A stretch of 64,000 nucleotides of DNA from Herbaspirillum sp. RTI4. Its GTDB lineage: Bacteria; Pseudomonadota; Gammaproteobacteria; Burkholderiales; Burkholderiaceae_D. The position numbers and the translations under genes were made by a program. The notes beneath the pieces are model-generated. The model saw only the letters and a program-made list of their open reading frames with translations, ran no database searches and was not told the DNA's origin. Positions 1 through 64,000 of the stretch are shown here, in pieces. How positions within the stretch are numbered: position 1 is the first letter of the stretch; each line of letters begins with the position of its first letter. The DNA is taken from the NCBI RefSeq assembly GCF_034313965.1, contig NZ_JAVIWQ010000002.1, forward strand, positions 248,001 to 312,000. Direction: 5' to 3'.

Positions 1-199
1 GCCCCTGATCGATCTCGCTGCCATCGGCGCGCAGGAACGGCAGGTAGCTGGCGTGGCGCGGTATGAGCTTGTCTTGCTGACGCCCGCATACAGCTTCGAT
101 AACCGGCCACAGCGCCGGACCTGACAGACGGACGACGCCGATGCCGCCGCGTCCGGGGGCAGTGGCGATGGCGATGATCGGGGTGGTGTCAGCTTGCAT
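1..199 (-). CDS. mnmE: MnmE (TrmE) tRNA modification GTPase, 5' part only
   Basis: The reading frame starts at 199 and runs off the left edge, so only about 66 N-terminal residues are present. They begin [20 protein letters not shown] and match the N-terminal tetrahydrofolate-binding domain of MnmE, which works with MnmG to place carboxymethylaminomethyl groups on the wobble uridine of some tRNAs. The GTPase domain lies outside the window. An in-frame ATG at 205 exists, but the AGGA box sits directly against it and is about 6 nt from the ATG at 199, so 199 is preferred. It follows yidC in the usual yidC-mnmE order, with a terminator between them. Confidence 0.93.
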
Positions 200-290
200 G
201 GTCATTCCTGTTCATTCTTGAATCGTGAGAAGTGCTGGTGGGCTCTATTGTGCTGCGGTTCCACGCATTATTACGGCGCTCTGGCAGACG

Positions 291-324
291 AAAAAAAACC
301 CGTGCAATCGACACGGGTTTTTTT
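291..324 (-). terminator. Rho-independent terminator after yidC
   Basis: An inverted repeat with CCCGTG/CACGGG arms and a 7-nt loop is flanked by A and T runs on both sides, so it can work in either direction. It lies between the yidC stop (374) and the mnmE start (199), both on the minus strand. It would end the rpmH-rnpA-yidD-yidC transcript and leave mnmE to its own promoter or to read-through. Confidence 0.85.
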
Positions 325-373
325 CGCATGGCAATGCAGGATCACATTGCCGGTGGCGCTTCTGTCGCTGCAA

Positions 374-2059
374 TTACGCCTTGCTATTGCCTGCTTCCAT
401 TTTCTTCGTAATCACCCATTGCTGTGTGATCGACAGGACGTTGTTGACGACCCAGTACAGCACCAGACCCGAAGGGAAGAAGAAGAACATGACCGAGAAA
501 ATAATCGGCATGAACATCATCACCTTGGCTTGCATTGGATCTGGTGGTTTTGGATTGAGCTTGGTCTGGATGAACATCGAGACGGCCATCAATACCGGCA
601 GAATGTAGAACGGATCGGGTGCGGCCAGATCGTGAATCCAGCCTATCCATGGGGCGTTGCGCATTTCAACACTGGCCAGCAGTACCCAGTACAGGGAAAT
701 GAACACCGGAATCTGCACCACGATAGGCAGACAACCGCCCAGTGGGTTGATCTTTTCGGTTTTGTACAGCGCCATCATTTCCTGATTCATCTTGGCTGGC
801 TCACCCTTATTGCGCTCGCGGATCGCGGTCATCTTGGGTGTGACGGCCTTCATCTTGGCCATGCTGCGATAGCTGGCGGCCGACAGGGGAAAAAAGATCA
901 GCTTGATGAGCATGGTCAGCAGGATGATGGTCCAGCCCCAGTTGCCGACGATGGCATGGATATGCACCATGAGCCAGAAAATCGGCTTGGCGATGATGGT
1001 CAGCCAGCCATAGTCCTTGACCAGTTCCAGGCCAGGGGACGTTTTTTCCAGAATGGTGGATTCCTGCGGGCCGGAATATAAACGGGCGTCCATCGTCACC
1101 GATGCACCCGGAGCGATAGCGCCCAGCGGGATGACGCTGGCAACTGCGTACAGATTAGGACCAACTTTTTCGGTGCGGATGTCGCGCTCGACCTTGTCGG
1201 CAGGGATGAAGGCGGAAACAAAGTAATGCTGTACCAGCGCCACCCACCCGTTGTCGGCTTTGTTGGCGTGCTCGGCTTTACCTTCTTCGATTTTTTCAAA
1301 CGTCATCTTCTGGAATTTTTGCGCGTCGGTATAGACGGCAGGTCCGGTGAAGGTGCTGTAGAAATGCGATTCGCCGCCCGGCTTGTTACCGTCGCGCACC
1401 AGTTGCAGGTACAGCGAAGGAGTAATCGCAGCAGCACTGGCGTTGGTCACCGTGTGCTTGACGTCGATGGTGTAGTCGTCACGTTTGAAGGTGAAGGTCT
1501 TGGTCAGCTTGACGCCGTTTTGCTCGGCTTGCAGCACCAGTTGCACCTGGTTGCCGCCATCAAGTGTGCGTGTGCCGGGCAGAGCGACAAAGCCGGTTTT
1601 ATGATTCGGATACGGACCGCCGATCAGGCCGGTCTCTGCCAGATAGGTATGGCCGGCGCTGGAATCGAACAACACGAGATTTTTAGTCGGGTCTACGGTA
1701 TCGCGATGCTTGAGCAGTTCCAGCCGCTTCAGTTCGCCACCGACGGTGCTGATCTCGGCTTTCACCACATCGGTGGTGATGGTGATGGTTTCACTTTTGA
1801 AGGGTGCGTTGGCAGCAGCGACGCCAGCCAATGCAGTGCTGGCAGCGCCGGCGGGAGAGACTGAAGGCACGGCAGTTTGACCTGGCGCGGCCGGTGCGGC
1901 TGGCGCGGCCGGTGCGGCTGGCGCAGCGACTGGCTGGGTTTGCTCGGCTGCGCCGGGAAAGAACATCGAAGGCTTGCCGTTGTGACGCATCCAGCCATCC
2001 CACAACAGGAGCAACGAGAACGAAAACACAACCCACAGGACGGTACGTTTAATATCCAT
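374..2059 (-). CDS. yidC: Membrane protein insertase YidC
   Basis: About 561 residues, the usual length for proteobacterial YidC. The N-terminal membrane anchor ([20 protein letters not shown]) is followed by an Ala/Pro-rich linker, a large periplasmic beta domain and the conserved C-terminal insertase core ([53 protein letters not shown]). YidC inserts and folds inner-membrane proteins alone or with SecYEG. A TTG 15 bases upstream would add five residues, but the start MDIKRT fits the family. It is the last gene of the rpmH-rnpA-yidD-yidC series. One substrate, the ATP synthase c subunit, is also encoded in this window. Confidence 0.96.
1883..1924. repeat. 18-bp tandem repeat inside yidC
   Basis: Two full copies of an 18-bp unit (starting TGGCGCGGCCGG) at 1883-1900 and 1901-1918, plus part of a third, encode the Ala-Pro-Ala-Ala-Pro-Ala linker between the first membrane helix and the periplasmic domain of YidC. 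The unit length is a multiple of three, so copy-number change would alter linker length without shifting the frame. Confidence 0.8.
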
Positions 2060-2070
2060 TTGTGTATTTT

Positions 2071-2364
2071 TCAATAGTCAGGAGTAGTTGCTACCGTCGA
2101 TGATTTAACCTCGATGGGGGCAGAGTGAACAGGGGTTGTTGCAGCGGCACGCGGCGATGGTACAGTATCCACACCGCCTGCGTGCCAGGGATGGCATTTG
2201 CACAGCCGTTTGGCGGCAAGTACGCTGCCGTAGATCGCGCCGTGCAGCGTGATCGCTTCGGCGGCATAATCCGAGCAACTGGGATAAAAACGACAGTTCT
2301 GACCGAGGAAAGGACTGAGCCCCAGCTTGTAGCCACGCAACAATAACAGCAAGGGCGTTTTCAT
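2071..2364 (-). CDS. yidD: Membrane protein insertion efficiency factor YidD
   Basis: 97 residues. The N-terminal two thirds carry the YidD signature: an amphipathic start ([30 protein letters not shown] without the gaps), with a Cys-rich core (CRFYPSC) and a later KCHPWHAGG motif. YidD is a small inner-membrane-associated protein that aids YidC-dependent insertion. It sits 3 bases after rnpA and 11 bases before yidC, a conserved arrangement. The last 30 or so residues are a low-conservation Ala/Thr/Pro tail. Confidence 0.93.
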
Positions 2365-2367
2365 CGT

Positions 2368-2799
2368 TTATTTTCCGGCGGGCGTTACTGCGACAGAATC
2401 CGCAGCATGAACGATCGGAGTTGCCTTGAGATGTGCAAACAATTGCGTCAGTTCGGCTTGCAGTACTTTCTTCAGGCCGACCGTCGTTGCAGGTCCGGTT
2501 TTGCTGTTGACCGGGCGCGACAAGCGCACGATGCAGTCCATAGGGGGGAGTACCGTCTGCCGAAACAACTCACGCGTCATGCGTTTGACCGTATTGCGCG
2601 TCACAGCGCGAGGTGCCAGCCTTTTGGCGGCAACTACGCCGAGACGCGCGCAAGGACAAGCATTGGCGCTGGTGTACAACACGAAGTGTGCAGTTCGATA
2701 GACAGGGCGCAAACGAAAAACGGATGAAAACTCATCCGTCTTAACGATGCGCTGATCGCGCGTAAAGGAGCACGAGGAGTACGAAAGAACGTCGGACAC
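2368..2799 (-). CDS. rnpA: Ribonuclease P protein component
   Basis: About 143 residues from a GTG at 2799. The core has the RnpA features: an aromatic/basic start (FSSVFRLRPVYRTAHFVLY) and the RNA-binding signature VVAAKRLAPRAVTRNTVKRMTRE read in pieces. RnpA supports RNase P RNA in 5' maturation of tRNAs. The frame is open up to 2883, but that part overlaps rpmH, so the real start lies between 2799 and about 2770. GTG at 2799 is the first candidate after the rpmH stop, and no strong ribosome-binding site decides it. The C-terminal tail after the core is longer than in E. coli. Confidence 0.9.
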   Translation of the reverse strand: MSDVLSYSSCSFTRDQRIVKTDEFSSVFRLRPVYRTAHFVLYTSANACPCARLGVVAAKRLAPRAVTRNTVKRMTRELFRQTVLPPMDCIVRLSRPVNSKTGPATTVGLKKVLQAELTQLFAHLKATPIVHAADSVAVTPAGK

Positions 2800-2821
2800 G
2801 CAAACAGTCGCGTTATCCGGC

Positions 2822-2956
2822 TTAAGCAGCCAGACGCTTACGACCCTTGGCGCGACGCGCGTTGAGTACGGCGCGGCCGCCACGGGTTGCCATACGTGCG
2901 CGGAAACCGTGGGTGCGCTTGCGACGAACTACGGAAGGTTGGTAAGTACGTTTCAT
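2822..2956 (-). CDS. rpmH: 50S ribosomal protein L34
   Basis: 44 codons read [18 protein letters not shown] and continue with the L34 pattern [24 protein letters not shown], ending in TAA at 2824-2822. The protein is small, very basic and full length. It was found by direct reading on the minus strand, inside the upstream extension of the rnpA frame. It is the first gene of the rpmH-rnpA-yidD-yidC series and has a recognisable promoter about 280 bases upstream. dnaA, its usual divergent neighbour, is not present. Confidence 0.97.
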
Positions 2957-3236
2957 GATGGACTCGCTTAATCAGCAAAAAATTACAAAGATAAATCGGT
3001 GGAATGGCACGCTGCGCGTCTGGTTACGTGTATTAGTTGCGTATTGCTATCCGCCGTTAAGGATACTGGCCTCCTGAGCGTCTTTTAAGAACAGGTCTTA
3101 AAAGCTTGCCCGAAAGATTTTCCTTGGAGACTTGGCTGGATAACGTCCGCTTCCGATGACCCGTAACCCTGCTTTCGGATCAACCTGGGCTATGCGGAAC
3201 CTGCGCCTGCGCACATCAACAGATGGTGAACCCTGA
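2957..3236 (-). other. Long, structured 5' leader of rpmH (possible leader RNA)
   Basis: A transcript from the promoter at 3237-3266 would have about 275 nt before the rpmH start. It contains a perfect 9-bp hairpin with a 5-nt loop (CTTTTAAGA arms, 3082-3090 and 3096-3104), a possible longer-range pair (CCGAAAG/CTTTCGG, 3110-3116 with 3172-3178) and a short TATCC/GGATA hairpin nearer rpmH. No convincing reading frame was found in it. It may be a plain leader, a ribosomal-protein control element or a small RNA. I do not recognise it as a known RNA family. Confidence 0.4.
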
Positions 3237-3266
3237 ATTAGACCGCATTTTTTACTTGCTTGTCAA
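3237..3266 (-). promoter_or_regulatory. Sigma-70 promoter for the rpmH operon
   Basis: On the minus strand a perfect -35 box TTGACA (3266-3261) is followed, 18 bases on, by the -10 box TCTAAT (3242-3237). It reads toward rpmH, and no other gene lies between. Confidence 0.75.
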
Positions 3267-3620
3267 TGACTTACGCACGAACACCTACTTATTCAAAACC
3301 CGAAAAGCGGCGTCATTCAGTCACTGTTGCCCCGAAGCAGGGTATCTTCGATGCTACAAAAATCGATATCAATCCAATGGTAATGCGTTGTGATTTGGAG
3401 ATATATCGAATGCCCAGTAACAAAAAGATATAAAATAAAATCATCAATTTATCCTTCGGAAACTTTTTAAAAACAGGCTTATTTCCCTCGCACATCAGGC
3501 TTCGCCTATCCGAAGTTGCAACATGTAAAACCATTCACTCAATCAATCACTGGCGCGCATTTCAGCGATTGATCCAAAGTAAGTACGATCTGTTAACAAC
3601 CATGTTGATACGGAGGGTAT
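3267..3620. other. Intergenic region between the rpmH promoter and prkA
   Basis: No gene I can support. The stretch 3350-3480 is clearly richer in A and T than its surroundings. A minus-strand frame at 3313-3534 (73 codons, two hydrophobic stretches) lacks family resemblance and a ribosome-binding site, so it is not called. No perfect DnaA box (TTATNCACA) was found here, which matters because this is where oriC and dnaA lie in many relatives. A GGAGG box just before 3621 belongs to prkA. Confidence 0.6.
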
Positions 3621-5543
3621 ATGGATATCTACAGCAGCTTCGCGAGTCGTTTCGACAAGACAAGGGAAGAGGAACTTTCCCTTGAGGAATATCTGGCCCG
3701 TTGCAAGAGTGACCCGGCCGTCTACGCGAGCGCTTCCGAACGCATGCTGATGGCCATCGGCGAACCGGAAAAAATTGACACGCGCCAGGATCAGGTGCTG
3801 TCGCGCATATTCGCCAACAAAGTCATCAAGGTTTATCCGGCGTTCAAAGAGTTCTACGGCGCAGAAGAAGCGATCGAACAGGTGGTCTCGTATTTCCGCC
3901 ACGCCGCGCAAGGACTGGAAGAAAAAAAACAAATCCTCTATTTGCTCGGCCCGGTCGGCGGCGGAAAATCTTCCATCGCAGAACGTCTCAAGCAACTGAT
4001 GGAAACCGTACCCTTCTATTCGATCAAGGGCTCGCCGGTCAACGAATCGCCGCTCGGTCTGTTTGATCACGACGAAGACGGACCGATTCTGGAAGAGCAA
4101 TTCGGCATCCCCCGCCGTTATCTGAAATCGATTCTCAGCCCCTGGGCAGTCAAGCGCCTGCACGAATTCAACGGCGACATCCGCCAGTTCCGCGTAGTCA
4201 AACGCTATCCGTCCATCCTGCGCCAAATCGCCATTTCCAAAACCGAACCGGGCGACGAAAACAATCAGGATATTTCCACACTGGTCGGCAAAGTCGACAT
4301 CCGCAAGCTGGAACAATTTTCGCAGGACGACGCCGACGCCTACAGTTATTCAGGCGGTCTGTGCCTGTCAAATCAGGGCTTGCTGGAATTTGTCGAAATG
4401 TTCAAAGCGCCGATCAAGGTATTGCATCCCTTACTCACCGCCACACAGGAAGGCAACTTCAAGGGTACTGAGGGATTCGGCGCGATTCCTTTCGACGGCG
4501 TGATTCTGGCCCACTCCAACGAATCAGAATGGAAAACTTTCCGCAACAACAAGAACAATGAAGCGCTGCTGGATCGCATTTACATCGTCAAAGTGCCCTA
4601 CTGCCTGCGGGTCACCGAAGAAATCAAGATTTACGAAAAACTGCTGCGCACCTCCTCACTCGCGCACGCCACCTGCGCGCCCGGCACATTAAAAATGATG
4701 GCGCAATTTGCCGTGCTGAGTCGTTTGGGCGAACCGGAAAATTCCAGCCTGTTTTCCAAGATGCAAATCTATGACGGCGAAAACCTGAAAGACAGCGACC
4801 CGCGCGCCAAGTCCTATCAGGAGTACCGCGACTATGCCGGCGTCGATGAAGGAATGACTGGCGTATCAACCCGGTTTGCCTTCAAGATTTTGTCACGCGT
4901 ATTCAACTTCGATTCCACTGAAATCGCCGCCAATCCGGTGCATCTGATGCACATCCTGGAACAGCAAATCGAACGCGAACAATTCCCGCCCGAAACCGAG
5001 CAAAAATACCTCGCCTTCGTCAAAGACACGCTGGCCTCGCGCTACGCCGAATTCATCGGCAAGGAAATCCAGACCGCCTATCTGGAGTCGTATTCCGAGT
5101 ACGGACAAAATGTATTCGATCGCTACGTCACCTATGCCGATTTCTGGATTCAGGACCAGGAATTCCGCGATCACGATACCGGCGAAAGTTTTGACCGTGC
5201 CGCGCTCAATGCGGAACTGGAAAAAATAGAGAAGCCCGCTGGCATCAGCAACCCCAAAGATTTCCGTAACGAAATCGTCAACTTTGTGTTGCGTGCGCGG
5301 GTCGCCAACGGTGGCAAAAATCCGCTCTGGACCAGCTATGAAAAACTGCGCGTGGTGATCGAAAAGAAAATGTTCTCCAACACCGAAGACCTGCTGCCGG
5401 TCATTTCCTTCAACGCCAAAGGCTCCACCGACGAACTGCGCAAGCATGAAGACTTCGTCAACCGCATGGTAAGCAAAGGCTACACACCCAAACAGGTACG
5501 ACTGTTGTGCGAATGGTATTTGCGGGTACGCAAATCCTCTTGA
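3621..5543 (+). CDS. prkA: PrkA family serine protein kinase (YeaG)
   Basis: 640 residues, the usual length (E. coli YeaG is 644). An AAA+-like N-terminal domain carries the Walker A loop GPVGGGKS at residues 110-117. A C-terminal PrkA kinase-like domain follows. A strong GGAGG lies about 7 bases before the ATG. The family is a soluble cytoplasmic kinase/ATPase linked to nitrogen starvation and stationary-phase stress. It leads the conserved prkA-yeaH-spoVR trio and is separated from yeaH by 157 bases holding a long inverted repeat. Its exact substrates are not evident from sequence. Confidence 0.95.
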   Translation: MDIYSSFASRFDKTREEELSLEEYLARCKSDPAVYASASERMLMAIGEPEKIDTRQDQVLSRIFANKVIKVYPAFKEFYGAEEAIEQVVSYFRHAAQGLEEKKQILYLLGPVGGGKSSIAERLKQLMETVPFYSIKGSPVNESPLGLFDHDEDGPILEEQFGIPRRYLKSILSPWAVKRLHEFNGDIRQFRVVKRYPSILRQIAISKTEPGDENNQDISTLVGKVDIRKLEQFSQDDADAYSYSGGLCLSNQGLLEFVEMFKAPIKVLHPLLTATQEGNFKGTEGFGAIPFDGVILAHSNESEWKTFRNNKNNEALLDRIYIVKVPYCLRVTEEIKIYEKLLRTSSLAHATCAPGTLKMMAQFAVLSRLGEPENSSLFSKMQIYDGENLKDSDPRAKSYQEYRDYAGVDEGMTGVSTRFAFKILSRVFNFDSTEIAANPVHLMHILEQQIEREQFPPETEQKYLAFVKDTLASRYAEFIGKEIQTAYLESYSEYGQNVFDRYVTYADFWIQDQEFRDHDTGESFDRAALNAELEKIEKPAGISNPKDFRNEIVNFVLRARVANGGKNPLWTSYEKLRVVIEKKMFSNTEDLLPVISFNAKGSTDELRKHEDFVNRMVSKGYTPKQVRLLCEWYLRVRKSS

Positions 5544-5555
5544 GGCACAGACGTC

Positions 5556-5621
5556 CCTCGTATTGCACGCATCACTATATGCAAAATCACTGCATGCAAT
5601 ATCTCCGCATGCAATACGAGG
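5556..5621. repeat. Inverted repeat between prkA and yeaH
   Basis: Two 15-bp arms (5556-5570, CCTCGTATTGCACGC; 5607-5621, GCATGCAATACGAGG) are complementary except at one position and flank a 36-base loop, which holds a third partial copy (TGCATGCAAT, 5591-5600). The repeat begins 12 bases after the prkA stop. In the mRNA it could form a long stem that slows read-through, stabilises the upstream message or is a processing site. It has no T run, so a standard terminator is unlikely. Confidence 0.75.
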
Positions 5622-5700
5622 AACGGGCAGGAAAGCGGGCGACGCCGGGAAGATAAAACGGCGACGGCAACATCCCCTCAATCCAGCGGGAGAACAGATA

Positions 5701-6969
5701 GTGTTGCATCAAATCATCGACCGCAGACTAGCGGGCAAGAACAAAAGCATTGCCAATCGCGAGCGTTTTTTACGCCGCTACCGTAACGATATCCGCCGTT
5801 CAGTAACAGAAGCCATCCGCGACCGCAGCATCACGGATATAGAAAACGGCAAGAGCATCAGCATCCCCAAAAAAGGCATCGCCGAACCCGCCTTCCGCCA
5901 TGGTCCCGGCGGCAAACGGGAAATGGTCCATCCCGGCAATCAGGAATATCTGCAAGGCGATCGCATAGAACGCCCATCCAGCGGCAGTAGCGGTGGCGGC
6001 GGCAGCGCCGCCAGCAATCAGGGCGAAGGCCAGGACGATTTCGTCTTCCAGCTCACGCGCGAAGAATTCATGCAATATTTTTTCGAAGACCTGGAATTGC
6101 CGCGCCTGATACAAACCAGTCTGATGAGTACGCCCAGCTGGAAAAACACCCGCGCCGGTTACGCCACCGAAGGCTCGCCCAACAACATCGACATCGTGCG
6201 CTCGCTACGCAGTTCTCTAGGACGCCGCATCGCACTGGGTGCCCCGCTAAGAGCCAGATTGCGTGAACTGGAAGCCCTGCGTGAAACCCTGCTGGCCGGC
6301 ACTCATAGAAACAAAAAAGAATTGCAACAGCTCGATGAAGAAATTCAGCTACTGAAAGGACGCCTTCTACGCATCCCCTTCATCGACCCCTTCGACCTGC
6401 GCTATGTCAACCGGGTCAGACAACCGCAACCCTCCACGCAGGCCGTCATGTTTTGCATCATGGACGTCTCTGGCTCGATGGATGAAGCGCGCAAAGATTT
6501 AGCGAAACGATTTTTCATCCTGCTCTACCTGTTCCTGAGCCGCAATTACGAACACATCGAAGTCGTCTTCATCCGCCACCACACCCGCGCCGATGAGGTC
6601 GATGAAGAAACTTTTTTCCGTTCACAAGAAAGCGGCGGCACCGTAGTCTCCAGCGCGCTGGAACTGATGCAAAATATCATCGAAACCCGCTACTCGCCCA
6701 CAGAATGGAATATCTACGCCGCGCAAGCTTCAGATGGCGACAACTGGAATGACGACTCACCTAAATGCCGGCAAATTCTTGAGCAAAGCATCCTGCCATT
6801 AGTGCGCTATTTCTCCTACATCCAGGTAGTGGAAGCCGAGCAAAATTTGTGGACTGAATATGCGCAACTCGCCGCTTCAGAGCCGCACTTCGCAATGAAA
6901 AAAGTACGCTCCGCCAGCGACATCTACCCCGTCTTCCGCGAGCTTTTTGAAAAACAGGTGGTCGCATGA
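5701..6969 (+). CDS. yeaH: YeaH/YhbH family protein (DUF444, von Willebrand-A-like)
   Basis: 422 residues from a GTG at 5701, preceded by a GGGAG box. The open frame extends upstream to 5563, but homology to E. coli YeaH (about 427 aa) starts at IIDRRLAGKNKS. A Gly/Ser-rich linker lies near residues 95-115. The C-terminal half is a von Willebrand A-like domain with a metal-site motif DVSGSMD, then SGGTVVSSAL and QASDGDNW. Members are co-encoded with PrkA and SpoVR. The stop overlaps the spoVR start by 4 bases (ATGA), indicating coupled translation. The biochemical role is not established. Confidence 0.93.
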   Translation: MLHQIIDRRLAGKNKSIANRERFLRRYRNDIRRSVTEAIRDRSITDIENGKSISIPKKGIAEPAFRHGPGGKREMVHPGNQEYLQGDRIERPSSGSSGGGGSAASNQGEGQDDFVFQLTREEFMQYFFEDLELPRLIQTSLMSTPSWKNTRAGYATEGSPNNIDIVRSLRSSLGRRIALGAPLRARLRELEALRETLLAGTHRNKKELQQLDEEIQLLKGRLLRIPFIDPFDLRYVNRVRQPQPSTQAVMFCIMDVSGSMDEARKDLAKRFFILLYLFLSRNYEHIEVVFIRHHTRADEVDEETFFRSQESGGTVVSSALELMQNIIETRYSPTEWNIYAAQASDGDNWNDDSPKCRQILEQSILPLVRYFSYIQVVEAEQNLWTEYAQLAASEPHFAMKKVRSASDIYPVFRELFEKQVVA

Positions 6970-8495
6970 ACCAGCCACAAGAACGTATCCCGCTGCCCTG
7001 CCCGTCCGACTGGTCGTTCGAGCTGATCGAACAATACAATGAAGAAATCGCGCGTGTAGCGGAACGCTACAAACTCGACATTTACCCCATCCAGCTCGAA
7101 ATCATATCTGCCGAACAAATGATGGATGCCTACGCCTCCTCCGGTATGCCAGTCAATTACCGGCACTGGTCCTTCGGTAAACATTTCCTGATTACGGAGC
7201 GCGACTACAAACGCGGCCAGATGGGGCTGGCCTACGAGATCGTCATCAATTCCAATCCTTGCATCGCCTATCTGATGGAAGAAAACACGATGACCATGCA
7301 GGCGCTCGTGGTCGCGCATGCGGCCTATGGGCACAACTCGTTTTTCAAGGGCAACTACCTGTTCCAGTTATGGACCGACGCCAACGCCATCATCGACTAC
7401 CTGGTCTACGCCAAGGCCTACATCGCCGAATGCGAACAGCAGCACGGCTTCGAGCGCGTCGAAGAAATCCTCGACTCCTGCCACGCACTGATGAACTACG
7501 GTGTCGACCGTTACAAACGTCCGCAACGCCTGTCACTGGCTAAAGAACAGCTGCGCCAGCAAGAAAGAGAGGAATACGCGCAATCACAAGTCAATGAATT
7601 GTGGCGCACGCTTCCGCAGAAAAAAGAAGCGGCATCAACCCAAACAGACGAGCGATTCCCTCCCGAGCCACAAGAAAATTTATTGTATTTCGCTGAAAAA
7701 AACGCCCCCCTGTTAGCGTCGTGGGAACGTGAAGTCATCCGCATTGTGCGCAAGGTCGCGCAGTATTTTTATCCGCAGCGACAAACGCAGGTAATGAATG
7801 AGGGATGGGCCACTTTCTGGCACTACACCCTGCTCAACACCCTGTACGACGAAGGAAAACTGAGCGACGGCTTCATGATCGAGTTCCTCCACTCGCACAG
7901 CAATGTGGTGTTTCAGCCTCCGGTCACGGCATCGTATTACAGCGGCATCAACCCCTATGCGCTGGGCTTTTCCATGATGAGCGACATCCGCCGCATCTGC
8001 GAATTTCCAACCGAAGAAGACTACCGCTGGTTTCCTGACATCGCCGGCACACCCTGGCTGGAAACACTCGATTACGCCATGCGCAATTTCAAGGATGAGA
8101 GTTTCATTGCGCAATACCTCTCCCCCAAACTCATCCGCGACATGCGGCTGTTCTCCGTACTCGACGACCCCACCCGCCGCGAGCTGGAAGTCTCCGCCAT
8201 CCATAACGACGCGGGCTATCAGTCCGTGCGAGAGACGCTCTCGCGGCAATACGACATCAACCACCGCGAACCGAATATCCAGGTCTGGTCCGTCAACACC
8301 CGCGCCGACCGCAGCCTGACACTACGTCACTTCCGCAGCGATAGCCGGCCACTGGGCGACGATACCGAAGAAGTATTGCGGCACATGGCGCGACTATGGC
8401 AATTCGATGTCTATCTGGAAAGCGTCGATGAGAGCGACTATGTCGTGCAGCGTTACGAATGCAAGGGGAAGCATCCGAACGGATTTGTGCTCTGA
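6966..8495 (+). CDS. ycgB: SpoVR family protein (YcgB)
   Basis: 509 residues, matching E. coli YcgB (about 510). Recognisable SpoVR features are the N-terminal LIEQYNEEIARVAERYKLD region, the central HNSFFKGNYLF, and the NEGWATFWHYT and INPYALGF motifs. The family is named for a Bacillus spore-cortex gene, but in proteobacteria it is part of the prkA-yeaH-spoVR stress cluster. It overlaps yeaH by 4 bases. The next gene, marC, is convergent 48 bases away, and no clear terminator was seen in the gap. Confidence 0.94.
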   Translation: MNQPQERIPLPCPSDWSFELIEQYNEEIARVAERYKLDIYPIQLEIISAEQMMDAYASSGMPVNYRHWSFGKHFLITERDYKRGQMGLAYEIVINSNPCIAYLMEENTMTMQALVVAHAAYGHNSFFKGNYLFQLWTDANAIIDYLVYAKAYIAECEQQHGFERVEEILDSCHALMNYGVDRYKRPQRLSLAKEQLRQQEREEYAQSQVNELWRTLPQKKEAASTQTDERFPPEPQENLLYFAEKNAPLLASWEREVIRIVRKVAQYFYPQRQTQVMNEGWATFWHYTLLNTLYDEGKLSDGFMIEFLHSHSNVVFQPPVTASYYSGINPYALGFSMMSDIRRICEFPTEEDYRWFPDIAGTPWLETLDYAMRNFKDESFIAQYLSPKLIRDMRLFSVLDDPTRRELEVSAIHNDAGYQSVRETLSRQYDINHREPNIQVWSVNTRADRSLTLRHFRSDSRPLGDDTEEVLRHMARLWQFDVYLESVDESDYVVQRYECKGKHPNGFVL

Positions 8496-8543
8496 GATAA
8501 CGACGACGGAGGAGTCCCGCGCCTGAAAAAAGAGAGGGGCAAT

Positions 8544-9218
8544 TTATACTGCGCGGCCCAGCTCAATGAGCAAACCGCTGAGTCCGGACCAGAAAATTTG
8601 TATACCGATGCACAATAAAATAAACGCTGACAAGCGCAGCACCACCATCGTGCCAAGACGCCCCATCAAGGTAATCAAATGCCGGGAATAGCGGTAGCAC
8701 AGGTACACAATCGCTACCGTCAATCCCGCTCCCAGTGCGGCACTACCAATCGAGATGACACGATCTACCAGCCGCGCAGGTGCGTCGGCACCCAGGGTGA
8801 TCGATGCCGCCAGCACCCCGGGACCGACGGTCAGCGGGAAACTGATCGGATAAAAACTGCGCAACTTTAACTCGTCGTTCGACATGTCGTCATACGCATC
8901 AGCGACCTGCGCAGCGACCGCATCGTAACCATTATCGTGGAGCAAACGCCAAGCTGAGATCGCCACCAGAATGCCACCACCCACCTGCACGATGGGCAGC
9001 GATACACCAAAAAATGCCAGTACATGTGAACCGATAAAGATCGCACCGACCAGCATGAACCAGCAATTAATCGCCACCTGCGCCGCGATTCGCCGCGTCA
9101 CTTTGGGGCTGACACGTCCCAACAAATTGACAAAAATCGGCGCCACACCCAGCGGGTTAAGGATGGGCAACAGCGTTATCGGAATCAGCAATACCTGCTT
9201 CAAAAATATAATCAGCAT
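8544..9218 (-). CDS. MarC family inner-membrane protein
   Basis: 224 residues, about the length of E. coli MarC (221). It is very hydrophobic, with about six membrane segments. Family motifs seen are ITLLPILNPLGVAPIFV near the N-terminus and FYPISFPLTVGPGVLAASI in the middle. The frame is open to 9290, but the family start is MLIIFLKQ at 9218, 22 bases after the metH stop, with a GGAC box upstream. It is probably co-transcribed with metH. The name comes from the mar locus; the transport function, if any, is not known. Confidence 0.9.
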   Translation of the reverse strand: MLIIFLKQVLLIPITLLPILNPLGVAPIFVNLLGRVSPKVTRRIAAQVAINCWFMLVGAIFIGSHVLAFFGVSLPIVQVGGGILVAISAWRLLHDNGYDAVAAQVADAYDDMSNDELKLRSFYPISFPLTVGPGVLAASITLGADAPARLVDRVISIGSAALGAGLTVAIVYLCYRYSRHLITLMGRLGTMVVLRLSAFILLCIGIQIFWSGLSGLLIELGRAV

Positions 9219-9240
9219 CTTTATGTCCAAAAATAACTGC

Positions 9241-12200
9241 CTACAAATTCGGCGACATCCAGCGCTCGATCTCGGCCTTCGGCACGCCACGTCGTTGCGC
9301 CATGTCGTTCACCTGATCGTCGCCGATTTTTCCGACGACGAAATATTTTGACTCCGGGTGCGCAAAGTAAAATCCCGATACCGATGCGCCCGGGAACATT
9401 GCATACGATTCGGTTAGTGTCATGCCGATATCGTCGCATTGCAAGACACGGAACATGTCCTTCTTGACTGTATGTTCCGGGCAAGCAGGATAGCCCGGCG
9501 CAGGCCGGATGCCCTGGTAAGTTTCTTTGAGCAAAGCATCATTGTCGAGATTTTCCTCAGCGGCATAGCCCCACAAATCCTTGCGCACACGTTCATGCAG
9601 ATATTCGGCAAAGGCTTCTGCCAGACGATCGGCCAGCGACTTGAGCATGATCGATGAATAATCATCGAGCGCATCTTCAAACCGCTTTTCGTATTTCTCG
9701 ATACCCAGACCGGCGGTCACTGCGAACATGCCGATGTAGTCGGCAATGCCTGAATCTTTGGGCGCAATGAAATCCGACAGACACTGATTGGGGCGCGCCA
9801 CGCCGTCAATGACCGGCTTTTCAGTTTGCTGACGCGCACCGTAATAAGTCAGTGCCACCTCAGTGCGGCTTTCATCGGTATAAATGACGATATCGTCATC
9901 ATTGATGCTATTGGCCGGCAACAGTGCGATCACGCCATTGGCGCTGAGCCAGCGGCCATCGATCAGTTTCTTCAGCAAGGCCTGACCTTCAGCGAATAAC
10001 TTGGTCGCTTCCACACCCACTACTTCATCGGTCAGGATCGCCGGATAGGGACCTGCCAGATCCCATGTCTGGAAGAACGGGCCCCAGTCGATGTAACGCG
10101 CAATCGTCGCCAGATCGATATTTTTGAACACGCGACGGCCAATGAATTTCGGTTTAACCGGCGCAAATTTCAGCGCCATCTTGTTGGCACGAGCCGCCGC
10201 CAGTTTCAACAGCGGCACCGCTTTTTTGTTGGCGTGCTGTTCGCGGATACGGACATAATCCGCCGCGATTTCCGCCACATAGTTGTCTTTCTGCTCCGGC
10301 GTCAGCAGCGATTGCGCCACCGCCACGGCACGCGATGCGTCCGGCACATACACCACCGGCCCGTCATAGTTGGGCGAAATTTTCACTGCCGTATGCGCCC
10401 GCGAGGTCGTCGCCCCACCGATCAGCAGCGGCATTTTGAGATCTCTGAAATACGGATCGCGCTGCATTTCCTTGGCGACGTAAGCCATTTCTTCCAACGA
10501 TGGCGTAATCAATCCTGACAGACCGATCATGTCCGCGTTTTCTTCCTTTGCCTTGGCCAGAATTTGCGAACATGGCACCATCACGCCCATGTTGACGACT
10601 TCGAAGTTATTACATTGCAAGACCACCGACACAATGTTCTTGCCGATGTCGTGCACATCGCCCTTGACCGTTGCAATCACGATCTTGCCCTTGGGCTTGC
10701 TGATGACACCGGTCTGCTCTTGCAGCAGGCGCTTTTCTTCTTCGATGAAAGGAATCAGATGCGCTACCGCCTGCTTCATCACACGCGCCGATTTGACGAC
10801 CTGCGGTAAAAACATTTTGCCCTGACCAAACAAGTCACCGACGATGTTCATGCCATCCATCAACGCGCCTTCGATCACATGAATAGGTCGGCCACCGCTC
10901 ACCAGCAGTTGCTGACGCGCTTCTTCCGTGTCTTCGACAATCCATTGGGTAATGCCATGCACCAGCGCATGCGCCAGACGTTTTTGCACAGTGTCGCTGC
11001 GCCATTCCAGCGTGGCTTCTTCCTTCTTGTCACCCGCCTTGAGCGTAGCGGCAATTTCAATCATTCTTTCGGTCGCATCGGGACGTCGATTAAGCACCAC
11101 GTCTTCCACCCGCTCGCGCAGCTCGGCTGACATATCGTCGTACACGCCCAGCATGCCGGCATTGACGATACCCATCGTCATGCCCGCTTTGATCGCGTGA
11201 TACAGGAAGACCGTATGAATCGCTTCACGCGCCGGATCGTTGCCACGGAAACTGAAGCTGACGTTGGAAACGCCGCCGCTGATCTTGGCGTAAGGCAGGT
11301 TGTCGTGTATCCACTGCGTCGCCTCGATGAAATCGACCGCATAATTATTGTGCTCGTCGATACCGGTAGCGATCGCAAATACATTGGGATCGAAGATGAT
11401 GTCTTCCGGTGGAAATCCGACTTCCTCGATCAGCAATTTGTAAGCACGCGCGCAGATTTCCGTTTTGCGGGCAAAGGTGTCGGCCTGACCAAGTTCATCG
11501 AAGGCCATCACGATCACGGCTGCGCCATAACGACGGCATAAGCGGGCTTCGTGCAGGAATTTTTCTTCGCCCTCTTTCATCGAAATCGAGTTAACGATGG
11601 ACTTGCCCTGCACGCATTTCAGTCCGGCTTCGATGACCGACCATTTGGAAGAGTCGATCATGACCGGCACGCGGGCGATATCCGGTTCGGAGGCAATCAG
11701 ATTGAGGAAACGCGTCATGGCGGCAACCGAATCGAGCATCGCTTCATCCATATTGATGTCGATGATCTGCGCCCCGTTTTCGACTTGCTGGCGCGCCACG
11801 GCCAGCGCTTCGTCGTACTGTTCGTTCAGAATCAGGCGCGCGAAGGCCTTGGAACCGGTGACGTTGGTACGTTCGCCCACGTTCACATACAAGGACTGTT
11901 CGTTGATGATGAACGGCTCCAGTCCCGACAGCCGCATCTCGTGCGTCGATTCAGGCACCTGGCGCGGGGCAATGGTCGACAGCGCTTTGGCAATCTCCGC
12001 AATATGCGGCGGCGTAGTGCCGCAGCAACCGCCGGCCACGTTGACGAAACCGCTTTCGGCGAAATCTTTCAGCAGCGACGAAGTGACATCCGGTGTTTCA
12101 TCGAACCCGGTGTCGCTCATGGGATTGGGCAAACCAGCATTCGGGTAAATGCAGACGAAGGTGTCGGCAAGTTTCGACAGCTCTTCAGCATACGGCCGCA

Positions 12201-12999
12201 TCAATGCCGCACCCAGTGCACAGTTCAGTCCGACGGTCAGCGGCTGCGCATGTCGGATCGAATTCCAGAAAGCCGGCACAGTCTGGCCGGACAAAATACG
12301 GCCGGAAGCATCGGTCACGGTGCCGGAAATCATCAACGGCAAACGCTGTCCCGATTCCTCGAAATAGGTATCGATGGCAAACAAGGCTGCTTTGCAATTG
12401 AGCGTGTCGAAAATGGTCTCGACCATCAAAACGTCAGCGCCACCTTCGACCAGCGCGCGGGTCTGCGACAGATACGTCGCTACCAGCTGATCGAAACTGA
12501 CATTGCGGGCGGCAGGATCGTTGACGTCGGGAGAAATCGAAGCGGTCTTGGGCGTAGGCCCGAGCGCGCCGACGACGAAGCGCGGCTTGTCCGGCGTGGA
12601 ATACTTGTCGCAGGCGCGACGCGCTAGTCGGGCCGACTCCACGTTCATCTCATACGCCAGATGCGCCATGTGGTAATCGTCCTGCGCTACTGTGGTGGCA
12701 CCGAAAGTATTGGTTTCGATCAGGTCGGCGCCGGCAGCCAGATACTGCTCGTGGATTTCCTGAATGATGTGCGGCTGCGTCAGCGATAGCAATTCGTTAT
12801 TACCCTTGACGAATAATTCCTTGCCCGGCACGCTGAAATCGGCGAAGCGCGTACCGCGATAATCTTCTTCCGTCAGCTTGTATTGCTGAATCATGGTTCC
12901 CATCGCGCCATCCAGAATCAGGATGCGCTTCTTCAGCAAGTCGCGTAATTGCACTTCAACGGCAGACATTTGATTTTTTTTCATGGATTTATTTTTCAT
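9241..12999 (-). CDS. metH: Cobalamin-dependent methionine synthase
   Basis: 1252 residues in one frame, the full four-module enzyme that transfers a methyl group from methyltetrahydrofolate to homocysteine. The homocysteine domain ends with the zinc ligands in GGCCGT (about residues 324-325). The folate-binding domain follows, then the B12 domain with DVHDIGKN near residue 781, whose His replaces the lower axial ligand. The C-terminal AdoMet-dependent reactivation domain has [12 protein letters not shown]. Some betaproteobacteria split metH into two genes; this one is intact. The first ten residues ([10 protein letters not shown]) may be leader, with ATG at 12984 or 12969 as alternatives. 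I recognised no cobalamin riboswitch in the short upstream gap. Confidence 0.97.
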
Positions 13000-13027
13000 C
13001 TGTTTCTAAGGAACCCGGGCAGCTCAA

Positions 13028-13033
13028 ATTATA
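13028..13033 (-). promoter_or_regulatory. Possible -10 box for metH
   Basis: A perfect TATAAT on the minus strand lies 29 bases before the metH start, in the short gap after the fmt stop (13046). A TTGATT lies upstream at 13053-13048, but the spacing of 14 is too short for a normal -35. Only the -10 is supported. Confidence 0.4.
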
Positions 13034-13045
13034 CGGCAGCCGGGA

Positions 13046-14008
13046 TTAATCAAATTGCCCACCCTCAAGCGGAAAACCCTGCAAAAATTCGGCCGCAGGC
13101 AAGCGTTTTCCTCCGGGTTTTTGCAGTGTGTTCAGACGCAATACGCCCTCACCACAAGCGACCAGCACGCCATCGTGCGCGTTAGCGCTGAGGATTTTTC
13201 CTGGCACGATTGCTTGTGGCGATGACGCGCCCGGTAGCGCCTCCGCTTGCCAGAGCTTGATGAGGACGCCACCAAACTGTGCCGTCGTTCCAGGGGCAGG
13301 ATTGAACGCCTGTATTTTGCGCGCCAGTTGTACAGCCGATTGCTTAAAATCCAGCGCGGCTTCTTCCTTGCTGATCTTGGCGGCGTAGGTCATGCCCTCT
13401 GACGGTTGCGCCGTTGCGTTCAGCAGTCCCTGTTCCAGCGCAGAGAGCGCTTCGACAATCATGCTTCCTCCCAGTGTTGCCAGCTTGTCGTGCAGGCTGG
13501 CAGTGGTGTCGTCGGCTGCTATCGGCAAACGCTGACTCAGCAGCATGGCACCGGTATCCAATCCTTCATCCATCTGCATGATGGTAATGCCGGTCTCGGC
13601 ATCGCCCGCTTCAATAGCGCGATGAATCGGTGCGGCACCGCGCCAGCGTGGCAGCAGCGAAGCGTGAATATTGAGACAACCGTATCGCGGCAGCGCCAGC
13701 ACTTCGGACGGCAGTATCAAACCGTATGCGGCAACGACCATCACATCGTGCGGCGTGGCCGCCAGCAACTGATGCGCCTGCAAGGCCACTTCGGGATACT
13801 TGCCATTCAATCTGAGCGAGACGGGCTGCGCCACCGGCGTGCCATGTTTCAGCGCGCACTGCTTGACTGCCGAGGGCTGCAATTGCAAACCGCGACCGGC
13901 TGGCCGGTCTGGCTGCGTCAGCACCAATGTCACGGTGTGGCCAGCGTCATACAGCGCCTGCAAGGCAAGGGCGGCGAATTCGGGAGTTCCTGCAAAAATG
14001 ATGTTCAT
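13046..14008 (-). CDS. fmt: Methionyl-tRNA formyltransferase
   Basis: 320 residues, typical length. The N-terminal formyltransferase domain begins [13 protein letters not shown] and includes [20 protein letters not shown], holding the conserved Asn/His and SLLPRWRG loop, and later [14 protein letters not shown]. The C-terminal domain binds tRNA. It formylates the initiator Met-tRNA using 10-formyltetrahydrofolate. The usual partner def is absent. Here fmt overlaps the upstream dehydrogenase gene by 4 bases, so the two are translationally coupled. Confidence 0.97.
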
Positions 14009-14835
14009 TGCTTGTCCGTAGTGTCCGTGATGTCAGCGCTGGCAGTACCGGCGCGGGTCTTGTACGGCGCTTTGGAAAATGCGAAATCGTATAGCCAGTT
14101 CGGTAACAGTCGCAGTAATTTGGCAACCACACCCATCTGCCACGGCAATACGCGGTAACTCTCGCCGGCGGCAATGGCCGCTGCGGCCTTCTGCGCGAAA
14201 CGATCGGCGGGCATCAGGAACGGCATGCGGTAATCGTTGATCTGCGTCATCGGGGTATCGATATAACCCGGCGCAATCGTCACCACACGAATGCCACTCG
14301 CGCGCAATTCGACGCGCAAGGATTCGCAATAACTGATGACGGCCGCTTTCGAGGCGCTATAAGCTTCCGCGCCGGGTAAGCCGCGTATCCCTGCAACGCT
14401 GGCAATACCGACCAATCGGCATTGATGCCGATCTGGCCGCGACAGCATGGCGTCGATGAAAGGCGCAAAGGTAGCGACTGTCGCCAATAAATTGGTGGCG
14501 ATGATGCGTTCGAATACCGGCAGATCTTCGGCATGCTGGGTGAGTGTTCCGCTTGAAATACCGGCGCAGGCGATGACGATATCAATACCTCCATGCACGG
14601 AGATAAAGTCGACGGCAGCCGCTGCCAGCGCGGCATGGTCAGTCACATCGAGGGCATACAGGGAATGTTGCGCCGATGCGGGCTGTTGCACAGGCAGTTG
14701 CGCAGCCAATTGTTCCAGTAGAGGCTGCCGTCGCGCCACCAGCCCCATCACTGCACCTTGTGCTGCGTAATGCCTGGCCAAGGCCGCGCCAAGGCCACTG
14801 GAAGCGCCGGTAATAAAGATGCGTTGCATGGACAT
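14005..14835 (-). CDS. Short-chain dehydrogenase/reductase
   Basis: 276 residues from the ATG at 14835, which has AAGG about 9 bases upstream; an ATG at 14829 is the alternative. It is a classical SDR: the nucleotide-binding loop TGASSGLG is at residues 9-16, CAG replaces the usual NAG motif, and the catalytic Tyr-Lys pair is in YSASK (about Y159, K163). The substrate cannot be told from the sequence. It overlaps fmt by 4 bases and lies directly after the dsbA terminator. The C-terminal part ([17 protein letters not shown]) looks amphipathic and may lie near the membrane. Confidence 0.88.
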
Positions 14836-14850
14836 GGCTTGCTGCCTTAA

Positions 14851-14886
14851 TAAAAACGGTCCGCGACTCATTCGAGGGCGGACCGT
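14851..14886 (-). terminator. Rho-independent terminator after dsbA
   Basis: The arms ACGGTCCGC (14856-14864) and GCGGACCGT (14878-14886) form a 9-bp stem with a 13-nt loop, followed on the minus strand by a T-rich run. It lies 73 bases after the dsbA stop. Its T run almost touches the ribosome-binding site of the next gene, so read-through or a very short leader would govern the dehydrogenase-fmt pair. Confidence 0.8.
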
Positions 14887-14958
14887 CGATTCGGGCTGGA
14901 CATTGCGCCCGGGTCACTCAGGAACCCTGCACAACTCAGGCCACCGTATTTACTGCTG

Positions 14959-15678
14959 TTATTTTTTCTTCGCCTTCACGGGCGGTGTCGCTGCACTCGC
15001 CACGGGTGCGGCGTTACGCTCTGCTATCGATTTTGTCACCAGGAAATCCATCACTTGCAGCGTTGCGGCCTGTTGCATCGATTCCGGCTGATTGCTCAAT
15101 GCTGCGCCAGCAATGGAGGGCGCAGTCATGAAGCGGCCTGCGATTGCTACCAGCGGCACACCGTCAACTTTGTAGGCTTCCTGCAATTGCGAGGCGCGTT
15201 TGGCCTTGGTCAAGGTGCCAAACGAGTTGTAAATGTCGAGGAATTTTTTCTCATCAATACCTTGCTTGACGATAAATTCAAGGATCGTTTTATCGGTGTC
15301 CACACGCTGGCGATCAACATGAATGGCGGTAAAAATCTTCTTGTCCAATTCTTCAGCCTTGCCCATTGCTTCCAGCGTGTAATACAGCTTTTGCTGCGGC
15401 AGGAAGGATTCGCGGAAGGCAATCGGGACTTTCTTGAAAATGATCTTGTCGCCCTGTTTCTTGACCCAGGCAGTCAGCGATGGATCGAAGAGTGCGCAAT
15501 GCGGGCAGCTGTACCAAAAAAATTCTATCACTTCAATTTTGGCGCCAGGCTCGGTGGCTTGCGCTTGCGGCAGCGTCTGATAATCGACGCCATTCTGCGG
15601 ATTGGAGGGTGAAGCATGAACCGCGAGCGCCAACAGCGCAAAGCTGAGGCCGGCAAGGGTACGTTGGTAAAAACGCAT
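14959..15678 (-). CDS. dsbA: Thiol:disulfide interchange protein DsbA
   Basis: 239 residues from the ATG at 15678, with AAGGA upstream. A cleavable signal peptide ends near ALAVHA (about residue 22). The thioredoxin fold has the DsbA-type active site C58-P-H-C61 in FFWYSCPHC, and the cis-Pro loop is in GVPLVAI. It introduces disulfide bonds into periplasmic proteins. The Lys-rich C-terminus (PPVKAKKK) is a short extension. It follows the SPOR protein by 48 bases and probably shares a transcript with argS. Confidence 0.94.
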   Translation of the reverse strand: MRFYQRTLAGLSFALLALAVHASPSNPQNGVDYQTLPQAQATEPGAKIEVIEFFWYSCPHCALFDPSLTAWVKKQGDKIIFKKVPIAFRESFLPQQKLYYTLEAMGKAEELDKKIFTAIHVDRQRVDTDKTILEFIVKQGIDEKKFLDIYNSFGTLTKAKRASQLQEAYKVDGVPLVAIAGRFMTAPSIAGAALSNQPESMQQAATLQVMDFLVTKSIAERNAAPVASAATPPVKAKKK

Positions 15679-15726
15679 ACTATTTCCTTTCAGGAATAAC
15701 AATGTGGGTTGCGGTGGTTGGCCGCA

Positions 15727-16368
15727 TTATTTGGCGAGTCGCACTACCGCTGCATCGACACCGTTATCGGATAATTTTCCACGATAGCGATTGGCAATTT
15801 CCTGTTGCGCATAGGGTCCCATCCGAACCCGGTACAGCAAGCCGGTATCGGATTTTTTCTCTGTGATTTTGGCTTCGAAACCAAGCAGGGCGAGTCTGGC
15901 CCGGGCGCTCTCTGCATCGGCCTGATCGCGGAAAGCACCGGCCTGCAGGAAGTACAGCCATTTCTCATCCTCAGCATCGCCCTTGACCACGGGTGCTGCC
16001 GGTTTGACATCCGGCACTGCTTTTTCGCCGGTCATCGGTTTGGGGTCGGGCTTGGGAATTGTCGTATCGGCTTTCTTCACTTCTTGCGGAGGCAATGGTG
16101 CGACCACTCCAGCGGAAGTAGCGGCACTTTCAGCTTCCCGGGATGCTCGGTTGCCGTACAGCGGGCGATTAGGATCGGCGACCTGATCCGGTGCCAACTC
16201 CGTCGATTTATCTTTGGCGGGACGATTGGTAAATGGCAGCGGCGATTTGGTAATCATCAGCGCCACCACGACGGCAATACCCAGTCCGACCACTAAACCG
16301 ATAATCAGACCCAGCAGTGTGCCGCCAGCCTGTTTTGTACGTCGTTGCGATGTATTCATTGCTTTCAC
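15727..16368 (-). CDS. SPOR-domain protein, FtsN-like
   Basis: 213 residues with a short cytoplasmic start, one membrane helix ([19 protein letters not shown], about residues 20-38), a long Pro/Lys-rich periplasmic linker and a C-terminal SPOR domain (about 138-213; YFLQAGAF and [10 protein letters not shown] are typical). This is the layout of the cell-division protein FtsN, which binds denuded septal peptidoglycan. The GTG at 16368 overlaps the argS stop (GTGA) and has a well-spaced GGAG; the ATG at 16359 is less well placed. An argS-ftsN-dsbA order is common in related betaproteobacteria. Confidence 0.88.
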
Positions 16369-18113
16369 ATTTTCTCCGGTGCGGATACGCCAATCAATGA
16401 CAGCCCGTTGCGCAACACCTGACGCGTGGCCAGCATCAGAGCCAGTCGCGCCATTTTTGTAGCTGCATCGTCTACCAGAACCCGCTCCGCATTGTAGTAG
16501 CTATGCAATTCGCCAGCCAGATCGCGCAGATAAAAGGCAACCTGATGCGGACCCAGTTCTTCCAGCGCATGCGTCAGCATGTCCGGGTATTCCGCCAGCT
16601 TGGCCAGTAATGTTGCTTCGCGCGGCGCGATCAGCGGCGACAGGTCAGACACTTGCGGCAGCGTGCTGACGTCGCCACCCCATTGCGCCAACACGGAACA
16701 AATGCGGGCATGCGCATACTGCACGTAGTACACCGGATTTTCGTCTGATCGTGCCAGCGCCACATCGACATCGAAAACAAATTCGGTATCGGCCTTGCGG
16801 GAAATCAGGAAGAATCGTACGGCATCGCGGCCGCGCGTCAGGTCTGGCACTACGCCTGCGCTGGCATTTTCGGCAATGACGGTACCGTTCGACCAGTCGA
16901 TCAGGTCGCGCAGCGTGACGTAAGAACCGGCGCGCTTGGAGATTTTGACTTCTTCGCCGTCCTTCATCACGGTGACCATCTTGTGCAAGATGTAATCGGG
17001 ATAACCGGTAGGAATGCCGATAGCGAGCGCCTGCAGCCCGGCGCGCACACGAGCGATGGTGCCGTGATGGTCGCTGCCCTGGACGTTGATGACCTTGCGG
17101 AAACCGCGTTCCCACTTGACGACGTGATACGCAACATCGGGGACGAAGTAGGTGTAAGTCCCGTCGCCTTTTTTCATGACGCGGTCTTTGTCGTCGCCGT
17201 AGTCGGTGGTGCGCAACCAGAGCGCGCCGTCTTGCTCGTAGGTTTTGCCGGCCTTGGTCAGCGCCGCTACGGTTGATTCGACCCGGCCATCTTTGTACAG
17301 CGAGGATTCGAGATAGTAATTATCGAAACGCACGCCGAAAGCCTGCAAGTCCAGATCCTGTTCACGCCGCAAATAGGCAACGCCGAACTGACGAATCGAT
17401 TCGATATCGTCGACGTCGCCGCTTGCGGTAACCGGTGCGCCATCACTGGCGGCTACCGTTTTACCTGCCATAAAGTCAGCAGCGATATCGGCAATGTAAT
17501 CGCCGTTATAGGCGCTCTCCGGCCAGCCGGCTGTGCCGGGCTTGCTGCCTTTGGCGCGCGCTTGCACTGAGTTCGCCAGCGTGGCGATCTGGACTCCGGC
17601 GTCGTTGTAGTAAAACTCGCGGGTAACGGCGTAACCCTGAATTTCATGCAGCGCGGAAATGGCATCGCCCAGTGCGCCCTGCCGACCGTGGCCGACATGC
17701 AAGGGGCCGGTCGGATTGGCGGACACAAATTCGACCAGCACTTGCTGCCCGGTGCCGATACTGCCGCGTCCGTAGTTGCTGGTTTCGGACAAGATGGCTT
17801 TCACGACGGCCTGCTTGGCGGAAGCCGCCAATCGCAAGTTGATGAAGCCGGGCCCGGCGATTTCAGCCGCAGCAATCAGATCGCTGCCTTTAGCGTCTTC
17901 CAGCACGGCAGCGACCAGTGCCTGAGCCAGTTCACGCGGATTTTTCTTGAGTGCCTTGGCCAGTTGCATCGCAATGTTGCAGGCGATATCGCCATGCGAC
18001 GGATCGCGCGGGCGTTCAAGCGTAATGACGGGGTTAAGGTCGGTGCCGGCAATCAGTGGCACCAGCGCATCATGGAAGAGCGCGGTAATGCGTTGTTTAT
18101 GTTGTGCAAGCAT
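16365..18113 (-). CDS. argS: Arginyl-tRNA synthetase
   Basis: 582 residues, normal for ArgRS. The N-terminal Add1 domain is followed by the class I catalytic core: the HIGH-like motif HVGHGR near residues 138-143 (in [20 protein letters not shown], read in parts), and the KMSKS counterpart is ISKRAG. The DALR anticodon-binding domain fills the C-terminus. The enzyme charges tRNA-Arg; one such tRNA (CCG) is encoded at 58.3 kb. It is first in the argS-ftsN-dsbA operon. Confidence 0.97.
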
Positions 18114-18154
18114 GGAAATTTCGAGGAAAACTGCGGTGGGACGAATAGTCAGCG

Positions 18155-18160
18155 ATTATA
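18155..18160 (-). promoter_or_regulatory. Possible -10 box for argS
   Basis: TATAAT on the minus strand, 41 bases before the argS start, in the 86-base gap after priA. No good -35 hexamer stands at 16-18 bases, so only the -10 is supported. Confidence 0.4.
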
Positions 18161-18199
18161 CCGCTCCCGACATGCTGACGTCGTTTGCGGGCAGCGATC

Positions 18200-20251
18200 T
18201 TATATATCGACCGGATCGACCTCTACCGACCACTTGACGCGGCTTTTCATTTGCCGCAAGGCCGGTAGCCATTGCTTCAGAAAAGCCTGCAAGGCAGGGC
18301 GGGAGACGCATTCAATCAATAATTGCGCACGTTCCTGGTTGGCAACACGCACCATGGTCATTGGAATCGGGTCATGAATCGTGATGTCCGGTGCATTCAG
18401 GCACTCTGCGGCTTGTTGCAGGAATTGCAGTGCGGTCTCCAGCTCCTTTGCCTCGGCACGCAACAGGGCCTGATAAATAAACGGTGGCATGGCAGCCTGT
18501 TGGCGCTCCTCCAGCAAGGCATTGGCAAAGCCGTCGTAGTCGTAAGCGCCCAGCGCCGCAAACAGCGGGTGCTGGGGATAGCGCGTTTGTATCAGGACTT
18601 GCCCGGGGTTACCATCCGTCTTTTGTGCAGCACGACCGGCGCGACCAGCGACCTGCATCAGCTGCGCAAACAGGCGTTCGCTGGCGCGGTAGTCGTGCGA
18701 AAACAAGGCGGTGTCGGGATTGAGGATGCCGACCAGCGTCAGGTTTTTAAAATCATGTCCTTTCGACACCATCTGGGTACCGATCAGGATGTCGACGTCG
18801 CCACCATGCACGCTATCGAAAGCGGCTTGAGCGCTGCCTTTGCGCCGCGTTGAGTCGGCATCGATGCGCAAAATGCGGGCTTCCGGGAATTGCGCTTGCA
18901 CATGCTCTTCGATGCGCTGCGTGCCACGTCCAAGCGGCTGCAAATCGACATTGCCACAGGTGGGACAGGATCTCGGGATGCGCAGCTCCAGGCTGCAATG
19001 GTGGCAACGCAAGCGGTGTTCGGGTTTGTGCAGCACCATCATGGCGGTACAACGCGTGCAATTGCTGATCCAGCCGCAGGCGTCGCACGACAGTACTGGC
19101 GCATATCCGCGCCGGTTCAGAAACAACAGCGATTGTTCTCCGCGCTCCAGTCGCAGTCGTAGTGCCGCTGCGAGAGTCGAGGTCAGGCCGCCACCGCCTT
19201 TATCGCGCTCCATGTCGATCAAGCCGACTTTGGGCAATACGGCGTCTGCCACCGCCCTCTGACGCAACACTAGTTTGCGATAGCGTCCCGATTGCGCATG
19301 CTGCCAGGTTTCCAGCGAAGGTGTGGCCGATCCCAGCACTACCGGTATGCCTAGCTGATGGGCGCGCCATACAGCAAGATCGCGTGCTGAATAGCGCAAG
19401 CCTTCCTGCTGCTTGTAGGAGGGGTCATGTTCTTCGTCGATGACGATCATTTTGAGGTGCGGCAGGGAGGACAGTACCGCCAGTCGCGTGCCTAGAACGA
19501 TGCGCGCCTGACCGGTATGTGCCGCCAGCCAGTTGCGCATTCGTTCGCCCTCCGCCAACCCGCTATGCAGACTCACTACGGCCACGCCAGGAAAGCGCTG
19601 CCTGACGCTAGCTTCAAGCTGCGGTGTCAGGTTGATTTCCGGTATCAGGATTAACACTTGTGCTGCCGCGCCATCATCCCGCGCCAGGATGTGAGCGGCG
19701 GTTTGCAGATACACCTCGGTCTTGCCGCTTCCGGTGACACCATGCAGCAAGATCGGGGCAAACCCGCTTGCGCCGGCAATCGTATCCACGGCAATCTGCT
19801 GCTCACTATTTAACAGCGGCATGGCAACCGGCACTGGATCGTGTAGCGGGGCGATTTTGGCTTGTTTTTTCAGTGCGCTGTTTAAGGCGACGCTGGTCAG
19901 TGCCCGCAGATTCTTGGGCAGCGAAGGAAGTGCCACCTCGCCCAGCGGACGCTGATAGTAGTCGGCGGCAAAACGGCACAAGTCCAGCCATTCGGCTCCC
20001 AAGGGTGGCACTTGCTGCCGGATCGCAATGACATCTTTCAATTTATCATCAGGCAAATCACTCTGGGCCTGAATGGCGACAATCACCCCGGCGACAGTGC
20101 GCCGCCCAAACGGAACCAGCACAATCTGGCCGACCATGGGCAATGCCGCGCCCGGTTCGTTCCGCCACCGGTAATCGAACAGCATGTCAAGCGGTGTATC
20201 GAGGGCAATTTGGAGGATGCGAGGTTCCACGAACTTAATGTGCTTCCTCAA
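18200..20251 (-). CDS. priA: Primosomal replication restart helicase PriA
   Basis: 683 residues, close to the family average. The N-terminal DNA-binding domain is followed by a superfamily 2 helicase core with Walker A GVTGSGKT near residue 172 and the DEEH box in IDEEHDPSYKQ. Paired Cys motifs for zinc binding (CDACGWISNCTRC, CHHC, CPTC) come next, then the second helicase lobe. PriA reloads the replisome at stalled forks. Its gene lies directly beside the DnaA-box region, within 20 bases of it. Confidence 0.96.
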   Translation of the reverse strand: MRKHIKFVEPRILQIALDTPLDMLFDYRWRNEPGAALPMVGQIVLVPFGRRTVAGVIVAIQAQSDLPDDKLKDVIAIRQQVPPLGAEWLDLCRFAADYYQRPLGEVALPSLPKNLRALTSVALNSALKKQAKIAPLHDPVPVAMPLLNSEQQIAVDTIAGASGFAPILLHGVTGSGKTEVYLQTAAHILARDDGAAAQVLILIPEINLTPQLEASVRQRFPGVAVVSLHSGLAEGERMRNWLAAHTGQARIVLGTRLAVLSSLPHLKMIVIDEEHDPSYKQQEGLRYSARDLAVWRAHQLGIPVVLGSATPSLETWQHAQSGRYRKLVLRQRAVADAVLPKVGLIDMERDKGGGGLTSTLAAALRLRLERGEQSLLFLNRRGYAPVLSCDACGWISNCTRCTAMMVLHKPEHRLRCHHCSLELRIPRSCPTCGNVDLQPLGRGTQRIEEHVQAQFPEARILRIDADSTRRKGSAQAAFDSVHGGDVDILIGTQMVSKGHDFKNLTLVGILNPDTALFSHDYRASERLFAQLMQVAGRAGRAAQKTDGNPGQVLIQTRYPQHPLFAALGAYDYDGFANALLEERQQAAMPPFIYQALLRAEAKELETALQFLQQAAECLNAPDITIHDPIPMTMVRVANQERAQLLIECVSRPALQAFLKQWLPALRQMKSRVKWSVEVDPVDI

Positions 20252-20267
20252 AAGTTAAGCTAACTAT

Positions 20268-20497
20268 CGGTTTCATAAGCCCTTTTGGGTCTATCCACAG
20301 TTATTGTGGATAACTTTGTGGATAACTGGGGCTTGACAGCGCTTATGTCAGTAACGGCGCGGGTTTCGACAAAATGCCCAATTCAAATGCAAAAAAATTA
20401 TTATTTAAAATCAATGACTTACAAAATCGATTCATCTAACGAAAATAATTTTTCAATATTTTATTTTTGCTGCGATGCAGATGGAATTTGTGCATAA
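20268..20497. repeat. DnaA-box module, copy A
   Basis: The order is CGGTTTCATAAG (20268-20279), CTATCCACA (20291), TGTGGATAA (20305), TGTGGATAA (20317), an AT-rich stretch with TTAAAATCA, then TGTGCATAA (20489). The first three box starts are 14 and 12 bases apart. Copy B repeats this order 363 bases to the right. Confidence 0.75.
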
Positions 20498-20630
20498 GTC
20501 GGTGGGGGAAGCCAAAATGTGTCAAGCATTTTCCTTAAATTTCTGCTTTTATGCCGCTCTCTTGGGACAAGCAATTCTTGTAGTCCCTGGTAATCACTTA
20601 AGGTAATACATTAGAAAATTAGCTAAGTCC

Positions 20631-20863
20631 CGGTTTCATAAGGCATTTTTAAACTATCCACAAAACCTGTTGATAACTTTGTGAATAAGTCCCTTCCAAT
20701 CTCCTGCAAAGCTAGCATCCACGCCATTTTTGATGTTTTTCTTCAAACCAGACAAAAAATTAATCCCATTAAAATCAGTAACTTATAAATAATTGCGCCA
20801 GACGAATCTTATTTATTCAAAAATAGTGATATCCCTATTTCAGCACCAACACATTGTGCATAA
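20631..20863. repeat. DnaA-box module, copy B
   Basis: The order is CGGTTTCATAAG (20631-20642), CTATCCACA (20654), TGTTGATAA (20668), TGTGAATAA (20680), an AT-rich stretch with TTAAAATCA, then TGTGCATAA (20855). The first element and three boxes are each offset exactly 363 bases from copy A, and the last box is offset 366. Sequence between the boxes has diverged more than the boxes themselves. Confidence 0.75.
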
Positions 20864-20927
20864 GTAAACATGACTAATTATCGAGTTCAGCCCGGCGCAC
20901 GGGATTTATTACGATGCGCTGGGCCGC

Positions 20928-22006
20928 TTACTTACGCAATTCACGACTGATTTCATGCACTGCCGTTGTCATGATGCTAACGGCCTCTGGCGGCGTGAAC
21001 TGGGAAATGCCATGCCCCAGATTGAAGATATGTCCTGCTCCGTCTGCCGGTGTGCCGAACGCTTCTAGCACCTTACGTACTTCTTTGCGGATTTGCTCAG
21101 GCCCGGCAAACAGGACGCTAGGATCGAGATTCCCTTGCAAGGCAACCCGGTCACCCACTTTACGGCGCGCATCGGACAAGTTGACCGTCCAGTCCAGACC
21201 TACTGCGTCGGCGCCGATTGACGCAATCTGCTCCAACCACAGACCCCCCCCTTGGTGAACACGATAGAAGGAATACGCTGGCCGTCTTTTTCCTTCTTTA
21301 ATTGGCTGACTACCTGTTCCATGTAGCGCAGGGAAAACTCCTGGTACACACCGTCAGCCAAAGCGCCACCCCAGGTATCAAAAATCATCACGGCCTGAGC
21401 GCCGGCATCAATTTGCGCATTCAAATAAGCGGCTACCGCATCTGCATTGACCTTCAGGATGTGATGCATCAGGTCGGGTCGGCTGTACAACATGCTTTTG
21501 ACCGTACGGAAATCATCCGAGCCACCACCTTCGACCATGTAACAAGCCAAGGTCCAGGGACTGCCGGAGAATCCGATTAATGGCACTCGCCCGTCCAGCG
21601 TCATCCTGATCTGCGTTACTGCATCGAAAACGTAGCGTAACTGCTCCAGGTCGGGTGCGCGCAAAGCGCGTACGGCGTCCTCGTCACGTAAGGGCTTTGC
21701 AAATTTAGGCCCTTCTCCGTCGACGAAATAGAGCTCCAATCCCATTGCGTCGGGCACAGTCAGAATATCGGAAAATAAAATAGCCGCATCGAGTGGATAT
21801 CGATCGAGCGGCTGGAGAGTCACCTCTGTCGCGTAATCAGAGTTTTTCGCCAGGCCGAGGAATGATCCGGCTCGCGTACGAGTCGCTCGATATTCAGGCA
21901 GGTAACGCCCAGCCTGGCGCATCAGCCATAGTGGGGTGTAGTCTGTAGGCTGACGCAGGAGCGCGCGCAGAAATGTATCGTTCTTCAGTGGGGCGAATTG
22001 CGGCAT
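20928..22006 (-). pseudogene. hemE: Uroporphyrinogen decarboxylase, frameshifted at a homopolymer
   Basis: Two overlapping frames together make a complete HemE of about 359 residues. The N-terminal part (from [19 protein letters not shown] at 22006) has the catalytic [15 protein letters not shown] and [15 protein letters not shown] regions. The C-terminal part ([38 protein letters not shown]) ends at 20928. The shift occurs in a run of eight G on the coding strand (21251-21244); nine would restore [11 protein letters not shown]. HemE is needed for heme, so a sequencing or assembly error is the likeliest explanation. The gene converts uroporphyrinogen III to coproporphyrinogen III. It lies between the DnaA-box region and a CoA-binding protein. 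Confidence 0.9.
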
Positions 22007-22186
22007 AGGAATAATAGGGCTAAGGCAAAACGCTATTATCTCATTCAAAGACAGCGGGGCCTTTGGTACTTCAACCTGGACACCACTCTTTAGCCATTCC
22101 GAACTGATTTCGGTTACGTACGATTGATGACGGTGGCGTCAACATAGGGTATTTACTGCCAACTCAATGTTGCTGAATTAAGCATG

Positions 22187-22624
22187 TTAGAGAACCCCGT
22201 GCAAATGGCCGGCTGCGTGCTCGATCTTGATGCACTTATCCATCACGACAATAAGACCAGCTGCGCGAGCCCGCTCAGCAGCTTGTGCGTGCTCAATTCC
22301 CAATTGCATCCAGACACAGCTTGCACCAATGTTGATCGCGTCCTCAACTACAGGAGGGATATCCGCCGCTTTACGAAAACAATCGACAATGGAAATACAC
22401 TCCCCGCTCACTAACAATGCCGCCGAGGCAGAGGCCAGCGAGTCATAACACTGTTCGCCCAAAATCAGCTTACCAGCGCACATGGGGTTGACGGGAACGA
22501 TACGATAACCCTGCGCTTGCATATATCTACCCACATCGTAGCTGGGACGGTCAGCACGATCCGACATGCCAACAATGGCGATGATTGGCAATGCGCGCGC
22601 TGCAGGTGAACTCGAAATGGACAT
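22187..22624 (-). CDS. CoA-binding domain protein (YccU-like)
   Basis: 145 residues forming a single Rossmann-like CoA-binding domain: IAIVGMSDRADRPSYDVGRYMQ at the N-terminus (read in parts), IVPVNP, then VWMQLGIEH and VVMDKCIKIEH at the end. This matches the small YccU/CoA-binding family. The function of stand-alone members is not established. It begins just after the atp operon terminator and lies upstream of hemE on the same strand, with 180 bases between. Confidence 0.87.
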   Translation of the reverse strand: MSISSSPAARALPIIAIVGMSDRADRPSYDVGRYMQAQGYRIVPVNPMCAGKLILGEQCYDSLASASAALLVSGECISIVDCFRKAADIPPVVEDAINIGASCVWMQLGIEHAQAAERARAAGLIVVMDKCIKIEHAAGHLHGVL

Positions 22625-22635
22625 TACATTCCTCT

Positions 22636-22664
22636 CAATAAAAAAAGGCAGCCTAAGCTGCCTT
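22636..22664 (-). terminator. Rho-independent terminator of the atp operon
   Basis: On the minus strand AAGGCAGC pairs with GCTGCCTT (arms 22645-22652 and 22657-22664, 4-nt loop), followed by a run of T. It is 80 bases after the atpC stop and just before the CoA-binding gene. Confidence 0.88.
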
Positions 22665-22743
22665 GATTTTGCTACGTGGTGCTATTTTTCTGAATTCACA
22701 CTGTGTTCAACGTAACGAATAACGAACATCCGTCATGCAAGAA

Positions 22744-23166
22744 TCAGTGCTTTTGACGAAGACGGTGGATCGCGGCCAACTGCGCCACAGCAATCACCAG
22801 TTCAGCCTGAGCCGCTGCGTAGTCGATTTTAGATTCTTGGTTAGCCAGCACTTCTTCTGCCAGTTTTTTCGCTTCGATTGCTTTGGCTTCGTCGAGATCG
22901 GCACCGCGGATAGCCGTATCGGCAAGCACGGTTACTTTGTCGGGCTGCACTTCCAGCAAGCCGCCAGCCACGAATACCAGCTCATCGTTTGCCTGACCCG
23001 GGATGCGAATACGTACGGTACCGGGTTTGATGCGAGTGATCAGCGGAGTATGGCGAGGATAAATCCCCAGCTCGCCGGATTCACCCGGCAAAACGACAAA
23101 TTCCGCTTCGCCTGAAAAAATTTGCTCTTCGGCGGAAACGACGTCCACGTGGATGGTATGTGCCAT
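22744..23166 (-). CDS. atpC: ATP synthase epsilon subunit
   Basis: 140 residues from [19 protein letters not shown] at 23166, with AAGGA upstream. The N-terminal beta-sandwich includes [12 protein letters not shown] and the C-terminal part is a helical hairpin. Epsilon joins the central stalk to the c-ring and can inhibit ATP hydrolysis. It is last in atpIBEFHAGDC and is separated from atpD by an unusually long 177-base gap with a strong hairpin. Confidence 0.96.
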
Positions 23167-23290
23167 GTCAGATCCTTTTTTACTGTCCATCAATTGTCGA
23201 AAACCACAAGCCCGGGCTTACTACCGAGAACTCAGAATAAATTTAACAGGTGGGCGCACATAAATAAGCGTACCCAGCTGCATCTATCAC

Positions 23291-23317
23291 CATCGCCAGG
23301 TGATTTACCTGGCGATG
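23291..23317. other. Hairpin between atpD and atpC
   Basis: Perfect 10-bp arms CATCGCCAGG (23291-23300) and CCTGGCGATG (23308-23317) enclose a 7-nt loop, 27 bases after the atpD stop. There is no T run, so it looks more like an mRNA stability or processing element than a terminator. A 12-bp palindrome AAGCCCGGGCTT lies at 23208-23219 in the same gap. Confidence 0.7.
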
Positions 23318-23343
23318 TATAAGCCCGTCAGCTCAGACTTCAA

Positions 23344-24804
<1,461 letters not shown>

Positions 24805-24824
24805 TCACATCTTTAGACTGCGCG

Positions 24825-25697
24825 TTAAACTGCTGCGGCACCCGCAACGATTTCAGACAATTCCTTGGTGATGGCTGCCTGACGGGTCTTGTTATAGACC
24901 AGCTTCAGTTCCCCGATCACACTGCCGGCGTTATCGCTGGCAGCCTTCATTGCCACCATACGCGCCGACTGCTCTGACGCCATATTCTCCGCCACAGCCT
25001 GATAAATCAGCGCCTCGACGTAACGCACCAGCAACTCATCAACCACGCTTTGCACATCTGGCTCGTAGATGTAATCCCAAGAATGCGCACTATCCTTGTC
25101 CGCTTCCAACCTGTCGCTGGTCAACGGCAACAACTGCTGTAGCATCGGCTCCTGCTTCATCGTGTTGATGAATCGGGTATAAACCAGATAAACCGCATCC
25201 AGCTTGCCTTCCTGGTAAGCATCGAGCAACAATTTGACCGGACCGATCATGCGTTCCAGATGTGGCGTATCTCCCAGATGGGTCGCATGCGCCACAACGC
25301 TGGCACCCATACGATTAAGAAACCCCAGTCCCTTGTTACCAATCGCCACTGTATCAATCTTGTTTCCAAGCGATTCCAGCTCACGCATTTTAGCCAATGC
25401 CAGTCGCAGCGAATTGGTGTTCATGCCGCCGCACAGACCTTTATCGGTCGTGACGATAATGATCCCTACCCGCTTGGCAGTATCCTGCTTCACCATGAAC
25501 GGATGCGTGTACTCAGGATTAGCCCGCGACAGATTCGACGCAATATTGCGAATCTTGTCGCTGTACGGACGTGCCGCATGCATCCGGTCCTGCGCTCTGC
25601 GCATTTTGGATGCAGCGACCATCTCCATCGCCTTGGTGATCTTCTTCGTATTTTCTACGCTCTTGATCTTGCCGCGTATCTCTTTGCCTGTAGCCAT
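24825..25697 (-). CDS. atpG: ATP synthase gamma subunit
   Basis: 290 residues. The N-terminal helix [20 protein letters not shown] and [14 protein letters not shown], and the C-terminal helix with [10 protein letters not shown], form the coiled coil of the rotor shaft. [14 protein letters not shown] [13 protein letters not shown] is present. It lies between atpA and atpD, as usual. Confidence 0.98.
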
Positions 25698-25727
25698 GAG
25701 TGTGTGTCCTTATAGCTTCAGAGAGGA

Positions 25728-27269
25728 TTAATACGCACCGGATTTTTTGAAATCGGCGACCGCAGCAGTCAAGGCAGCTTCAGCATCCTTGTCGAGTTGC
25801 TTGGTGTCTTCGATTTTTTTCAACAAATCGGCATGACTTGCCTTCATGAAGCCATGCAGACCCGCTTCAAATGCCAGCACTTTTTTGACTTCCACGTCGT
25901 CCAGGAAACCCTTGTTGACGGAGAACAAAGTCACCGCCATCAGGGAAACCGACAATGGCGCGTATTGTGCCTGCTTCAGCAATTCAGTCACGCGAGCACC
26001 GCGGTCCAGTTGCTTGCGGGTCGCTTCATCAAGGTCAGAAGCAAACTGAGCAAATGCGGCCAGTTCGCGATACTGTGCCAAGTCGGTACGGATACCGCCG
26101 GACAAGCTCTTGATAACCTTGGTCTGCGCAGCACCACCAACGCGGGATACCGAAATACCGGCATTGATCGCAGGACGGACACCAGCATTGAACAGGGAAG
26201 TTTCCAAAAAGATCTGACCGTCTGTGATTGAAATCACGTTGGTTGGAACGAATGCAGAAACGTCGCCGGCTTGGGTCTCGATGATAGGCAGTGCAGTCAA
26301 AGAACCTGTCTTGCCCTTGACTTCACCTTTGGTGAAATCTTCAACGTACTTAGGATTGACGCGTGCTGCGCGCTCCAGCAGTCGGCTGTGGAGATAGAAC
26401 ACATCGCCGGGATACGCTTCGCGTCCCGGTGGACGGCGCAGCAACAGGGACACCTGACGGTAGGCAACAGCTTGCTTGGACAAATCATCGTACACAATCA
26501 GTGCGTCCTGACCGCGATCACGGAAGTATTCACCCATTGCACAGCCGGAGTAGGCCGACACGTACTGCATCGCAGCCGATTCAGAAGCCGCAGCAGCGAC
26601 AATGATCGTATATTCCAGTGCGCCATGCTGTTCCAGCGCACGCACGATGTTTTTGATCGACGAAGCTTTTTGACCGATCGCAACATAGATACAGGTAACG
26701 CCCTGACCCTTTTGATTGATGATGGCATCGATCGCAACCGCTGTTTTACCGGTCTGACGATCGCCAATGATCAATTCGCGTTGGCCGCGACCAATTGGCA
26801 CCATGGCGTCAATCGACTTCAAACCGGTTTGCAGTGGCTCGGAAACCGATTGCCGTGCAATCACGCCTGGAGCGATTTTTTCGATTGGCGCTGTCAATTT
26901 CGCGTTGATCGGACCCTTGCCATCGATAGGCTGACCCAGCGCATTAACGACGCGGCCGCACAGCTCGGGGCCAATGGGCACTTCCAGAATACGACCGGTA
27001 CACTTGACGATATCGCCTTCGGAAATATGTTCGTATTCGCCCAGAATCACGGCGCCCACAGAGTCACGTTCCAGATTCAGCGCCAGGCCGAAAGTATTGC
27101 CGGGAAATTCCAGCATCTCGCCTTGCATCGCGTCGGACAGACCATGAACGCGACAAATACCATCGGATACGGAAATAACCGTACCTTGATTGCGAATCTC
27201 AGCGGTATCGCCAAGGCCCTGGATCCGGCTCTTGATCAGCTCGCTGATTTCAGATGCGTTGAGTTGCAT
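25728..27269 (-). CDS. atpA: ATP synthase alpha subunit
   Basis: 513 residues. The N-terminal part [16 protein letters not shown] binds delta and the peripheral stalk. Walker A GDRQTGKT, the [11 protein letters not shown] segment and [15 protein letters not shown] are canonical. It is a non-catalytic nucleotide-binding subunit of F1. The start is 70 bases after the atpH stop. Confidence 0.98.
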
Positions 27270-27339
27270 ACAAACTCCTAAAAATTTTTCTCTGTCGCTT
27301 ACGCTGAAGGCTCAAGCCGCTCAGCCTGGAACCTGGTCT

Positions 27340-27873
27340 TTATGCAGCCAAGGCAACATGTAACTGTTGCAGCTTTGCACGCACCGAGGTATCGAACACT
27401 TCGTCGCCCACTGTTACACGTACCCCACCGATCAACTCAGAATCAACCGTCACTGTCGGAGTCAGCTTGCGGCCGAATTTTTTCTCCAACAGAGCCATCA
27501 ATTCCTGCAATTGCGGAGGCGTCAATTCGAACGCACTGGAAATTTCAGCATCTGCCGCACCTTCCTGCGCATTTTTCAATGTATGGAACTGGGCCGCAAT
27601 CTCAGGCAACAAAGCCAGACGACCATTTGCGACCAATGCCGTGACGAAATTCTTCACTTCAGCAGTAACCGGTGATTTCAAAGCCGCCAGAAACACGTCA
27701 ACCACTTTTTGATCTTCAATGACAGGGTTGTGTGCCAGCGCTATGACATCGGGATACGCAGCTAGCTGCGCCATTTCCGACACCATTTCCGACCATGCTG
27801 CGAGGTCGGCAGTTTTAGCGACGCGAAACAATGCTTCGGCGTAGGGGCGGGCAATCGTTGCAATTTCAGCCAT
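27340..27873 (-). CDS. atpH: ATP synthase delta subunit
   Basis: 177 residues with the OSCP/delta pattern: [16 protein letters not shown] at the N-terminus and a C-terminal domain with [21 protein letters not shown] (read in parts). It joins F1 to the b-subunit stalk. It starts one base after the atpF stop. Confidence 0.97.
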
Positions 27874-27874
27874 G

Positions 27875-28345
27875 TTACAGCTCGGTCTTAAGTTGGTTCA
27901 GCAGATCGGCATGCGCTGCTGCATTGACTTCACGCTTCAGAATTTGCTCAGCGCCTTTAATGGCGAGTACGGCCACTTCAGCGCGCAAATGTTCGCGTGC
28001 CGAAGTTACCTGCTGTTCAGCTTCAGATTTGGCATTAGCGATGATACGAGCAGCTTCATTAGACGCGGTTTTCTTCGCCTCGTCAACGATCAGCTGGCCG
28101 CGCTTTTCAGCTTCGCCTATGCGTTTCTGGCCTTCATCACGCGCACTCGAAAGTTCGGCCTGGGCGCGCTTTTCAGCGGCAGCAAGGTCAGCCTTTCCAC
28201 GATCGGCCGCAGCCAGACCATCCGCAATCTTCTTGGCGCGCTCATCGAGCGCGCTGATCAACGGTGGCCAGATGAATTTCATCGTAAAGCCAGCGAGGAT
28301 GAAGAAGACCACGAACTGCGCAATCAAAGTTGCATTTAAGTTCAC
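27875..28345 (-). CDS. atpF: ATP synthase b subunit
   Basis: 156 residues: one N-terminal membrane helix ([20 protein letters not shown]) and a long Ala/Glu/Lys-rich coiled coil that forms the peripheral stalk. The length equals that of E. coli b (156). It is 72 bases after the atpE stop and directly precedes atpH. Confidence 0.97.
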
Positions 28346-28417
28346 GGTAATTTCCTTCTCAGAATAACGGGCGCCGAATCAAGTCCGGCAGGATGAGAAT
28401 CGGCTAAGCCGTTTGAA

Positions 28418-28672
<255 letters not shown>

Positions 28673-28745
28673 TTAAAAGTTAAAAGTTGATACAAATTAC
28701 GAAAACAGGAAACCAGCATTTACAGCGACGACAACGGCAGCCCGG

Positions 28746-29561
28746 TTAGTGCGACTCGTGCGCCTGACCCAGATACACCAGCGTGAGCATCATGAAAATG
28801 AATGCCTGCAGCAGGACGATCAGGATATGGAAAATTGCCCAGATAGTACCGGCAACAACGTGACCGAAGAAGCCAAACGCGGTCGCCGTCGAACCCAGCA
28901 GGGCAATCAACAGGAACAACAACTCACCGGCATACATATTGCCGAACAACCGCATGCCAAGCGATACAGTCTTGGCGGCGAATTCGATGACATTCAGCAG
29001 CAAATTGAAAGGGGCCATCCAGATGCCGAACGGCGCAGCGAACAATTCATGGATAAAACCGCCCAAACCCTTGATTTTTACGCTGTAGAACAACATCAGC
29101 GCCAGAACCCCAAGAGCAATGCCCAGCGTGCCGTTCAGGTCGGCGGTCGGCACAATGCGATGGTGCATCTCGCCCAGGCCAAAAGCGCGCAAAATTCCAG
29201 ACGCCAGATCAACCGGCAGGAAATCGAGTGAATTCATCAAGGCTACCCAGACGAACACTGTCAGCGCCACAGGGGCAATGAAGCTGCGGTCGCCATGAAC
29301 GATAGCCTTCGACTGGTCTTCGACCATTTCGACGATCATCTCAACGAATGCCTGGAAACGTCCCGGCACGCCAGCTGTCGCCCTGCGTGCGGCGATATAC
29401 ATGAAGAGGCAACCAATCACGCCGGCGAAAACCGACCAGAAAATCGTATCCATATTAATAATGGAAAAATCGACAATCTTTGTTTGATGGTGCGTGGAGA
29501 AGTGTCCTAAGTGATGGACGATGTATTCTGAGGCCGTTGGTGCTTGTGCATCTGCAGTCAT
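28746..29561 (-). CDS. atpB: ATP synthase a subunit
   Basis: 271 residues with about five or six membrane helices. The essential Arg is in [17 protein letters not shown]. It forms the proton half-channels beside the c-ring. The start overlaps the atpI stop by 4 bases (29558-29561). Confidence 0.97.
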
Positions 29562-29902
29562 GGTCGAAGTCTAAACAGTAAAATAAAATAACTTTTAAGC
29601 ACCACGATGAAGCTGACGATAAAGACCAGCCAGTTAACATCACGATACAACCAAACTACCGCGCTCATGAGCGCCAGTGTCGCAGCAATCTTGATCATTT
29701 CCCCGAAGAGAAAAGTCAGCGGGTTCGCACCGCCGGGTTTCCGTGCGCTCACATATAAGCGCAAGGCGAACAATCCATTGGGGACAAAACAGCACATCCC
29801 CCCTAACAACGCGGAAACTAACGCGGGACGACCACTTAACAAACCTGCCACACAAGCGGCGATGATGGTAGCCGCGATCTGCAAAAGGACGATGCGAAAC
29901 AT
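29558..29902 (-). CDS. atpI: ATP synthase protein I
   Basis: 114 residues from the ATG at 29902 (GGAC upstream); an in-frame GTG at 29929 would add nine residues. It has four predicted membrane helices and the AtpI-type [10 protein letters not shown] and [13 protein letters not shown] segments. AtpI is a non-essential assembly factor for the c-ring and is the first gene of the operon. Confidence 0.88.
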
Positions 29903-29965
29903 GCTTGTCCAATACGGTGCGTGCCGCACTCAAAGTGAGTATCCGGCGCTTTCAGAAGCCCGGCG

Positions 29966-29995
29966 ATTATAATTGCTAGACTCCGGCTTAGTCAA
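29966..29995 (-). promoter_or_regulatory. Sigma-70 promoter of the atp operon
   Basis: On the minus strand TTGACT (29995-29990) and a perfect TATAAT (29971-29966) are 18 bases apart, 64 bases before the atpI start. No other strong promoter was seen for this nine-gene operon. Confidence 0.82.
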
Positions 29996-30156
29996 ACGGT
30001 AACGAGACAGTTACCGTTAAATATCGACCGAATCGGTGTGGTAAGCGGCAATTGTTGTGCAATTACAAATCGCCACATCAACAGATGTCAGACATCCCTC
30101 CCCCGACGACCATCAAACCGAAAGCTGCCGCAAAATTGCGCATGACTTGCCAAGCC

Positions 30157-31086
30157 CTACCCCAACTGTTTAACCAGCTCCGGCACCGCCTCGAACAAAT
30201 CCGCCACCAGCCCGTAATCGGCCACGCTAAAAATCGGCGCCTCTTCGTCCTTGTTGATGGCAACGATGACCTTCGAATCCTTCATCCCCGCCAAATGCTG
30301 GATCGCGCCCGAAATGCCGATAGCGACATACAGCTGCGGCGCGACGATCTTGCCGGTCTGTCCGACTTGCCAGTCGTTCGGCACATAGCCCGCATCGACT
30401 GCCGCCCTCGACGCCCCCATAGCCGCGCCCAGCTTGTCGGCCAGCGGTTCTAATATCTTGAAATTCTCCGCTGAGCCTAGTCCGCGTCCACCCGAAACGA
30501 TGATCTTGGCTGCCGTCAGTTCCGGCCGGTCCGATTTGGCGACTTCGCGGCTGACGAATTGCGAGATACCGGCGTCGGCTACGGCGTCGATGTTGTCAAT
30601 CGTGGCGCTGCCGCCGCTGCCGGCTGCATCGAAGCCGGTAGTGCGCACGGTAATGACCTTGATCGCGTCCCGGCTTTGCACGGTGGCGATGGCGTTACCG
30701 GCGTAGATCGGCCGCTCGAACGTGTCGGGGCTATCGACCTTGGTGATTTCCGAGATTTGCGCCATGTCCAGTGCGGCGGCGACGCGCGGCAGGATGTTTT
30801 TGCCGTAGGCGGTGGCCGGGGCGAGGATGTGGCTGTACTGAGTGGCAATAGCGAGTGCCTGAGCGGCGATGTTTTCCGCCAGTCCGTCGGCCAGTTGCGG
30901 GGCGTCTGCCAGTAGGACTTTGCTCACGCCGGCGATCTGGGCAGCCGCCGCAGCGACCGCCTGGACATGGTGGCCGGCGACCAGAATGTGGACCTCGCCA
31001 CCGGCCTGGATTGCGGCGGTGACGGTGTTGAGGGTGCTGGCCTTGAGGCCGGTGCTGTCGTGTTCGGCAATGACGAGTGCGGTCAT
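30157..31086 (-). CDS. etfA: Electron transfer flavoprotein alpha subunit
   Basis: 309 residues from [18 protein letters not shown] at 31086. The C-terminal FAD domain shows [36 protein letters not shown] (read in parts) and [16 protein letters not shown], all diagnostic of EtfA. With EtfB it carries electrons from acyl-CoA dehydrogenases to the quinone pool. The upstream frame to 31143 is extra. It follows etfB by 119 bases. The acyl-CoA dehydrogenase at 35.0 kb is a possible local partner. Confidence 0.96.
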
Positions 31087-31181
31087 GGTGTGTCCTGTGT
31101 GTAGTCGGGTGCGGTGGCGCGGTATGAAAACCCGGCGCGGCAAACCGTTTTGATATCCGTTAGTAATATCCGTGAGCGATG

Positions 31182-31197
31182 CCCGCTCGTGAGCGGG
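31182..31197. other. Short hairpin between etfB and etfA
   Basis: CCCGCTC and GAGCGGG (31182-31188, 31191-31197) are perfect arms with a 2-base loop, 9 bases after the etfB stop. No T run follows, so partial attenuation or an mRNA stability role is more likely than full termination. Confidence 0.5.
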
Positions 31198-31205
31198 TAA
31201 GGCAC

Positions 31206-31961
31206 TTAGATGACTTTGGCTTCCGTTTTGAGCTTGGCGACCAGCGTGGCGACGTCAGGCACTTTCACGCCAGCGCTGCGCTTCGGTGGCTCACTAACCT
31301 TGAGCGTGGTCACGCGCGCTTCGACATCCACTCCCAGATCGGCCGGTTTGGCGATGTCCATCGTCTTTTTCTTGGCTTTCATGATATTGGGCAGCGTGAC
31401 GTAGCGCGGTTCGTTGAGGCGCAAATCGGTGGTGATGATCGCAGGCAGCTTGAGCGAAAGCGTTTCCAGTCCGCCGTCGACCTCGCGGGTGACGCTGGCG
31501 CGGCCGTCGGCGACCACGACCTTGGAGGCGAAGGTAGCTTGTGGCCAGCCCAGCAGCGCGGCCAGCATTTGTCCGGTTTGATTGCTATCGTCGTCGATAG
31601 CTTGCTTGCCCAGGATGATCAGTTGCGGTTGTTCTTTGTCGGCAATGGCTTTGAGCAGCTTGGCTACGGCCAGCGGTTGCAGGTCGACGCCGGCGTCGAC
31701 TTCGGCAAGAATCGCCCGGTCGGCACCGATGGCCAGCGCGGTGCGCAGCGTTTCCTGACATTGCGTCACGCCGCACGAGATGACGATGACTTCGGTCGCA
31801 ATCCCCGCTTCGCGCAGACGCACCGCTTCTTCCACCGCGATTTCATCGAACGGGTTCATGGCCATCTTGACGTTGGCAATGTCGACACCGCTGCCGTCAC
31901 TCTTGACTCTGACCTTGACGTTGTAATCCACCACGCGTTTGACAGGAACTAATATTTTCAT
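31206..31961 (-). CDS. etfB: Electron transfer flavoprotein beta subunit
   Basis: 251 residues beginning [20 protein letters not shown], with the EtfB features [29 protein letters not shown] and [29 protein letters not shown] (read in parts). It binds AMP and docks on dehydrogenases. A GAGGA box lies 8-9 bases before the ATG. It leads etfBA and is divergent from the LysR gene. Confidence 0.96.
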
Positions 31962-32242
31962 TGCGCTATCCTCAAAATACGGTGCAAAAATCGTTCATCG
32001 ATGATTCAAATGTGAAGCCGAAGTTTGCCTGATTCCTTAACATGGCACAATTCGGATATTCAGAAGCGGCAGTTTGCCAGTGGCTAACTCGCGTCGCGCA
32101 ATCCGAACAAGCCCCACACAACAATAAGGCATCTCTGAATAAGCAGTACAAGTGACGCAAAGTCAGGACACGCAATGCCTCCCTGAGATTGCGCCGCGCA
32201 GTAGCTTAATCAGAGGCGCTATAAGACAAAAGAATAATCCCC

Positions 32243-33151
32243 ATGGCTATACATTTTGATCTGGTCGATATGCGCCTCTTCGTCAATATCGCAGAAGAGA
32301 ACAGTCTGACCCGCGGTGCCGAGCGCACCCACATGTCGGTGCCTTCTGCCAGCACTCGCATCAAGAATGTGGAAGAAAGCCTGGGCACCAAGCTGCTCTA
32401 TCGCACCAATCAAGGCGTCACCCTGACTCCACCCGGCCAGGCCATGCTGCACCACGCCAAGGTCGTCTTGCAGCAACTGGAAAACATGCGCGGCGATTTG
32501 CAGGAATACACCCAAGGCATCAAAGGCCATGTGCGGATTTTCGCCAACACCACCTCGATCACCGAATCACTGCCGGAAGTACTGCGCATTTTTTTGAGCG
32601 AAAATCCCGACGTCAATGTTGATCTGAAAGAAAAATGGAGCCATGACAGCGTGCGCGCAGTGACCGAAGGTGCTGCCGATATCGGCATAATCGCCGGCGA
32701 CGCCCGCACCGAAGGGCTGGAAGTCCTGCCTTACCGCAGCGAAGCACTGGTCCTGGCCGTCGCCGCCACCAATCCGCTGGCCGAGCGCAGCGGCATCGAC
32801 TTCAACGATACGCTCGACCACAATTACATTTGCCTGCCGGAAGGCAGCGCCATCCATATCTTCCTGACCAAGGAAGCGCAAAAACTCAACAAGCAATTGA
32901 AAATCCGGATTCAGGTGGGCAGTGTGGAGGCCGTGTGTCGCATGATCGAAGCCAACATCGGCATCGGCGTGGTGCCGGAATTCGCCGCCCGTCGGCACGC
33001 CAGAAACATGGCGATTCGCATCATCCCATTGGACGATGAATGGGCCATGCGCCATTCCATGATTTGTGTGCGCAGTCTGGCGCTGCTACCCGCCTTCACC
33101 CGCAAACTGGTCGACATGCTGGTAAACGAAAAGAAAAATCTTCCGGCTTAA
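32243..33151 (+). CDS. LysR-family regulator, likely of the itaconate cluster
   Basis: 302 residues. The N-terminal winged helix-turn-helix covers about residues 7-66 (RLFVNIAEENSLTRGAERTHMSVPSASTRIKNVEE read in parts), and the effector-binding domain covers about 95-295. Its place beside the catabolic genes mirrors the LysR gene next to the itaconate genes of Pseudomonas aeruginosa. Two matching LysR-type boxes lie between the thiol-dioxygenase-like gene and the hydratase gene. Control by itaconate or itaconyl-CoA is inferred from context. It is divergent from etfB across a 281-base gap in which no strong promoter was seen. Confidence 0.85.
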   Translation: MAIHFDLVDMRLFVNIAEENSLTRGAERTHMSVPSASTRIKNVEESLGTKLLYRTNQGVTLTPPGQAMLHHAKVVLQQLENMRGDLQEYTQGIKGHVRIFANTTSITESLPEVLRIFLSENPDVNVDLKEKWSHDSVRAVTEGAADIGIIAGDARTEGLEVLPYRSEALVLAVAATNPLAERSGIDFNDTLDHNYICLPEGSAIHIFLTKEAQKLNKQLKIRIQVGSVEAVCRMIEANIGIGVVPEFAARRHARNMAIRIIPLDDEWAMRHSMICVRSLALLPAFTRKLVDMLVNEKKNLPA

Positions 33152-33174
33152 TCCCGACAAACCAAGGAACCGGG

Positions 33175-33801
33175 CTACTCCGGCAAAGGAATGCGGCGCG
33201 ACGCCACCGCCATCCCGACCGTCTTATAAGTACCGGCCTGCAAATCGAAACCAATGCGCTCTGTCAGCGTTTCCAGCGCGCGGCCATACATGTGCAAATG
33301 CCGGATCACCTGACCGCCCTTGATTTCCACCGCGTGGATATCGTCCGGCAACAGCGCAATGCCAGTCGTTCCATTGATGACGACAGTCTGCGTCAATTGC
33401 AAATTTGCCCGACCCGGAGCAGCATCAGCACCCGCCTCATCCGTACGCCTATATAAATAGTTATATTCCTCCCCCTCAACCGCCGCCACGCAAGCCCATG
33501 TGGTGTGGTTATGCGGCGGAATCAACTTGCCGGGCCGCAACACATTCAAATACAGCGCATATCCACGGTCTTCATCTTCACGGATCAGATAACGTACCTG
33601 GTCTTCATCAACAGTCGGATCGGGGAAATGCGTCGCCGACCACAAGTCCTTGCGCGCCGCCAGCGTCTGCAATTGCCGCAGCACCTCTGCCAGCGAAGTC
33701 CGATCCAGCCCCTGCTGCAATGCCGCCTTCATGCCATCAATCACCGTTTCAACCGTATGCGAAAAACTCCCGTTGCCAAACGAAGTGTTGACTGTACCCA
33801 T
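33175..33801 (-). CDS. Cysteine/thiol dioxygenase-like cupin
   Basis: 208 residues with a double-stranded beta-helix fold pattern. Metal ligands are likely H97 and H99 (in PPHNHTTW) and H156 (in PDDIHAVE), with HLHMYG near 168-173. This matches the cysteine dioxygenase type I group, which oxidises thiols such as cysteine or 3-mercaptopropionate using Fe(II). The substrate cannot be set from sequence. It lies between the LysR gene and the hydratase gene, on the opposite strand, so the two LysR boxes sit in its upstream region as well. Confidence 0.75.
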
Positions 33802-33922
33802 CGCATTGTTCTCCTTATTTTTTCGCAGTTAAACCCAGACCACAGCGCACCGCCGCCCGCAAACAGAACAAAGTGTGCCGCAAGCGCTGCCACCTCACCA
33901 TTCGGATCTGCCAAACAGCTTC

Positions 33923-33937
33923 TTAGCAAGACGCTAA
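33923..33937. promoter_or_regulatory. LysR-type operator box 1
   Basis: TTAG-N7-CTAA, a perfect 15-bp dyad of the form typical for LysR regulators, in the divergent region upstream of the hydratase gene. Confidence 0.6.
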
Positions 33938-33972
33938 GGGAGCCGCAGGCACGCCCGGGAACAGGCGCAAAG

Positions 33973-33987
33973 TTAGCAGCAGACTAA
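33973..33987. promoter_or_regulatory. LysR-type operator box 2
   Basis: A second TTAG-N7-CTAA dyad exactly 50 bases after the first, about 88 bases before the hydratase start. The paired recognition and activation sites of LysR regulators often look like this. Confidence 0.6.
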
Positions 33988-34074
33988 GGCCCTATTCCGA
34001 ATATTCAAATGGCAAGCCCTATCGGTATCAGTCAGACTGTCGCCACTCCCCACAATAAAGATCCAGGACACTAC

Positions 34075-34923
34075 ATGGACATGTCACATTTACGCGAATG
34101 GCTAGGCCGTTCCGAACTGAACAACGACCTGATCACCGCCACGCCAGTCGCCGCGCTGGCCGCCACACTCGACCGCGACGACGCCCGCCCACAAAATGGC
34201 GATACGCTGCCACCGCTCTGGCACTGGCTGTACTTCCTGCCTATCCACAAGCAATCCGAACTAGGCCCGGACGGTCATCCGCGTCGTGGCGGCTTTCTGC
34301 CGCCCGTCCCGCTGCCACGCCGCATGTGGGCCGGCGGCCGTCTGCAATTCCATCAGCCGCTGCGCATCGGCGACACCGTGTCGCGCCTGTCGCACATCGT
34401 CGATGTCAGCCACAAGCAAGGCCGTACCGGCGCACTGGTGTTCGTGCTGGTACGCCATGAAATCAGCAATGCCGAAGGCGTCGCGCTGACCGAAGAACAC
34501 GACATCGTTTACCGCGACAATCCGCAACCCGATGACGTCCCCGCCAAACCGGTCGCGGCACCAAAAGACGAGGACTTCAGCCGCACCATCACGCCCGACG
34601 ACACCCTGCTGTTCCGCTATTCCGCACTGACCTTCAACGGCCACCGCATCCATTACGATCGCCGCTACGTCACCACAGTCGAAGGCTATCCCGGCCTGAT
34701 CGTGCATGGTCCGCTGATTGCCACCTTGCTGATCGATCTGCTGCGTCGCAATTTACCGGACGCCCGCGTCGCTGCATTTTCCTTCAAGGCCATCCGTCCC
34801 ACGTTCGACATCGCCACTTTTGAGGTCTGCGGCAAACTGCAAGACGACGGAAAAACCGTCCATTTATGGGCCAAAGACGCCGACGGCTGGCTCACCATGG
34901 ATGCCACCGCCACGCTCGCCTGA
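34075..34923 (+). CDS. MaoC-like acyl-CoA hydratase, probable itaconyl-CoA hydratase
   Basis: 282 residues from the ATG at 34075, which has AGGA 6 bases upstream; the frame is open to 34009. It is a double hot-dog protein of the mesaconyl-C4-CoA hydratase/FAS1-like group. The C-terminal hydratase motif is in FRYSALTFNGHRIHYDRRY, with the catalytic Asp/His region there. In Pseudomonas aeruginosa the matching gene (ich) encodes itaconyl-CoA hydratase, which makes citramalyl-CoA. Gene order with the acyl-CoA dehydrogenase, CoA-transferase, MmgE/PrpD and lyase genes supports that role. Mesaconyl-CoA hydratase is the alternative. Confidence 0.8.
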   Translation: MDMSHLREWLGRSELNNDLITATPVAALAATLDRDDARPQNGDTLPPLWHWLYFLPIHKQSELGPDGHPRRGGFLPPVPLPRRMWAGGRLQFHQPLRIGDTVSRLSHIVDVSHKQGRTGALVFVLVRHEISNAEGVALTEEHDIVYRDNPQPDDVPAKPVAAPKDEDFSRTITPDDTLLFRYSALTFNGHRIHYDRRYVTTVEGYPGLIVHGPLIATLLIDLLRRNLPDARVAAFSFKAIRPTFDIATFEVCGKLQDDGKTVHLWAKDADGWLTMDATATLA

Positions 34924-34996
34924 GTCTGAGTCTGCACCAGCGGCACTACCGCACAAAACGATAACGTCCCACACAGTTCCAACAAGAAAGCACCCC

Positions 34997-36157
34997 ATGC
35001 AACATGCTCCAGACCAGTTCCAAGACATCCGCGATGCCATCCGCGATTTATGCACAGGATTCCCTAACGAGTATTTCCGCAAGGTCGATGAAGAACGCGG
35101 CTATCCAGAAACCTTCGTCAATGCCCTGACCAGCGCTGGCTGGCTGGCAGCACTGATTCCGCAGGAATACGGCGGATCAGGACTGGGACTGACCGAAGCC
35201 TCGGTCATCATGGAAGAAATCAACCGCAACGGCGGCAACTCCGGCGCCTGCCACGGCCAGATGTACAACATGGGCACCATCCTGCGTCACGGCTCGGAAG
35301 CGCAAAAACAAAAATATCTGCCCAAGATTGCCAGCGGCGAATTGCGCCTGCAATCGATGGCCGTCACCGAACCGAGCACCGGCACCGACACCACCAAACT
35401 GAAAACTACCGCCGTCAAAAAAGACGGTCGCTACGTCATCAACGGTCAAAAAGTGTGGATCTCCCGCGTGCAGCATTCCGACCTGATGGTCTTGCTCGCG
35501 CGCACCACGCCGCTGGCCGACGTCAAGAAAAAATCGGAAGGCATGTCGATCTTCATGATCGATCTGAAAGAGGCCATCGGCAAGGGTCTGAGCGTGCAAC
35601 CCATCCTCAACATGGTCAACCACGAGACCAATGAACTGTTTTTCGAGAACCTCGAAATTCCGGAAGAAAACCTGATCGGCGAAGAAGGCAAGGGCTTCAA
35701 ATACATCCTCGACGGCCTCAATGCCGAACGCGCCCTGATCGCCGCCGAATGTATCGGCGACGGTTACTGGTTCATCGACAAGGTCACCAAATACGTCAAC
35801 GAACGCGTGGTATTCGGCCGCCCTATCGGTCAGAACCAGGGAGTGCAATTTCCGATTGCGCGCGCTTACGTCAATCTGGAAGCCGCCAACCTGATGCGCT
35901 ACAAGGCCTGCGAACTGTTCGACGCCAACCTGCCCTGCGGCACTCAGGCCAACATGGCCAAGCTGCTGGCCGCCGATGCCTCGTGGGAAGCCGCCAACGC
36001 CTGTCTGCAATATCACGGCGGCTTCGGCTTCGCCTGCGAATACGACGTCGAACGCAAATTCCGTGAAACCCGCTTGTATCAGGTCGCGCCGATTTCGACC
36101 AATCTGATCCTGTCGTATGTCGGCGAGCATGTGCTCGGCATGCCGCGTTCTTTCTGA
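34997..36157 (+). CDS. Acyl-CoA dehydrogenase of the itaconate cluster
   Basis: 386 residues from the ATG at 34997; the upstream open frame overlaps the hydratase gene and is not coding. FAD-binding acyl-CoA dehydrogenase fold: MAVTEPSTGTDTTKLKT (flavin loop), VFGRPIGQNQGVQFPIA, and YHGGFGFACEYDVERKFRE near the end. The medium-chain catalytic Glu position reads LYQVAPIS, lacking Glu. E244 in LNAERALIAAE sits at the place used by isovaleryl-CoA dehydrogenase. The orthologous position in the Pseudomonas cluster is also an acyl-CoA dehydrogenase. The substrate is unproven. EtfBA nearby can accept its electrons. Confidence 0.87.
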   Translation: MQHAPDQFQDIRDAIRDLCTGFPNEYFRKVDEERGYPETFVNALTSAGWLAALIPQEYGGSGLGLTEASVIMEEINRNGGNSGACHGQMYNMGTILRHGSEAQKQKYLPKIASGELRLQSMAVTEPSTGTDTTKLKTTAVKKDGRYVINGQKVWISRVQHSDLMVLLARTTPLADVKKKSEGMSIFMIDLKEAIGKGLSVQPILNMVNHETNELFFENLEIPEENLIGEEGKGFKYILDGLNAERALIAAECIGDGYWFIDKVTKYVNERVVFGRPIGQNQGVQFPIARAYVNLEAANLMRYKACELFDANLPCGTQANMAKLLAADASWEAANACLQYHGGFGFACEYDVERKFRETRLYQVAPISTNLILSYVGEHVLGMPRSF

Positions 36158-36169
36158 TTGGACTCTCTC

Positions 36170-37348
36170 ATGCGCCCACTTGATGGCATCACCGTCGTTA
36201 CCCTGGAACACGCGATTGCCGCACCGTTCTGCACCCGCCAGCTGGCCGATAACGGCGCGCGCGTCATCAAGATCGAACGCCCCGGCGTGGGCGATTTTGC
36301 CCGCGCCTACGACGAACGCGTTAACGGTCTGGCCTCGCATTTCGTCTGGACCAACCGCTCCAAAGAAAGCCTGACGCTGGACGTCAAGCACGAAGAAGCA
36401 GGTGAAGTTCTGCGCAAGCTGCTGCAAGACGCTGACGTGCTGGTACAGAATCTCGCGCCAGGTGCCGCCGCCCGCCTCGGGCTGTCGTACGAAGCGCTGA
36501 AAGAAAGTCATCCGCGCCTGATCGTCTGCGACATTTCCGGCTATGGCAACAACGGCCCCTACCGCGACAAAAAGGCCTATGACCTGCTCATTCAGAGCGA
36601 GTCCGGTTTCCTGTCCGTCACCGGCTCGCCTGACGAACCGGCCAAGGCCGGCTGCTCAATCGCCGACATCGCCTCCGGCATGTACGCCTACACCAATATC
36701 CTCAACGCGCTGATCCAGCGCGGCAAAACCGGACGCGGCTGCCACATCGACGTATCGATGCTGGAAAGCATGGTCGAATGGATGGGCTATCCGTTGTACT
36801 ACGCGTTTGAAGGCGCAACACCACCGCCACGCGCCGGCGCCGCTCACGCCACGATTTACCCTTACGGCCCCTTCCTTGCAGGCGATGGAAAAATCGTCAT
36901 GCTGGGCTTGCAGAACGAACGCGAATGGGCTGCCTTCTGCGAACAGGTTCTGCAACAACCGGCACTGGCAAGCGATGCCCGCTTCTCCTCCAATTCGAAA
37001 CGCGCCGGCGCACGTGACGCCTTGCGCGACATCATCCTGCACACTTTTGCCACGCTGAGCGCGGAGCAAGTCATCGCCCGTCTGGATGCCGCGCAGATTG
37101 CCAACGCCCACATGAATGACATGCACGACCTGTGGCAGCATCCGCAACTCAAAGCGCGCCAGCGCTGGACCGAGGTCGCCACCTCCGCCGGCACCGTGCC
37201 GACACTGCTGCCGCCCGGCACGCCCAATACCTACGAAGCACGCATCGATGCCGTGCCCGCGCTGGGTCAGCATACCGACGTCATCCTGGCCGAACTCGGT
37301 TACGACAAGACCACGATTGCCGCGCTGCATGCGGCGCACGCCGTTTAA
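36170..37348 (+). CDS. CaiB/BaiF CoA-transferase, probable itaconate CoA-transferase
   Basis: 392 residues from MRPLDGITVVTLEHAIAAPF at 36170; the TTG at 36158 is an unlikely start. It is a class III CoA-transferase. The expected nucleophilic Asp is D166 in CSIADIASGMYA, and RLIVCDISGYGNNGPY is a family hallmark. In the matching Pseudomonas cluster this gene (ict) activates itaconate with CoA from succinyl-CoA. It starts 12 bases after the dehydrogenase stop. Confidence 0.85.
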   Translation: MRPLDGITVVTLEHAIAAPFCTRQLADNGARVIKIERPGVGDFARAYDERVNGLASHFVWTNRSKESLTLDVKHEEAGEVLRKLLQDADVLVQNLAPGAAARLGLSYEALKESHPRLIVCDISGYGNNGPYRDKKAYDLLIQSESGFLSVTGSPDEPAKAGCSIADIASGMYAYTNILNALIQRGKTGRGCHIDVSMLESMVEWMGYPLYYAFEGATPPPRAGAAHATIYPYGPFLAGDGKIVMLGLQNEREWAAFCEQVLQQPALASDARFSSNSKRAGARDALRDIILHTFATLSAEQVIARLDAAQIANAHMNDMHDLWQHPQLKARQRWTEVATSAGTVPTLLPPGTPNTYEARIDAVPALGQHTDVILAELGYDKTTIAALHAAHAV

Positions 37349-37385
37349 CCAGGATCGTTGCCCTTCCATTTTTAGAAAGTCCGCC

Positions 37386-38744
37386 ATGCCAGTCGAACAC
37401 CCAAGTCAGGTCCTCGCCGAATTCGTCGCCACGCTGCAATTCGAAACCATTCCACCGGTCGTCCTGCGGCGCGCCGAAGACTTGTTCCTCGACTGGTTTG
37501 GTTCGGCGCTGGCCGGAAAAAATGCGCGTCCGGTCGAAACCATAGAACGCTTTGCACAAGCTATGGGGCCGGTCGGTGGCACGTCCGAAGTATTGATTTC
37601 CCGTCGCCAGACTTCGCCTCTGTTTGCCGCCATGGTCAATGCCGCCGCCTCGCATTTCGCCGAACAGGACGACCTGCACAATAGCTCAGTCTTCCATCCT
37701 GCCTGCGTGGTGTTTCCCGCTGCGCTGGCGGTCGCACAAGCGCTGGGCAGTTCCGGCAAGGAATTTCTGACGGCCTCGGTGGCCGGTTACGAAGCGGGTA
37801 TCCGCATCGGCGAATTTCTCGGCCGTTCGCACTATAAAATTTTCCACACCACCGGCACCGTCGGCACGCTGGCGGCAGCAGTCGCCGTCGGTCGCTTGCT
37901 CAAACTGACGCCGGAACAAATGCTGCATGCGCTCGGTTCCGCCGGCACGCAAGCGGCTGGCCTGTGGGAGTTCCTGCGCGATGCCGCCGACTCCAAACAA
38001 CTGCACACCGCCAAGGCTGCGGCCAACGGCTTGATGGCCGCCTATCTGGCGCAGGATGGCTTTACCGGCGCGCGCCACATACTGGAAGGCAAACAGGGCA
38101 TGGCGGCGGGCATGTCGTCCGATGCCAATCCCGATTTCCTCACCGACCGTCTGGGCGAACGCTGGGCGCTGGTCGAAACCTCGTTCAAATTTCACGCCTC
38201 TTGCCGCCACACGCATCCCGCCGCCGACGCCTTGCTGCAAGTCATCAAGGACAACGACCTGCCGGTTTCGCAGATCGCCCAGATCACCGCGCATGTGCAT
38301 CAGGGTGCGATAGATGTGCTGGGGCCGGTCGTCGATCCGCGCACCGTGCATCAGGCCAAATTTTCTATGGGTACCGTGCTCGGCATCGTCGCTTATTACC
38401 ACTACGCTGGCGTGCAGGAATTCGAGCAGCATTTCCAGGACGCCGATATCGCCAGCCTGTGCAGCAAAGTGAGCATGGCGCTCGACCCCGAAGTGGATGC
38501 GGCTTACCCGGCGCGTTGGATCGGTAAAGTGACGGTGCGCACCACCGACGGTCGCACACTGTTCGGTCGCGCCGACGAACCCAAGGGCGACCCCGGCAAC
38601 ACCTTGTCGCGTCAGGAACTGGAAGAGAAAGCCATGCGCTTGTCGGTCTTCGGCCAATCCGCCAGCGAAGTGGAAATGCAGCACGCCTTCCAGCACATCT
38701 GGAATCTGACCGAGGTCGACACCATCGGCAAACTGCTGCCATGA
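37386..38744 (+). CDS. MmgE/PrpD family protein
   Basis: 452 residues from MPVEHPSQVLAEFVATLQFE. It has the large helical MmgE/PrpD domain, a family that includes 2-methylcitrate dehydratase and cis-aconitate decarboxylase. Conserved polar residues are H104 (FHPACVVFP), H154 (FHTTGTVG), K210 (LHTAKAAANG) and the cluster H275/H277 (CRHTHPAADA). These align with active-site residues of the family but do not separate decarboxylase from dehydratase. It lies inside the itaconate operon, as in Pseudomonas, where its job is unclear to me. It overlaps the lyase gene by 4 bases. Confidence 0.82.
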   Translation: MPVEHPSQVLAEFVATLQFETIPPVVLRRAEDLFLDWFGSALAGKNARPVETIERFAQAMGPVGGTSEVLISRRQTSPLFAAMVNAAASHFAEQDDLHNSSVFHPACVVFPAALAVAQALGSSGKEFLTASVAGYEAGIRIGEFLGRSHYKIFHTTGTVGTLAAAVAVGRLLKLTPEQMLHALGSAGTQAAGLWEFLRDAADSKQLHTAKAAANGLMAAYLAQDGFTGARHILEGKQGMAAGMSSDANPDFLTDRLGERWALVETSFKFHASCRHTHPAADALLQVIKDNDLPVSQIAQITAHVHQGAIDVLGPVVDPRTVHQAKFSMGTVLGIVAYYHYAGVQEFEQHFQDADIASLCSKVSMALDPEVDAAYPARWIGKVTVRTTDGRTLFGRADEPKGDPGNTLSRQELEEKAMRLSVFGQSASEVEMQHAFQHIWNLTEVDTIGKLLP

Positions 38745-39556
38745 GCGCATCCCGCCTGCCGCGTTCTTACTTGTTCGTTCCTGGCAACCGACCCGAGCGT
38801 TTCGCCAAAGCCTGCGCGACCGGTGCCGATGCCGTGATCTTCGATCTGGAAGATGCCGTTCCCACCGCAGAAAAAGAAGCGGCGCGCAGCGCAGTTGCCG
38901 ACTGGCTCAACAGCGGGCCGCAAGTGGCTTGCCAATTGCTGATCCGCATCAACAGCGCCGATACCATCTGGTTCGGCAACGACCTGGCCTTGTGCGGCAT
39001 CCCCGCCGTGGACGGCATCGTACTGCCCAAAGCGGAACGGGTGCAGGATCTGGAACGCCTCCGCAGCTCAGGCGCACGCGCCATCCTGCCACTGATCGAA
39101 ACCGCCGTCGGCTTTCAACAAGCCGGGACGCTGGCGCAAGTCAGCGGCGTGCAGCGACTGGTGTTTGGCACCATCGATTTTCAGGTCGATCTGGGTATTG
39201 AGGGTGAGGACGATGAATTGCTCTATTTCCGTTCGCAACTGGTGCTGCTATCGCGACTGGCGGGGGTGCACGCGCCGGTCGATGGCGTCACCACCGCGTT
39301 GGACGATGATGCCGTGCTGAGTAGCGACACGCTGCGCGGAAAGCGCATCGGTTTTGGTGCCAAGCTGTGCATTCATCCGAAACAAGTGGCCGGCGTCAAT
39401 CAGGGCTTTACGCCGACCAAAGAAGAAATCGAATGGGCGCAGCGGGTGCTGGCCGCCGCCGCCGCTGCGAACGGCGGCGCAGTGGCGCTGGATGGAAAAA
39501 TGGTCGACAAGCCGGTGATCCTGAAAGCGCAGCGGATCGTGGCGCAAGCGGAGTAA
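38741..39556 (+). CDS. CitE-like lyase, probable (S)-citramalyl-CoA lyase
   Basis: 271 residues, typical for CitE/HpcH lyases. Motifs seen: RSYLFVPGNRPERFAKA, FDLEDAV (residues 34-40, Mg-binding Glu/Asp), LPLIETAVG, FGTIDFQVDLG and CIHPKQV. The family splits acyl-CoA hydroxyacids such as malyl-CoA and citramalyl-CoA. With the hydratase and CoA-transferase here it would cleave citramalyl-CoA to acetyl-CoA and pyruvate, the last step of itaconate use. It starts inside the stop of the MmgE/PrpD gene (ATGA). Confidence 0.85.
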   Translation: MSASRLPRSYLFVPGNRPERFAKACATGADAVIFDLEDAVPTAEKEAARSAVADWLNSGPQVACQLLIRINSADTIWFGNDLALCGIPAVDGIVLPKAERVQDLERLRSSGARAILPLIETAVGFQQAGTLAQVSGVQRLVFGTIDFQVDLGIEGEDDELLYFRSQLVLLSRLAGVHAPVDGVTTALDDDAVLSSDTLRGKRIGFGAKLCIHPKQVAGVNQGFTPTKEEIEWAQRVLAAAAAANGGAVALDGKMVDKPVILKAQRIVAQAE

Positions 39557-39562
39557 TTCTGC

Positions 39563-39606
39563 TCTGATGCCACTCTGGTGCCACTCTGGTGCCACTCTGC
39601 TGCCGC
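39563..39606. repeat. 11-bp tandem repeat, four copies
   Basis: Units TCTGATGCCAC, TCTGGTGCCAC (twice) and TCTGCTGCCGC lie 6 bases after the lyase stop, in the convergent gap before the methyltransferase gene. A weak CTCTTCT/AGAAGAG stem follows at about 39606-39632 and might act as a shared terminator. Confidence 0.8.
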
Positions 39607-39635
39607 TCTTCTGATGCGACACAAAAGAAGAGTGC

Positions 39636-40295
39636 TTAACGCTTGCCTTGCAAGCGGTACACCACCGCATCTAGGCTCGTGATGCCGCGTTCGGCGAATT
39701 TGGGTTCTTTATCGAGCATGTCGCGACGGTCGATAATCGTCGCTTCGGAATGTTCCGCATAGAGCGCCTGAACCTCGTCGTCACGCACGGCAAAAGGCGG
39801 GCCCTCCATCTGCTCCTGCGCGTAATCCATCGTCATCAGTAAGCCACGGTAGTCAGCCGCCAGTTGTCCGTAGACGTGCTGCACATAGCGTTGCCGCATC
39901 TCCGGCGGCAGGGCGATCAGCGCCGCACGGTCATACACGCCGATGCATTCGGAGAGCGTTGCCGCATCGAGCTTAAAAATATCGCCGCAAATAATCTCGA
40001 TATTACCGGCAACAAAATGTTGACCCTGCGCGGATTCATGCCGGATCGGATGCAATGCGTTTTCTGCAAAAAACTGCTCCACAGCCAGCGGCGACAATTC
40101 CACTCCCAGCACCCGCAAGCCTTGTTGCGCCAGCCACACCATGTCCAGCGATTTGCCGCATAAAGGCACCAGCACCCGGCCCCCCGTCGTCAGCGAAAGC
40201 GAGGGCCAGTATTTTTGCAGCAAAGGTGCTACCCGCGTTTGATGAAAATACGTGCGCCCGTCGCGCCACCGTTCCAGCCAGAAATCGGACTCCAT
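39636..40295 (-). CDS. tpm: Thiopurine S-methyltransferase family protein
   Basis: 219 residues from [19 protein letters not shown] at 40295, matching bacterial TPMT length (about 218). AdoMet-binding parts are [19 protein letters not shown] and [33 protein letters not shown] is a family signature. Bacterial members methylate thiopurines and also selenium or tellurium compounds. The frame is open to 40358. It is a single gene, convergent with the itaconate operon. Confidence 0.9.
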
Positions 40296-40383
40296 GATGT
40301 GCCTTTGTTTGCTGATCGAAGGGCTATTGTAGCGGCTGTCCTCGCCGATCATGCGCATTCGTGGCTTTAATTAATCCACCGCC

Positions 40384-40713
40384 TTAATCAACAATAAACA
40401 GCTTCGCCCCCTGCACCGAAGAAGAGCGATGCGGTTCCGCATTGTCGGCCACTTGGTAACTCATCCCCGGCTGCAAGGTGAACTGCCGGCCATCTTCCAG
40501 CTCGGTGTGCAGCGTCCCTTCGAGGCAAAACAGGATGTGACCCTTGACGCACCAGTGATCGGCCAGATAACCCGCCGTGTACTCGACGCGCCGGACGCGA
40601 ATGCCGCCGAAATGACATGTGCGCCAATACGCTATGCCGGTTTCGCCCTGATGTTCGGTTTGTTCCACTTGTTCCCAATCGGTAGTGCCGAAGGGGATAT
40701 CGGTCATCTGCAT
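40384..40713 (-). CDS. DHCW-motif cupin protein
   Basis: 109 residues from MQMTDIPFGTTDWEQVEQTEH, with GAGG 5-8 bases upstream. It is a single cupin barrel with the sequence ADHWCVKGHILFCLEG, which gives a DHWC/DHCW-type motif, and LQPGMSYQVADNAEPHRS as the second cupin motif. The role is unknown. It lies 88 bases upstream of tpm on the same strand. Confidence 0.75.
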   Translation of the reverse strand: MQMTDIPFGTTDWEQVEQTEHQGETGIAYWRTCHFGGIRVRRVEYTAGYLADHWCVKGHILFCLEGTLHTELEDGRQFTLQPGMSYQVADNAEPHRSSSVQGAKLFIVD

Positions 40714-40789
40714 AGTTGCCTCATTTCCGGAGTGATCGTTCTCGACGTACTTAATAACCTTAGCACTTCAGGCAGCGAGAGCGACGCGC

Positions 40790-41218
40790 TCATTTACACA
40801 CCCACCCTGCCACGCCCAGTGTCTGCCCGGAGGGAAGCACCGCTTCGGTCACTTCGCATTGCCGGATATTTTCCGGCAATTCTCTGGCGAGCAGAGTGAG
40901 GCTGTTTGTGTACGAACAGGCAACCCAATAACGGTGCTCCGACGGCGTCAGCTTCCACAGGGATTTGCGCTGCTGTTTTTTTTGCAGGATTTTATCCGGC
41001 ACGAGATTGGCCATCTCCTGCGGAGGTCCGCTATAGACCGACACCAAATTCAATCGATGTCCGCCGCGTCCGCGATCTTGCGCAACTTCCCAGGATGGTT
41101 CGGGGCTATTGACCACCTCGTTGACTTCTATGGCCGCAGGACAATTTATTTCTATGGCAGCGGCCAGCGCTTGCAGCGGGACAAGACATATAAATGGCAA
41201 TACATAGCGATTGATCAT
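40790..41218 (-). CDS. Small exported protein (STY0301-like)
   Basis: 142 residues with a signal peptide (MINRYVLPFICLVPLQALAA) and four Cys in the mature part (near INCPAAIEV, WVACSYTN, IRQCEVTE and GWVCK), which suggests two disulfide bonds made by DsbA. The pattern resembles the STY0301 family of small periplasmic proteins of unknown function. I cannot assign a role. Confidence 0.65.
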   Translation of the reverse strand: MINRYVLPFICLVPLQALAAAIEINCPAAIEVNEVVNSPEPSWEVAQDRGRGGHRLNLVSVYSGPPQEMANLVPDKILQKKQQRKSLWKLTPSEHRYWVACSYTNSLTLLARELPENIRQCEVTEAVLPSGQTLGVAGWVCK

Positions 41219-41265
41219 GGCGCTTACTCAATGAGGAAGGAGGGGTTCGCCAAGTGTAGCCGTAA

Positions 41266-41304
41266 CAAAGGGCCTGAATAAGGAAAAACACATCAGGCCC
41301 TTTG
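41266..41304. terminator. Terminator-like stem between the small exported protein and the ABC permease
   Basis: Perfect 12-bp arms CAAAGGGCCTGA (41266-41277) and TCAGGCCCTTTG (41293-41304) with a 15-nt loop lie 13 bases after the permease stop. The T run is short. It probably marks the 3' end of the ABC transporter mRNA. Confidence 0.65.
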
Positions 41305-41316
41305 CTTGACGCAAGT

Positions 41317-42216
41317 TCAGAATGCCGCAGGTCGCCACTTCAGCAGGCGTTTTTCCAGCAGGTTCAGCAGGTAATCCGCCAGCAGCGCAACAACGGCCAG
41401 CACGATCATCGCGGCAAACACGCCGCTGGCATTGAAAGCGCCTTGCGCCGTCGAGATCAGCAAACCAATACCCTGTTTGGCACCGAGAAATTCACCGACC
41501 ACCGCACCGACCAGCGCGAAGCCGAAACTCACGCGCAGACTGGCGAGAATCCAGCTCATGGCCGAAGGAATCACCACTGACATCGTGACCTGCCGCCGCG
41601 ATGCGCCCAGAATCTGCGCGTTGGCGATCATGTAACGGTCGGCTTCCCGCACGCCCTGGAAGGCATTGCCGAAGACAACGAAGAACACCATCACCACCGC
41701 CAGTGCCACCTTCGACGCCATGCCCAGACCGAAGGCAATCACGAAGATCGAACCCAATACCACACGCGGAATGGAATTGGCGATCTGGATGTAAAGACTG
41801 AACACATCGGCCAGCAGCTTGTTGCGACCCAACACGATGCCGCAAAAAATACCGCCGACGGAGCCGATCAAAAATCCCAGCACGGTTTCTTCCAGCGTCA
41901 CCAGAACTTGCGTGAACAGCGACCCCTGCGCCGTCCCCTCCGTCATCCAGACGAAGATTTGCTGAACGATCAGCGTCGGTTGCGAAAAGAAGAAAGGATC
42001 AATCCATTCCAGCCGCGCGCCGACTTCCCATCCGCCTAGCGTCACCACCAGCAGCGCCACGCGCAGAAAAATCACCAGCCAGTAACGTTGTTTGATCTTG
42101 CGCTGCGCCTGCCGCTCAACCTCGGCCAGACTGGCCGGACTCATGTGGTCGGAAATCGACGCCGCGTGCGCAGGCGCCCTATTGCTTGCCATCGTTGTTG
42201 CGTTTTGTTGTGTCAT
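41317..42216 (-). CDS. ABC transporter permease, nitrate/sulfonate/taurine type
   Basis: 299 residues. A long soluble N-terminus is followed by about six membrane helices. The EAA loop reads GVREADRYMIANAQILGASRRQ, the signature of SsuC/TauC-type permeases. It is last in the order binding protein, ATPase, permease. The substrate is not evident: the family carries sulfonates, nitrate, pyrimidine precursors and some organic acids. Seven 13-bp tandem repeats lie between it and the ATPase gene. Confidence 0.88.
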   Translation of the reverse strand: MTQQNATTMASNRAPAHAASISDHMSPASLAEVERQAQRKIKQRYWLVIFLRVALLVVTLGGWEVGARLEWIDPFFFSQPTLIVQQIFVWMTEGTAQGSLFTQVLVTLEETVLGFLIGSVGGIFCGIVLGRNKLLADVFSLYIQIANSIPRVVLGSIFVIAFGLGMASKVALAVVMVFFVVFGNAFQGVREADRYMIANAQILGASRRQVTMSVVIPSAMSWILASLRVSFGFALVGAVVGEFLGAKQGIGLLISTAQGAFNASGVFAAMIVLAVVALLADYLLNLLEKRLLKWRPAAF

Positions 42217-42236
42217 GTGATTACCCGTCAGGTTCG

Positions 42237-42327
42237 GATGTCGCTTATTGATGTCGCTTATTGATGTCGCTTATTGATATCGCTTATTGATGCCACTTAG
42301 TGATGTAGCTCAGTGATGTCGTTCAGT
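42237..42327. repeat. 13-bp tandem repeat, seven copies
   Basis: The unit GATGTCGCTTATT is present as three identical copies from 42237, then GATATCGCTTATT, GATGCCACTTAGT, GATGTAGCTCAGT and GATGTCGTTCAGT, ending at 42327. The copies grow more diverged toward the ATPase gene. The array fills most of the 148-base gap between the ATPase and permease genes. Confidence 0.92.
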
Positions 42328-42364
42328 GTTTTTAATGAAAGGGATCGCTGAAACAAAGGCCCTC

Positions 42365-43168
42365 TTATTCGATATGCACTTCTTCCCGCAAATCGCTCCA
42401 GATCTTGCGCGAGGTGTCGATGAATCCCTGCTGGTATTTGACTTCTTCCATCTTGCGCGGACGCGGCAGGTCGATTTCGTAGACGCTCTTGAGCGTCGCC
42501 GGACGCGCCGTCAGGACATACACCTTGTCGGCCAGCGCAATCGCTTCTTCCAGATCATGCGTGACGAAGACCACCGAGCCCGATTGCGCCGACCACAGTT
42601 GCAGCAACTCATCCTGCATCAGGGTGCGGGTCTGCATGTCGAGCGCACTGAACGGCTCGTCCATCAGCAGAATTTCGGGTTTGTTAATGAAGGTTTGCGC
42701 CAGTGCCACACGCTTGCGCATGCCGCCCGACAATTGATGCGGATAGTGGTTACTGAATTTGCTGAGACCGACCCGGCGTATCCATTCTTCGGCCAGCGCA
42801 TAGGCGGCATCTTTCGGCTTGCCGCGAAACAGTGGGCCAGCGGCGACGTTATCAATCACGGTGCGCCAGGGAAACACGGCATCGCTCTGAAACACGAATC
42901 CGATGCGCGGATCGATGCCGTCGACCGCTTCACCCATGATGAGCACTTCGCCCACCGTCGGCTTGAGCAGGCCGGTAATCAGACTCAGCGTGGTCGATTT
43001 ACCGCAGCCGGTGGGGCCGACAATGGCGACGAATTCACCGCGTGCTACCGACATCGAAAAGTCGCGCAAGGCAACGGTCACCTTGCCGTCGCCGGTAATG
43101 AAGCGCAGCGAAACGTTGCGCAATTCGATGGCGGGCGAGGCGGCGGGGGAGATAAAGGGGGTAGTCAT
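42365..43168 (-). CDS. ABC transporter ATPase, nitrate/sulfonate/taurine type
   Basis: 267 residues from MTTPFISPAASPAIELRNVS at 43168. Walker A GPTGCGKST is at 51-59, the Q loop is in FVFQSDAVFPW, the signature is LSGGMRKR, Walker B ILLMDEPFSALD, and the switch His is in VFVTHDLEEA. SsuB/TauB type. It lies 101 bases after the binding-protein gene. Confidence 0.93.
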   Translation of the reverse strand: MTTPFISPAASPAIELRNVSLRFITGDGKVTVALRDFSMSVARGEFVAIVGPTGCGKSTTLSLITGLLKPTVGEVLIMGEAVDGIDPRIGFVFQSDAVFPWRTVIDNVAAGPLFRGKPKDAAYALAEEWIRRVGLSKFSNHYPHQLSGGMRKRVALAQTFINKPEILLMDEPFSALDMQTRTLMQDELLQLWSAQSGSVVFVTHDLEEAIALADKVYVLTARPATLKSVYEIDLPRPRKMEEVKYQQGFIDTSRKIWSDLREEVHIE

Positions 43169-43269
43169 ACGTATGCTTTCATCGGGAAAACTGCTCTCGG
43201 CAAACAGGTCCAAAGCACGCGGCGATCAGGCGGATAACGGGCTGTTAAGAGCGAACGCCGCGGCAGGAT

Positions 43270-44292
43270 TTATTTGATCTGATTGACGTAGTCGTTGGTG
43301 TAGGTGCGCAGCAGGTCAATGTGCTTGCCCTTGATGTTCGGATTGAATCCGGTCATCACCTTCAGCACCGTTTCAGCACCATCGGCCGGCATTTTCCCGT
43401 CGGGCGAATACATGGGCATTGATGCTTTCAGCGCCTGCACGTAGAGCGCTTTGTTGCCGCCGTAATAATCGGCCGGCATTTTGTCGGCGATTTCTTCGGC
43501 GCTGTGGGTCTGAATGTATTTCAGGGTTTTCACGAAAGCGCGTGCCAGTTTCGCCGCCACCGGTTTATGCGTTTGCAACCAGCTGGTTTGCACATACAGG
43601 CTGGATGCCGGATACAAACCGCCTAGCGCAGCACGCGTACCGGCGAGGCTGCTCATGTCGACCAGCGGTTTGGCAAGTCCGGTACTGATCAGCAGCGAGG
43701 TGGTTGGTTCAGTGGTCCATGCCACCTCGATGCGCTTCTGTTTGAATGCGGCAATCAGCGTGGTGCCGGCACCGACTGGCAACATCGAGTACTCGCTACT
43801 CTTGAGGCCGTTGCGCGATGCCAGATATTGCGTGAGGAAACTGGAAGAAGAACCGAGGCCGGTAACGCCCACGGTGTAGCCCTTCAGGTCGCCCATTGAT
43901 TTGATTTTATCGACCATATCGGTGCGTACCATTTCAGTACCGCCCGGCACCAGCAACAGTTGCACGATGGATTGCACTTCCTTGCCCTTGCTTTGCAGAT
44001 CGATGGAATGATCGTAGTAGCCGACCACGGCTTGCACGGCACCGGCCAGCAATTCATTTTCCGCATCGACGCCGGCCTGCTGCGATTGCAGTTCTACATC
44101 CAGCCCCTCTTCCTTGAAATAACCCAGATTTTCCGCCAGCTTGGGCGGCAGATAAATCAGCTTGTTGATACCGCCGACCATGATGATGACCTTGGGTGCA
44201 TCGGCGGCAACGGCATTGCTGCTCATGCCAAAGACGGCACTGGCAATTAACGCCGACAACAGGGTGGTGCGACATGGCGAACGGCTAAACAT
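43270..44292 (-). CDS. ABC transporter substrate-binding protein (NMT1/SsuA-like)
   Basis: 340 residues with a signal peptide ending near AVAADA (about residue 30). The mature part has the NMT1/THI5-like fold: a start of KVIIMVGGINKLIYLPPKLAENLGYFKEEGLDVEL (read in parts), GVTGLGSSSSFLTQYLA, and a C-terminal FNPNIKGKHIDLLRTYTNDYV. Proteins of this type bind sulfonates, nitrate or aromatic/organic acids. It is divergent from a TctDE-like two-component system, which may control it. Confidence 0.88.
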   Translation of the reverse strand: MFSRSPCRTTLLSALIASAVFGMSSNAVAADAPKVIIMVGGINKLIYLPPKLAENLGYFKEEGLDVELQSQQAGVDAENELLAGAVQAVVGYYDHSIDLQSKGKEVQSIVQLLLVPGGTEMVRTDMVDKIKSMGDLKGYTVGVTGLGSSSSFLTQYLASRNGLKSSEYSMLPVGAGTTLIAAFKQKRIEVAWTTEPTTSLLISTGLAKPLVDMSSLAGTRAALGGLYPASSLYVQTSWLQTHKPVAAKLARAFVKTLKYIQTHSAEEIADKMPADYYGGNKALYVQALKASMPMYSPDGKMPADGAETVLKVMTGFNPNIKGKHIDLLRTYTNDYVNQIK

Positions 44293-44600
44293 GGTGTCTC
44301 CTCTTTGAATTTATTACGCAAAGTCATGCTGCAAGGCTCCAATAGGAAGTCCGACAGAAGTACGTATTGCTTAAAGTCCCGCTACGGCGGGGGCTGATTA
44401 TTGTTTTAATGAATAACAGCTATTCTAGGCAGTGTTATCCTTCATTGAGCTTTCAACATTGATGATTAATCATCATTTTCTGATAAAGCACCACGCGTGA
44501 ACTTAACTCAGAGCAAGGCACCGACTCCTGAGCTGGCACTACTCAGTCGCTTTTACCACGCACCGCAGGGCGCTTTGAAATATGGCGCAGAGATAATTTA
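44293..44600. promoter_or_regulatory. Divergent regulatory region between the ABC importer and two-component genes
   Basis: 308 bases without a gene. It is AT-rich in its middle. At 44461-44474 there is a perfect 14-bp palindrome, GATGATTAATCATC, a candidate binding site for the adjacent response regulator. No textbook -35/-10 pair was identified for either direction. Confidence 0.5.
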
Positions 44601-45278
44601 ATGAAATTGCTGCTGATTGAAGACAACCCTGCACTGGCGCACTGGCTCACGCAAATCCTGCGTGAAAACCATTTCACCGTCGATCTGGCCAGCGATGGCG
44701 ACGCTGCCGATCTGGTCTTGCGCAATGAAACATACGATGTGGTGCTGCTGGATCTGATGATTCCCAAACTCAGCGGCAAGCATGTGTTGCAGCGCTTGCG
44801 CCAGCGCCGCGACAACGTGCCGGTGATGATTCTGACGGCCAGCGGTTCGGTCGATGAAAAAGTGGAATGCCTGGGCGCGGGCGCGGATGACTATCTGGTC
44901 AAACCTTTCGAAGTGCGCGAACTGGTGGCGCGCATCAAGGTGCTGATCCGGCGCCAGATTCCCGACAAGGCCGCTGAAATCCATTGCGGCGATCTGATCT
45001 ATGACAGCAACACGCGCCAGTTCGCCATCGGCGATCAGCCGCTGCCCTTACCGGCACGCGAACACGATGTGCTGGAAATTCTGATGCTGCAACAAGGCCG
45101 CACGGTCTCCAAGAATGCGCTGGTCAAAGGCATCTTCAGCCTGTCCGACGAACCCAGCGCCGACGCGATCGAAATTTATATTTCCCGCCTGCGCAAAAAA
45201 CTGGAAACCTGTCAGGCCGCGATCATGACGCTGCGCGGCCTGGGCTATCTGCTCAAGCGCAAAGATGAGCAAAGATGA
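44601..45278 (+). CDS. OmpR-family response regulator (TctD-like)
   Basis: 225 residues. The receiver domain has the acidic pocket E7/D8 and phosphoacceptor D51 in VVLLDLMIPKLSG, and the conserved Lys is in YLVKPF. The C-terminal winged helix ends with IEIYISRLRKKLE and LRGLGYLL. The adjacent kinase is TctE-like. TctD/TctE systems control tricarboxylate or other organic-acid uptake. The start has a weak GAGAT box upstream. Confidence 0.92.
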   Translation: MKLLLIEDNPALAHWLTQILRENHFTVDLASDGDAADLVLRNETYDVVLLDLMIPKLSGKHVLQRLRQRRDNVPVMILTASGSVDEKVECLGAGADDYLVKPFEVRELVARIKVLIRRQIPDKAAEIHCGDLIYDSNTRQFAIGDQPLPLPAREHDVLEILMLQQGRTVSKNALVKGIFSLSDEPSADAIEIYISRLRKKLETCQAAIMTLRGLGYLLKRKDEQR

Positions 45279-45284
45279 GAAAAG

Positions 45285-46745
45285 ATGATTGATAGCCTGC
45301 GCCTGCGGCTGCTGTTGTGGCTGCTGATTCCGCTGACGATCTATGTCGCCATCTGCGGCGACTTCGCTTATAGCAGCGCGGAGGAAAGCGCGGATGTGGT
45401 GCAGGACCACGCACTGCTGGCATCGGCACGCATGATCTCCGGTCAGATCGACTGGCAGGACGGACTTCCGTTTGCTCATTTGCCGCCGGCGGCGCTGGAA
45501 ATTTTTGCCGGTGCGGATGGCGACCAGGTCTACTACCGCGTGATTGCCGAGGATGGTCGGGTCATGGCCGGGCGACCGGATTTTCCGCTGGACCCGGTTT
45601 TTCACAGCGGCGCACCGCGCTATGTCAGCACTGTTTTCGATCATCAGCCGTTACGCACCGTGACGCTGGTGCGAACGCTGTACGACAGCGGCGCATCAAG
45701 CAAAGTAGTGGTGCAGGTCGGACAGACCATGCGCGGTCACGACCGCATGCGGGATGAGCTGTGGCAACCCGCGTTGCATCGCCAGATCATTACATTGGTG
45801 CTGGCGATCGTGCTGATGATTCTGGGTCTGACGATGGAGTTGCGTCCCGTGCTGCGTCTGACGGAAGAGCTGGCCGCGCGCGACTCCAGTTCCCTGACGC
45901 CGCTGCGACGCGGACGACTGCAACAGGAATTGCGACCGATCGTAGAAGCCATCAATCAATACATCCAGCGCCTGAACACGCAAATGCTGGTGCAGAAGCG
46001 GTTTGTCGCCGATGCCGCGCACCAGTTGCGCACGCCACTGACGGTACTCGATTCGCAAATCCAGTTCGCTCGTCAGCTGAGCGATCCGGCGCGTCAGCAG
46101 CAAGTTCTGCAAGCCTTGCAGGACAGCAGTCGCAGCATGACCGACATGATCAATCAGCTACTTCAGCTATCGCAAGCCGAAGCCTCCAGCAGCGCCGCGC
46201 TGATGCGTCAACCGGTGGAACTGACGGCATTGGCGGCAACGGTATTGGAAGAGCTGGTGGGACTGGCGCAGGGCAAGCATATCGACCTCGGTCTGGAAAC
46301 CGGTACGGAATCGGGTATGGGACGCGCCTGGGTGTCCGGCAACGCAGCGCTGTTTGCCGCCATGCTGATGAATCTGGTCGACAATGCGATCCGCTACACG
46401 CCGCCATACGGCAAGGTGACGGTCGGTTTGCAGCAGACGCAGACGGCGGCCGGTGCGCAAGTTGAGCTCAGCGTTACCGACGACGGCCCCGGCATTCCTG
46501 CCGAAGTGAGGGAACGGGTGTTCGAACGGTTTTATCGCAATGCGCTGCCGGGGCAGCATGGCACGGGTCTGGGTCTGGCCATCGTGCGCGAAATTGCGCA
46601 AGCCGCGCAAGGCAGCGTCCTACTCGGCCTCCCTGCTAGCGGCAAGGGGCTGTGCGTGCGGGTGCAACTGCCCGCCTGTCCGCCACCGCCACCACCATCA
46701 TCTACTTCTCAGGAAGGTTCTGGCACAGCTCCGGCACTACAGTGA
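45285..46745 (+). CDS. Sensor histidine kinase (TctE-like)
   Basis: 486 residues, 6 bases after the regulator gene. An N-terminal membrane helix (LLLWLLIPLTIYVAICGDFAY) and a second near residues 165-185 flank a periplasmic sensor of the 2CSK_N/TctE type. The phosphorylated His is H246 in VADAAHQLRTPLTVLD. ATP-binding boxes are NLVDNAIRYTPP (N), DDGPGIP (G1) and GTGLGLAIV (G2). The C-terminus has a Pro run. It probably senses an organic acid or aromatic ligand. Confidence 0.92.
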   Translation: MIDSLRLRLLLWLLIPLTIYVAICGDFAYSSAEESADVVQDHALLASARMISGQIDWQDGLPFAHLPPAALEIFAGADGDQVYYRVIAEDGRVMAGRPDFPLDPVFHSGAPRYVSTVFDHQPLRTVTLVRTLYDSGASSKVVVQVGQTMRGHDRMRDELWQPALHRQIITLVLAIVLMILGLTMELRPVLRLTEELAARDSSSLTPLRRGRLQQELRPIVEAINQYIQRLNTQMLVQKRFVADAAHQLRTPLTVLDSQIQFARQLSDPARQQQVLQALQDSSRSMTDMINQLLQLSQAEASSSAALMRQPVELTALAATVLEELVGLAQGKHIDLGLETGTESGMGRAWVSGNAALFAAMLMNLVDNAIRYTPPYGKVTVGLQQTQTAAGAQVELSVTDDGPGIPAEVRERVFERFYRNALPGQHGTGLGLAIVREIAQAAQGSVLLGLPASGKGLCVRVQLPACPPPPPPSSTSQEGSGTAPALQ

Positions 46746-46920
46746 TGCATAAGTCCTATCAATACAAACGACAAAGGAGATTCATTTCGAATAATTGCCG
46801 CTTTCCATTACGATGGCTGAGTTTCTCATTTTTCTAATAACACTATCCAAAAAGGCAGTGCCGTACAGGCAAGCTTTTCTCAAGATATCCACATCACACC
46901 CTCCAGGGGAGACACTTTCC

Positions 46921-48186
46921 ATGTTCATGTTCCGCACCTTTCTTCTTTTGCTGATCAGCTTTTGTCTGCAATTACCGGCCTCCGCGCAAAGCAACCGGCT
47001 TGACGACATCCTTACCCGCGGCGTGCTGCGCGTGGGAACCACCGGCGATTACAAACCCTTCACCTACCGCACCAATCCCGCCAGTCCTTTCATCGGACTC
47101 GATATCGAACTGGCAGGGCAACTGGCGAAGGCGCTGGGAGTGCGTCTGGAACTGGTACCGACCTCATGGCCTGCGCTCATGCGCGACCTGGGCGAAGATA
47201 AATTCGATATCGCCATGGGCGGCATTTCGGTCAGTCTGGAGCGGCAAAAGAAGGCGCTCTTTTCGCTGCCCTATTCAAGAGATGGCAAGACGCCCATCAC
47301 ACTGTGCAGCAATCAGGCGCGCTTTCAAACACTGGCGCAAATCGATCAGGCCGGCGTGCGGCTGATCGTCAATCCGGGCGGTACTAATGAGAGTTTTGCC
47401 CGCGCCCATATTCAGCACGCCAGCATCACGGTGTTCCCGGACAACATCACCATTTTCGACCAGATCATCGCGGGTAAGGCTGATCTGATGATGACTGACG
47501 CGATTGAAACGCAGCTGCAACAAAAACTCAAACCGCTCTTGTGTGCGGTCCACCCTGAAGCGCCCTTCGATTTTTCTGAAAAAGCCTATTTGCTGCCGCG
47601 TGATCTGATGTGGAAAACCTACGTGGATCAGTGGCTGCATCAAACCATAGAAAGCGGTGCTTTATCGAAGATGGTGGACAAATGGCTGGCCCATCCGTGG
47701 CCGCAAGCCGCACCGGCCAATATCAGCCTGGCCCCGCTGGAAAGGCTGATGAATGCGCGTCTGGCCTTGATGACCGACGTTGCCCGCGACAAATGGAATA
47801 CCCGTGGCGCAATTGAAGATGTGCCGCGCGAACAAATTATTATCGACGGATTGAAGATGCAGGCGCAGGCGTTGGGAGTACCGGCTGCGTGGGCCGAACA
47901 CTTTTTCCGCGCTCAGATCGAGACCGCCAAACTGATCCAGCGTGACTTGTTTGCGCATTGGGAGAAAACCGGTGCGGGACGTTTTGCCGATGCACCAGAT
48001 CTGGCCAAGGTCATTCGTCCGCGTTTGGACGCTCTGACGCCTCAGCTTCTGAATGCATTGGCAGCCGCCTGGCCGGCCTTGGCTGATCCGACACAAGGCG
48101 CTCGCATTGCCGCCGCCATGCAGAAACTGCCGGCAATGGCGGCCTCGCCATTAATCGACGGCAGCGCAAGCAAGTTGGCGCCCTGA
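46921..48186 (+). CDS. Exported fusion of cyclohexadienyl dehydratase and AroQ-type chorismate mutase
   Basis: 421 residues from the ATG at 46921 (GGGGAG upstream); the frame is open to 46795. A signal peptide (MFMFRTFLLLLISFCLQLPASA) is followed by a PheC-like, binding-protein fold (about 25-260: GVLRVGTTGDYKPFTY, DIAMGGISVSLERQKKALFS). From about residue 271 comes an all-helical AroQ-gamma chorismate mutase (RLMNARLALMTDVARDKW, EDVPREQIIIDGL, FFRAQIETAKLIQRDLFAHW). Together they could turn chorismate to prephenate and then phenylpyruvate (or arogenate to phenylalanine) in the periplasm. Similar exported fusions are known in Oxalobacteraceae. A plain amino-acid binding protein is unlikely given the second domain. 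Confidence 0.85.
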   Translation: MFMFRTFLLLLISFCLQLPASAQSNRLDDILTRGVLRVGTTGDYKPFTYRTNPASPFIGLDIELAGQLAKALGVRLELVPTSWPALMRDLGEDKFDIAMGGISVSLERQKKALFSLPYSRDGKTPITLCSNQARFQTLAQIDQAGVRLIVNPGGTNESFARAHIQHASITVFPDNITIFDQIIAGKADLMMTDAIETQLQQKLKPLLCAVHPEAPFDFSEKAYLLPRDLMWKTYVDQWLHQTIESGALSKMVDKWLAHPWPQAAPANISLAPLERLMNARLALMTDVARDKWNTRGAIEDVPREQIIIDGLKMQAQALGVPAAWAEHFFRAQIETAKLIQRDLFAHWEKTGAGRFADAPDLAKVIRPRLDALTPQLLNALAAAWPALADPTQGARIAAAMQKLPAMAASPLIDGSASKLAP

Positions 48187-48223
48187 ACATCACGGCATTG
48201 CACGCCCCGAAAATTTTTCGCGA

Positions 48224-49129
48224 TTAGTAATTTCCGGGAGCCGCAGGTCGACGACCGAGCGGCTGTTTCAGGTACTGTGCCAGCACCACTCCCAATAGCG
48301 TGATGCCGCCACCAATCACATGGTAGCGATGCAAATGTTCACCGAGAAACAGCACCGCTACTATCACCGTAAATATCGGCAGCAGATTCATCAGTGCCGT
48401 GGCACGGCTTGGTCCCAATCGGGCCACGCCGTGCATCCAGAAAAAGGGCGCGAGGATGGAAGCGGGAATGCCGGCGTACAGCACCAGCGGCAATCCGGCG
48501 AGAGTCAGCGGCGGAGCGGCGTGCCACAGGTAATACACAAGCAGCACCGGCAACACGAGCCAGACCTGAATCAGCAGAGAATGCCAGATCGGCAACGGAA
48601 TCGCCCAGCGCTTGAGCAGCACGCTGTAAGCAGCGTAAGAAAAACTGGCGATCAACATCAAGCCATCACCCAGAACAAGGCCATGCGATAGCAACAAGGC
48701 CGGTTCGCCCTGGCTAAGCAGATAAGCCAGCCCGGACAAGGACAGCACGCCACCGACTACTCCGCCGATGGTCGCCGGATTACCCAGCAAGGTCACCCCC
48801 AAACCAAGCGCAATCAAGGGCATCAGCGAAGCGATAACGCCCATGTTGGTAACACTGGTGCTTTGTGCCGCGACATACGCCAGACATTGGTACAGCACCA
48901 TCCCCAGAATACCGAGGACGAACAATTTAGGAAGAAAGGGAATCGCCCGCTGACGATGCCGCCATACCGGTCTGGCAAAAAATATCGCCAATAGAAGGCC
49001 GGCCAGCAACCAACGGTAAAAAGAAATCGCGGCGGAATCGATGACATCGGCTGCCAGTTTGTTGACGCTGGTATTGATGGCCCAGATGAGCACGGCGAGG
49101 AGAGGGGAAAGAGCGTACTTGATATTCAT
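48224..49129 (-). CDS. EamA/DMT family transporter
   Basis: 301 residues with ten predicted membrane helices in two EamA repeats (about 5-135 and 150-285). The first starts LSPLLAVLIWAINTSVNKLAADV, and the second ends LMNLLPIFTVIVAVLFLGEHLHRYHVIGGGITLLGV (read in parts). Members export amino acids or metabolites. It is convergent with the dehydratase-mutase gene, 37 bases away. An aromatic or amino-acid substrate would fit the context but is only a guess. Confidence 0.88.
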   Translation of the reverse strand: MNIKYALSPLLAVLIWAINTSVNKLAADVIDSAAISFYRWLLAGLLLAIFFARPVWRHRQRAIPFLPKLFVLGILGMVLYQCLAYVAAQSTSVTNMGVIASLMPLIALGLGVTLLGNPATIGGVVGGVLSLSGLAYLLSQGEPALLLSHGLVLGDGLMLIASFSYAAYSVLLKRWAIPLPIWHSLLIQVWLVLPVLLVYYLWHAAPPLTLAGLPLVLYAGIPASILAPFFWMHGVARLGPSRATALMNLLPIFTVIVAVLFLGEHLHRYHVIGGGITLLGVVLAQYLKQPLGRRPAAPGNY

Positions 49130-49439
49130 GGCGTTGCACTATAGAGGAGTTTTGATTCGGCCGTGTAACAGCAGCGGATTGCCGGGGACGTATTGACGTT
49201 TTATTTGCGAGTGCGAACGTGCTGCAGACGAGGCATGAGAAGTACGCCATCCGAGAAGCGATCTGGCTCAAATGATCTATAAAAATAGCGCTTGGATGCA
49301 AAGCGACGTCGGGCAAACGCGCGCAGGCCTGAACTGTTATTCTGCTAGCTGCGCATGTTCATATCAGTCTATTGTGGCTGTCGATTTGCGCAAGTATTAA
49401 GGCGCTTCTGATCATGATAAAAATTTCTTTCGACATTGC
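49130..49439. other. Intergenic region, divergent
   Basis: 310 bases between the EamA gene (minus) and the chalcone-isomerase-like gene (plus). No gene, tRNA or strong hairpin was seen. The right part (49380-49435) is AT-rich and may hold the promoter of the rightward operon, but no clear hexamer pair was found. Confidence 0.5.
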
Positions 49440-50063
49440 ATGTCGTTACGTCAGATGCTGACATTTTTGCCACTTAACAGCGCCTTGCTGCGCCGGATAC
49501 TGGCCGGCTGGGTTCTGGCGCTGTGCGCTTCGGCCGCACTCACCGCCACAGCCGCACCGCTCGCCCCACCAGCCCCACCCGCCCCACCCACTTTTATCGC
49601 GCAGGAATTGCCGATGGCACGACTGGCGGGACAAGGTAATTTCACCTGGTTCACCCTCAGGATTTACCACATCCAGATGTGGGTAGGCGCGGCCGGTTAC
49701 CGGCAGGACGCTCCCGACGCCGCGCCCTTCCTGCTTGACCTGCGTTACGCCCGCACTCTCGACGGACAAAAAATTGCCGAGGCCAGCGCCAGCCAGATGG
49801 AAAAAATCGGCGCAGGCAATTCAGCGCAACGTCAGGCGTGGCGACTAAAAATGATCTCTATTTTCCCGGATGTCGTCGAAGGCGATCATCTCAGCGGTCT
49901 GTTTCTTCCCGGCATCGGTGCGCGTTTTTATCTGAACGGGAAAGTGCTGGCAGAAGTGCCGGATCTGGAATTCGCCCGCGCGTTTTTCGGCATCTGGCTC
50001 GCGCCGACCAGCACCGCGCCTGACTTGCGCCATGCGCTGCTGCAAGACGCGGCGCGACCATGA
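49440..50063 (+). CDS. Chalcone-isomerase-like exported protein
   Basis: 207 residues. A signal peptide (AGWVLALCASAALTATAA) is followed by a Pro-rich stretch (APPAPPAPP) and a chalcone-isomerase-like domain: LAGQGNFTWFTLRIYHIQMWV, LLDLRYARTLDGQKIAEAS, and FYLNGKVLAEVPDLEFARAFFGIWL near the end. Bacterial members are not flavonoid enzymes; they sit in clusters for lipid modification or photo-oxidative stress. An ATG at 49455 is an alternative start. It overlaps the MFS gene by 4 bases. Confidence 0.82.
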   Translation: MSLRQMLTFLPLNSALLRRILAGWVLALCASAALTATAAPLAPPAPPAPPTFIAQELPMARLAGQGNFTWFTLRIYHIQMWVGAAGYRQDAPDAAPFLLDLRYARTLDGQKIAEASASQMEKIGAGNSAQRQAWRLKMISIFPDVVEGDHLSGLFLPGIGARFYLNGKVLAEVPDLEFARAFFGIWLAPTSTAPDLRHALLQDAARP

Positions 50064-51316
50064 CAACTTCCCCGGCCTTGTCGCTGCGGGCTTTATTTAG
50101 CTATGGCTTGTTCGGCTTTCCGCTGGCGATGGTCGCACTGCCTATCTATATCTTCGTGCCGCAATTTTATGCCCAGCGCAGCGGCCTGACGCTGGCGACA
50201 ATTGGTCTGGCGCTGCTGGTGACGCGTTTGTTCGCGGCGCTGACCGACCCTTTGCTAGGTTGGTGGGTGCAGCGCGGCGGCGGTGCTTACACTCCATATC
50301 TACTGCTGTCCCTGCCCTTGCTGCTGCTCGGATTCGGCGCACTGTTTCATCCGCCGGAACTAGCGAAAGGCGCGGTGTTGGCCTGGTTTATTGCGTCCTT
50401 GCTGCTGGTGTATCTGGGTTTCGGTCTGGCGATGATTACGCATCAAAGCTGGGGCGCGGCCTTGACGCAAGCGCCCTTGCAGCGCACCCGTGTGGCAGCG
50501 ATACGCGAAGGCTGCGGGCTGGCGGGGGTGGTGATAACTGCGGGACTGAGCGGCTGGATGGGGTATGACGCGCTGTCGCTGGCTTTCGCCGTTTGCCTGC
50601 TGCTGTCGGCCATGTTGTTGCTGCGGCAAGCGCCGCGTCCGGCGGCGTCTGCAAACAGTGGAGCAAGCGCTGCTTTACCGCTGACGCGTGCCAGTCTGTT
50701 GACGCCGTTTGCCAGCAAGCCGTATCGCGCCCTGTTTGCAGTGCTGATCGTCAACGGCGTGGCGGCCGCCATTCCCGCCACGCTATTTTTGTTTTTTGCT
50801 GACGACAAGTTGCAGCTGGGGAAATATGCCGGCGCTTTTCTGGTGCTGTATTTCATCGCGGCGGCAGCGTCCATGCCTTTGTGGGTGGCGCTGGCGCGCT
50901 GTTGGGGTGAAGCCCGCGCCTGGGTCGCCGGGATGCTGTTGTCTGCGCTGGTGTTCGTCTGGGCGTTTGCGCTAGGTGCGGGCGCGCTGTACGGTTTCGG
51001 CGCTATCTGCCTGCTGTCCGGTATTGCGCTGGGTGCCGATCTGGCCTTGCCACCGGCGCTGCTGGCCGGGGTAATCTCACGCGCAGGTCATAGCGGTCAG
51101 CGCGAGGCGGCATATTTTGGCTGGTGGAACTGGGGCGTGCAAATGACGCTGGCACTGGCTGCCGGGATTTCTTTGCCACTGCTGGAGTGGCTCGGTTATG
51201 TGCCGGGACAGTCTGGCGGTGTGCCTGCGCTGTCGGTGGCTTACGCCTTGCTGCCTTGCGGTTTGAAACTGATCGCTGCCGCGATGTTGTGGCGTGCGCC
51301 TTTGCGTGATTGCTGA
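50060..51316 (+). CDS. MFS transporter (GPH/MelB-like)
   Basis: 418 residues with about twelve membrane helices. The N-terminal SYGLFGFPLAMVALPIYIFVPQFYAQ and RLFAALTDPLLGWWVQR match the GPH/MelB-like branch (the TDPLLG motif). It is coupled to the chalcone-isomerase-like gene by a 4-base overlap and followed by a DUF3833 lipoprotein. The same three families occur together in ChrR/sigma-regulated clusters of other proteobacteria. The substrate is unknown. Confidence 0.85.
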   Translation: MTTSPALSLRALFSYGLFGFPLAMVALPIYIFVPQFYAQRSGLTLATIGLALLVTRLFAALTDPLLGWWVQRGGGAYTPYLLLSLPLLLLGFGALFHPPELAKGAVLAWFIASLLLVYLGFGLAMITHQSWGAALTQAPLQRTRVAAIREGCGLAGVVITAGLSGWMGYDALSLAFAVCLLLSAMLLLRQAPRPAASANSGASAALPLTRASLLTPFASKPYRALFAVLIVNGVAAAIPATLFLFFADDKLQLGKYAGAFLVLYFIAAAASMPLWVALARCWGEARAWVAGMLLSALVFVWAFALGAGALYGFGAICLLSGIALGADLALPPALLAGVISRAGHSGQREAAYFGWWNWGVQMTLALAAGISLPLLEWLGYVPGQSGGVPALSVAYALLPCGLKLIAAAMLWRAPLRDC

Positions 51317-51474
51317 GTCGGAGAGCATCGAATCAGGCATTCCGAACAGCGCCAGACAGCTCTTGTTTTTCGGCTCGCCAAGACATGTGGCTGCATAGTA
51401 AGCCGTGAAAATTAAGTACTTTCCGGGATGAGCTTCATCCCATGTACCTCTAACTCAACCGAATGGATAGCCAG

Positions 51475-52038
51475 ATGAAAATCAAAAATGTATGTGCGTA
51501 TGTTGTAGTTGCCGCTGCGGCGACACTGCTATCGGCCTGCTCGACGCCGGCTCCTGTCGAACACTACGCGGCGGAACAGCCGACGCTGGACATGCAGCGC
51601 TATTTCAATGGCAAGCTGGAAGCTCACGGCATGTTTCAGGATCGTTCTGGCACCGTGATCAAGCGCTTTGTCGTGCAGATGATTTGCCATTGGGAGGGTG
51701 AAACCGGCACGCTCGATGAGGATTTCACTTATTCGGACGGCACTAAACAGAAGCGCGTCTGGACGCTGCGCAAGGTCGCGCCGGGACGCTTTATCGGCAC
51801 AGCGCCGGACGTCGTCGGTGAAGCAATAGGCGTGGTGGCGGGCAATACGCTGCACTGGAGTTACGTGCTGGCCTTGCCGGTCGACGGCAAAATCATCAAC
51901 GTCGATTTCGACGACTGGATGATTCTGATCGATCAGCGCGTAATGCTCAATCGTGCCACGATGAGCAAGTACGGATTTAATCTGGGCGCAGTGACGCTCT
52001 CGTTCGATAAGCAGGAACAAGCCGTGCTGCCGAAGTAA
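51475..52038 (+). CDS. DUF3833 family lipoprotein
   Basis: 187 residues from MKIKNVCAYVVVAAAATLLSAC, with a GGAT box upstream; the ATG at 51463 is the alternative. The lipobox is LSAC, with the lipidated Cys at residue 22. The mature part fits DUF3833 (YFNGKLEAHGMFQDRSGTV, VMLNRATMSKYGFNLG). The role is unknown. Family members commonly sit beside chalcone-isomerase-like proteins and MFS transporters, as here. Confidence 0.83.
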   Translation: MKIKNVCAYVVVAAAATLLSACSTPAPVEHYAAEQPTLDMQRYFNGKLEAHGMFQDRSGTVIKRFVVQMICHWEGETGTLDEDFTYSDGTKQKRVWTLRKVAPGRFIGTAPDVVGEAIGVVAGNTLHWSYVLALPVDGKIINVDFDDWMILIDQRVMLNRATMSKYGFNLGAVTLSFDKQEQAVLPK

Positions 52039-52104
52039 ACAACGCGAGGGAGTGGGTGAGACAGGACGTGCGGGAGTGCTGGAGAGAGTGCTGCTGATGA
52101 CAAT

Positions 52105-52134
52105 CCGCCACAGGAACAACAATTCCTGTGGCGG
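52105..52134. terminator. Bidirectional terminator between the DUF3833 gene and putP
   Basis: Perfect 12-bp arms CCGCCACAGGAA (52105-52116) and TTCCTGTGGCGG (52123-52134) with a 6-base loop lie in the gap between the convergent genes. Confidence 0.75.
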
Positions 52135-52165
52135 GTTGCTTAAGCCGGATTACTGTTGAGCGCTG

Positions 52166-53650
52166 TCAGAGATGACTGACTTCCAGCTCCACTTCTGCAT
52201 GTTTTGACAGCATGGTGGCCGATGGCTCACCTAGGCGACTCACGCCCACCGTAGCAAGCCAGGCAAAGAGAAAACCAGGAACGATTTCGTACAGGCCAAA
52301 CCAGCCGAATTGCTTCCAGACCAGCACCGTGACAGCGCCGACAATAATGCCTGCCAGCGCGCCGTTACGCGTCATACGTGACCAGAACAGCGACAAGATA
52401 ATGGCTGGCCCAAACGCCGCGCCAAATCCAGCCCAGGCGTAGCTCACCATGCCGAGGACCTTGGACTCCGGATCACCGGCAATGCCAATGGCAACTAACG
52501 CAATCGCCATCACCATGGAGCGACCCACCCAGACCAACTCTTTATGATTAGCGTTTTTGCGCACGAAGGTGTGATAAATGTCTTCGGTCAGCGCGCTGGA
52601 ACATACCAGCAACTGGCACGACAAGGTACTCATGACGGCGGCCAGAATCGCTGCCAGCAGCAGACCGGCAATCCAGGGATTGAACAATTGCTTGGCTACT
52701 TCGATGAACACGGTTTCCGAGTTGGCATTGACCGCCTGAGCGCCCTCCGGGTGCATCAGAAAATAGGGAATCCCCACAAAACCAACCGCCACGGCACCAA
52801 GCAGACACAACACCATCCAGGTCATGCTGATCCGGCGCGCTGCCGGAATGGTCTTTGCCGATTGCGCGGCCATGAAGCGCACCAGAATGTGCGGTTGGCC
52901 AAAATAGCCCAAACCCCATGCCAGCAACGACAGAACGCTGACAAATGAAGCGCCCTTCATGATGTTCATTTTGGCGGGTTCCATTAAATCCGTCATCGAT
53001 TGCGTCGGTTGCAGGCCATGAGTGATGGCGAAGTAAGCCACCACCGGAGCGACGATGAGCGCGGTGAAAATCAGCGATGCCTGAATGGTGTCGGTCCAGC
53101 TGACCGCCAGAAATCCCCCAATGAAAACATAGGCAATGGTGCAGGCTGCGCCGACCCACAACGCCGTCTGGTAAGGCAAGCCGAACATGTTCTCGAACAG
53201 GCGCGCCCCTGCCACCACGCCGGAGGCGCAATAGATGGTGAAGAACACCAGAATCACTAATGTTGTCAGGATGCGGAGCAGGTTTTGTTTGTCCTCAAAC
53301 CGGTTGGAAAAATAGTCTGGCAGCGTGAGCGCATTGCCAGCCCGCTCGGTGTACAAGCGCAGCCGGGCCGCAACAAAGCGCCAATTGAGGTAAGCCCCCA
53401 TGGCCAAGCCGACGGCAATCCAGGCCTCGCTCACACCTGAGAGATAAATAGCGCCCGGCAAGCCCATGAGCAGCCAGCCGCTCATGTCGGAGGCACCGGC
53501 TGACAGCGCAGTGACAAAGCTGCCCAGGCTGCGTCCGCCCAGGATGTAGTCGTCCAGATTATTGGTACTGCGGTAGCCCAGGATGCCGATAAACAGCATG
53601 GCGAACAGGTAAATGCTAAACATGATCACGGTGGGATCTGTAAAGTTCAT
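52166..53650 (-). CDS. putP: Sodium/proline symporter
   Basis: 494 residues, typical for PutP (E. coli 502). About 13 membrane helices of the solute:sodium symporter fold. Motifs: YILGGRSLGSFVTALSAGASDMSGWLLMGLPG (read in parts) and a Ser/Thr-rich Na+ site in the early helices, and FGQPHILVRFMAAQS. It imports proline for PutA, whose gene is directly upstream on the same strand; the 189-base gap holds only short TG-rich repeats (12-bp repeats at 53723-53746). Confidence 0.95.
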   Translation of the reverse strand: MNFTDPTVIMFSIYLFAMLFIGILGYRSTNNLDDYILGGRSLGSFVTALSAGASDMSGWLLMGLPGAIYLSGVSEAWIAVGLAMGAYLNWRFVAARLRLYTERAGNALTLPDYFSNRFEDKQNLLRILTTLVILVFFTIYCASGVVAGARLFENMFGLPYQTALWVGAACTIAYVFIGGFLAVSWTDTIQASLIFTALIVAPVVAYFAITHGLQPTQSMTDLMEPAKMNIMKGASFVSVLSLLAWGLGYFGQPHILVRFMAAQSAKTIPAARRISMTWMVLCLLGAVAVGFVGIPYFLMHPEGAQAVNANSETVFIEVAKQLFNPWIAGLLLAAILAAVMSTLSCQLLVCSSALTEDIYHTFVRKNANHKELVWVGRSMVMAIALVAIGIAGDPESKVLGMVSYAWAGFGAAFGPAIILSLFWSRMTRNGALAGIIVGAVTVLVWKQFGWFGLYEIVPGFLFAWLATVGVSRLGEPSATMLSKHAEVELEVSHL

Positions 53651-53839
53651 GGAAGTCTCCTCAAGGTAGAACTGGTTATTTCAAAAATTGATGCGGGTGC
53701 GTGTGTCTTTGTTTGTATCTGTGCGTATGTCTTTGCGTATGTCTAAGGGATAAGCAGGGTGTGCCGGGCCTACCGGCTTGTGGGCTTAGCCGTGAATGGA
53801 TGGAAATTTGACGGAGAAAGTGCGCCAGCGGCGCAGACT

Positions 53840-56800
53840 TCAGCCCATGGTCATGAGCTGGGCGTTACCGCCCGCAGCGGCGGTGTTGGTGCTGATACTT
53901 TGCTCGTGCATCAAGGCGCTTAGGTCGTAATGCGCCCCCTCGGCCAGTTGTACGGACGTCAGACTCTCGATACGCGCTATGGCCCCCGAGCGCTGGGCTA
54001 TGCGCGGTGACAACTCCTGCAAGGCATCGCCATCGCCCTCAAACAGCACGGTACTGAGGGTGGGTTCGCTCATTAATTGTTCCTTGCTGCAGCGCTGAAT
54101 CCACTGTTGCACTTCAGGCGGTAGTGCCGCCAGCACAGGCGACAAAACCTTGTCGGTATCCGACGCTTCGAGCCAGTACTTGTTACCGCTGGCCAGTGCT
54201 GCCGCAAGCTGATGAATCAGTCCGATCGGCGTACGGGGTACCGCACAGACCATGCCCCGTGGCAGTAACTGGTAGACGTTCGCCTCGCCCGTGGGGCCGG
54301 GCAAAGTAAAGAGTTGGCCCAGCACGCTGAGCGCACCGTAGTATTCGCAAGCGGCCACGGCTTGAGCAGTGTCGCGGGCTTGCCAGCCGGTGAGCGCGCT
54401 GAAAGCCGGCCCGGGCAAAGCCGTAGTCAGACTTTGCAGGGCGAGCAAGCCGGGCTGCGCGGCGGGGTCGATCTGCATGCGCGCTCCCAGCGCAGGATTA
54501 ACCGGCATGGTTTGCAACGCGGCGAGTGCCTGGTTGCCTTGCGCCTTGCCCGCTTGCAGCAGGCGGTACAAATACAGCGGGCCACCTGCCTTGGGGCCGG
54601 TACCGGACAGTCCCATGCCGCCAAACGGCTGCACTCCGACCACCGCGCCGATGACGTTGCGGTTGACGTAGACATTCCCGGCCAATATTTTTTGCGTGAC
54701 CTGAGCGATGGTTTCGTCAATACGGCTGTGCACGCCGAAGGTCAGGCCGTAGCCGGTGGCGTTAATCGCCTCCAGCAACTCACCCAGTTGTTCGCGGCGA
54801 TAGCGCAGCACATGCAGAACCGGACCAAAAATTTCCTTTTGCAGACGATCAATGCGATCGATCTCAATCAGGGCAGGCATCACAAAATAGCCTTGGCCTG
54901 CGCTTTCGTCACGCCCCATCCGGCTGACGGGCTGACCCTGCGCCTGCATGCGCTCGATGTGCTGCTCGATCTGCACACGCGCCTCTTCATCTATCACCGG
55001 GCCGACATCGGTGTCCATGCGATCCGGATTACCCATGACCCATTCGCGCATGGCGTGTTTGATCATGTCCACCACGCGCTCGGCACCATCGTCCTGAATG
55101 CACAGCAAGCGTAGCGCCGAGCAGCGCTGACCGGCCGAGTCAAAGGCCGAGCCCAATACGTCGCCCACCAGTTGTTCGGCCAGCGCGGACGAGTCGGCCA
55201 CCAGCGCGTTCTGGCCGCCGGTTTCGGCGATCAGTGGAATGCAGCGTCCCTGCCGGCTCAGCCGCGTGGACAGCGTTTGTGCAATCAGGCGCGCGACTTC
55301 AGTCGAGCCGGTGAATAACACACCCGACACCAGAGGATGCGCTACCAGCGCGGCACCGACGATCTCGCCGGTACCGGGAACCAGTTGCACGGCGTCTGTT
55401 GGTACGCCCGCTTCATGCAGAATTTTCACCATCACATCGGCGATCAGCGGGGTCTGCTCGGCAGGTTTGGCTAAGGCGCAATTGCCGCTCGCCAGAGCGG
55501 CCGCTACCTGGCCGGTAAAAATGGCGAGCGGGAAATTCCAGGGGCTGATGCACAACACGACCCCGAGTGGCCGGTTCAGATCGTTGTCGAAAGTGGCTTC
55601 TGTTTGCGCAGCGTAATAGCGTAAAAAGTCCACCGCTTCGCGCACTTCGGCAATCGCATTGGGCAGGGACTTGCCGGCTTCCCGCACGATCAGACCGAGC
55701 AGGCTTTGCATGCGCTGTTCCAGCATGTCGGCGGCGCGTTTGAGGCAGGCGGCGCGTTCCTGCGGCGGTGTGCCCTGCCAGATTTGCGCACCGCTATGGG
55801 CGCGCTGCACGGCCAGTTCTACCTCTTGCGATGTCGTCGGGAGCACCCAGCCCACGCGGTCGCGCGTGTCGGCCGGATTCAGAACAGCTTGCCAGGCGTC
55901 GTCGGCATACTCCGCTGGCATAGTGGTCACGACCGCCACGCTGGCAGTGGCGGTATGCAGACCTTGCGTGCTGCGCAGCAGACCGACGGCGAGCGATGCC
56001 AGTTGCTGCTCATGCGCCAGATTCATTCCCGACGAATTCAGCCGCGATTGGACTCCCAGGTCGGCAAACATCTGGCGCGGCAACGGGATTTTGGCATGCG
56101 GCGCACCCAGTTGGCCGGCCTCGGTTTCGATGCGATGCGCTTCCACTACCGGGTCGACGACCAGTTCGGAGACGGGCACGTTCGGGTCGCCAATGCGGTT
56201 GACGAACGAGGTGTTGGCGCCGTTCTCCAGCAGGCGACGCACCAGATAGGCCAGCAAGGTTTCATGCGAGCCGACGGGCGCGTAAATGCGGCAGGGGCGA
56301 CCCAGCTTGCCGTCGGAGGCATTGCCGGTGATCTGGTTATAGAGGGGCTCGCCCATGCCGTGCAGGCACTGAAATTCATACTGGCCGCTGTAATAGTTGT
56401 GGCCTGCCATGTGGTAAATCGCGGAGACTGTTTGCGCGTTGTGGGTGGCAAACTGCGGGTAGACCGCGTCGGGCGCGGCCAGCAGCTTGCGGGCGCAGGC
56501 GAGGTAAGACACATCGGTGTGGGCCTTGCGCGTGAAGACCGGGTAGCCATCCAGTCCGTCGATCTGCGCTTTCTTGATCTCGCTGTCCCAGTACGCCCCT
56601 TTGACCAGACGCAGCATCACACGATGGCCGCTACGGCGGGCCAGATCAATGACATAGTCGATCACAAACGGGCAGCGCTTGAGATACGCCTGCACCACAA
56701 AGCCGATGCCGTTCCAGCCTTTGAGAGAAGGCTCGAAACACAGACTTTCCAGCAGATCGAGCGACAGTTCCAGCCGATCGGCTTCTTCGGCGTCGATGTT

Positions 56801-57913
56801 GAGTCCGATGTCGTACTGACGTGCCAACTGGGCGAGTTTCAGCAGTCGCGGCAGCAGCTCTTGCATCACGCGCTCGCGCTGCGCCCGGCTGTAACGCGGG
56901 TGCAAGGCCGACAGCTTGACGGAAATTCCAGGGCCTTCGTAGATGCCGCGTCCGTGCGAAGCCTTGCCAATAGCGTGGATGGCCTGCTCGTAAGACACCA
57001 GATAGCCTTGCGCATCGGCCTCGGTCATGGCGGCTTCGCCCAGCATGTCGTAGGAATAGCGAAAGCCTGCTTTTTCCATGGGGCGGCTATTGGCCAGCGC
57101 TTCGGAGATGGTCTGCCCGGTGACGAACTGCTCGCCCATAAGTTTCATGGCGCGGTGCACGCCTTGGCGGATCAGCGGCTCGCCCCCCTTGCCGATCAGG
57201 CGGGTCAGCGAGGTTGCCAGACTTTTTTCGCTGTTGGTGGCGGTCAGCTTACCGGTCAGCATCAAACCCCAGACGGCGGCATTGACGAACATGGAGGGGG
57301 ACTTGCCCAAGTGGGCGTGCCAGTCGCCGCGACTGATTTTGTCGCGGATGAGCATGTCGCGCGTTGCGTTATCGGGGATGCGAAGCAAGGCCTCGGCCAG
57401 ACACATCAAGGCGACCCCTTCCTGGCTGGAGAGCGAAAACTCCTGCACCAGCGCTTCTACGCCGCTGGCATCTTTGTTACTGCGCAGAACTTCCACCAGT
57501 TGAGCGGCCACTTTTTCGATGGAGGCACGTTGTGCGGCATCCGGCGTATAGGCCAATTGCGCCAGCATCGGCAGGCATTCCGCCTCGGGACGGTGCCAGG
57601 CGGCAGTAATGGCGGCGCGCAGATCGGTTTGCGGCTGGACATTTTGCGCCCAGTCCAGGAAAGGTTGCACCTGAGGTATAACCTCAGCGGACAAGGCTGA
57701 CTCGTCGGCGTCGTCCACATCCGAGAATGCACTCACTCCAGCGGCAGCCGAAGGGGCGGCCCCTGCCGACTGACTTCGTTCAAGGCTCTCCACGTACTGC
57801 AAAACAGCCTGCTTACAAACCCAGTGCGCTGTTCGCCCTTGCAGGGCAGCCGCTTCTTTGATGCGGTTTCGCAGTGCTTCATCAACTTTGAGGCCGAGCG
57901 TGACGGTGGACAT
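53840..57913 (-). CDS. putA: Trifunctional PutA: repressor, proline dehydrogenase and P5C dehydrogenase
   Basis: 1357 residues. The N-terminal ribbon-helix-helix (about 1-47: TVTLGLKVDEALRNRIKEAA) indicates a DNA-binding, trifunctional PutA. The FAD-linked proline dehydrogenase barrel covers about 150-560 (GISVKLSALHPRYSRAQ, LNIDAEEADRLELSLD, RLVKGAYWDSEIK). The P5C dehydrogenase domain covers about 640-1110 (ISPWNFPLAIFTGQVAAAL, AETGGQNALVADSSA), with catalytic Cys near C931 in SAGQRCSALR. A further C-terminal domain follows. It oxidises proline to glutamate and represses put genes when proline is absent. Confidence 0.97.
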   Translation of the reverse strand: MSTVTLGLKVDEALRNRIKEAAALQGRTAHWVCKQAVLQYVESLERSQSAGAAPSAAAGVSAFSDVDDADESALSAEVIPQVQPFLDWAQNVQPQTDLRAAITAAWHRPEAECLPMLAQLAYTPDAAQRASIEKVAAQLVEVLRSNKDASGVEALVQEFSLSSQEGVALMCLAEALLRIPDNATRDMLIRDKISRGDWHAHLGKSPSMFVNAAVWGLMLTGKLTATNSEKSLATSLTRLIGKGGEPLIRQGVHRAMKLMGEQFVTGQTISEALANSRPMEKAGFRYSYDMLGEAAMTEADAQGYLVSYEQAIHAIGKASHGRGIYEGPGISVKLSALHPRYSRAQRERVMQELLPRLLKLAQLARQYDIGLNIDAEEADRLELSLDLLESLCFEPSLKGWNGIGFVVQAYLKRCPFVIDYVIDLARRSGHRVMLRLVKGAYWDSEIKKAQIDGLDGYPVFTRKAHTDVSYLACARKLLAAPDAVYPQFATHNAQTVSAIYHMAGHNYYSGQYEFQCLHGMGEPLYNQITGNASDGKLGRPCRIYAPVGSHETLLAYLVRRLLENGANTSFVNRIGDPNVPVSELVVDPVVEAHRIETEAGQLGAPHAKIPLPRQMFADLGVQSRLNSSGMNLAHEQQLASLAVGLLRSTQGLHTATASVAVVTTMPAEYADDAWQAVLNPADTRDRVGWVLPTTSQEVELAVQRAHSGAQIWQGTPPQERAACLKRAADMLEQRMQSLLGLIVREAGKSLPNAIAEVREAVDFLRYYAAQTEATFDNDLNRPLGVVLCISPWNFPLAIFTGQVAAALASGNCALAKPAEQTPLIADVMVKILHEAGVPTDAVQLVPGTGEIVGAALVAHPLVSGVLFTGSTEVARLIAQTLSTRLSRQGRCIPLIAETGGQNALVADSSALAEQLVGDVLGSAFDSAGQRCSALRLLCIQDDGAERVVDMIKHAMREWVMGNPDRMDTDVGPVIDEEARVQIEQHIERMQAQGQPVSRMGRDESAGQGYFVMPALIEIDRIDRLQKEIFGPVLHVLRYRREQLGELLEAINATGYGLTFGVHSRIDETIAQVTQKILAGNVYVNRNVIGAVVGVQPFGGMGLSGTGPKAGGPLYLYRLLQAGKAQGNQALAALQTMPVNPALGARMQIDPAAQPGLLALQSLTTALPGPAFSALTGWQARDTAQAVAACEYYGALSVLGQLFTLPGPTGEANVYQLLPRGMVCAVPRTPIGLIHQLAAALASGNKYWLEASDTDKVLSPVLAALPPEVQQWIQRCSKEQLMSEPTLSTVLFEGDGDALQELSPRIAQRSGAIARIESLTSVQLAEGAHYDLSALMHEQSISTNTAAAGGNAQLMTMG

Positions 57914-57923
57914 GGTTGTACCT

Positions 57924-57950
57924 TTAAGCGCTTAAGTTGCACTTATTATA
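57924..57950 (-). promoter_or_regulatory. putA promoter region with candidate operator
   Basis: A perfect TATAAT on the minus strand (57950-57945) lies about 32 bases before the putA start. Just downstream is a perfect 12-bp palindrome TTAAGCGCTTAA (57924-57935), and GTTGCA on the plus strand (57936-57941), the half-site bound by E. coli PutA. This places a likely PutA operator over the transcription start. No good -35 was seen. Confidence 0.55.
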
Positions 57951-58341
57951 CTGAGCATCAAAAACCGACGACTTTTTCTCTATTTACGCGTCAGGGATGA
58001 CGGGAAATGAGCGGTCTCAAAAAGTGAAATTGATTTCCGGCAAGATTGCGCGAAAGACGATTGTGTGGCGGATCAAAAAAAACATTTGCAGCGGCGTGTT
58101 TGGATATTGGCGTGGGAGACTTGAACAAGCAATCGAAACGTCAACAAACTCTGGCGTTCTTCGCAAGAGAGGCTCTTTTCAACCGCACTGTTTTTGCTTT
58201 TTCACCGGCAACTCATCTGGGAGGAGGAAGTGCGGTAGGGGAATGACGCTTTAGCTTGGTATGTATCCCGAGGTCAGGAGATTTTCTCCACCAACTTTTA
58301 TTTTAAGGATTGCTAAGCACTTGATTGAATGATGCATTGAT
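57951..58341. other. Intergenic region between putA and tRNA-Arg
   Basis: About 390 bases. Short plus-strand frames (57997-58254 and others) have no family resemblance and no convincing ribosome-binding site, so none is called. No clear terminator for the tRNA was found. Confidence 0.5.
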
Positions 58342-58417
58342 TGGTGCGGCTGGCTGGGATCGAACCAGCGACCCTTGGCTTCGGAGGCCAATACTCTATC
58401 CACTGAGCTACAGCCGC
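58342..58417 (-). tRNA. tRNA-Arg (anticodon CCG)
   Basis: 76 bases on the minus strand fold as a standard cloverleaf. The acceptor stem GCGGCTG pairs with CAGCCGC, followed by A and an encoded CCA end. The D arm is TAGCTCAGTGGATAGAG, the anticodon loop is CTCCGAA with a TTGGC/GCCAA stem, and the T arm carries GGTTCGATCC. The anticodon CCG reads CGG arginine codons. It is the only RNA gene recognised in the window. Confidence 0.96.
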
Positions 58418-58687
58418 ACGAGACTGCATAGACGGGCTGAAGGATACCGTTTTTATTCCGCGCCGTCCATGCATACCGCGATTTTCGATTCCACATGCAT
58501 GGCATTACGTCTATAATCAAGGGTTGGGTGAGGTGCCATTCTCCGTAAAACGGCTTGGTGCCAGGTGTTTCCGTCTGGGGATAATGCATATATTTGCGAT
58601 ATCCTTGTATCTGCGCCTTGTGTCTGCGTACTGTGGAGCTGCCGGCAGCCGTCCCGCCCGGTTTATAAAATTGCACTTGAGGGAATT

Positions 58688-59230
58688 ATGAGCGACGCAC
58701 ATAAAGAAGAACACCAATCCGCGATCAAAACGCCTAAACAGCTGATCTTAGCCATTGCAGCCGGCTTTTTAATTCCCATTATCTGCATCGTTTTGCTGGT
58801 CGAATATGTGACCACCGAGCAAAAAGCAGGCGCCGGTTCTGATGGACAAACTGCCACTGCCATCCTGGCTCGCATCAAGCCTGTAGCCGATGCCGGCTAC
58901 ACCTTCCACGATGCAGCCGCACCGAAACAATTGTTATCCGGCGAAGAAGTCTACAAATCCACCTGCATGGCCTGTCATTCTGCTGGTGTTGCCGGCGCGC
59001 CCAAGGTTGGTGACCTGGCAGCATGGAAAGCCCGTATCGGCCAGGGCTACGACACACTGGTTTCGCATGCGGTCAACGGCATACGCGCCATGCCTGCCAA
59101 AGGCGGCAATCCAGATCTGAGCGATATTGAAATCGCCCGCACCGTGGCCTACATGGCAAATCAGGCCGGTGCCAGCTTCAAGGCTCCAGAGCCAAAAGCG
59201 GAACCTGCCGCACCTGCTGAAAAGTCATAA
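58688..59230 (+). CDS. Membrane-anchored cytochrome c (c5-like)
   Basis: 180 residues from MSDAHKEEHQSAIKTPKQ at 58688, with a good GAGGG box; the frame is open to 58565. One N-terminal membrane helix (LILAIAAGFLIPIICIVLLV) anchors the protein. A single heme c site CMACH is near residue 98, and the axial Met is likely in IRAMPAKGG. A Pro/Ala/Glu-rich tail follows. It resembles short cytochrome c5 electron carriers of betaproteobacteria. A strong terminator follows 32 bases after the stop. Confidence 0.9.
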   Translation: MSDAHKEEHQSAIKTPKQLILAIAAGFLIPIICIVLLVEYVTTEQKAGAGSDGQTATAILARIKPVADAGYTFHDAAAPKQLLSGEEVYKSTCMACHSAGVAGAPKVGDLAAWKARIGQGYDTLVSHAVNGIRAMPAKGGNPDLSDIEIARTVAYMANQAGASFKAPEPKAEPAAPAEKS

Positions 59231-59262
59231 GCATCCTGTTGCAAAGCGTTTGCTTTGCACGT

Positions 59263-59292
59263 AAAAACGCCCCGCACAGACGGGGCGTTTTT
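59263..59292 (+). terminator. Rho-independent terminator after the cytochrome c gene
   Basis: Arms AAAAACGCCCCG (59263-59274) and CGGGGCGTTTTT (59281-59292) with a 6-base loop; A and T runs make it work in both directions. A second small hairpin, GCAAAGC/GCTTTGC, lies just before it (59241-59258). Confidence 0.88.
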
Positions 59293-59351
59293 ACATCTGA
59301 GCCACAACAACCTTACCCAGCCTAGACAGATACTCCGCAGATATCCGACGA

Positions 59352-60005
59352 TCAGCGCTGTGGTTCTGCGACAAAAATTTCCACCCGACGATTGCGCGCG
59401 CGGTTAGCCTCGCTGTTATTGACGACCAGCGGCTCATGCGAACCGCGTCCGACAACATTGATGCGGTTTTGCGCGACGCCTCTGGTGGACAGATAATCGC
59501 GCGTGCGACCAGCGCGCTGCAACGACAGGGGATCGTTCTGCACATCGCTGCCGGTATTGTCGGTATGACCCACAATCGTGATCAGGGTAGCGGGATTTTC
59601 TGTCAATGTGGCGGCAAAGCGATCCAGCACAGGACGCAAATTCGGCTTGATATCGGCCCGGCCGGTATCGAATGAAATGTCACTTGGAATTTCAAGTTTG
59701 AGCCGGTTGTCTGCGGTCTGAGTAACTTGCACGCCCGTACCTTGAGTTGCCTGCTCCATCGTGCGCCGCTGGTTTTCCATTCTGGTCGACCAGACATTGC
59801 CGGCCACCGCACCAATGGCGCCACCTATCGCTGCACCACCCAATGCCCGGCCGCCGCCACCGTTGCCCGTTACCGCGCCGAGAAGCGCTCCCAACCCGGC
59901 ACCGACGCCTGCACCCGTCGCCGTCCCCTGCTGCGTTGCCGACATGTCGGCACAGCCTGTTGCGGCCAGCGCCAAGGCCAGCGCACCGATCGTTAATTTA
60001 CGCAT
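59352..60005 (-). CDS. OmpA-family outer-membrane lipoprotein (YiaD-like)
   Basis: 217 residues. The lipobox ends in ATGC with Cys at residue 18. A Gly/Ala-rich stretch (about 30-70, glycine-zipper-like: GAGVGAGLGALLGAVTG) is followed by a C-terminal OmpA peptidoglycan-binding domain (about 105-215; ISFDTGRADIKP, IVGHTDNTGS, NRARNRRVEIFV). The conserved Asp and Arg that hold the peptidoglycan peptide are in the latter motifs. It matches the YiaD-like group. Confidence 0.92.
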   Translation of the reverse strand: MRKLTIGALALALAATGCADMSATQQGTATGAGVGAGLGALLGAVTGNGGGGRALGGAAIGGAIGAVAGNVWSTRMENQRRTMEQATQGTGVQVTQTADNRLKLEIPSDISFDTGRADIKPNLRPVLDRFAATLTENPATLITIVGHTDNTGSDVQNDPLSLQRAGRTRDYLSTRGVAQNRINVVGRGSHEPLVVNNSEANRARNRRVEIFVAEPQR

Positions 60006-60148
60006 GATGATTCCCCGCCGAAAGAGTGTATTGATTTATTGAAAGTAATTGGCCGACATGACGTTGCTGCGGCCAATAGATGAAAATCGCCCGGAAAGCG
60101 CCACGTAACGGCTTCAGGCGTCATCCGGGTCTTTTTACTTTTTAGAAC

Positions 60149-60592
60149 TTACTGATAGTCCGAGGACATGTCCTCGTCCTCTTCAATGGGCCGTTTTTTC
60201 CGGAGCAGATAAACCACTCCGCCCACCACCGACAGCACACCAGCATACAACAAGGGCTTGCGCATCAGTTTGCTGGTCAGAGCCGCAGTCAGGAGAGTCG
60301 TCAGCACAGGGGACAAGCGCCCCGACGGCCCACCGGATGCTGCACCGCCAATCAGACTGCCGGCAGCGCCCACCAACCGGCTCAGGGCGCTTTTGGCGAT
60401 TGCGCCGGGATTGAGATTTTCCCGAATCACCATGCGGGCGTCGACCATCTCCAGGCGCAACAGCGCGCCTTCGACCAGCAAGCGCCGCTTGCGTTCAGCA
60501 AACGGCATTGCCTGCCAGTCGATTTTGGCCGGCGGTTCCAGTCGGGACGAATGGAGCGGGGCAGAATATTCCCGATGTGAAGAGTCAGTCAT
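60149..60592 (-). CDS. Conserved hypothetical protein of the yqjDE-like operon
   Basis: 147 residues with a charged N-terminal half (DWQAMPFAERKRRLLVEGALLRLEMVDARMVI, read in parts), a Gly-rich middle (GAAGSLIGGAASGG) and one or two C-terminal hydrophobic segments (PLLYAGVLSVVGGVVYLL) ending in KKRPIEEDEDMSSDYQ. I do not recognise a named family. Its place 15 bases after the YqjE-like gene suggests a YqjK-like companion. Confidence 0.7.
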   Translation of the reverse strand: MTDSSHREYSAPLHSSRLEPPAKIDWQAMPFAERKRRLLVEGALLRLEMVDARMVIRENLNPGAIAKSALSRLVGAAGSLIGGAASGGPSGRLSPVLTTLLTAALTSKLMRKPLLYAGVLSVVGGVVYLLRKKRPIEEDEDMSSDYQ

Positions 60593-60607
60593 GCGATTTC
60601 CTTCCGA

Positions 60608-60994
60608 TCAAAGCAGTGCATCGCGGTCTTTGCGCAGCTCTGCCATCGTGGCAGGCAGGGCGAGACGACCGTTTTTCAGCATGGCGCGCGCATACACTGC
60701 GAGCGCTACCGTGCCGACCGAAAACAGAACAGCAAACAGCATCAGGATTTTCCAGCCCCACGCATCCCACGCCAACAGGACGATCATGATCGACCAAAAG
60801 GCAACCGCGAACCATAGCGCCGTGATCGCCAGCATGAACACGACCATGAACTTGAGCATATTGACACCAATGCCCGAGAGTTCCAATCCGGCCAGTTCAA
60901 TGCGATTGATGATCAGACCGAGCATGTTTTTTGCCAGGCTCAGCAAGCCTGCGATCAGCCCGGGATGAGCGGTTGAGGATGTTTTGGTCTCCAT
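60608..60994 (-). CDS. YqjE-like membrane protein (phage holin superfamily, DUF1469)
   Basis: 128 residues from METKTSSTAHPGLIAGLLSL at 60994. Two long central hydrophobic helices (KFMVVFMLAITALWFAVAFW and ILMLFAVLFSVGTVALAVYA) with charged ends are typical of DUF1469/YqjE. The holin label is a fold name; no phage genes are near. It starts 17 bases after the DUF883 gene stop. Confidence 0.82.
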   Translation of the reverse strand: METKTSSTAHPGLIAGLLSLAKNMLGLIINRIELAGLELSGIGVNMLKFMVVFMLAITALWFAVAFWSIMIVLLAWDAWGWKILMLFAVLFSVGTVALAVYARAMLKNGRLALPATMAELRKDRDALL

Positions 60995-61011
60995 GTCGGC
61001 GCTTTCCTTGG

Positions 61012-61317
61012 TTACTTGTTGCGGCCGATGATGAGTCCGACCAGCAAACCAACGCCAGCGGAAATCGCCACGGCGCGCCAAGGGTTGGCGTGAACGTAGT
61101 CATCGGTATCGGCGGCGACCTGCTTGCCTTTTTCCAGCGCCACTGTCTGGGCCGTCTGGGCGGTAACGATAGCGGCTTCCAGCAGTGTCAGTCCTTTGTC
61201 GCGCAGCGCTTCGGCCTTGTCGCCGGTAGCTTCTGCCGCTTCACGGAACAATTCCTGCGCATCCTTGACCAGGGCTTTCATATCATCTTTGACGTTTTTC
61301 AAATGGGAGGTGGTCAT
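61012..61317 (-). CDS. YqjD/ElaB-like protein (DUF883)
   Basis: 101 residues from MTTSHLKNVKDDMKALVKDA at 61317. A long amphipathic, probably coiled-coil region is followed by one C-terminal membrane helix (VAISAGVGLLVGLIIGRNK), the DUF883 layout. The E. coli relatives YqjD and ElaB bind ribosomes at the inner membrane in stationary phase. It is first in the three-gene operon. Confidence 0.87.
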   Translation of the reverse strand: MTTSHLKNVKDDMKALVKDAQELFREAAEATGDKAEALRDKGLTLLEAAIVTAQTAQTVALEKGKQVAADTDDYVHANPWRAVAISAGVGLLVGLIIGRNK

Positions 61318-61495
61318 GTCTAATCCTTTCAGTGGGTGGCTATAGTAAGCCTCTAATATGGGGGACTGCCATCGCAATGACAATGGCAATTCAGAAGTAA
61401 TACAGCGGCTATATCAAATATAAGCATCCGATAGGACGATGCACATCCGTTTTAGTTGCAAAGGACATGCGTTTGTGCAGCCCGGCGAGCAGCAA

Positions 61496-62485
61496 TCAGA
61501 ACCGCGTTTCGCGCGCTGCCCGCAGGAAACTATCGAGAATAGGGGTGCAATCGAGCAACTCGGGACCGCCTGCCCGATGGAACTCAGGATGCCACTGCAA
61601 ACCCATCACGAAAGGTGCCTTGCGGTAACGGATTGCCTCGGTGATGTTGTCGTCGCAGGAAATCGCCTCAATCGACAAATCGCGCCCCAAATCCTTCACG
61701 GCCTGATGATGGATAGAGTTAACCACGAGCTTGCTGCCGCTTAACAACAGGCCCGACAGCGTCGATCCCGGCGGAAAATACAACTCGTGGTGATTTCTAT
61801 CGTATTCGTTATTGACATGCACAATCGCCGATGGCACGTCGGACGCAATGTCCTGATATAGCGTGCCACCAAATGCCACGTTGATCAGCTGACAACCGCG
61901 GCAGATGCCCAGCACCGGCTTGCCGGCCTCGACGAATTCATGCAGCAATTCCAGCTCATACATATCGCGTACGCGGTCGCCGTTCCACTCCGGCCGCGTG
62001 GCTTCTTCCGAATAGCTTTGCGGCGAAACGTCCGCCCCGCCTTGCAGCACCAGCCCGTCCAGATGCTTGGCATAATCGCGCAAACGGATATGACTGGGAT
62101 GCACCTTGCCGTTGGTATTGACCGTCGGGATCATGAACACCAGCACATCGCGCGACATCACCCACTGGGCAATCGACTCTTCCAGATATTGCAGGGTCCG
62201 GCCACGCAAACCTTGTCCGCCCGGCTCAGGATGAAAAATACGCGCCGAAATGCCGATCTTGAGCGTGCGGTGCAAGACCTTGCGCCCGGCCTTATCCGAC
62301 AGAGCGCGCAAACGCCCCAACAGTAAACGCCAGTTTTGCGCCCACGGTTTTTCTACATTTTCCGTGCTGCGGATGTAAGGCATTTCTGGCGGAGTCCAGT
62401 CGACTTGCGGATTCCCGGCGGCCTTTTCGGGCGCGGGAGACGGTGCTTCGGGAGGGGGAGAATGAGGGTCTTTGGTATCGGGCAT
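61496..62485 (-). CDS. Class I glutamine amidotransferase-like protein (PuuD/peptidase C26)
   Basis: 329 residues from MPDTKDPHSPPPEAPSP at 62485. The catalytic domain starts near residue 75 (LKIGISARIFHPEPGG) and has the nucleophile C195 in GICRGCQLINVAFGG and the His-Glu pair in LQWHPEFH. This fits gamma-glutamyl-GABA hydrolase-like enzymes. The first 75 residues are a Pro-rich, charged extension that E. coli PuuD (254 aa) lacks. The substrate is uncertain; no putrescine genes are adjacent. Confidence 0.85.
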   Translation of the reverse strand: MPDTKDPHSPPPEAPSPAPEKAAGNPQVDWTPPEMPYIRSTENVEKPWAQNWRLLLGRLRALSDKAGRKVLHRTLKIGISARIFHPEPGGQGLRGRTLQYLEESIAQWVMSRDVLVFMIPTVNTNGKVHPSHIRLRDYAKHLDGLVLQGGADVSPQSYSEEATRPEWNGDRVRDMYELELLHEFVEAGKPVLGICRGCQLINVAFGGTLYQDIASDVPSAIVHVNNEYDRNHHELYFPPGSTLSGLLLSGSKLVVNSIHHQAVKDLGRDLSIEAISCDDNITEAIRYRKAPFVMGLQWHPEFHRAGGPELLDCTPILDSFLRAARETRF

Positions 62486-62680
62486 GATGGAGTAAAGAAA
62501 GAGGAACCGGAAGCCACGCTGCGTCAATGTCGAAACCCGCAGATCAGTCCGCAGGTTACGTCACCATCGCTAGAGTATAGGCCGATTGCCGGCATAAGTT
62601 CGCGGGGATCATGTCTGAGCGGCAATAAAGCAAGCGCAGTACCCCAGGAGAAGGATCAGCAATGCCGTGCTATTGACGTG

Positions 62681-62878
62681 CTATTTAAACAAGCGCGCCA
62701 CCAGCAGCGCCGCCAGCGACAACAGAATTGTCGACGCGAAGGGCAGCGAAAAATTGCGTCCGAATAATCTGAAACGAAAATCGCCGGGCAAGCGCCCGAT
62801 ACCGAATTTTTCCAGCCACGGCAGAATCGACGCAAGCACGATCAGCATCAGGAAAATCACCAGAAACCAGCGTATCAT
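62681..62878 (-). CDS. DUF2905 small membrane protein
   Basis: 65 residues from MIRWFLVIFLMLIVLASILPW at 62878. Two hydrophobic helices flank a GRLPGDFRFR motif, which is diagnostic of DUF2905. The function is unknown. It starts 31 bases after the MidA-like gene stop, so co-transcription is likely. The upstream frame to 62947 overlaps that gene and is not needed. Confidence 0.87.
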   Translation of the reverse strand: MIRWFLVIFLMLIVLASILPWLEKFGIGRLPGDFRFRLFGRNFSLPFASTILLSLAALLVARLFK

Positions 62879-62909
62879 CGCGCAACCTCGCCCATCAGAA
62901 GCGAGAAAA

Positions 62910-64000
62910 TCACAAGCGATAGCTGCGGTCATGCGGCAGCAAGGCATCCGGCCAGTCGATGTTTTTCCCTAGCGCCAGCACTTTGAACAACTCTCCCATC
63001 TCGGCAGGGGAAATCAGCTTTTGCAGGGCGTTGGCCTGCGGCAAGTAGCGAGCGGCCTGCTCAGGGTCGGTACGCAGCAGCACATCCCCGGCTCCCGCAG
63101 CCAGCAAAAACGCCGCCTGACTGGTATAAGAAAGAACCTCCAGCCCGCGTTCGGCCGCGGCCAGCGCCATCGCCGTGAAATCGACATGCGCGGTCAGGTC
63201 CTGCAAACCGGGCCAGTAGAAAGGGTCGGGATGCGCATGGTGGCGGTAGTGGCACATCAGCGTGCCCTGATTGCGCTGGGCCAAATAATATTCCCGCGCG
63301 GGAAAACCGTAATCGAAGAAAATCGCGGCCGCCCGGTTATCGGGCGCGGCCAGCATATCGGCCAGCGACTGCATGAACCCGATCGCCAGCGGATGCACTT
63401 CGGTCAGATAACCGGGTGGCAAGTCATCGGCATCGGGAATTTGTGCGATCAGCGCCACGTCGGCAGGCCGGTCTTCGAAAACGAAGCCCTGTTCCGACCA
63501 GGCCACGCCGCGTTCCAGCCAACCTTCGGCAGTGCGCAGCACCAGATGCACCGGCATCGCGTCGAGTACCTCATTACCCAGCACCACCCCGGAAAAACGC
63601 GCTGGCAGACTATCAAGCCACTGCACCTGAGGGAAATCGCGCAGCGTTACCTGCTGCCGCGCGCGCAGCTGCGCCGACACCTCGACAATGAAATAAGTCA
63701 CCGAGGGCGCGCCCGCCAAGCGCAGTTCGCTCAGGATATCGAAGGCCAGTTTGCCGGTCCCGGCACCGAACTCCATGATGGCCGGCGCCGTCTGCGCCAG
63801 TAGCCCGATGGAGAATTGCGCCAGGGTTGCGCCGAAAATAAGCGTAAGTTCCGGCGCGGTTGTAAAATCACCCTCTTTTCCGAGTTTCGCTGCGCCCCCG
63901 CTGTAATAGCCGAGATCCGGCGCATACAGCGCCAGCTCCATGTAACGGGCGAACGAAATCCATCCTTGCCGACGCGCAATATCGTCGGCAATCAGGGCCA
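62910..64000 (-). CDS. MidA-like SAM-dependent methyltransferase (DUF185), cut by the window end
   Basis: The frame remains open to the right edge; 363 codons are visible. Upstream of MELALYAPDLGYYSGG the frame reads ALIADDIARRQGWISFARY, which fits the family. The AdoMet-binding motif is EFGAGTGKLAFDIL, followed by YFIVEVSAQLRARQ and VVLGNEVLDAMPVH. The mitochondrial relative NDUFAF7 dimethylates an Arg in a complex I subunit. The bacterial role is likely similar but unproven. Confidence 0.9.
   Translation of the reverse strand, partial: ALIADDIARRQGWISFARYMELALYAPDLGYYSGGAAKLGKEGDFTTAPELTLIFGATLAQFSIGLLAQTAPAIMEFGAGTGKLAFDILSELRLAGAPSVTYFIVEVSAQLRARQQVTLRDFPQVQWLDSLPARFSGVVLGNEVLDAMPVHLVLRTAEGWLERGVAWSEQGFVFEDRPADVALIAQIPDADDLPPGYLTEVHPLAIGFMQSLADMLAAPDNRAAAIFFDYGFPAREYYLAQRNQGTLMCHYRHHAHPDPFYWPGLQDLTAHVDFTAMALAAAERGLEVLSYTSQAAFLLAAGAGDVLLRTDPEQAARYLPQANALQKLISPAEMGELFKVLALGKNIDWPDALLPHDRSYRL

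Follow-up and report, generated by a model that had tools for sequence, protein, structure and literature searches.

Two DnaA-box modules between hemE and priA

The window, by which we mean the whole 64-kb stretch of DNA analysed here, covers C2:248,001-312,000 of the 3.92-Mb contig C2 of Herbaspirillum sp. RTI4, whose genome measures 3.99 Mb. Two DnaA-box modules, 363 bp apart, occupy the gap between hemE and priA. Their elements and neighbours are arranged as follows, with distances inside a module counted from the start of its core.

18200..20251, minus strand: priA, the left neighbour, listed start at 20251 (NCBIfam NF004067, 967.5 bits against a cut-off of 763)
20268..20279, plus strand: CGGTTTCATAAG of module 1 (1.33 bits per position over 30 genus loci)
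20291..20325, plus strand: core of module 1, with box I at 20291-20299 (plus), box II at 20305-20313 (minus) and box III at 20317-20325 (minus), gaps of 5 and 3 bp
20409..20421, plus strand: IHF consensus of module 1, AATCAATGACTTA, at +118, no mismatches to WATCARNNNNTTR
20489..20497, minus strand: box IV of module 1, TTATGCACA, at +198
20631..20642, plus strand: CGGTTTCATAAG of module 2 (1.52 bits per position over 30 genus loci)
20654..20688, plus strand: core of module 2, with box I at 20654-20662 (plus), box II at 20668-20676 (minus) and box III at 20680-20688 (minus), gaps of 5 and 3 bp
20773..20785, plus strand: IHF consensus of module 2, AATCAGTAACTTA, at +119, a perfect match to WATCARNNNNTTR
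20855..20863, minus strand: box IV of module 2, TTATGCACA, at +201
20928..22048, minus strand: hemE, the right neighbour, gene end at 20928 (TIGR01464 matches both of its pieces)

The initial annotation had placed CGGTTTCATAAG and four boxes per module at these coordinates, with an offset of 363 bp that becomes 366 bp at the last element, and had counted five exact TTATNCACA boxes (20305, 20317, 20489, 20680 and 20855) and three with one mismatch (20291, 20654 and 20668); all of this is borne out. The gap is also non-coding as described, in that no ORF of at least 80 aa, the lower limit of the list used, starts or ends within 20264-20913. What that description lacked is the IHF consensus in each module; ten perfect matches to WATCARNNNNTTR occur in the 64-kb window, one per module among them. 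Each core consists of box I on the plus strand, 5 bp, an inverted box II on the minus strand, 3 bp and box III on the minus strand. The TTGACA that follows box III was weighed as a -35 element, and by eye no fitting -10 was found.

Five perfect TTATNCACA boxes fall within 573 bp of the gap, compared with 68 in the whole 3.99-Mb genome, and a Poisson estimate for at least five perfect boxes in a 573-bp span at a given place is 7e-13. Across the 64-kb window boxes with at most one mismatch show no excess (29 seen against 32.6 expected), and it is therefore the clustering itself that is unusual.

In this assembly hemE is found in two frames, as ORFs 20928-21236 and 21200-22048. Because HemE lies in an open frame of at least 362 aa in all but one of the 34 other genus matches, the split is either a mistake in the assembly or a break that arose recently. 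A C8 run is present at 21244-21251, near the frame split.

Conservation within the genus and position relative to the probable oriC

A HemE search gave matches in all 34 genus genomes (35 matches), from which 30 loci, our own included, were analysed and four genomes were left out. Both modules are present in all 30 loci at a separation of 363-377 bp. The weakest core among them has five mismatches, while box I and box II of module 1 are invariant (2.0 bits). The IHF consensus and box IV are rigidly placed. The module 1 IHF consensus is perfect at +118/119 in all 30 loci and that of module 2 lies at +119/120 in all 30 (28 perfect, two with one mismatch), so that every one of the 60 modules has the consensus within +118 to +120, 58 times without mismatch. 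Box IV follows at +197 to +203 with at most one mismatch, again in all 60. In the genus alignment (n=30 loci) the 122 element positions carry 1.71 bits per position and the 554 others 0.78, which upholds the earlier view that the boxes are more conserved than the DNA between them, and CGGTTTCATAAG itself is conserved only moderately. The least credible account of the gap is that it holds boxes clustered by chance, or the remnant of a repeat, with no function: beyond the general frequency of TTATNCACA nothing was found in its favour, and it is opposed by the retention of both modules at 30 of 30 genus loci and by the recurrence of the composite in other families.

All seven single-contig genus genomes carry the module pair at hemE-priA, and each has one to four further triplets (at most three mismatches) elsewhere. 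These amount to 17 places, 16 of them with a locus, of which two lie beside xseA and 14 have neither a PriA nor an XseA match. A triplet near TTATCCACANNNNNTGTGAACAAGCCTGTTGATAA recurs at ~2.0-2.2 Mb in four genus genomes (L193, L228, L229 and L232), where neither priA nor xseA adjoins it.

A dense box cluster far from dnaA risks being mistaken for an origin, and the initial annotation proposed that the gap might be oriC or one half of a split origin. It correctly noted that dnaA is not adjacent; 284 kb separate the hemE-priA cluster from the gene, whose end is at C2:552.6 kb. Interpolated cumulative GC skew, sampled over 1.07 Mb, bottoms out at 542.5 kb and peaks at ~2.61 Mb, and a contiguous profile of 228-660 kb is lowest at 543 kb within a shallow trough of ~519-609 kb. 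At 268 kb, the position of the hemE-priA gap, the cumulative skew is still falling without a turn, and the gap thus does not lie at the GC-skew minimum. A second box cluster, composed of two near-repeats, is located at C2:559.4-559.9 kb, ~5 kb from the start of dnaA, and each near-repeat has a DnaA-trio-like run beside a box together with an AT-rich stretch. This dnaA-side cluster is likely to be oriC. A weak triplet with three mismatches is also found within it. The cluster (C2:559306-560100) lies beyond a gene that by eye is AsmA-like.

The two clusters share DnaA boxes, AT-rich DNA and a two-fold repeat, and the lowest GC content per 100 bp is 20 in the hemE-priA gap against 23 at the dnaA-side cluster, features that would suit a chromosomal, half-split or secondary origin in the gap. 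However, the skew turn and the trio-like runs are found at the dnaA-side cluster and neither at the gap; runs of at least four TAN trios number two at the former and none in the latter. On skew and on the absence of DnaA-trio-like runs the gap was rejected as oriC, and we consider an origin of any of these kinds very improbable there. By the terms of the initial annotation, its proposal would fall if the skew minimum lay elsewhere and close relatives also lacked the boxes. The minimum does lie elsewhere, but the boxes are not lost, both modules being kept at 30 of 30 genus loci. Its further suggestion of a DnaA-titrating or regulatory site captured the right class, and more narrowly the geometry is suggestive of DnaA reactivation (DARS).

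Likeness to DARS and datA, and recurrence beyond the genus

DARS1 and DARS2 of E. coli are described as sharing an equal core spacing with box I opposite to boxes II and III, and a head-to-head contact between box I and box II protomers is presented as prominent in DARS (PMC5742627). Both hemE-priA modules have this core, with gaps of 5 and 3 bp and orientations identical to those of DARS1 and DARS2 of E. coli MG1655. Box pairs 2-3 bp apart are reported to be generally preferred DnaA targets (PMC11317965), so boxes II and III by themselves do not identify a DARS. Each module also places a predicted IHF site at a fixed distance (+118 to +120), as expected of the DARS2 type, and the function of E. 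coli DARS2 is reported to depend on IHF distance and helical phase (PMC4245941).

The resemblance to DARS2, in the rppH-mutH region, extends to an IHF-type site ~110 bp from the core start and a further box ~210 bp on. DARS2 differs in that its IHF-type sites lie at +93/+109 rather than at +118/119, its further box (+211) has the opposite orientation to box IV, and it needs Fis. A Fis pattern found no sites in the gap, nor in E. coli DARS2, and is uninformative. A second triplet, intact here at +363, is degenerate in DARS2 with six mismatches at +316 (L133, positions 1136 and 1452), which raises the possibility that DARS2 itself may be descended from a tandem pair. DARS1, in the bioD-uvrB gap, has the same core triplet with identical gaps but is a single copy, its IHF-type site has two mismatches at +121, and uvrB-side loci show no box IV; among its uvrB-side relatives the IHF-type site lies at +121/122 in five of five loci. 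In 8 kb of the E. coli priA region there is no triplet with at most five mismatches and no perfect box.

We consider it probable, from these arrangements of sites, that the hemE-priA gap holds two tandem, IHF-assisted DARS-type elements that would convert ADP-DnaA to ATP-DnaA. The main rival, which we regard as unlikely though deserving of weight, is a datA-like site at which boxes around an IHF bend hydrolyse ATP-DnaA (DDAH) or titrate DnaA. In E. coli datA, DnaA boxes likewise surround an IHF site (PMC5742627) and datA too lies some distance from oriC; core, IHF consensus and box IV form such an arrangement in both modules here. The gap and the dnaA-side cluster are 7.4% of the chromosome apart, a value close to the separation of datA and oriC in E. 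coli (~10%, where DARS2 is at ~21% and DARS1 at ~33%, as calculated from coordinates). However, the head-to-head I/II triplet is a DARS hallmark with no counterpart in datA, where the best match to the triplet has six mismatches, and plain titration would have no need of a core-IHF-box IV spacing held to within 1-2 bp.

A second address was found beside xseA. In our own genome two further triplets, 172 bp apart, lie between xseA, which is above its profile cut-off, and an ExbB/TolQ-type gene, which is below the cut-offs (C2:1,318.8-1,319.0 kb; 19.4% of chromosome length away from the dnaA-side cluster). Six other family genomes carry 2-8 triplets (at most four mismatches) in the xseA-side gap, some overlapping on opposite strands, and such arrays resemble DnaA sinks, which lends some support to titration. 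In our own family a reverse IHF site at +51/52 accompanies many xseA-side triplets, and xseA-side triplets of several other families have the +119 to +121 IHF form. The largest arrays are as follows: eight triplets at L220 4265-5752, where several copies are near-identical and ~246 bp apart, and seven at L218 5049-6711, many triplets of both having a reverse IHF consensus at +52. Family triplet clusters were entertained as origins and dropped, their flanks being xseA.

One family genome carries dispersed TTATGCCCGNNNNNTGTGAAYAACNTTGTGCATAA-type triplets, of which two are identical (L222 4416 and 5565; G065 C1:1924151, 2254751 and 3000973), and these look like a repeat family. Separately, a 24-bp exact copy of the module 1 IHF-site stretch (window 20404-20427) is present at C1:33967-33990 (L002 1501-1524), on a 37-kb contig just past a gene that by eye is ParB-like.

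Searches of overlapping genome sets recovered the triplet beyond the genus. With at most three mismatches it is present in 137 of 145 family genomes (two hits in all for a reversed-pattern control), and with at most two in 109 of 200 genomes from the order, 125 of 185 from the class and 93 of 200 from the phylum, where the control gave 0, 1 and 1, respectively. Two genomes in the class search, G405 and G545, have six and seven dispersed triplets, above most others there.

The rest of the composite recurs with the core. At 25 family and order loci chosen for a triplet together with a PriA or HemE match, the composite is seen in 33 of 34 triplet rows, as an IHF-type site (at most one mismatch) at +118 to +121 plus a minus-strand box IV at +178 to +202, the one exception being a weak match that overlaps and is on the opposite strand. 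A HemE search of named genomes kept, among the matches listed, 80 loci with a best identity of 65%, the nearest relatives not being among them. Sixteen of these contain a triplet (at most four mismatches; none in reversed sequences), Ralstonia, Rhodoferax, Hydrogenophaga, Acidovorax and Variovorax included, and 17 of their 18 rows have both an IHF-type site and box IV, with L130 having neither. Among class loci, 27 of 29 have a centred triplet (two off-centre loci left out); 23 of the 27 carry box IV and 21 carry the IHF-type site, compared with 3.1% and 1.4%, respectively, of 580 random placements. The phylum search added 17 loci, and a plus-strand IHF-type site lies at +117 to +122 in 11 of them, comprising five of five uvrB-side loci, two of three beside mutH and rppH, one at priA, one at xseA and two unassigned; at the uvrB-side and mutH/rppH-side loci concerned the site falls at +118 to +122.

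The neighbours of these loci bear on a further alternative, that the gap is a regulatory site through which DnaA controls priA transcription. Module 1 begins upstream of priA, 40 bp from its listed start, and PriA is a frequent neighbour, matching at 11 of the 29 new class loci listed (XseA at none) and at six of the 27 new order loci listed (XseA at 17, neither at four). The composite layout is nevertheless unchanged beside xseA in other families, and the distance to priA varies, being for example ~20-30 bp in L214 and L219 and 470 bp in L221. We judge control of priA to be improbable, more so than a datA-like role.

A candidate reactivation site for DnaA

The DARS-type reading draws on the core geometry, the placement of the IHF consensus and box IV, their rigid conservation, a location remote from the turn of the skew, and the presence of genes for DnaA, Hda and IHF-beta, the latter two above curated profile cut-offs. 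Our own DnaA keeps L290, R399, T435, R285, R281, R334 and D269 of the DARS-relevant residues. R227 is replaced by His; in the account of residue roles given for E. coli, an alanine mutant of R227 is severely impaired at DARS2 (PMC4245941). This substitution weighs against the DARS reading, as do the six of 17 new phylum loci that have no plus-strand IHF-type site at +117 to +122, and the deviating IHF-type sites of E. coli DARS1 and DARS2 and box orientation of DARS2. The triplet alone is also unspecific, as seen from the weak copy at the probable oriC and the one to four extra copies per genus genome.

We infer occupancy of the modules by DnaA and IHF, release of ADP and the direction of the reaction, as reactivation instead of hydrolysis or titration. 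DnaA, probably as ADP-DnaA, would bind the three core boxes with the box I and box II protomers head to head and the box III protomer behind. IHF would then bend the DNA 118-120 bp past the core start, returning box IV, ~80 bp further on, to the core complex. The strained oligomer may drop its ADP, and the freed DnaA would take up ATP, leaving more initiation-competent ATP-DnaA for oriC ~290 kb away. The two tandem units may cooperate. A spacing tolerance of 1-2 bp is as predicted for a machine that needs a set IHF distance and helical phase. On this model the duplicated cluster probably tunes the timing of replication and is not its start site.

More tentatively, and with rather less confidence than we attach to the function of the gap itself, the core, the IHF site ~120 bp on and the inverted box IV ~200 bp on may constitute one ancient composite machine of the beta- and gammaproteobacteria, located mostly upstream of priA or beside xseA. 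DARS1 and DARS2 of E. coli could then be relocated and partly reduced descendants, and tandem duplication in our own genus might have set two reactivation complexes 363-377 bp apart that may act together.

Relatives of DARS outside E. coli are already known and not new. DARS-like sequences are described as conserved in many proteobacteria (PMC10380432) and as occurring in beta- or gammaproteobacteria close to E. coli (PMC5742627), conservation of the DARS2 core is reported among E. coli-related gammaproteobacteria (PMC4245941), and a DARS-like sequence is reported in V. cholerae (PMC6090056). Titles and abstract openings in the open-access literature yielded no DnaA sites at hemE-priA or xseA, and the hemE-priA address, the tandem form and the core-IHF-box IV rule were likewise not found in those parts of that literature. 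It is the hemE-priA address, the duplication and the rigid layout that appear to be new, with membership of the DARS class assigned on architecture.

The DARS step of the DnaA ATP/ADP cycle is, in the sources cited, one worked out in E. coli. The hemE-priA locus provides exact sites for deletion or footprinting, and the distances and helical phase of core, IHF site and box IV amount to a geometry that is testable as a mechanism. The occurrence of a near-invariant tandem layout at two recurrent addresses suggests that DNA-driven reactivation of DnaA may be general in these bacteria.
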